A stretch of 23,498 nucleotides of DNA from a virus (IMGVR_UViG_3300036878_000022:1-23498); one strand, 5' to 3'; shown: positions 1 to 23,498, counted from the stretch's first letter. Notes: generated by a model not told the origin, from the letters alone. Numbers and translations: made by a program.

Positions 1-1
1 T

Positions 2-55
2 GTAGTTTTGACGAAGGAAGAATACGAATTGAAGATGAAAGAGATTAGGGGTTAA
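2..55 (+). CDS. 3' end of a Cys-repeat protein paralogue (partial)
   Basis: The frame from position 2 encodes 17 residues, VVLTKEEYELKMKEIRG, and then a stop at 53-55. These are identical to the C-terminus of the complete Cys-repeat protein at 307-756. This is therefore the tail of a second copy whose body lies left of the window. The cysteine ladder itself is not visible here, so calling this a full paralogue is an inference from the identical tail and identical downstream leader. Function is unknown. Confidence 0.7.
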   Translation, partial: VVLTKEEYELKMKEIRG

Positions 56-81
56 TCACTACGCCGATTAGCACAGTTTAC

Positions 82-102
82 TTAAACGGCATTGTTAAAG
101 GA
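82..102. repeat. 21-bp gene leader repeat, copy 1
   Basis: The motif TTAAACGGCATTGTTAAAGG plus one A sits just upstream of the start at 108 and ends in the ribosome-binding purine run. Identical copies occur at 275-295 and 783-803, each immediately before a different small gene. Confidence 0.85.
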
Positions 103-107
103 GGGGT

Positions 108-278
108 ATGAAAGTATCATTAACCGGATTATTAAGACGAATGGAAGGAAGGCAAGATCAAAAATTTGCCATTGAAGAATTTATTGAGAATTATAAAAAA
201 GCTAAAGGTGCATATAAAATAGGAAGATTAGATGAGCTTTGTCAATTCTTCGATTTGTATGTTACTGATTCAGATTAA
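108..278 (+). CDS. Small protein of unknown function (56 aa)
   Basis: The ATG at 108 opens a 56-codon frame ending with TAA at 276-278. It begins MKVSLTGLLRRMEGRQDQK and ends LYVTDSD. The start is supported by the purine-rich GGAGGGG a few bases upstream, within the repeated leader. The product is charged and mostly helical by composition, with an acidic C-terminus. No family was recognised. It lies between the partial Cys-repeat gene and the complete one, each gene separated by the same leader. It could be a small regulator or an anti-host factor, but nothing in the sequence decides this. Confidence 0.6.
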   Translation: MKVSLTGLLRRMEGRQDQKFAIEEFIENYKKAKGAYKIGRLDELCQFFDLYVTDSD

Positions 279-295
279 ACGGCATTGTTAAAGGA
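275..295. repeat. 21-bp gene leader repeat, copy 2
   Basis: This copy is identical to those at 82-102 and 783-803. It overlaps the stop codon of the 108-278 gene and provides the AAAGGA ribosome-binding run ahead of the ATG at 307. Confidence 0.85.
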
Positions 296-306
296 ATGGA
301 GAGAGA

Positions 307-756
307 ATGAAAACTAAAAAAGAAATCCTAAAAATGACTAAAACGGAAATCTTAAAAGAAAAATGGAATATTGCAATTAAAGAAAACTCGTACTGCTCGG
401 ACTGCTCGTCCTGCTCGGACTGCTCGTACTGCTCGTCCTGCTCGTCCTGCTCGGACTGCTCGTCCTGCTCGTACTGCTCGGACTGCTCGTTCTGCTCGGA
501 CTGCTCGTACTGCTCGTACTGCTCGGACTGCTCGTACTGCTCGGACTGCTCGTACTGCTCGTCCTGCTCGTCCTGCTCGTCCTGCTCGGACTGCTCGTTC
601 TGCTCGTACTGCTCGTACTGCTCGTTCTGCTCGGACTGCTCGTACTGCTCGTCCTGCTATGGATGTTATAAACAAAAAGGATTAAAGTATGCTATCGCTA
701 ATGTAGTTTTGACGAAGGAAGAATACGAATTGAAGATGAAAGAGATTAGGGGTTAA
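307..756 (+). CDS. Cys-Ser-X tandem-repeat protein (31-Cys ladder)
   Basis: This 149-residue protein has a short Lys-rich N-terminus (1-28). From residue 29 to 121 it has a perfect three-residue register with a cysteine at every third position, C30 to C120, 31 in all. The residue after Cys is nearly always Ser. The residue before Cys is Tyr (10), Asp (9), Ser (8), Phe (3) or Gly (1). A non-repetitive tail of about 28 residues follows (KQKGLKYAIANVV...). The start has a good AAAGGA site from the repeated leader. No family was recognised. The spacing suggests a solenoid or a metal- or disulfide-rich rod, but that is inference. The frame is confirmed by the non-repetitive ends and the ribosome site, although other frames across the repeat are also open. 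An identical tail at 2-55 shows the gene was duplicated. Confidence 0.8.
   Translation: MKTKKEILKMTKTEILKEKWNIAIKENSYCSDCSSCSDCSYCSSCSSCSDCSSCSYCSDCSFCSDCSYCSYCSDCSYCSDCSYCSSCSSCSSCSDCSFCSYCSYCSFCSDCSYCSSCYGCYKQKGLKYAIANVVLTKEEYELKMKEIRG
391..657. repeat. 9-bp coding microsatellite TGCTCG(G/T)(A/C/T)C
   Basis: The DNA unit is TGC TCG followed by GAC, TCC, TAC or TTC, repeated about 29 times. TGC TCG is invariant across the ladder, and variation is confined to the first two bases of the third codon. The array length is a multiple of three, so gain or loss of units keeps the frame. It is not a CRISPR array, since the units abut with no spacers. Confidence 0.95.
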
Positions 757-816
757 TCACTACGCCGATTAGCACAGTTTACTTAAACGGCATTGTTAAA
801 GGAGGGATATGAAAGT
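702..816. repeat. 115-bp direct repeat, copy 2
   Basis: This is the second copy of the unit at 1-115. It contains the 3' end of the complete Cys-repeat gene (307-756), the intergenic leader, and the first codons of the zinc-ribbon gene at 809. The two genes downstream of the copies share only their first three residues (MKV) and then differ. The duplication therefore stops just inside the downstream gene. Confidence 0.95.
783..803. repeat. 21-bp gene leader repeat, copy 3
   Basis: This third identical copy of the leader precedes the ATG at 809. It lies inside the 115-bp repeat. Confidence 0.85.
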
Positions 817-1033
817 CAATGTATGTGCAGAACCAAAATGTGAATGTCTTTATGAATCAGATTGCCACGCTATTGAAATGATTAAATCTCCAAGTGGTAA
901 AGAGTGGGCTATCGGCGGTACTGATACAGAAGATAGATGGAAATTTTGCCCTTGGTGTGGTGGTGGATTACCATTTGAAGCTAATGTTAATACGAAAGAC
1001 TGGAAGATTGTTAAGCTAACATCAAATTTATAA
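809..1033 (+). CDS. Small zinc-ribbon-like protein (74 aa)
   Basis: The product has an N-terminal C-x3-C-x-C cluster (CAEPKCEC) with nearby His, a central segment KSPSGKEWAIGG, and a C-terminal knuckle KFCPWCGGGL. Two Cys clusters separated by about 35 residues fit a small zinc ribbon. The FCPWCGG end recalls the CPFCGG motif of short phage and prophage Cys-rich proteins such as the Lar-like restriction-alleviation group, but the match is too short to name the family. The ribosome site GGAGGGATATG comes from the repeated leader. Zinc binding is inferred from the motif only. Confidence 0.65.
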   Translation: MKVNVCAEPKCECLYESDCHAIEMIKSPSGKEWAIGGTDTEDRWKFCPWCGGGLPFEANVNTKDWKIVKLTSNL

Positions 1034-1070
1034 CCCCATATCCCCGACAGAGGGGAAGAGAAAGAATGAA

Positions 1071-1232
1071 ATGATTAAAATACCAAGAAAAACAGTAATA
1101 GAACAAATCTTATGGGCTTTAGATTATATTGACGGCGAGTTGGTAACGTATGGGAATTTAAAACAGTTTCGCAATAGGCAAGAAGAAGCTAAAAGATGGT
1201 TAGCCGAAATATTGATTAAATATGATACTTAA
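1071..1232 (+). CDS. Small protein of unknown function (53 aa)
   Basis: The ATG at 1071 opens a 53-codon frame, MIKIPRKTVIEQILWALDYI..., with TAA at 1230-1232. A nearby ATG at 1066 gives only two codons before a stop, so 1071 is the workable start. Purine-rich GGGGAAGAGAAAG lies upstream. The sequence looks like one or two amphipathic helices (EEAKRWLAEILIKYD). No family was recognised. It fills the gap between the genes at 809 and 1263 in the same orientation and with similar spacing, which supports it being real. Confidence 0.55.
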   Translation: MIKIPRKTVIEQILWALDYIDGELVTYGNLKQFRNRQEEAKRWLAEILIKYDT

Positions 1233-1262
1233 CCCTCTCACCCAGCATGGAAAGGCGGGAAT

Positions 1263-1451
1263 ATGAAACGAGTAATATTTGACCACCCAGTATTTAAAGG
1301 AATGGATTTACAGAATAAAGGGCTTCTTATTTACGTTGGCGACAATGGCATATTCTTGGCAAAAGTAAATCGTAAGAAGGGTGAAAAGGATGTAGAAATT
1401 ACCTATAAGGAGCTTTATAAATTGTTACAGGAAGTAAAGACTAACCCCTGA
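1263..1451 (+). CDS. Small protein of unknown function (62 aa)
   Basis: The product begins MKRVIFDHPVFKGMDLQNKG and continues through a probable small beta-sheet (LLIYVGDNGIFLAKVNRKKG) to a C-terminal helix (TYKELYKLLQEVKTNP). The start is preceded by AAAGGCGGGAAT, a fair ribosome site. It is the last gene before the structured RNA at 1497-1612. No family was recognised and no function is proposed. Confidence 0.6.
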   Translation: MKRVIFDHPVFKGMDLQNKGLLIYVGDNGIFLAKVNRKKGEKDVEITYKELYKLLQEVKTNP

Positions 1452-1496
1452 ACCTTCGAGGTCGCTATAAAAACTGTTTGCAGGTCAGTAACTAAC

Positions 1497-1612
1497 AGGA
1501 CGGGGTGGCTTGTGAACGGAGAAAAGTCCTCCAATTTAGGCAGTAGGAACACAAGACTACAAGGGTAGTTGAGCAAGACCTACATTAAGTCCTCATCAAG
1601 CCACTCTGTTCT
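1497..1612 (+). ncRNA. Unassigned structured RNA closed by a 16-bp stem
   Basis: In the 199-bp gap between genes, bases 1497-1512 pair without interruption with 1597-1612. Three of the 16 pairs are G-U, which pair only in a + strand transcript, so this is probably an RNA element rather than a DNA palindrome. Inside are a GGAG/CTCC hairpin (1518-1521 with 1529-1532) and a second stem, 1533-1540 with 1579-1586 (one mismatch). That stem encloses the hairpin 1555-1560 with 1565-1570, with loop AAGG. A smaller CTGTT/AACAG hairpin lies just upstream (1474-1498). No known RNA class was recognised. It could be a free small RNA, a riboswitch-like leader for the 1651 gene or, more speculatively, a packaging-type RNA. 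Confidence 0.6.
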
Positions 1613-1650
1613 AAACGGGAGGAGATAAATAAGAAAGGATAAAATTAAAA

Positions 1651-1902
1651 ATGTTTATCCCAGATCTTAGAACAATACGTTTGATCGCTCTATTACGAAG
1701 GCTTGATGAAATCTTTTTAATAGTAGCAGAGGACAAAGCTTTGTGGAGGATAGGTAATTTTATCATGTTGGACCGGCTTCGGGTAATTGAAGAGTACCGG
1801 AAAACATATAACCAGTCAAAGGAGGAGGAAAGCAATGGCAAAGAAACAGGCAGCCCTCCGGTTAAGTGCGGGATATGTAAAGGGACCGGCAAATCAGAAT
1901 AA
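1651..1902 (+). CDS. Small protein with a single C-terminal CxxCxGxG knuckle
   Basis: This 83-residue product has a hydrophobic and basic N-terminal half (LIALLRRLDEIFLIVAEDKALW), a charged linker rich in Glu and Lys, and a C-terminal KCGICKGTGKSE. CxxCxGxG is the DnaJ-type zinc knuckle, but only one copy is present. It might bind zinc as a dimer or be a remnant. The start is taken at 1651, with AAAGGA about 12 bases upstream. A stronger GGGAGGAG at 1618-1625 is not followed by a usable start at normal spacing. Function is unknown. Confidence 0.55.
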   Translation: MFIPDLRTIRLIALLRRLDEIFLIVAEDKALWRIGNFIMLDRLRVIEEYRKTYNQSKEEESNGKETGSPPVKCGICKGTGKSE

Positions 1903-1927
1903 TTTGTCGTCGGTAAAAAAAAATAAT

Positions 1928-1956
1928 TTGACAAATATATTTTTGTGGAGTATATT
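1928..1956 (+). promoter_or_regulatory. Strong sigma70-type promoter before the replication operon
   Basis: TTGACA (1928-1933) is a perfect -35 box. It is followed after exactly 17 bases by TATATT (1951-1956), within TATATTTATA. Transcription should begin near 1963, which is also the A of an ATG. It faces the replication genes and is followed by a terminator-like hairpin and a structured leader, so it probably drives the operon at 2175-5277 under some form of early control. Confidence 0.8.
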
Positions 1957-1962
1957 TATACC

Positions 1963-2016
1963 ATGATTCGCGGGGATCGAAAAATCAATCAAAATATAAC
2001 AGCCGTGGCTAATTGA
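1963..2016 (+). CDS. Possible leaderless leader peptide (17 aa)
   Basis: ATG at 1963, seven bases past the -10 box, opens a 17-codon frame MIRGDRKINQNITAVAN ending with TGA at 2014-2016. It has no room for a ribosome site, so translation would have to be leaderless. Its last codons run through the 5' arm and loop of the terminator-like hairpin at 2001-2024, the geometry of a leader peptide controlling an attenuator. No amino acid is strikingly enriched, so a specific amino-acid sensor is not suggested. It may be chance. Confidence 0.3.
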   Translation: MIRGDRKINQNITAVAN

Positions 2017-2029
2017 TCACGGCTTTTCT
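2001..2029 (+). terminator. Terminator-like hairpin or attenuator
   Basis: AGCCGTG (2001-2007) pairs with CACGGCT (2018-2024) around a 10-base loop and is followed by TTTCT. The stem is perfect but the T run is short and broken, so termination may be partial. It lies about 40 bases after the predicted start of transcription from 1928. The product would be either a short terminated RNA or a leader that allows conditional read-through into 2175. Confidence 0.55.
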
Positions 2030-2030
2030 A

Positions 2031-2161
2031 TGCCCCAGGTTTGGCCCCGCGGCTTTATAAAAACCTTCAAGAGAGGGTTCCTGGGCAGTTTCTTTAGGGG
2101 GGTGTGGATGTAGCCCCGTAACGGGATCCGGTAAGTTCTATCTTGCCAGGCGCCCCCCCTA
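2031..2161 (+). ncRNA. GC-rich structured leader upstream of the replication gene
   Basis: This stretch has no gene and is much richer in G and C than its surroundings. The first domain has TGCCC(C)AGG (2031-2039) pairing with CCTGGGCA (2080-2087) around the hairpin 2062-2068/2073-2079 with loop AAGA. The second domain has TAGGGGGG (2095-2102) pairing with CCCCCCTA (2154-2161). It encloses hairpins CCCG-TAA-CGGG (2115-2125) and GGTAAG-TTCTAT-CTTGCC (2130-2147). The layout suggests a folded 5' leader or a small RNA. It does not fit a tRNA, since a D arm and a 7-base anticodon loop are missing. No riboswitch class was recognised. Confidence 0.5.
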
Positions 2162-2174
2162 TTTTTAGGCAACT

Positions 2175-2837
2175 ATGCACCGTGGATATATCAAAATATG
2201 GCGTAAGATCAGAGATTCTTTTATTTGGCATGATGCTGAGGCATTAAAATTATTTCTTCATCTAATCATGGAAGCCAATCACAAAGACACGGAATTTATT
2301 TTTAATAACAAAAAGATTATATTGAAGCGCGGGCAGTTAATATGTGGGAGGACGGCCCTTTCAATGGAATTGGGGATCAGTGAGAATAAAATATATCGTA
2401 TGATGTCTTTAATGCAGAATGAACAGCTAATTGAACAACAAAAAACTAACGCATTTACTTTAGTTTCAATAACTTCCTACACCGAGTACCAAGATAATGA
2501 ACAGCAAAATGAACAACCAGTAGACAGCCATCAGACAGCCAGTAGACAGCCAGTAGACACATCTAAAGAACTAATAAGAACTAAGAAGAAGAGCGAGCGC
2601 GCAAAAACAGTTTTTAAGGCACCAAGCGTTGAGGACGTGCAAAGGTACTGCATGGAACGCGGAAACTCTATTGACGCAGAGCAGTTTGTTGAGCACTATA
2701 CAACAAGCGGATGGATGCGCGGCAAAGCGAAGATACAGGACTGGAAGGCATGTGTTAGGACTTGGGAGATACGGGATCGCGTTAAGGCCAAGGATGTTCC
2801 TGCAGGAGAGGAAGTAATGGATGGGTTTAGACCATGA
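2175..2837 (+). CDS. Phage replication protein with winged-helix N-terminus (DnaD/helicase-loader-like)
   Basis: This 220-residue protein has an N-terminal domain of about 100 residues in the style of replisome-organiser proteins (GYIKIWRKIRDSFIWHDAEALKLFLHLI, then KRGQLICGRTALSMELGISE, a helix-turn-helix-like stretch). A Gln/Ser-rich linker follows (about 115-140). The C-terminal segment PSVEDVQRYCMERGNSID...WMRGKAKIQDWKACVRTWE is the short domain typical of phage DnaD- or DnaT-like helicase loaders. The likely role is origin recognition or loading of the helicase encoded next door, whose start overlaps this stop in ATGA. The start has only a weak AGG six bases upstream and lies right after the structured leader. 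That is consistent with controlled translation, though this is inference. Confidence 0.75.
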   Translation: MHRGYIKIWRKIRDSFIWHDAEALKLFLHLIMEANHKDTEFIFNNKKIILKRGQLICGRTALSMELGISENKIYRMMSLMQNEQLIEQQKTNAFTLVSITSYTEYQDNEQQNEQPVDSHQTASRQPVDTSKELIRTKKKSERAKTVFKAPSVEDVQRYCMERGNSIDAEQFVEHYTTSGWMRGKAKIQDWKACVRTWEIRDRVKAKDVPAGEEVMDGFRP

Positions 2838-3874
2838 CTGAAATGAAGCTGGCCTCAGATTGCTGGGTTGATTCTCAGATAGGTATTGATGCTATTGATC
2901 CGGCTCGGATCTGCACCTTTGGGGTATCTGTGATGGATGATGCTCTGATTGGGATATTACCAAACGACTTGATTGTGATTGGCGCGGATTCCGGGGTTGG
3001 GAAAAGCGAGATCGCTTTGGATGTGGCCATGCACAATGCCGCAGCCGGTCGCAAGGTTGCTATGTACTTCCTTGAGGGCGGAAGTGATGAGGCTATAAAC
3101 CGAATTCGCTGGAAGATGATCAAGAATAAGTATTTTAATAAAAATTGTAGTGGCGTTGACCTGGATTATGCTAAGTGGAGGATGAATAAACTTAACTCTC
3201 CGCTTATGCGCCAGCTGAATGAAGAGTGTTATGTTGAATTTAAGGATAAGGTTAAAGATAATCTGCATATTTATAGCTTTGACGAAGGCTTTACGATTGA
3301 AATGTTGATGAGTTCAATCAGTCTTTTTGAGAAGAAGGGATCTCCGGGGTATAGCCTGGATTTGCTGATCATAGATCACCTTCAATACTTTTCCTTAACT
3401 TCAGAGCAAAATCAATTCGCTGAAATGACTGAAATTTTAATGAAGGTTAAAGAGATCACAAATCATTTTAAGATCCCTGTTGTCCTGGTGTCTCATTTGC
3501 GCAAGCGCGATAAGGATCGCGGGCTGCCTGGCCAGGATGATTTCTTTGGGACCAGTAATATCTCGAAGATTTCAAGTCAATCAATAGTTATAGCTGCTCA
3601 TCCTAATAGCGCTGATGATGATTACGTAAATGGCCTCTATCCTACATTTTTTAGGTTTGTTAAGTCCCGGACTGGATTACGACCAAGCCTGGCTGCTCTT
3701 TGTAAATTTGACGTAAAGACAGGGAAATATGCAAAGGTTTATGATGTTTATAGGCTTAAAGGAGACGTCCCCTTGAAGAGCCCTCTTGCAAATAGTAAAT
3801 TACCAAAATGGGCTTTAAGGGCGGCGTTACTTAAAGAACGAATAAAATTACAGCAGGAGGGCAGCGAAAAATGA
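2834..3874 (+). CDS. Replicative DNA helicase, DnaB/SF4 RecA-like core
   Basis: This 346-residue protein has Walker A GADSGVGKS at 50-58, Walker B LDLLIIDHLQYF at about 175-186, and the following beta-strand/sensor VVLVSHLRKRDKD. The order and the HLQYF and SHLRK signatures fit the C-terminal ATPase of DnaB-type hexameric helicases. The protein starts almost directly at the ATPase domain and lacks the N-terminal primase-interacting domain of cellular DnaB (about 450 residues). This is common for phage versions. It would unwind the replication fork and probably be loaded by the product of the gene before it (ATGA overlap). No primase is seen in this window. Confidence 0.85.
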   Translation: MTEMKLASDCWVDSQIGIDAIDPARICTFGVSVMDDALIGILPNDLIVIGADSGVGKSEIALDVAMHNAAAGRKVAMYFLEGGSDEAINRIRWKMIKNKYFNKNCSGVDLDYAKWRMNKLNSPLMRQLNEECYVEFKDKVKDNLHIYSFDEGFTIEMLMSSISLFEKKGSPGYSLDLLIIDHLQYFSLTSEQNQFAEMTEILMKVKEITNHFKIPVVLVSHLRKRDKDRGLPGQDDFFGTSNISKISSQSIVIAAHPNSADDDYVNGLYPTFFRFVKSRTGLRPSLAALCKFDVKTGKYAKVYDVYRLKGDVPLKSPLANSKLPKWALRAALLKERIKLQQEGSEK

Positions 3875-4095
3875 AAAATAAAACTCCATGGATCAATGAA
3901 GCGGTAGCGGTCCTGGCCGCCAGGCTGCAAAAGATTGAGGATGCGGGTTGGCGCGAGGTTCCGAGATCCTTTCACCGTGAGCGCTACGGCTGCCGGCATT
4001 ACGAAGCGGACAAGTCCACAATAGCTGGCGCCGGCCTGACCGCGGATCAGTATGAGCAAGAGATCAGGGCTATGGCTAAAAGGAATAAATTTTGA
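3871..4095 (+). CDS. Small unknown protein in the replication operon (74 aa)
   Basis: The ATG overlaps the helicase stop in the form ATGA, indicating translational coupling. The GCAGGAGGGCAG just upstream is a strong ribosome site. The product begins MKNKTPWINEAVAVLAARLQK and is basic and helical, with HRERYGCRHYEADKST in the middle and AMAKRNKF at the end. No family was recognised. Its position right after the helicase suggests a replication accessory role, but that is context only. Confidence 0.65.
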   Translation: MKNKTPWINEAVAVLAARLQKIEDAGWREVPRSFHRERYGCRHYEADKSTIAGAGLTADQYEQEIRAMAKRNKF

Positions 4096-4172
4096 TGCAA
4101 GATCCTAAAATATATTATCCAGATTCAACGACTGGAGATCTATTTGTGGATGATATGGATGTTTTAATCTAA
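4095..4172 (+). CDS. Very small ORF (25 aa) coupled to its neighbour
   Basis: The ATG at 4095-4097 overlaps the previous stop (TGATG). The frame MQDPKIYYPDSTTGDLFVDD MDVLI ends with TAA at 4170-4172. The product is acidic and has no recognised family. The tight stop/start overlap and conserved orientation favour a real translated peptide, but at this size chance is possible. A good ribosome site (AAGGAGG) for the next gene follows the stop. Confidence 0.4.
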   Translation: MQDPKIYYPDSTTGDLFVDDMDVLI

Positions 4173-4186
4173 CCAAGGAGGATAAG

Positions 4187-4672
4187 ATGAAAAGAATCGG
4201 AATGTTCTTTGTAGTTATGTTTTTGTTGGGCGCGACCCACGGATTTGCTCAAGAGGTCCCAGCGGTCCATATGCACCGGATTGACTACGGCGATTACAGG
4301 TCCGTTACGCTGGTGACGAAGGCCTGGGATGCGCTCAAAGCCAACGATCTGCAATCGGTATTGACTTATACAAACAAGTGTATTGAGTTTTACGGGGCCC
4401 AGGCAAGCAAGATGGAGGCAAGTCTCAAGGATTACGCGACCGGTACCAATGATCAGATCTTTAAGTATTGGGCATTGAATGATGTGGGAACGTCCTATTT
4501 CATCCAGGGCGAAGCGTACCGGGCGGCCGGCATGAATAAAGAGGCGATCGCGGCTTACAAGAAAGTCATTCATGATTTTACGTATGCACAATGCTGGGAC
4601 ACGCAAGGCTTCTTCTGGAAACCGGCAGAAGGCTCCAAACCACGGATGGATTTCTTAATTACAGGCAAATAA
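4187..4672 (+). CDS. Exported TPR-like protein, probably host-derived
   Basis: This 161-residue protein has a clear signal peptide (MKRIGMFFVVMFLLGATHGFA, cleavage likely before QE) and TPR-like helices (AWDALKANDLQSVLTYTNKCIEFYG; YFIQGEAYRAAGMNKEAIAAYKKVI). It ends with a distinctive segment, DFTYAQCWDTQGFFWKPAEGSK. From memory this segment is shared by small exported TPR proteins abundant in Omnitrophota, but no search was possible. Its codon use and higher GC than the flanking small genes fit recent acquisition from a bacterium. It sits as a single-gene insert between replication genes with its own strong AAGGAGGATAAG site. It would act in the periplasm or envelope of the infected cell, so it is best seen as a cargo gene (moron). 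Confidence 0.75.
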   Translation: MKRIGMFFVVMFLLGATHGFAQEVPAVHMHRIDYGDYRSVTLVTKAWDALKANDLQSVLTYTNKCIEFYGAQASKMEASLKDYATGTNDQIFKYWALNDVGTSYFIQGEAYRAAGMNKEAIAAYKKVIHDFTYAQCWDTQGFFWKPAEGSKPRMDFLITGK

Positions 4673-5086
4673 ATGAATAAAAATGAGCTTAAAAAATTAG
4701 TAGGCCATAAACGCCATAAATATGGCGCTGTACGCGTTACTTGCAAGTTAGGCCATCAGCACCCTTCCAAGGCCGAAGCAATGCACTGTTGGGCCCTTCA
4801 GGCTAAAATAAACCATGGTACAATTCGGGATCTGGAATATGAAAAGCCTTACGATTTGATTGTTAATGGTAAAAAGGTTGGTGTTCATAAACCGGACTTT
4901 ACTTTTAAGGCTCCTACTTTTAAACTTACTTCAACAGGGCCAATGTCCGCCGTCTCACAAATAAATTGGGACAATCCTATAATTTGTGTGGACGAAGTTA
5001 AAGGCTTCCGGACAAAGGACTGGATCTTTAGATCTAAAATGTTTCAGGCCTTATACCCTGAAGTTGAATACAGAGTGGTGGAATGA
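4673..5086 (+). CDS. DUF1064-family phage nuclease
   Basis: This 137-residue protein has the DUF1064 layout. KYGAVRV comes first, then PSKAEA (E35) on the first helix and GTIRDLEYEKPYDL. HKPDFTF follows (D75), then DEVKGFRTKDW with E108 and K110. E35, D75 and E108-x-K110 form a PD-(D/E)xK-type nuclease site. Family members are phage endonucleases often found in replication or recombination clusters, where a Holliday-junction or restriction-like role has been suggested. A loop of about 20 residues (TFKLTSTGPMSAVSQINWDN) between the D and ExK strands looks longer than usual. The ATG directly follows the stop of the TPR gene. Confidence 0.75.
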   Translation: MNKNELKKLVGHKRHKYGAVRVTCKLGHQHPSKAEAMHCWALQAKINHGTIRDLEYEKPYDLIVNGKKVGVHKPDFTFKAPTFKLTSTGPMSAVSQINWDNPIICVDEVKGFRTKDWIFRSKMFQALYPEVEYRVVE

Positions 5087-5277
5087 TAACAAAACATATT
5101 GGAATGGCCAGTGAGTTTGGAGTTTATATTGATAATGATATTAAAATTTACGACGATGAAGTGATGCGTCCGGATCTCCAATTCTGTCGGCAGCGCGCCA
5201 AGCACTGTGACTTTTATGTAAACACCAGGGCCTCTCAAGCCTGGCGCATGTTTGCAGAAAGATTAAAGCCCGCTTGA
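5083..5277 (+). CDS. Small unknown protein (64 aa)
   Basis: The start overlaps the nuclease stop in ATGA. The product starts MITKHIGMASEFGVYIDNDI and ends TRASQAWRMFAERLKPA. It has a mixed beta then helical look, with two cysteines (FCRQRAKHCDF). No family was recognised. It closes the replication operon, and the next promoter's -35 box lies across its stop codon. Confidence 0.6.
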   Translation: MITKHIGMASEFGVYIDNDIKIYDDEVMRPDLQFCRQRAKHCDFYVNTRASQAWRMFAERLKPA

Positions 5278-5302
5278 CAGGTTAAGTTTTTTTTGGTATT
5301 TA
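5274..5302 (+). promoter_or_regulatory. Sigma70-type promoter for the packaging/structural operon
   Basis: TTGACA (5274-5279), a 17-base T-rich spacer ending in GG, and TATTTA (5297-5302) make a good promoter. It starts inside the end of the 5083 gene. The terminase start at 5310 is eight bases past the -10 box, so the transcript would be essentially leaderless. No ribosome site is visible before 5310. Confidence 0.75.
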
Positions 5303-5309
5303 TGTTTTC

Positions 5310-5723
5310 ATGCCGAATAAAAAAGGAGCTGGCCGGCCTCCCATGTACCGGTCAGCTTATCAACTGCAACAAAAAATAGATTCATATTTTAAAAATCCTC
5401 CTAAAAGCAGACTGGTGTACGATAGCAAAGGCAAAGAGTACCGGATAGGCCTGGTGTCTATTTCAGGCCTTGCTTTGTACCTTGGTTTCTGTGATCGTTA
5501 CTCCTTCTATGACTACGAAAAGATCCCAAAATTTACCCACACTATAAAAAAGGCGCGTGCCAAGCTTACCGCAGAATACGAAGAGCAAGTCTCCCAGGGT
5601 AATTCATGTGCTATCTTCATGCTCAAGAATTTAGGTTATTCAGATAAGCAGATAATTGAACAGCAGGGAGACCCGAACCAGAGCATAACAGTAATCCTTT
5701 CTGATAAGACGATTAAAACATGA
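5310..5723 (+). CDS. terS: Terminase small subunit
   Basis: This 137-residue protein starts GAGRPPMYRSAYQLQQKIDSYF and continues with VSISGLALYLGFCDRYSFYDYEK, the helix-turn-helix DNA-binding part. KFTHTIKKARAKLTAEYEEQVSQGN and IFMLKNLGYSDKQ then form a helical oligomerisation region. This pattern is typical of P22 gp3-like small terminase subunits, which recognise the packaging site and feed DNA to the large subunit encoded next (ATGA overlap). No ribosome-binding sequence precedes the ATG. Together with the promoter 8 bases upstream this suggests leaderless translation. Confidence 0.85.
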   Translation: MPNKKGAGRPPMYRSAYQLQQKIDSYFKNPPKSRLVYDSKGKEYRIGLVSISGLALYLGFCDRYSFYDYEKIPKFTHTIKKARAKLTAEYEEQVSQGNSCAIFMLKNLGYSDKQIIEQQGDPNQSITVILSDKTIKT

Positions 5724-7150
5724 TCACTTTTAAAGCCGAGCCATTCCAAGAGAAGTTTATAATGTCACCTGACAAGTTCCCTTGCTATGCCGGAGGCTGG
5801 GGGACCGGCAAAACATTGAGCGCTATCACCCGCGCTGAGATCTATTCTAAGTCAATCCCTGATAACCTGGGCTGTATATTCCGTAAGACCGCGCGATCTT
5901 TAAACGACTCGACACTTCAAGACTTCCAGAAGTATACCGGCCACAAGGTAAGCGCGGATAGGAATTATCAATATCCAAATGGATCTGTGGCAATGTTCCG
6001 GCACTTGGATGAGCTCGATTCAATCAATCAACAAAACATTAACCTGGGCTGGTTCTACATTGAGCAGGGGGAAGAGCTGGACAGTGATCGCGAGTTCTGG
6101 ATGCTGATAGGCCGGTTACGCCGCAACCTCAAGCCGTCTCCGGAGTTCCTCAAGCTTGGCCTTCCTTTGCGTTCAGGGTGGGTTATATGCAACGCCGGGG
6201 ACAACTGGATCCGGAAGGGCTGGAAGGATGAGCCGTTCAAGGGTAGCAGCCTTGTAGAGGCCTCCACGTGGGACAATGCCCACAACCTACCTGTGGACTT
6301 CCTCGATACGCTCAGGGTCCTTGAAATAGAATCTCCGGAGCTCTATAAGCAATTCGTCCTCAATTCCTGGGATGCTTCAAAGAGTAATCGAGTATTCCCG
6401 CGGCCATTGATCGAAATGATGAAGCTTCGGTATGACGTTCTATCCATCGGTCAGCCGATTGCTAACATAGGCGTAACCGTGGATCCTTCCGGTATGGGCG
6501 CGGATGATAACGTATTCCTGGCCGGCAATAACGGGCTGCCGCTTGAATGGTACGAAAAGACGGTGATGAGCGCGACTGATAAAGCATACACCGCGCTTAA
6601 CCTCTGCAAGAAGCACGGCGGCTGGTGGATCCTTATTGATTGTGATGGCGTTGGTATCGAGACATATAAAGAGCTGATTGACTTTGATGATCGTATAAAG
6701 AATGGGATCCAGATTTTAAAGTTCCATGGCAGCGCGCCATCCGGCTTGATGTTTAACACAGGTCCAAACAATAAACCTCGTCAGATGTACGCTAATATGC
6801 GGGCTGAGGCGGCCATGGTAACTCAGAGAAGGGCGTACTCGGGATGGACAGGGATAGCTCCTACCGACAAGAAATGTATACGGCAGCTTGAGGCTGATAT
6901 CTCTTTCCAGAATGGCCGAGGCCTTTTGCAACTGATAGACAAGACAGAGATCAAGAAGCTGATAGGAGAGTCACCAGGCCGCGCGGATTGTTTCAAGATG
7001 ATGAATTGGGCATGTCACCAGGAATATGCAGATCAGACTTTCAGTAAAGAGGCCATGCAGCAAGCTCCCCAGGCGTTTGCAGACACAAGCGACAGTATTT
7101 ATGGGCCTGAGCCGGGCGGGGATATTCAACGCTACGCAGACAACAGTTAA
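5720..7150 (+). CDS. terL: Terminase large subunit (ATPase/nuclease)
   Basis: This 476-residue protein has an N-terminal ATPase with Walker A GGWGTGKT (25-32), an arginine-rich FRKTARSLNDST segment, and Walker B LGWFYIEQGEEL (109-120) with the catalytic Glu. A C-terminal RNase H-like nuclease follows: GVTVDPSGMGADDNVF with D255, WWILIDCDGVG, and GRADCFKMMNW near the end. These supply the acidic metal-binding residues. It is the motor that pumps DNA through the portal and cuts the concatemer. Its length is normal. It overlaps the small subunit by ATGA and starts the virion-assembly cluster. Confidence 0.93.
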   Translation: MITFKAEPFQEKFIMSPDKFPCYAGGWGTGKTLSAITRAEIYSKSIPDNLGCIFRKTARSLNDSTLQDFQKYTGHKVSADRNYQYPNGSVAMFRHLDELDSINQQNINLGWFYIEQGEELDSDREFWMLIGRLRRNLKPSPEFLKLGLPLRSGWVICNAGDNWIRKGWKDEPFKGSSLVEASTWDNAHNLPVDFLDTLRVLEIESPELYKQFVLNSWDASKSNRVFPRPLIEMMKLRYDVLSIGQPIANIGVTVDPSGMGADDNVFLAGNNGLPLEWYEKTVMSATDKAYTALNLCKKHGGWWILIDCDGVGIETYKELIDFDDRIKNGIQILKFHGSAPSGLMFNTGPNNKPRQMYANMRAEAAMVTQRRAYSGWTGIAPTDKKCIRQLEADISFQNGRGLLQLIDKTEIKKLIGESPGRADCFKMMNWACHQEYADQTFSKEAMQQAPQAFADTSDSIYGPEPGGDIQRYADNS

Positions 7151-7163
7151 AGAAAGGAATTAT

Positions 7164-7430
7164 ATGGGACAAGTTGAAGGAGGCTCAGCAAAGAAGGATA
7201 GAGAGCAAAGAGAAAGACAGTCTCAGTTAGAAAGTTCATTTAAGGCATCGAGGGAGGGATTGCCGGATCACGTCGTTGTTATGGCAATAATCTACGATAC
7301 GAAGGCTGGAAACGTCCAGGTAATGGGCCCGATAGCGAATAAGCACATGGCTTACGGTATGCTTGGCCTGGCCCGTGATTGTATCGAGACGTATAATCGT
7401 GAACACATAGCCGGAGTAAAAAATCCGTAA
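7164..7430 (+). CDS. Small unknown protein between terminase and acetyltransferase (88 aa)
   Basis: The start at 7164 is chosen because it has AGAAAGGAAT upstream and lies after the terminase stop. A longer reading from 7026 would run inside the terminase gene. The product has a Lys/Glu/Gln-rich N-terminus (SAKKDREQRERQSQLESSF). It then has a compact domain, VVVMAIIYDTKAGNVQVMGPIANKHMAYGMLGLARDCIETYNREH, which resembles the short proteins found near terminase in many podovirus-like genomes. Function is unknown. Confidence 0.7.
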   Translation: MGQVEGGSAKKDREQRERQSQLESSFKASREGLPDHVVVMAIIYDTKAGNVQVMGPIANKHMAYGMLGLARDCIETYNREHIAGVKNP

Positions 7431-7436
7431 TTCTTT

Positions 7437-7469
7437 TTGACATTTACTTTTTTAGGTATAGCCTAAAAT
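7437..7469 (+). promoter_or_regulatory. Possible promoter with an overlapping inverted repeat
   Basis: A perfect TTGACA (7437-7442) is followed by a T-rich spacer and GGTATA, as in the other promoters here. The candidate -10 boxes are badly spaced, however: TATAGC at 14 bases or TAAAAT (7464-7469) at 21. TTTTAGG (7450-7456) and CCTAAAA (7462-7468) form a 7-bp inverted repeat over the -10 area, which could be an operator or a weak hairpin. The next ATG, at 7477, has no ribosome site. Confidence 0.4.
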
Positions 7470-7476
7470 TAAATGT

Positions 7477-7926
7477 ATGAAATTTCAAGAAGAAATTTTA
7501 ACTGAAGATATCCTCAAAGAAGCAGAGCCTCTTCTCAAGAAACATTGGGAAGAAGTTGCTTTTTACAAAGACATTGAATTAGATCCCGACTACGAATTTT
7601 ATTTAGCACTTCAAGCTGCCGGAAGGATTAGATCCTATTCCGCCAGGGATGATCAAGGTGTGATGGCCGGTTACGCCGTCTACTTCCTGAAGAAAAATCC
7701 TCATTACAAACAAAGCCTTGTTGCCGCAGAGGATATTATTTTCTTTGATCCCCTGAAGCGGGGCGAAGGTATGAAGTTTATAAAATGGTGTGATGATGAG
7801 CTCCGTAAGTTAGGGGTTCAAATAGTTACGCATCATGTTAAAGTGTTTTTTGATTGGAGCCCTGCGTTGATCAGGATGGGTTATGATTGGCAGGATAAAA
7901 TCCTAAGTAAACGATTGGATAGATAA
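7477..7926 (+). CDS. GNAT-type N-acetyltransferase of podovirus type
   Basis: This 149-residue protein has the GNAT pattern. GVMAGYAVYFLKKNPHYKQSLVAAEDIIFFDP is followed by the acetyl-CoA-binding loop region PLKRGEGMKFIKWCDDELRKLG and then a last strand/helix, DWSPALIRMGYDWQDKILSK. Short acetyltransferases of this look are frequent between terminase and portal in short-tailed phages, and their target is unknown. The R-G-E-G-M loop fits the (R/Q)xxGxG/A motif only loosely. No ribosome site is seen upstream. The stop overlaps the next start (TAATG). Confidence 0.75.
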   Translation: MKFQEEILTEDILKEAEPLLKKHWEEVAFYKDIELDPDYEFYLALQAAGRIRSYSARDDQGVMAGYAVYFLKKNPHYKQSLVAAEDIIFFDPLKRGEGMKFIKWCDDELRKLGVQIVTHHVKVFFDWSPALIRMGYDWQDKILSKRLDR

Positions 7927-8183
7927 TGGCCATTGATGCTCTTATAGGGGCTTTAATTGGATTTGGCGCTTCTGAAGTGATGGGCGGCATGGGTAATAAA
8001 AAAGCAAAGGGACCCTCACAGGCGACACTTCCCAGCCAAGCTAATGCAAACACGGATGCATCAGCAACGGTAGCGGATCAGCGAGCAGCAATGCTCTATG
8101 CCGGTGGGCAAACAGATATGACCGGTGGTCTTGGCGTATTGACTGGATCTGATACCAGTAAATCTACTCTGGTAGGGAGTTAA
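7926..8183 (+). CDS. Small virion-cluster protein with hydrophobic N-terminus (85 aa)
   Basis: The N-terminus MAIDALIGALIGFGASEVMGG is Ala/Gly-rich and hydrophobic, a possible membrane-active helix. The middle is low-complexity Ala/Ser/Thr. The C-terminal GGLGVLTGSDTSKSTLVGS resembles the conserved TGL-G...T---LLG end of short proteins found beside the portal gene in many podoviruses. That family has no established function. It lies directly between the acetyltransferase and the portal, with a TAATG overlap upstream and two bases downstream. Confidence 0.6.
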   Translation: MAIDALIGALIGFGASEVMGGMGNKKAKGPSQATLPSQANANTDASATVADQRAAMLYAGGQTDMTGGLGVLTGSDTSKSTLVGS

Positions 8184-8185
8184 AT

Positions 8186-9826
8186 ATGGACCTAAATACT
8201 GATCTAAAGAATTTGATCCTTGAAAGTGATTATCTACATGGTCAGGACGGTGATAAGCTTTCATATTACCAAGACGTTGCTAACTTCTGTCTCCCGCGTA
8301 AAGCCTGGGTTACTACGATAAAGGCTACTGATCAACAATTAAACTTTAATTTCCTCTACGATTCACGCGCTATCCTGGCTGTCAAGAAGTCCGCTTGCGG
8401 CTTCCATTCCAAGCTTACCAGCGCCGTCACCAAATGGTTTGACTTCCGGACCATTGATTCCAAGAAGATGCAGGGCGGGAATGTCCAGCGGTACTTTAAA
8501 GATTGCTCTGATACTCAATACGATGTGCTCAATAGCTCTAACTGGAATGAAACTATCCTTGAAGGATATGTGGATGATCTCACCTTTGGCACAGCTCCGA
8601 TATTCACTGAAGAGGATTACCGTGACCACGTGCGTTATACTTCAATCCCTGTTGAATCAGTCAGCTTTGGCCGTGATGATCGCGGTGAGATATGCAAGAT
8701 ATTCCGCAGGTTTAAATATACGGCAATGCAGATTGTCATGCGCTGGCCAAACAATGTTCCTAAAGACGTTCGAGATTGTATTGAAAAGAAACAATATTAT
8801 CAGAAGTTTGATCTTGTCCATTACGTAGGACCTCGTGATATCCGGGATGTTTCTAAAAAAGATATTGTAAACATGCCCTATCGTTCCGTGTGGATCTATC
8901 CTAAGGGCGAAGATAAGCTTTCTGAATCAGGCTTCATGAGTAATCCATATTCTGTTTTGGAGTTTTGGAAGGAGCCAGGTGGAGGAATGGCATACAGCCC
9001 TGCCATGGATGTGCTGGCTTCAATCAAGCTGGCTAACGCGGAGAAGAGGACTATTATCCGAAGGGCCATGAAGGACGTGGACCAGGCTTCAATGTCACCG
9101 GCCCGGTTTTGGCTCGGCCGGCTGAATCAAAACCCCAACGCCATGAACATGTACGACAAGACAAAATACTCCAAAGAGGATTTTGGCACTATACCAACTG
9201 GCGGGGATCCAAAGTTATCTGTTGAAATGATGGCCCTTGAGCAGGACTTGATTGATAAAGGCTTCTTTCTGGACCTCTTTGAGGCCATGACCAGGGTTAG
9301 CAAGGATATGAATAACCCTGAAGTCAATCAGCGCATTGCAGAGGCCTTGGAGCTTATAGGACCGGTTGTGGGGGGAATGACTAAAAAAATAGGTAATGCC
9401 CAGATTAGAACTTTCGATATCCTGAATGATCGTTTGTTATTTCCGCCTCCGCCAAAAGAAATTGTTAATGAGCGCGGTAAAATAGAATTAAAAGTGATCT
9501 TTCTTTCACCATTGGCTAAAGCCCAGCGCGCGGCGGCTCTTGGCGGGCTCACTACCTGGCTTGGAATTGTCAAGGCCTTGCAGGGGATCAAGCAGGATGC
9601 TGGTGTTGGTGTTGACGTTGATCGTGTCTTGGCAGGGTCCGCGGATTTCTTGAATGTGGATCCTACATACGTCATGCAGCAGCGCAAGATTGATGAGATT
9701 CGTAAAAAGACAGCCCAGGCCCAGCAGCAGCAAGCGAAGATTCAACAGGCCGAGCAGATGGCCGGCGCAGCCAAAGATGCGGCCTCAGCTCACCATGAAC
9801 ACAAACAGGCAATGGCAGTTAAATAA
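8186..9826 (+). CDS. Portal / head-tail connector protein (T7 gp8-like)
   Basis: This 546-residue protein has a length and layout typical of podovirus head-tail connectors. It starts with a helical N-terminus with YYQDVANFCLPRK. The recognisable blocks are VKKSACGFHSKLTSAVTKWFDFRT, DDLTFGTAPIFTEEDY, EICKIFRRFKYTAMQI, KFDLVHYVGPR and YSPAMDVLASIKLANAEKRT, with LELIGPVVGGMTKKIG toward the end. The C-terminus is a Gln/Ala-rich helix (KTAQAQQQQAKIQQAEQ). It forms the dodecameric channel at one capsid vertex, docking terminase during packaging and the tail afterwards. The position after the terminase and before the scaffold agrees. Confidence 0.9.
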   Translation: MDLNTDLKNLILESDYLHGQDGDKLSYYQDVANFCLPRKAWVTTIKATDQQLNFNFLYDSRAILAVKKSACGFHSKLTSAVTKWFDFRTIDSKKMQGGNVQRYFKDCSDTQYDVLNSSNWNETILEGYVDDLTFGTAPIFTEEDYRDHVRYTSIPVESVSFGRDDRGEICKIFRRFKYTAMQIVMRWPNNVPKDVRDCIEKKQYYQKFDLVHYVGPRDIRDVSKKDIVNMPYRSVWIYPKGEDKLSESGFMSNPYSVLEFWKEPGGGMAYSPAMDVLASIKLANAEKRTIIRRAMKDVDQASMSPARFWLGRLNQNPNAMNMYDKTKYSKEDFGTIPTGGDPKLSVEMMALEQDLIDKGFFLDLFEAMTRVSKDMNNPEVNQRIAEALELIGPVVGGMTKKIGNAQIRTFDILNDRLLFPPPPKEIVNERGKIELKVIFLSPLAKAQRAAALGGLTTWLGIVKALQGIKQDAGVGVDVDRVLAGSADFLNVDPTYVMQQRKIDEIRKKTAQAQQQQAKIQQAEQMAGAAKDAASAHHEHKQAMAVK

Positions 9827-9831
9827 AAGCA

Positions 9832-10020
9832 ATGCAAACTATAATCAAAATTGAAAGCCGTGTTGAAGTCAGAAACGGTATATCATACACCGTTTATAAA
9901 AGATCAGAATATTCCACTAAAGATAAAGGCTACTGTTTAGAGCTCTTAAAGCAAAAGGCCTTTCAATATAATCAATCTAAAAAACCTTTACAGCTAACTC
10001 CAGCATTTGGGTATAAATGA
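9832..10020 (+). CDS. Small unknown protein (62 aa)
   Basis: The product MQTIIKIESRVEVRNGISYTVYKR... is a basic, probably beta-then-helix protein ending KKPLQLTPAFGYK. It begins six bases after the portal stop and overlaps the next gene by ATGA. It has no clear ribosome site and is probably coupled to portal translation. No family was recognised. Confidence 0.55.
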   Translation: MQTIIKIESRVEVRNGISYTVYKRSEYSTKDKGYCLELLKQKAFQYNQSKKPLQLTPAFGYK

Positions 10021-10511
10021 GCGTACTTCTTCAGATCAATGATAAATCACGCATGCCAATTAAGTTTCTTTGGCAGCTTATATTCACCTTTACATTTGAC
10101 AAAAAGTCTTGCGCTCACTGTACCAAGCGGATCATTGAAGAGCAAGTCTGCAAATGGAATGGTTTTGTCCAGATCAACAAGGTCCGTGAGCTTGATAAAT
10201 ACGGACTGGATCCGCTGATGGTGGGCGTTGCGGTAGGGCATAAGGGATCTGCCTTGGATGAAATGGAGTACCAGGTTGGCCTCATGTGCTCATGGTTGGT
10301 CCGGGAAGAAAAGGGCGAGTTTGAATCCCAAGTAGAGACGTATAAGAAGCATAAAATTGATTATCATATGGCCCAGCCGATGTGCCAGGTGTTCCCCGAG
10401 TATGTTTCTAAACATAGGAATTTTGCTAAAGGCCGGGCAGCCCTCCAAGCCGCCATGAAAGCTAATCCACAGGATTATGCTGGACCTAAGAAGAAAGGCA
10501 AGGTGTTTTAA
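10017..10511 (+). CDS. Unknown virion-cluster protein (164 aa)
   Basis: The product has a hydrophobic N-terminal stretch (IKFLWQLIFTFTFDKKSCAHCTKRI) with a CAHC pair. It continues through DPLMVGVAVGHKGSALDEMEYQVGLMC and ends with a Lys-rich tail (PKKKGKVF). The CAHC and further cysteines may bind metal, but there is no complete zinc ribbon. It lies between portal and scaffold, where short-tailed phages often carry lineage-specific proteins. No function is proposed. Confidence 0.6.
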   Translation: MSVLLQINDKSRMPIKFLWQLIFTFTFDKKSCAHCTKRIIEEQVCKWNGFVQINKVRELDKYGLDPLMVGVAVGHKGSALDEMEYQVGLMCSWLVREEKGEFESQVETYKKHKIDYHMAQPMCQVFPEYVSKHRNFAKGRAALQAAMKANPQDYAGPKKKGKVF

Positions 10512-10717
10512 TGAATATCCACTGTTCTATAGGTATTTTTAATAGACGGTACGGATTTTGTATTATAGTTAATGAGGAGCGTCCGGATCTTAATTATATA
10601 TGGACTAATTTAGGACTTTATATTTTATGGGGAAATAGATTTGATGATAGTATAAAAATATTTAACTGGACAAGAAAGGATAAAAAATACAATGCAAATA
10701 TCCCTACAAGAGGATGA
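10511..10717 (+). CDS. Small AT-rich unknown protein (68 aa)
   Basis: The start overlaps the preceding stop (TAATG). The product, MNIHCSIGIFNRRYGFCIIVNE...NYIWTNLGLYILWGNRFDDSIK, is aromatic and beta-rich in look. Its codons are clearly more AT-rich than those of the portal or scaffold, suggesting a different origin. It overlaps the next gene by 26 bases. No family was recognised. Confidence 0.5.
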   Translation: MNIHCSIGIFNRRYGFCIIVNEERPDLNYIWTNLGLYILWGNRFDDSIKIFNWTRKDKKYNANIPTRG

Positions 10718-11498
10718 CGGAATCTTTCACGAAGGCGTACCGCAGATAGTTGTCCTGGTAGTTAAGTTTGATGATGGTAAGGTCAAACGGATCCCGTACC
10801 CTGCTGAAAAGACAATAGCTGCTTTGTACCAGGATCTTGCTGCTATTGCTCCTAAGGTTGCGGAGGGTCCTCAACAAGATATCATGAAAAATATAGGAGG
10901 AGGGTTCTCCGGCTTTGAAGATGGAAGCGGAAATTTAATACCAGAAACGCCATTACCTAAAGATCGCCCAGGAATCAAAAAGTCTCCGGTTGATAAGTCC
11001 CACATTATTGAAAAAGAGGACATTGTAACAATGGTCAAGATGCGCGAAAGAGACAAAGGATCCACGTGTCTTTTGATGGTAGGTATGGACTACCGGGTGA
11101 TTCAAGCTATTGGTCAATTCCATCCAGTCACTCAACAGCGCTTGGTTGAGGGCTATGATGTTATTGATGATACCGCGGCCATGCCTGAACGTATGCGTGT
11201 ATTCCCTGATGAAGTGGTTTTGAAGCGAAAGAGATTGTCTGCTATCATTCCTAAGACAACATTTATTGAAGAAATCCTTCCGTGTCCGTCTTGCCAGGTT
11301 GCGAATGTCCTTGTGCTGGATGGATCCGACTTTAAAGGCAAGTGCGAGGCTTGCGGCGTTGATATTACGATTGCGCGGGTGATACGCAAGTGCTTAACGA
11401 CTAAATGTGATCAAGAGGTAAGCTGTTTTGACGTTGGCGGGAAGTACGCGGGAACATGCGGGAAGTGCAAAGCTAAGATTGAGGTGCCCTATGCTTAA
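10692..11498 (+). CDS. Unknown protein with two C-terminal zinc-ribbon-like Cys clusters (268 aa)
   Basis: The first 190 residues include a small beta domain (VPQIVVLVVKFDDGKVKRIPYPAEKTIAALYQDL) and a charged linker. The rest carries Cys clusters C198-P-S-C201 with C218-E-A-C221, and C234/C239/C245 with C256-G-K-C259. This is consistent with two consecutive zinc ribbons, the second less regular. Such ribbons usually bind nucleic acid or protein. Its place between portal and scaffold is odd for a regulator, so it may be a virion or assembly protein. The ribosome site AAAGGA is about 11 bases upstream. No family was recognised. Confidence 0.65.
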   Translation: MQISLQEDDGIFHEGVPQIVVLVVKFDDGKVKRIPYPAEKTIAALYQDLAAIAPKVAEGPQQDIMKNIGGGFSGFEDGSGNLIPETPLPKDRPGIKKSPVDKSHIIEKEDIVTMVKMRERDKGSTCLLMVGMDYRVIQAIGQFHPVTQQRLVEGYDVIDDTAAMPERMRVFPDEVVLKRKRLSAIIPKTTFIEEILPCPSCQVANVLVLDGSDFKGKCEACGVDITIARVIRKCLTTKCDQEVSCFDVGGKYAGTCGKCKAKIEVPYA

Positions 11499-11760
11499 TA
11501 ATCCAGTACCTATTTTAGAAAAACTTGATGAGCTCCGCGCCAACAGCCCAGATCAGATTACGTTTATATATCAAAAATTCTTTGGTATGCCGGAAGGTGA
11601 AATGATCCTGGTAGATCTTATGGATCACTTCTTTGAGTTTAAACCGACGAATACTCCTTTTGAAGCAGGGGAGCAAGCCGTTGTGATATACATTAAAAAT
11701 AGACTTTTAGGTGTCACTGAAGTACCTGAAAGAATAACACCAACAGGAGATCAGCCATGA
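11491..11760 (+). CDS. Bbp19-like small virion-cluster protein (89 aa)
   Basis: The ATG at 11491 overlaps the previous stop by eight bases. A longer in-frame reading from 11428 would lie within the previous gene. The core YQKFFGMPEGEMILVDLMDHFFEFKP...FEAGEQAVVIYIKNRLLG resembles the short Bbp19-type phage domain. In that family a F--P-G---L-DL motif is followed by an EG-R-VV--I helix. The domain is known from Bordetella BPP-1-like podoviruses near the portal/scaffold genes, and its exact role is not established. The assignment rests on pattern memory. Confidence 0.6.
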   Translation: MLNNPVPILEKLDELRANSPDQITFIYQKFFGMPEGEMILVDLMDHFFEFKPTNTPFEAGEQAVVIYIKNRLLGVTEVPERITPTGDQP

Positions 11761-12182
11761 ATATGAAAGTAGAAAAAGGTGATATTGTTGCTTTAAGGGA
11801 TGGCCGGACTGTAGAGGTCCTAAGTGTAAAGCCTGATTATGAGCATCCGGGCGCGATTGTACGTTTTGATTACGTTGACCGAAGAGAGGCATCTCCTATG
11901 CGGAGGACTGACTATCCAAGCCTTATCATTAACATTTTAAGAAAGGGCCAGCCGGCCATAGATCCTAAGATGCCGCGGCCAGGGGACAACCGGGCGCCAG
12001 CTCCAACGAAGGTGATTATCGTGGATGGCAAGAAGTATATAGAATCTGGACCAGGCGGGCCTCAAGGGCCGGTACCCTTAACAGAGGGCGCGGGTACCCA
12101 GGTACATGAGGCGGTAAGGGCTCCGGCCAAACCGGTTACTTCCAGGATTAAAAAAGCAGCAGTAGCGGCACCAGCTAAATAA
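11757..12182 (+). CDS. Unknown protein with KOW/SH3-like start and disordered tail (141 aa)
   Basis: The N-terminal 60 residues (EKGDIVALRDGRTVEVLSVKPDYEHPGAIVRFDY) look like a small beta-barrel. The C-terminal half is Pro/Ala/Gly-rich and basic (APAKPVTSRIKKAAVAAPAK), so probably disordered. It overlaps the upstream gene by ATGA and lies just before the parS-like site and the scaffold. No family was recognised, and an assembly accessory role is only context. Confidence 0.55.
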   Translation: MNMKVEKGDIVALRDGRTVEVLSVKPDYEHPGAIVRFDYVDRREASPMRRTDYPSLIINILRKGQPAIDPKMPRPGDNRAPAPTKVIIVDGKKYIESGPGGPQGPVPLTEGAGTQVHEAVRAPAKPVTSRIKKAAVAAPAK

Positions 12183-12185
12183 ACC

Positions 12186-12201
12186 GATTTCACGTGAAAC
12201 G
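12186..12201. promoter_or_regulatory. parS-like palindrome (ParB-binding site candidate)
   Basis: The gap of 38 bases between two genes holds the perfect 12-bp palindrome TTTCACGTGAAA (12188-12199). The 16-mer GATTTCACGTGAAACG matches the bacterial parS consensus TGTTTCACGTGAAACA at 13 of 16 positions, with all differences at the outer edge. The match is seen directly. ParB binding is inference. No parA or parB gene is present in this window. Confidence 0.5.
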
Positions 12202-12220
12202 TGCAAAAGAAAGGTAATAT

Positions 12221-13057
12221 ATGCCAATTACATTTACAGCACCAGAATTACAAACCAACGAAGCTTTTAAAACTTATGAAACACCGGATGATCTCGGTAA
12301 AGCTTTTCTGGATCTTAACGCGAGAGTGGCCGGTGGTGATATTTCTTTACTTCCTGAAGAGCTCCGGAAGGATGATACATTTAAACCATTCAAGACCCTC
12401 AAGGACCTGGGTGTCAGTTATGTAGAGACTAAGAAGATGGTAGGATCCATTGAGAAGCCCCCGGAGAAGCCGGACGGGTATAAATGGACCGCTATGGCTA
12501 ATTTGGACCCTGATCTCAAGGCAGACGGTATTGTGGCTCAATTAAAGCCTCTTCTACACGCTGCTGGGGCTGGTAATAAGATGGCTGATACCATCCAGCA
12601 AGGATTATTGACGACGCTATCCGGCCTGGTGGCCAAGCAAAAGGCGGATCGGAAAGCATTGTCATTAACTAATGAGACAGCATTGCGCACGGAGTGGGGC
12701 AATGAGTACGACGCCAAATTTGATAAGATCGTTAAGACCATGCAGCTGGTGGGCGGTCCGGAGTTTGCCCAGGCACCAGAGGCTATTGTTTCGGCTTTGA
12801 AGGGATCTCCTAACTTTTTAAAGGGCATGGGAAAGCTTGTTGGATTGCTCTCAGAAGATTCTTTGAAGTCTTTAGGAACTATCGCGGACGCTCCAATTAC
12901 GGATCCGACTGCTGCTGATGCCGAGATCACTAAGTTCAATGCAGAGATCAACGCCGCCGGTACCAAGCATCCTTATTTCAATGTTAAGGACGCTGGACAC
13001 GCCGCGGCAGTACAAAAAATGCACGATCTGTTTGCGTTGAAAAATAAAGCTAAATAA
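12221..13057 (+). CDS. Capsid scaffolding protein
   Basis: This 278-residue, acidic, mainly helical protein sits directly before the major capsid gene. The N-terminal part SLLPEELRKDDTFKPFKTLKDLGVSYVETKKMVG is the typical phage-scaffold motif (LP-EL--D--L--FK---DLA--YV---K--G). A proline-rich linker KPPEKPDGYKW and long helices follow (LVAKQKADRKALSLTNETALRTEWG). The C-terminus ends basic (ALKNKAK), as expected for contact with the capsid. It would guide shell assembly and then leave. The ribosome site is AAAGG. Confidence 0.85.
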   Translation: MPITFTAPELQTNEAFKTYETPDDLGKAFLDLNARVAGGDISLLPEELRKDDTFKPFKTLKDLGVSYVETKKMVGSIEKPPEKPDGYKWTAMANLDPDLKADGIVAQLKPLLHAAGAGNKMADTIQQGLLTTLSGLVAKQKADRKALSLTNETALRTEWGNEYDAKFDKIVKTMQLVGGPEFAQAPEAIVSALKGSPNFLKGMGKLVGLLSEDSLKSLGTIADAPITDPTAADAEITKFNAEINAAGTKHPYFNVKDAGHAAAVQKMHDLFALKNKAK

Positions 13058-13075
13058 ATTTATTTTTAAATTTTC

Positions 13076-13104
13076 TTGACACGTACATTTTTTAGGAATA
13101 AATT
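13076..13104 (+). promoter_or_regulatory. Late promoter for the capsid operon
   Basis: TTGACA (13076-13081), 17 bases, TAAATT (13099-13104). The spacer contains the TTTTTTAGG stretch also found after the TTGACA at 7437. Transcription would start near 13111, which is where the first structured leader motif begins. It gives the major capsid gene its own strong promoter and a leader of about 150 bases. Confidence 0.65.
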
Positions 13105-13110
13105 TCTAAA

Positions 13111-13236
13111 TGAGACTACCGGTTGATTTAACCGGCCTCATGCAGTAAAGAAAAAATCGAGACTATCGTACCACTGGTGCGACCTCATAGGTGAAGTAAG
13201 CAGACCCTTTTTAAGGATTATCTGTCAGAGAGATAA
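13111..13236 (+). promoter_or_regulatory. Structured capsid 5' leader with a duplicated RNA motif
   Basis: Two elements share the frame GAGACTA, stem-loop, CCTCAT. The first is at 13112-13141 (CCGGTT/AACCGG). The second is at 13159-13188 (TCGTACC/GGTGCGA with loop ACT). In both, GAG also pairs with the closing CTC. The stems differ in sequence while the flanks are the same, as in a conserved RNA fold. The downstream GTAAAG and GTGAAG also match. A third hairpin, TTATCT/AGATAA (13218-13236), precedes the ribosome site AAAGGAG. No known class was recognised. Confidence 0.6.
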
Positions 13237-13260
13237 CTTTAAACCACAAAGGAGCTACCT

Positions 13261-14139
13261 ATGGGAGCACCAAATACAGCATATATTCAGGAATATAACA
13301 ACACGATTTACTTGCTGTCTCAACAGCAAGATAATCGTTTTGCTGCTTGCGTCGCAGAAGATTTTAACTGGACCGGCATGGCAAAGTTTTACGATCAGTA
13401 CAACCAGGATTCCGCGGTAGAGTTGACCACGCGCTATGCTGATACTCCGACACAGTTGCCGGATTTCAGACGCCGGATGGTAACACCACGGTATTTTGTT
13501 TCAAACACCTTGGAAGATCCCAAGGATGCTTTGCAGATGGCGATTGACCCTAAGTCAATCATGATGCAAGCAAAGCACGCCGCTTTTAACCGTACCAAGG
13601 ACGATATCATCATTGCGGCCATGGGCGGTACGTCTTATACCGGCCAGACAGGCGCCACACCGGTGACCTTCCCAGCTCCAAACCAAATTGTCTATAATCA
13701 GTTCACGTCCGGTAACGGTATGAGCAAGGCCAAGTGTTTAGCGGCCAAGCGTATCCTCGATGCCAATGAAGTTGAGCAGACCGAGAGATATATGTCCTAT
13801 ACCGCGGCCCAGCTGGAAGATCTTTTAAACACCACTGAAGTCACGTCCACTGATTACAACGTGATCCATGCGTTGGTCCAGGGTGATGTTCAGACATGGT
13901 GCGGTTTTGACTGGCGTCATTCCGAGCGCCTATTGACCGATGCTTCTTCACACCGGTTATGCTACGCCTGGCAGAAGTTTGCTGTCCAGTTAGCCGTGCA
14001 GAAGGAAATCGAAGGCCGTGTTGATGAGCGCGCGGACAAGAACTATGCCTGGCAGGTTTATATGAGGATGTGCCTGGGCTCTACCCGCCTTGAAGAGGCT
14101 CGTATTGTCCAGATCGCTTGCGTTGAGGCAGCGTTCTAA
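13261..14139 (+). CDS. Major capsid protein
   Basis: This 292-residue protein begins MGAPNTAYIQEYNNTIYLLSQQQ. It has the layout of podovirus capsid proteins of the Bordetella BPP-1-like group: RYADTPTQLPDFRRRMVTPRYFVSNTLEDPKDALQMAIDP, then a glycine-rich loop, then a P-domain-like helix and the region QTWCGFDWRHSERL. The C-terminal part includes an RVDERADKNYAWQVYMRMCLGSTRLEEARIVQIACVE segment typical of the family. It forms the HK97-fold shell. The position after the scaffold and a strong ribosome site, AAAGGAG, support the call. Confidence 0.88.
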   Translation: MGAPNTAYIQEYNNTIYLLSQQQDNRFAACVAEDFNWTGMAKFYDQYNQDSAVELTTRYADTPTQLPDFRRRMVTPRYFVSNTLEDPKDALQMAIDPKSIMMQAKHAAFNRTKDDIIIAAMGGTSYTGQTGATPVTFPAPNQIVYNQFTSGNGMSKAKCLAAKRILDANEVEQTERYMSYTAAQLEDLLNTTEVTSTDYNVIHALVQGDVQTWCGFDWRHSERLLTDASSHRLCYAWQKFAVQLAVQKEIEGRVDERADKNYAWQVYMRMCLGSTRLEEARIVQIACVEAAF

Positions 14140-14187
14140 GTAGTTTTGATCTTTCAGAGTTTTTAACCTTTTAACAAGGAGAATTAT

Positions 14188-14661
14188 ATGAGTCAAGTTA
14201 ACGGAGTTGTTTACGCCGAATCAATAGCGCCACCGTCACCGGCTAACTGGCTTACCGCCGGTTATGTAAACGGCCGCGTGAAGTGCAATATTGACTTCTA
14301 TGTGGGTCTTGGTACCGAATTAGCTGGTACCACGATTGCCATGGGAGCGTTGCTTCCCGCTGGTGCAAAGGTATTACTAATCGAGATTACAAGTAGCGTT
14401 AGTATCGGATCCTTTACGTTGTCTGTAGGGGACCTGGATCTTGCTACGCGCTATGCAACTGCTTTGACGGGACCGGCCACGGCCGGGGTAACTCTTATTA
14501 GCGGGATGATTAGTGCTGCCAATGGTCCTTATGTCATTGGTACTAATCCGGCAGTTCCCACGGAAACCGATACTGACGCTCAGATCTTGCTTACCACCGC
14601 TGGAGCTACAATTACCAGTGGAGCGATTATCGGCTGTATCGTTTATTTCACCACGGACTAA
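14188..14661 (+). CDS. Probable capsid decoration or head-fibre protein
   Basis: This 157-residue protein is rich in Ala, Gly, Thr and Ile, with alternating short strands (FYVGLGTELAGTTIAMGALLPAGAKVLLIEITSSVSIGSFTLSVGDLDLATRYATAL). This beta-rich composition and its place right after the capsid gene match small decoration or minor head proteins. It has no signal peptide. The ribosome site is CAAGGAGAATT. A strong terminator at 14671-14699 follows its stop, closing the capsid unit. Confidence 0.6.
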   Translation: MSQVNGVVYAESIAPPSPANWLTAGYVNGRVKCNIDFYVGLGTELAGTTIAMGALLPAGAKVLLIEITSSVSIGSFTLSVGDLDLATRYATALTGPATAGVTLISGMISAANGPYVIGTNPAVPTETDTDAQILLTTAGATITSGAIIGCIVYFTTD

Positions 14662-14670
14662 GGCGAAGTT

Positions 14671-14699
14671 GGGGTGGGGAGAAATCCTCACCCCTTTTA
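14671..14699 (+). terminator. Rho-independent terminator after the head genes
   Basis: GGGGTGGGG (14671-14679) pairs with CCTCACCCC (14686-14694) with one G-U pair, loop AGAAAT, followed by TTTTAA. It falls ten bases after the decoration gene's stop. Confidence 0.7.
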
Positions 14700-14713
14700 A
14701 AAAGGAGATCAGC

Positions 14714-15259
14714 ATGTTTAAAAAGTTACTATTGCTTTTAGTGTTTTCGGCTTTCCTGGCCACTTCTGCCTTTGCCGCCGTTGGTATAACCGAGGGAGGG
14801 GCCGCGGTAGGACAGGCGTCCCAATTAAGCTTGCCTTGCGATCCAACGGCTGTAATTACCCTTGACGGTTTCACCTATAACGTCGGTTGTAATCCTAATT
14901 TTGTTATGATAGGGATTGCAAATGGTGGATACACGTCAATGACGACTTCGAGTTTGACGGTTCCGGTCAGTTACTCGTTTGTTAAAAAGGCAATCGCCGC
15001 CTCTGCTAACACAGGGTTTTCTACGGGTACGTTACCCGCGGGTGTTCCTGGCCAGACATTAACAATCCTCATTACCACCGTTGGCTCAAGCGGGTCATGG
15101 ACATTAACACCTTCGTCAAGCACGGGATGGACTTCCATTGTTTTTAATACAGCCGGGCAGCTTGTGACATTCTTATATGTCAATTCTACCGTTGGCTGGA
15201 TTATAGTAGAATATAGCGGAAGCACTTTACCGACTATCAATGATGTTGGTGGAGCATAA
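14714..15259 (+). CDS. Exported Ser/Thr-rich protein (181 aa)
   Basis: The start at 14714 is chosen because AAGGAGATCAGC precedes it and it opens directly with a signal peptide (MFKKLLLLLVFSAFLATSAFA, cleavage likely before AV). The longer in-frame reading from 14513 runs through the previous gene and terminator. The mature part is beta-rich with many Thr, Ser and Gly, including SYSFVKKAIAASANTGFSTGTLPAGVPGQTL and SSGSWTLTPSSSTGW. Such composition is seen in phage-encoded surface and virion proteins. The signal peptide implies export from the infected cell, which is unusual in a head/tail block. Terminators lie on both sides. No family was recognised. Confidence 0.7.
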   Translation: MFKKLLLLLVFSAFLATSAFAAVGITEGGAAVGQASQLSLPCDPTAVITLDGFTYNVGCNPNFVMIGIANGGYTSMTTSSLTVPVSYSFVKKAIAASANTGFSTGTLPAGVPGQTLTILITTVGSSGSWTLTPSSSTGWTSIVFNTAGQLVTFLYVNSTVGWIIVEYSGSTLPTINDVGGA

Positions 15260-15263
15260 ATCT

Positions 15264-15303
15264 AAAGGGGAGAGGGGAGGCAGGGCCTTCTCTCTCCTTT
15301 TTT
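15264..15303 (+). terminator. Terminator ending directly at the next start codon
   Basis: AAAGGGGAGAG (15264-15274) pairs over 11 bases with CTCTCTCCTTT (15290-15300), one G-U pair, loop of 15 bases. Six Ts follow (15298-15303) and then the ATG of the next gene at 15304. It terminates transcripts reading out of the exported-protein gene. Confidence 0.75.
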
Positions 15304-16392
15304 ATGAAAAAATATACTCTGATAGCTTTATTTTTTCTTATTGCTCTATCATTAATTCCCCCGATAGATGTTGTTCTTCGTAATCCTCAAGATAAATATT
15401 GGCTATGGATGGTCCTGATTGCCGGATTTTTTGGTGTATTCACTCTGTTTATCAAAACACACTGGATGGTTAGGATCATTGCGATAGGATCATTCATTGA
15501 TTGTTTTTTCAGCGCGGCCCCTTATATTTCCTTCACGTCTTACTGTTCAATAGTCCTTTGTTGTTATTTTTATATTTCATGCTGCAATATCGAAGATTGG
15601 CCGCTTGTGTTTAAAGCGGTGCAAAGTCTACTGCTATTAAATGCGATTCTTTTAAGTTTAGAGTTTTTCCATAAAGATAATTTGATGGATTGGGGAGCTG
15701 CTTATAATTTCAATTTCGGAGTTTTAGGGCATCACATGCAGATGGGGAGCTTTGCGGTTGTGATATCCGCATTGCTCATATCCTTTAGCACGTTAAATTT
15801 CCTGTTTCCGGTTATAGTGGCAGTATTCTGTCAATCCAGCTGGGCCTTCTTTAGCGCCGGTGCTGGAGCAGTAGTCTATATGTATTCCAAAAACAAAAAT
15901 GTAGCTGCCATGGTATTTATAGGATTTATGTTTATCTTTTGTTTGTGGGATTTGAGCAATAATAAGTTTAAAGAAAATTTGAGTCCAGCAGCAGGGCGCA
16001 TAACGGTATGGCAAAAGACTTTTGAGTTAGCGAATAAACATCCTTTTGTTGGTTGGGGCCCGGGCACATATAAGTTGATTTTTGCTCCTTTATCAAGGAT
16101 GAAATCTATTCCTTACAAGACAGCTCATAATTTCATTGCCCAGCTTGTTTTTGAGGTTGGCTATCCGGCTACAGGATGCCTTTTATTTGGCCTGGGATGG
16201 CTTTGCGGGGCACTGTGGAGGGCTGAACTATACACCTTGACCTCTGGGCTTGCTATGATCGTTATAGACGCTCTGGTGCACTTCCCAGACAGATGTATGC
16301 AAATGGTCCCTTTGATCATTGTATTTTTAGCTTACTGTACTTTTTGCCTAAAAAAGGATAAATTATGCCTAACCCACTCTTTACTATCTTAG
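15304..16392 (+). CDS. Wzy/WaaL-type O-antigen polymerase or ligase (membrane protein)
   Basis: This 362-residue protein has about nine or ten predicted membrane helices. It carries the Wzy_C signature near residues 231-257 (GRITVWQKTFELANKHPFVGWGPGTYK) followed by TAHNFIAQLVFEVGYPATGCLLFG at about 274. This is the typical periplasmic loop and next helix of O-antigen ligases and polymerases. Members join or extend lipid-linked sugar chains in the inner membrane. In a phage the likely effect is to change the host's surface polysaccharide. The start has no ribosome site, because a terminator T-run precedes it, and no in-frame upstream alternative exists. The stop overlaps the tail gene by 28 bases. 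Length is a little short for WaaL (about 400). Confidence 0.8.
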   Translation: MKKYTLIALFFLIALSLIPPIDVVLRNPQDKYWLWMVLIAGFFGVFTLFIKTHWMVRIIAIGSFIDCFFSAAPYISFTSYCSIVLCCYFYISCCNIEDWPLVFKAVQSLLLLNAILLSLEFFHKDNLMDWGAAYNFNFGVLGHHMQMGSFAVVISALLISFSTLNFLFPVIVAVFCQSSWAFFSAGAGAVVYMYSKNKNVAAMVFIGFMFIFCLWDLSNNKFKENLSPAAGRITVWQKTFELANKHPFVGWGPGTYKLIFAPLSRMKSIPYKTAHNFIAQLVFEVGYPATGCLLFGLGWLCGALWRAELYTLTSGLAMIVIDALVHFPDRCMQMVPLIIVFLAYCTFCLKKDKLCLTHSLLS

Positions 16393-17243
16393 GGATCTGG
16401 AATAAAGCAATTTTTAAGATCGGGGCCACAAGGCTCAATCTTTCTGATCTTGCTAATCCGGCCACCTCGCCTAATCCGGCGGCTCAATACCTCACCGATA
16501 TTTGGCCTTTCGTTACTGCGGAGGCCTTAGAAGAGCACCCATGGTCATTTGCTGTTCAGACAGTGCCCATGGTTCCGTTGAGTCCGGTAGCCTGGGTTAC
16601 TTCTAACACATACAATGTTGGAACCTATGTTCTTGGTCCTGATAATAATATTTATGTTTGCGCCGTACAAAATACGTCCGGTGTATTCACGACTGATCTC
16701 GCGTCCGGTTATTGGATTGTTCAAAAAGACCAGAATGAAAATAATATTGCTCCTTTACTTATTCCTTTGCCTTTAATGAATGACGGCTGTAATCATCCCT
16801 ATGCTTGTCCGTTGGATTTTATCAATCCTTATTTGTTTAGTACCAGGGTATTTTACCGTAAAGAAACAGTAAAGCCGCCTTATCTGGCCACTCCAACTAT
16901 TGTTTTATTGATGAACGCTCCTGCTATTGCGAGTATGAAGTACGTTTCTTCTCAGCTGGATGTAACGCAATGGAGCTCTAAGTTTGTGGAGGCTATTGCT
17001 ACCGCCCTGGCCTACCAGCTTTGTTTTAAGATCTCTGAAGCGGCTCAATATGCGGCCGGACTTGAAAAAGACTACTCCGCTAAACTGATATCCGCTATTG
17101 CGGCGGATTCCAATACCACGTCTCCTGATCAAGCGATTGCGGACGAATGGTTCCTGGCAAGATTGACAGGATCAACAGCTGCGGTAGGGCTTGGTCCGGA
17201 TGGTAATAATGTCGGCTTTTATATGCCGGGGATAGATTATTAA
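16365..17243 (+). CDS. Tail tubular protein A (gatekeeper) with inserted sugar-binding-like module
   Basis: This 292-residue protein opens LGIWNKAIFKIGATRLNLSDLANP and has AEALEEHPWSFAVQTVPMVPL, SMKYVSSQLDVTQWSSKFVEAIATALAYQL and a helical end. This is the T7 gp11-like layout of adaptor/gatekeeper proteins that connect portal and nozzle. An extra module at about 76-121 (AWVTSNTYNVGTYV...YVCAVQNTSGVFTTDLASGYW) has the W-x-Y-x-G-x-V, Y-C and FATDLAAG-W features of CBM5/12-like modules. Close relatives occur three times in the next protein. The start is at 16365, overlapping the membrane protein, with AAAAAAGGATAA upstream. The stop and next ATG overlap (TAATG). Confidence 0.8.
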   Translation: MPNPLFTILGIWNKAIFKIGATRLNLSDLANPATSPNPAAQYLTDIWPFVTAEALEEHPWSFAVQTVPMVPLSPVAWVTSNTYNVGTYVLGPDNNIYVCAVQNTSGVFTTDLASGYWIVQKDQNENNIAPLLIPLPLMNDGCNHPYACPLDFINPYLFSTRVFYRKETVKPPYLATPTIVLLMNAPAIASMKYVSSQLDVTQWSSKFVEAIATALAYQLCFKISEAAQYAAGLEKDYSAKLISAIAADSNTTSPDQAIADEWFLARLTGSTAAVGLGPDGNNVGFYMPGIDY

Positions 17244-20200
17244 TGGGTTATAAGGGAACAATAGCCAAAACGAACTTTACTTTAGGCGAGATCTCCCCGC
17301 GATCTTTGGGGAGATTCGACCAGGATAAGCCTATATTCAAGAATGGCGCCGCTATTCTTGAGAACTTCCTAATCGGTGAAGCTGGCGCTGCATCCTTCCG
17401 GCCAGGCACTCAATACATTGCTAACGTAAAGAATCAAGCGCCGGCGTTATGGGTAACAGGCACTTCCTATGTTGTTGGCAATAATGTCTTGTATGGCGGG
17501 AATGTTTATATCTGCTTGATTGCGCACACATCAGGGATTTTTGCCACTGACTTGGCCGCGGGCGATTGGGAACTGTCTCCTGTTCAATCCGGTCAGGTAA
17601 GGCTTGAGAGGTTCACCTATAACATTGCCCAAGAGTACGTCATGGAAATGGGGCATCAATATATCCGTTTCTATGCCAATACAGGGCAGTTGATGGTTTC
17701 TTCAGCACCGGCATGGGTAACAAGTACGCCGTATGTTGTTGGTAATTTTGTTTCTGAGGGCGGCAATATTTATTATTGTGTGATTGCTCATACATCAGGG
17801 ACCTTTGCCACAGATTTAGCGGCTGGTGATTGGATACAACAGGTACTTGTTGAAATTCCCACTATCTTTAATCAAACTGATATTTTTAATTTACAGACTG
17901 CTCAAAAAGCAGACGTGATGTATATTGTTAATCCTAATTATTTCCCTCAGAAGCTTATCAGGACCTCAGCCACTTCTTTTTCAATAGCAAATGTCAATTT
18001 CTTCCGAGGACCCTTTTTGGATGTTAATATCACCGCGACCACCATCAGCGCGTCATCCGATACCGGAACAACAACTTTAACTGCCTCTGAAGCGATTTTT
18101 CAGATAGGACACGTGGGGTCTTTATGGCGTGTTAAGAATGGCGTTGTCTTGATTACCGGATTCACCTCTTCAACCGTTGTTGTTGGTATAGTCCAGGCTG
18201 AATTGAATGTGCCCGCGGTACCCAACGCCTGGGGATTAGGACAGAACTATAACATAGGAGATTATGTTTCCAATAGCGGTACTATTTATCGTTGCCTTGT
18301 AGGAAATACTACTTCAGATTCAAGCGTATTCGCTACTGATTTGTCTGCCGGTTATTGGCTTGCTACAGCTGGATCCGCCGGAGACTTGGGCACTGGCGGA
18401 AGCGCGACAACTGATTGGCAAGAGGGCGCTTTCTCACAGGTGAGAGGATATCCTTCTTCCGTGACCTTCCATGAAGGCCGTCTGGTGTATAGCGGGACCG
18501 CGTATAAGCCTCAAACACTCTATGCTTCTGCCGTTGATACCTATGACAGCTTTGATGTAGGCACGGCCCAGAATGCGGATGCCTGGACCTATGAAATAGC
18601 TAACCAGCAATCGAATGGAATCCGGTGGCTTGAATCAGATACGGCATTGCAAATAGGAACGTCAGGGGGATCAGTCACGGCCGCTGATGGTAACGCGTCA
18701 ACCGGAATTACGCCATCCTCACCTCCAACGATTTCTTATAATGACGTTTACGGGGCGATGGTAGAGCAGCCTGTCAAGCTTGGCGGGTATAGCTTTTTCT
18801 TACAGGCTAATAAATTTTATTTAAGGCAATTAACGTATGATTTAATCACCAGCAAGTATAAATCCGGCAGTCAGATGGTATTGGCTGATCATATCCTCCG
18901 TGATGGCCTTGGCGCCGTACAGATGGCCTCACAGAGCTCTCCTACGGACCGTATTTGGATAATCAGGGCCGATGGCCAGATTGCCGTTTTAACCAGGGAT
19001 CCGGAGCAGCAAGTCACCGGCTGGTGCCGGATAGTTGGCGGCGAATCGGATATTACTCAATCATGTGTTGGCTATAGCGGGACCTTTGAGAGCATCTGTA
19101 TCATTCCGTTGGATGGCCAGGATGATCAGGTTTGGGTAGTAGCCAAACGCTCGATCAATGGCGTCCTTTATAGATATATTGAAATTTTCACCGCTGAATT
19201 ATTCCAAAATTATTGGGAACCGGTGCGCATGGATTGCAGTTACACTTATGACAATCCGATAACGATTACGGATATTGATACTACACAAAACCCTATTTTA
19301 GTTACCGCTCCTAACCATGGATTAACGGCATACGATCAGGTTAAGATTGATGGATGTATTGGAGCTGCCCAATTAAATGGCGGAATATTTGCTGTTTTTT
19401 CTCCCACAACAAATACTTTTAGGTTACAGGGATTGATAGCCCCAACAATTACTACCCAACCGGTAAATGCTCTGGTAGTGGCTCCGAATACCGCAACTTT
19501 TACGATTGTTGCGACCGGTTCCGTGGCTCCGACTTTACAATGGTATATCAGTACGGATGGCGGAAATACATGGACACCAATCAACGGCGCAACATCAGCC
19601 AGCTATACGACTCCGGCAACAACTTTAGCCAATAACGGTAATCAATTCAAATGTGTTGCGACAAATTCAGTTGGAAATGTTACATCAAACGTGGCTATTT
19701 TAACTGTTGATACGGTTCCTTCTTTCACAACGCAACCGTTAAATATTACGGTCCCTGTTGGAAATACAGCCACATTTACCTCTGTGGCTATAGGAAATCC
19801 AGCACCAACTTACCAATGGCAAATAAGCACTGATAGCGGATCTACTTGGACAAACATTTTAGGAGCTACAAGCGCGAGTTACACAACACCGCCTACTACA
19901 TCCGGTCAGGACCAATACGAATACAGGTGTGTTGCTACAAATAGCGCGGGAACGACTGATAGCAGCGCGGCCACAATGACTGTTGACTATTCTCCGAATA
20001 TTACTACACAGCCGTCAAATACTTCAGTTAATGAGCCGGGGACAGCTACATTTACTATTACAGCCACAGGCGATCCTTTACCAACTTATCAATGGTATTT
20101 AAGCACAAATGGTGGTACTTCTTTTACTCCTATCAGCGGGGCCACAAGCGCGGCCTATACTACCGGAGCAACGAATGTTGGAATGAATGGATATCAATAT

Positions 20201-21091
20201 AAATGCGTGGCTACCAACTCTCAAGGATCGGCAACAAGCAATGTGGCAATACTTACTGTAAATGTTCCCGCCTTAGAAGTCCTTATTGTTGCTGGTGGCG
20301 GTGGTGGTGGTAACGATTCCGGTGGCGGTGGCGGAGCCGGTGGTTTACTTTATCAAGCAGCTGTTAATTTTATTTTAGGAAATAGTTATACCATTACTGT
20401 CGGAACCGGAGGCGCTGGAGCAACGACAGCTGGTGCCCGCGGTGCAAGTGGTGTTAATTCTACTGCATTTGGGTATACGTCCGTTGGTGGCGGTGGCGGT
20501 GGCGGTAGCGGTACTTCGACAGGTCTTAACGGAGGTTCTGGTGGCGGCGGAGCATTTGAAGGGCCTGGTCCTGGCGGAACTGGCACATCAGGGCAAGGTT
20601 ATGCCGGAGGGTATGGTTATACACAATCCGGGCCTACAACCGTAGACGGCGCTGGCGGTGGCGGAGCTGGTGGCGTTGGTGTAACTGCAACGGCTAATCA
20701 TGCCGGTGCTGGCGGAGCTGGGATATCTAATAGCATCACTGGAAGCGCTGTTATTTATGCCGCTGGCGGTGGCGGCGGAGATTATGCCGGTTATGGTGGA
20801 ACGGCGGGCGCTGGTGGAAGTTCAGGCGTTGGTGGTGCCGGTAACAATAACTCAGCTGGTGGCGCTACAGGAGCCGGTGGAGTTGGTGCTACAAATACGG
20901 GTTCAGGCGGCGGCGGCGGTTCAGGGGCTCATGGCTATGGCGGAAATGGCGCCGCGGGTGTTGTTATCATTGCTTATACAACCGGAGTATTTGGCGCGGA
21001 TGGTACCGGTGGGACCGTTACTCATTCAGGTGGAATGACGATTCATACATTTACGACTTCAGGGACATTTGTTGCGCCTACAGGAAGTTAA
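17243..21091 (+). CDS. Tail nozzle protein (N-terminal part) fused to Ig repeats and a Gly-rich adhesin
   Basis: This protein has 1282 residues. Residues 1-733 follow the podovirus nozzle family (T7 gp12-like): AKTNFTLGEISPRSLGRFDQDK, LENFLIGEAGAASFRPGTQYI, GAVQMASQSSPTDRIWIIRADGQIAVL, and near the end an FCCH-like stretch NPILVTAPNHGLTAYDQVKIDG...TTNTFRLQG. Three CBM5/12-like modules are inserted (about 68-113, 156-199, 329-378). After 733 come three Ig-like repeats of 92 residues (anchors Q739, Q831, Q923), then a Gly-rich region (about 1018-1240) and the end piece IHTFTTSGTFVAP (1267-1279). The expected nozzle C-terminus is absent here and appears in the next gene. It should form the tail tube and project receptor-binding domains. 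Confidence 0.85.
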   Translation: MGYKGTIAKTNFTLGEISPRSLGRFDQDKPIFKNGAAILENFLIGEAGAASFRPGTQYIANVKNQAPALWVTGTSYVVGNNVLYGGNVYICLIAHTSGIFATDLAAGDWELSPVQSGQVRLERFTYNIAQEYVMEMGHQYIRFYANTGQLMVSSAPAWVTSTPYVVGNFVSEGGNIYYCVIAHTSGTFATDLAAGDWIQQVLVEIPTIFNQTDIFNLQTAQKADVMYIVNPNYFPQKLIRTSATSFSIANVNFFRGPFLDVNITATTISASSDTGTTTLTASEAIFQIGHVGSLWRVKNGVVLITGFTSSTVVVGIVQAELNVPAVPNAWGLGQNYNIGDYVSNSGTIYRCLVGNTTSDSSVFATDLSAGYWLATAGSAGDLGTGGSATTDWQEGAFSQVRGYPSSVTFHEGRLVYSGTAYKPQTLYASAVDTYDSFDVGTAQNADAWTYEIANQQSNGIRWLESDTALQIGTSGGSVTAADGNASTGITPSSPPTISYNDVYGAMVEQPVKLGGYSFFLQANKFYLRQLTYDLITSKYKSGSQMVLADHILRDGLGAVQMASQSSPTDRIWIIRADGQIAVLTRDPEQQVTGWCRIVGGESDITQSCVGYSGTFESICIIPLDGQDDQVWVVAKRSINGVLYRYIEIFTAELFQNYWEPVRMDCSYTYDNPITITDIDTTQNPILVTAPNHGLTAYDQVKIDGCIGAAQLNGGIFAVFSPTTNTFRLQGLIAPTITTQPVNALVVAPNTATFTIVATGSVAPTLQWYISTDGGNTWTPINGATSASYTTPATTLANNGNQFKCVATNSVGNVTSNVAILTVDTVPSFTTQPLNITVPVGNTATFTSVAIGNPAPTYQWQISTDSGSTWTNILGATSASYTTPPTTSGQDQYEYRCVATNSAGTTDSSAATMTVDYSPNITTQPSNTSVNEPGTATFTITATGDPLPTYQWYLSTNGGTSFTPISGATSAAYTTGATNVGMNGYQYKCVATNSQGSATSNVAILTVNVPALEVLIVAGGGGGGNDSGGGGGAGGLLYQAAVNFILGNSYTITVGTGGAGATTAGARGASGVNSTAFGYTSVGGGGGGGSGTSTGLNGGSGGGGAFEGPGPGGTGTSGQGYAGGYGYTQSGPTTVDGAGGGGAGGVGVTATANHAGAGGAGISNSITGSAVIYAAGGGGGDYAGYGGTAGAGGSSGVGGAGNNNSAGGATGAGGVGATNTGSGGGGGSGAHGYGGNGAAGVVIIAYTTGVFGADGTGGTVTHSGGMTIHTFTTSGTFVAPTGS
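19442..20270. repeat. Three in-frame Ig-like coding repeats, 276-bp period
   Basis: Each unit encodes (I/F)TTQP, then AT-TFT--A-G-P-PT-QW-IST-GG--WT-I-GATSA-YTT, then N-----C-ATNS-G---S-VA--TV. The invariant Gln of TTQP falls at residues 739, 831 and 923, a strict 92-residue spacing. The units are diverged at DNA level, so the duplication is not recent. Confidence 0.85.
20291..20965. repeat. Gly-rich low-complexity coding region
   Basis: About 225 codons are dominated by GGN with interspersed Ala, Ser, Tyr and Thr. The opening VLIVAGGGGGG and the closing VVIIAYTTGVFG are the usual borders of Gly-rich phage adhesin domains. The repeat allows slippage but the frame is open throughout. Confidence 0.8.
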
Positions 21092-21101
21092 AAGGTGATT
21101 T

Positions 21102-22301
21102 ATGGCTTTATTAGTAAATGATGTTCATTTTGGGACCGTTGTTAGCGGATATTCATTTCCTATAACATGTACTCCAAATGGAGCTGGTAATCCTGTAAAT
21201 CTTTTAAGCATTGTTTGTGTTTGGTCATTAGGACCAGCCCCTTCTTCTGTTGTTTTTTCAGGAATAGGAGGACAATTTACTTTTATAAGAAATATATCTC
21301 TTGGTCCTTACACTGTATCTTTCTGGGGAGCATTTGGGCTTCCTTATCAATCAGGAACGTATGTAACAGTTACTTTCCCAAGCGCCGTTAACCTTGCCAT
21401 AGGAATGTGTCAAACTTATCAAAACGCTTATCAGGGAGCGTTGCCAAATGTTATTTATTCAAATTATGGTGCAAATATAGAAAGTATTTCGGTAAACGCG
21501 CCAGACCCAGATAATCTTTCTATATTAACTGGTATTGTTTTTGGAGTTAAGGTTCAATATTTTGGTTGGCCCACAGTTCCCGATGCAATTTCTACCTGGG
21601 AAAACTATGGGGGTCCTGAGGGCCCCTATTTCAATGGTTCCTTTTTTAATGTAGGATCGCCAACAGCACCAGATATTATTACTCTTAATTATGGGACTTC
21701 AACTGTTCTTGGTATATGTGAAATAGTTATAGAAGAATATGGCTGGGTAGCTCCTATCCCAATACCAGTTCCGATAGTTTGTCCTTATTTTGAAGGCGGT
21801 TTTGCCCGCAAGATGGTAAATACATTAAGCGATCTATGGGCAATTAACGGCCAGGCCGTGTCCATTGTTCAGGATGGTGTTGTTTCCGTTGATAGCGGTC
21901 AGATCGTTAATAACGGATCAATAACTTTAACGAATAAGGGCGCGGTCATTCATGTGGGCCTTCCGTATGATGGAACTGTCCAGCTTCTCCCTCTTGGCGG
22001 GGATGGCCAGACGGTCAATCAAGGCAAAGAGCGTAAAATATACGATATTGTTTTAAGGCTGTATCAAAGTTTGGGCGGTACCTTTGGCGCGGATACTGAT
22101 GTTATGTACCCTCTACCGATTCCCGCGGTCACGCAGCCGGCCAACGCTATCGTCAATCCGCTATACACCGGAGATATCCATGGAGTCGGATTTGAGAGCA
22201 AATGGGATCAGTATTGTATGCCGGTATTGAGAAAGAACGATCCTACTCCCTTTACGTTGTTAGCGGAGATTATTCGCTCAGAAATCAGCGAGGATAAATA
22301 A
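21102..22301 (+). CDS. Adhesin-like domain fused to the nozzle C-terminal part
   Basis: This 399-residue protein has two parts. Residues 1 to about 220 form a beta-rich domain with AT-rich codons (MALLVNDVHFGTVVSGYSF, and repeated NL-I--- strands) resembling lectin- or jelly-roll-like domains of phage adhesins, with no catalytic motif seen. A PIPIPVPIV linker leads to residues 227-399. CPYFEGGFARKMVNTLSDLWAINGQAVSIVQDG, SITLTNKGAVIHVGLPYDGTVQLLPL, QGKERKIYDIVLRLYQSLG, LYTGDIHGVGF and RKNDPTPFTLLAEI in that stretch match the C-terminal part of T7 gp12-like nozzle proteins. That is the part missing from the gene before. AAAAGGTGATTT gives it its own ribosome site 10 bases after the upstream stop. 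The two chains probably assemble together. Confidence 0.75.
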   Translation: MALLVNDVHFGTVVSGYSFPITCTPNGAGNPVNLLSIVCVWSLGPAPSSVVFSGIGGQFTFIRNISLGPYTVSFWGAFGLPYQSGTYVTVTFPSAVNLAIGMCQTYQNAYQGALPNVIYSNYGANIESISVNAPDPDNLSILTGIVFGVKVQYFGWPTVPDAISTWENYGGPEGPYFNGSFFNVGSPTAPDIITLNYGTSTVLGICEIVIEEYGWVAPIPIPVPIVCPYFEGGFARKMVNTLSDLWAINGQAVSIVQDGVVSVDSGQIVNNGSITLTNKGAVIHVGLPYDGTVQLLPLGGDGQTVNQGKERKIYDIVLRLYQSLGGTFGADTDVMYPLPIPAVTQPANAIVNPLYTGDIHGVGFESKWDQYCMPVLRKNDPTPFTLLAEIIRSEISEDK

Positions 22302-22832
22302 ATGGATCCTGATCAATTTAATCTTATGGCCGGTATTCCTAATCTTTCGTCGTACACCGCGCCTGATACTGTTCCAGATGCCACTACCTTTTCAGCGGTA
22401 GATTCGTCCGGCAATCCTACCAAGTCTTTAAGCTTGGGACAGGGCTTAGGAGTTGCGGGAACTGTATTAGGCGCTTACGGTGATATTATGGCCGGTGATG
22501 AGGCCCAGAAAGCGGATGATTATAACGCCAATTTGGCACTTGAGCAGGGACAGTTCGAAGTTTCAGATCTTGGCACTGAAGAAACAGATACTTTAAGTAC
22601 CCAGCGCGCTATGTACGCGAAGGCAGGGGTAACAATGTCTGGCAGTCCTTTAGATACCGCTTTTAACACAGCGAGTCAGTTTGAAATGGACAAACAGATT
22701 GCAACGTATAACGCGCAATCCAAGGCTAATATGGACACTTACGAAGGTCAAGTTGCTAAGAGCCAAGGTCAAATTAAAGCCGGTGAATCATTATTATCAG
22801 GCGGAGCTACTTTAGCTCTTGCGTTTTTATAG
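22302..22832 (+). CDS. Internal virion protein, T7 gp14-like
   Basis: This 176-residue protein has a Gly-rich hydrophobic segment (LGQGLGVAGTVLGAYGDIMAG), then a long Ala/Gln-rich helix. QRAMYAKAGVTMSGSPLDTAFNTASQFEMDKQIATYNAQ follows, and a hydrophobic C-terminus. The RA--AK-GV--SGSP motif and its place right after the nozzle gene fit the gp14-type ejection proteins, which leave the virion and help form the DNA conduit through the host envelope. The ATG directly follows the stop of the nozzle C-terminal gene. Confidence 0.75.
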   Translation: MDPDQFNLMAGIPNLSSYTAPDTVPDATTFSAVDSSGNPTKSLSLGQGLGVAGTVLGAYGDIMAGDEAQKADDYNANLALEQGQFEVSDLGTEETDTLSTQRAMYAKAGVTMSGSPLDTAFNTASQFEMDKQIATYNAQSKANMDTYEGQVAKSQGQIKAGESLLSGGATLALAFL

Positions 22833-22841
22833 GAGGATATC

Positions 22842-23498
22842 GTGGCTACAGTTCCAACGTATGAAAGTAAAGAGAAGTTACAGCCAACACCATGGAATCC
22901 TAACACCGCGGCCAAGCGTGGTGAGGATATTGTTGATCTGTCCCAAGGCCTGGAAGGATTAGGAGAGGCAGTTCAGAAGCTTGATGACCGACGTCAGACA
23001 CTTAAAGCAGAGACTTCTGTGGCCAAAGCGCATTTGGGTATTGCCAGGATGGCCGCTACAGACCCAGACCTTGATACCCTTGACCAACGCGTGGATGAGC
23101 AATCCCAGGAGGCTATCTCTCATGCCGCTGATCTGATAAAGTCTCCGGAGGCACGGAATAACTTTATATCCCAGGCCAATCTTGATATTGAACGACGTAA
23201 CATGGCCGTCTCAAATACGATCCTCCGTAGGAAAAGTCAGGACTTCAAGAATGAACTTGTCCAGGCCAATGATGCCGATATCCAGGAATACCAGACCTCC
23301 GCGGATAAAGGTGAGCGTAATTTAATCAGACAAAAGATCATGGACCGCACCAAACAGGCTATTGAGGATGGTCATGTTCATGCCGACTGGGCCAATGCGC
23401 ACGTAAAGACCTTGCTTAAATCCGCAGACTTAAACCAAGTTACCAGCGATATGGCCATTAGCCCTACCCGTACCTTTGAAGAAATGCAGAAGGGAAAA
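22842..23498 (+). CDS. Internal virion protein, gp15/gp16-like (partial, GTG start)
   Basis: A GTG at 22842 with an ideal AGGAGG five bases before it opens a frame that stays open for 219 codons to the window edge. It starts (M)ATVPTYESKEKLQPTPWNPNTAAKRG. The visible part is strongly charged and helical, with coiled-coil-like heptads (ELVQANDADIQEYQTSADKGERNLIRQKIMDRTKQAIEDG). In short-tailed phages the gene after gp14 encodes a large ejected internal core protein. The C-terminus, and any lysozyme/transglycosylase domain, lies outside the window. Confidence 0.7.
   Translation, partial: MATVPTYESKEKLQPTPWNPNTAAKRGEDIVDLSQGLEGLGEAVQKLDDRRQTLKAETSVAKAHLGIARMAATDPDLDTLDQRVDEQSQEAISHAADLIKSPEARNNFISQANLDIERRNMAVSNTILRRKSQDFKNELVQANDADIQEYQTSADKGERNLIRQKIMDRTKQAIEDGHVHADWANAHVKTLLKSADLNQVTSDMAISPTRTFEEMQKGK

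Follow-up and report, generated by a model that had tools for sequence, protein, structure and literature searches.

The window, by which we mean the whole stretch of 23,498 nucleotides of viral DNA that was analysed (IMGVR_UViG_3300036878_000022:1-23498), contained the two open reading frames that had been proposed for it, with the expected ends and lengths (Table 1). Gene 1 lies directly 3' of a gp11-like adaptor gene, as expected for a podovirus nozzle, and is followed by gene 2 in a different frame. Between the parts of the two genes that resemble a tail nozzle there are about 850 residues of other sequence. Pfam recognised the three Ig repeats and the Gly-rich adhesin (as Gly_rich_2) which the initial annotation had placed there, and the stop, ribosome site and start codon that separate the genes were also found. 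The N-terminal domain of gene 2 matched no known family in PHROG and Pfam profile searches and had no convincing relatives among phage records; structure prediction gave beta strands in its first 106 residues with modest confidence. The more AT-rich codons of the cassette were evident at third positions. GC3 was 0.45 in the N-terminal nozzle core and 0.47 in the C-terminal part of gene 2, but 0.26 in the severed FCCH-like part, 0.33 in the Ig repeats, 0.31 in the Gly-rich domain and 0.20 in the N-terminal domain of gene 2, so that low values (0.20-0.33) span the locus from the FCCH-like part through the cassette.

Table 1. Features of the divided nozzle locus, in coordinates of the window
Feature	Position	Strand	Evidence
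Adaptor gene (gp11-like), immediately 5' of gene 1	16365..17243	+	phrog_394, E 6e-21
Gene 1, 1282 aa: nozzle N-terminal platform strands, propeller and tip, then Ig/Gly-rich extension	17243..21091	+	ORF; phrog_376 63-553; 8ck1 9-591; fold
Nozzle core, gene 1 residues 1-672: N-terminal platform strands and propeller	17243..19258	+	Profile and fold matches
CBM_5_12-like repeats (three), inside nozzle core	Starts 17450, 17714, 18230	+	Pfam
E1_FCCH-like domain, N-terminal part, severed by gene break	19259..19441	+	Pfam 12-51/70, E 0.11; GC3 0.26
Ig domains (I-set/Ig_3; three)	19442..20263; starts 19442, 19718, 19994	+	Pfam
Gly_rich_2 domain, adhesin-like	20264..21088	+	Pfam, E 8e-13
Gene break: gene 1 TAA (21089-21091), ribosome site AAAGGTGAT, in-frame TGA (21096-21098)	21089..21101	+	Sequence
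Gene 2, 399 aa: N-terminal domain and nozzle C-terminal platform	21102..22301	+	ORF; phrog_376 557-710
Gene 2 N-terminal domain, about 220 aa	21102..21779	+	GC3 0.20
Nozzle C-terminal platform, beginning with last strand of severed FCCH-like domain	21780..22298	+	phrog_376; 8ck1 660-826; fold

It had been suggested that residues 1-733 of gene 1 correspond to the N-terminal and middle parts of a nozzle and that the block missing from them reappears as residues 227-399 of gene 2. Both suggestions held up. The tail protein family phrog_376 (712 positions) aligned over profile positions 63-553 with gene 1 residues 116-672 (E 1e-108), and the remainder of the profile, positions 557-710, with gene 2 residues 239-396 (E 2e-23). 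Profiles of each nozzle piece, built from relatives, were also matched to the solved tail nozzle of Carin-1 (8ck1), in which residues 9-591 corresponded to the gene 1 piece (E 5e-177) and residues 660-826 to the gene 2 piece (E 1e-41). Because the two pieces cover phrog_376 and 8ck1 in a complementary and non-overlapping way, these profile comparisons confirm the assignment of gene 1 and the C-terminal part of gene 2 to a single podovirus tail nozzle. Residues 1-733 of gene 1 lack the C-terminal part and are thus incomplete as a nozzle, and the expected strands were located inside gene 2 (IHVGLPY at residue 283, PLYTGD at residue 353). The break also runs through an E1_FCCH-like domain. The Pfam match ends at position 51 of 70 both in the window (E 0.11) and in a relative, L029 (E 8.5e-6), and alignment with the unsplit L004 and others placed the last strand of the domain, CPYFEGGFARKM, in gene 2, where it opens the C-terminal part. 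Neither the window nor L029 has the whole domain in one chain.

Predicted structures agreed with the profile matches. The C-terminal part of gene 2 was modelled with AlphaFold2 and an alignment of relatives, single chains being folded and matched by Foldseek. Its pLDDT exceeded 80 over most of its length, and its best matches were tail proteins of Carin-1, LME-1, T7, E1004 and P-SCSP1u, with 8ck1, 9efk and T7 gp12 among the structures matched. The model of gene 1 residues 1-733 (pLDDT 79, pTM 0.76) likewise matched 8ck1 (TMq 0.64), 9efk and T7 gp12. Each half is therefore predicted to have the podovirus nozzle fold, and the last 173 residues of gene 2 resemble nozzle C-termini in sequence and in fold, the fold of T7 gp12 included. 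T7 gp12 itself gave no sequence match to the nozzle pieces of the window, and the likeness is one of fold only. Since Pa223, a relative of Pseudomonas phage LUZ24, also appeared in the fold search, LUZ24 was checked, and it had no sequence match to either nozzle half. In T7 gp12 the fibre dock joins the end of the propeller to the C-terminal platform, and the N-terminal 45 residues supply three strands of the platform barrel (PMC6702177). In SU10 the chain likewise passes from an N-terminal platform through the propeller to the C-terminal platform (PMC9509320). Gene 1 retains the conserved N-terminal residues that in T7 belong to platform strands. If the phage is built like T7 gp12, the position of the break coincides with that of the fibre dock and, by homology, the platform barrel would be completed between two chains.

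It might be thought that the two genes still give rise to one polypeptide by frameshifting, readthrough, RNA splicing or protein splicing. Nothing was found that favours this, and both frames hold stops between the halves: the stop of gene 1 is followed nine codons later by a further stop in the same frame, and the TGA given in Table 1 closes the frame of gene 2 directly 5' of its ATG. These stops rule out a fusion by frameshift or readthrough. No intron or other RNA element reached the Rfam gathering score in the window and four other split loci, and a Pfam search found no intein. In one of the other split loci, L234, whole genes separate the halves. A single chain is accordingly hardly credible. 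No promoter or terminator between gene 1 and gene 2 stood out above chance.

The split is not unique to this phage. It recurs in the same region in six further contigs belonging to two clades: L029 (3300027976_000624), L173 (3300020057_000165), L242 (3300025311_000110), L234 (3300031788_000087), L243 (3300030044_000104) and L236 (3300037342_000014; C gene confirmed). In the window and in all six, the N-terminal core and the C-terminal part are found in different open reading frames, although a shared frame is the usual (not a defining) state. The cassettes differ from that of the window. In L029 and L173 a Laminin_G-like domain, weakly matched in L173, opens gene 2; both contigs end within this gene, and L173 reaches only the first strand of the C-terminal part. 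Gene 2 of L242, whose start codon overlaps the preceding stop codon, opens with a domain of about 225 residues that is possibly related to the N-terminal domain of gene 2 in the window (BLASTP E 0.03) and had no convincing relatives among phage records. In the three contigs L234, L243 and L236 the N gene stops short of the FCCH-like domain. One or two short genes come next, whose products appear to have signal peptides, and then a 230-aa gene comprising an FCCH-like domain and the platform; in L234 this domain was located in the C gene. Of the short genes, one in L234 matched the tail-fibre family phrog_24210 (E 1e-10). The signal peptides, which were read by eye, are odd for virion proteins, and these cassette proteins may act at the cell surface rather than in the virion. 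A further locus, L223 (IMGVR_UViG_2627854024_000001), has core and C-terminal part in separate open reading frames with two long open reading frames between them, but it was left out of the count because the C-terminal match is weak and partial (22 bits).

Comparison of closely related split phages indicated that the halves are conserved while the cassette is exchanged. L029 and L173 shared 98.9% DNA identity over 9,704 bp, ending at the last bases of gene 1. Past this point identity was low: only 109 bp aligned, at 74%, and a short match of 94.6% was seen at the start of the C-terminal part, on which alone the right-hand border of the exchange rests because both contigs end in gene 2. L234 and L236 were 90.7% identical through the N gene, their cassettes could not be aligned by BLASTN, and 80% identity resumed at position 11233, the base immediately 5' of the C gene's start codon. 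For this pair, the one measured, the N gene gave a dN/dS of 0.098 and the C gene one of 0.094, and the cassette proteins were only 42% identical. Both nozzle halves are thus under purifying selection in this pair, with dN/dS about 0.09. The exchange was observed in relatives of the window and not for the window's own cassette. No convincing repeats, such as a mobile element would leave, were found at the cassette borders.

These observations also bear on the possibility that the split reflects faulty sequencing or assembly, or a gene in decay. The sequences are metagenome contigs from a group with no known isolate, and this might invite such an explanation. Yet a sister IMG/VR record of 37.9 kb, which agrees with the window at 100% of the 14,059 bases compared, is split likewise, and the split is also present in the six other contigs, at protein identities as low as about 40%. 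The stops, starts and ribosome sites are all proper, and selection on both halves is as described above. Error or decay is already contradicted by these data and can be regarded as exceedingly improbable. The split seen in this phage is real.

Relatives with an unsplit nozzle gene, for which a search had been advised, proved to be numerous. IMG/VR scans gave 209 loci and a later scan six more (about 210, some contigs being counted twice); as loci were retrieved by similarity, the ratio of split to unsplit loci is not a frequency. Two scans of bacterial genomes found no relatives. Among the 162 unsplit loci of a first survey, the insert between the core and the C-terminal part mostly comprised 2-11, 70-98 or 153-158 residues, and single loci had inserts of 115, 248 and 301 residues. 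L004 has one FCCH-like domain at the site. In L093 (IMGVR_UViG_3300018080_000731) a LamG-type domain interrupts the nozzle's FCCH region as in split loci, but the nozzle is encoded by a single open reading frame of 1,047 aa, so that here insertion took place without a gene break. Judged from these alignments, the break site is an old variable site at which unsplit relatives carry none, one, two or more extra domains.

In a phylogenetic tree of the core the split phages fell into two well-supported groups, the window with L234, L243, L236 and L232, and L242 with L029 and L173, both inside one clade of 14 rows. The tree of the C-terminal part recovered the same two groups, so that the trees of the two halves agree on them. 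A single clade of split phages was not rejected (p-AU 0.42 for the core, 0.12 for the C-terminal part). The core tree thus favours two groups, and one origin of the split is compatible with it. Because the split recurs in the six other contigs, in two clades and with different cassettes, the break between the genes probably predates the Ig/Gly cassette now found there, whether the split arose once or twice. The initial annotation had an adhesin cassette inserted into the nozzle gene, leaving two genes. Neither of the two results named beforehand as refuting it was obtained, and the anatomy of this proposal stands, but a split brought about by insertion of the Ig/Gly cassette is not the likeliest history.

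We consider it likely that the nozzle of this phage consists of two chains and that the gene boundary serves as a slot for exchangeable adhesins. The hexameric tail nozzle would be built from two polypeptides, gene 1 supplying the N-terminal platform strands, propeller and tip, and gene 2 the rest of the platform, adjoining the adaptor. The chains would pair in the virion by completing the shared platform barrel and the severed FCCH-like domain. A boundary at the T7 fibre-dock position would leave two free chain ends on the tail exterior, one being the C-terminus of gene 1, where the Ig and Gly-rich domains lie, the other the N-terminus of gene 2, with its domain of about 220 residues. Close relatives would swap the adhesin-like domains on these ends as one cassette, and the most likely effect is a change in what the phage binds. 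Pairing, outward display and receptor binding are the parts that we infer; cassette exchange and purifying selection (in one pair) support both reassembly of the chains and receptor binding. A narrower version is somewhat favoured as well. According to this, the two-chain nozzle with its barrel completed between chains is obligate, and the boundary acts as a dedicated slot, located where T7 has its fibre dock, at which recombination swaps whole adhesin genes or domains with no need for a reading frame continuous through the nozzle.

A different role for gene 2 might be envisaged, in which its C-terminal part now anchors a separate fibre-like protein and the gene 1 nozzle either lacks the C-terminal platform or borrows another protein. 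The adhesin-like N-terminal domain of gene 2 would fit such an anchor, as would the faster change of the C-terminal part on the branch leading to the group of the window (1.1 changes per column as against 0.64 for the core). However, the platform sequence is retained at full length and under strong purifying selection, gene 1 keeps its own platform-strand residues, and a search of the 37.9-kb sister record found neither a second copy of either nozzle half nor another platform candidate. We regard an anchor as quite improbable. Somewhat less improbable, though still unlikely, is that the cassette domains hold the phage loosely to particles, mucus or polysaccharide, or decorate the tail structurally, instead of binding host receptors. 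Phage virions commonly carry Ig and LamG-type domains (matches included head decoration and tail families), and CBM-like repeats occur within the nozzle body itself. On the other side, exchange of whole cassettes between near-identical phages is typical of host-range parts, one cassette protein is tail-fibre-like, and the rest of the sister record, including its downstream part, showed no recognisable fibre gene, although that record may be incomplete. In an Acinetobacter phage, tail tubular protein B can determine host range (PMC10904470). A two-chain nozzle carrying adhesins thus remains our preferred reading, and exchanged adhesin-like domains on free ends at the fibre-dock position are most simply understood as serving host recognition.

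As a channel protein the nozzle is precisely built, and it forms one chain in the structures compared and in nearly all relatives found. No description of a split nozzle was found in the largely open-access literature searched. A naturally divided nozzle whose cassette can be exchanged would illustrate how phages trade binding parts without a separate fibre gene, would mark a break point that the nozzle fold tolerates, and predicts a two-chain platform.

Among known nozzles, sequence relatives with the same gene neighbourhood (adaptor, nozzle, internal virion proteins) are gp12 of epsilon15, tail tubular protein B of HTVC035P and the nozzle of podovirus MW202898. Each of these is a single open reading frame, unlike the window, and that of MW202898 shares the FCCH-like domain at the site. 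T7 gp12 shares the fold of both halves, and the site of the break in the window corresponds to its fibre dock between propeller and platform; it is, however, a single chain, on which a separate fibre, gp17, docks. The nozzle gp36 of Cobetia phage Carin-1 (8ck1) aligns with both pieces and carries an extra domain at the same site as the window, but does so within one chain of 830 aa and with about 84 residues at the site in place of about 850.

The gene immediately preceding the adaptor gene in the window is a Wzy_C gene, whose product may alter the surface polysaccharide of the host. A Wzy_C gene likewise lies immediately ahead of the adaptor gene on L029, a contig with a split nozzle, and by eye one also precedes it on three further split-nozzle contigs (L173, L234 and L236) and on L232, a relative grouped with the window in the tree. 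Small proteins with apparent signal peptides, which resemble one another on inspection, recur close to the tail genes in the window's group, in one case directly ahead of the nozzle gene. Near the start of the window, Cys-Ser-x triplets (YCSDCSSCSDC...) fill most of a short open reading frame; other frames on both strands are also open across this repeat.

Positions of the additional features
Sequence	Positions	Feature
Window	307-756	149-aa Cys-Ser-x repeat ORF
Window	14708-15259	Small protein, apparent signal peptide
Window	15304-16392	Wzy_C (O-antigen ligase-like) gene
Window	16548-16724	CBM_5_12-like stretch within adaptor gene
Window	17450-18370	Three CBM_5_12-like repeats, nozzle body
L029	521-1054	Small protein, apparent signal peptide
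L029	3391-3918	Small protein, apparent signal peptide
L219	7034-10240	Unsplit nozzle-like frame, 1,069 codons
L223	1143-6534	Further candidate split nozzle
L251 (contig of L236)	7485-8078	ORF between adaptor and nozzle genes, HNH endonuclease-like (by eye)

In L223 (IMGVR_UViG_2627854024_000001) two long open reading frames separate the core gene from a weak match to the C-terminal part, an arrangement that could be due to decay. In the related locus L219 the core and C-part matches are 463 aa apart, and the intervening stretch is partly Gly-rich.

The adaptor stretch is similar to the repeats of the nozzle body, and repeats resembling those of the window were also seen by eye in L234. CBM_5_12 is a carbohydrate-binding module of the chitinase type.
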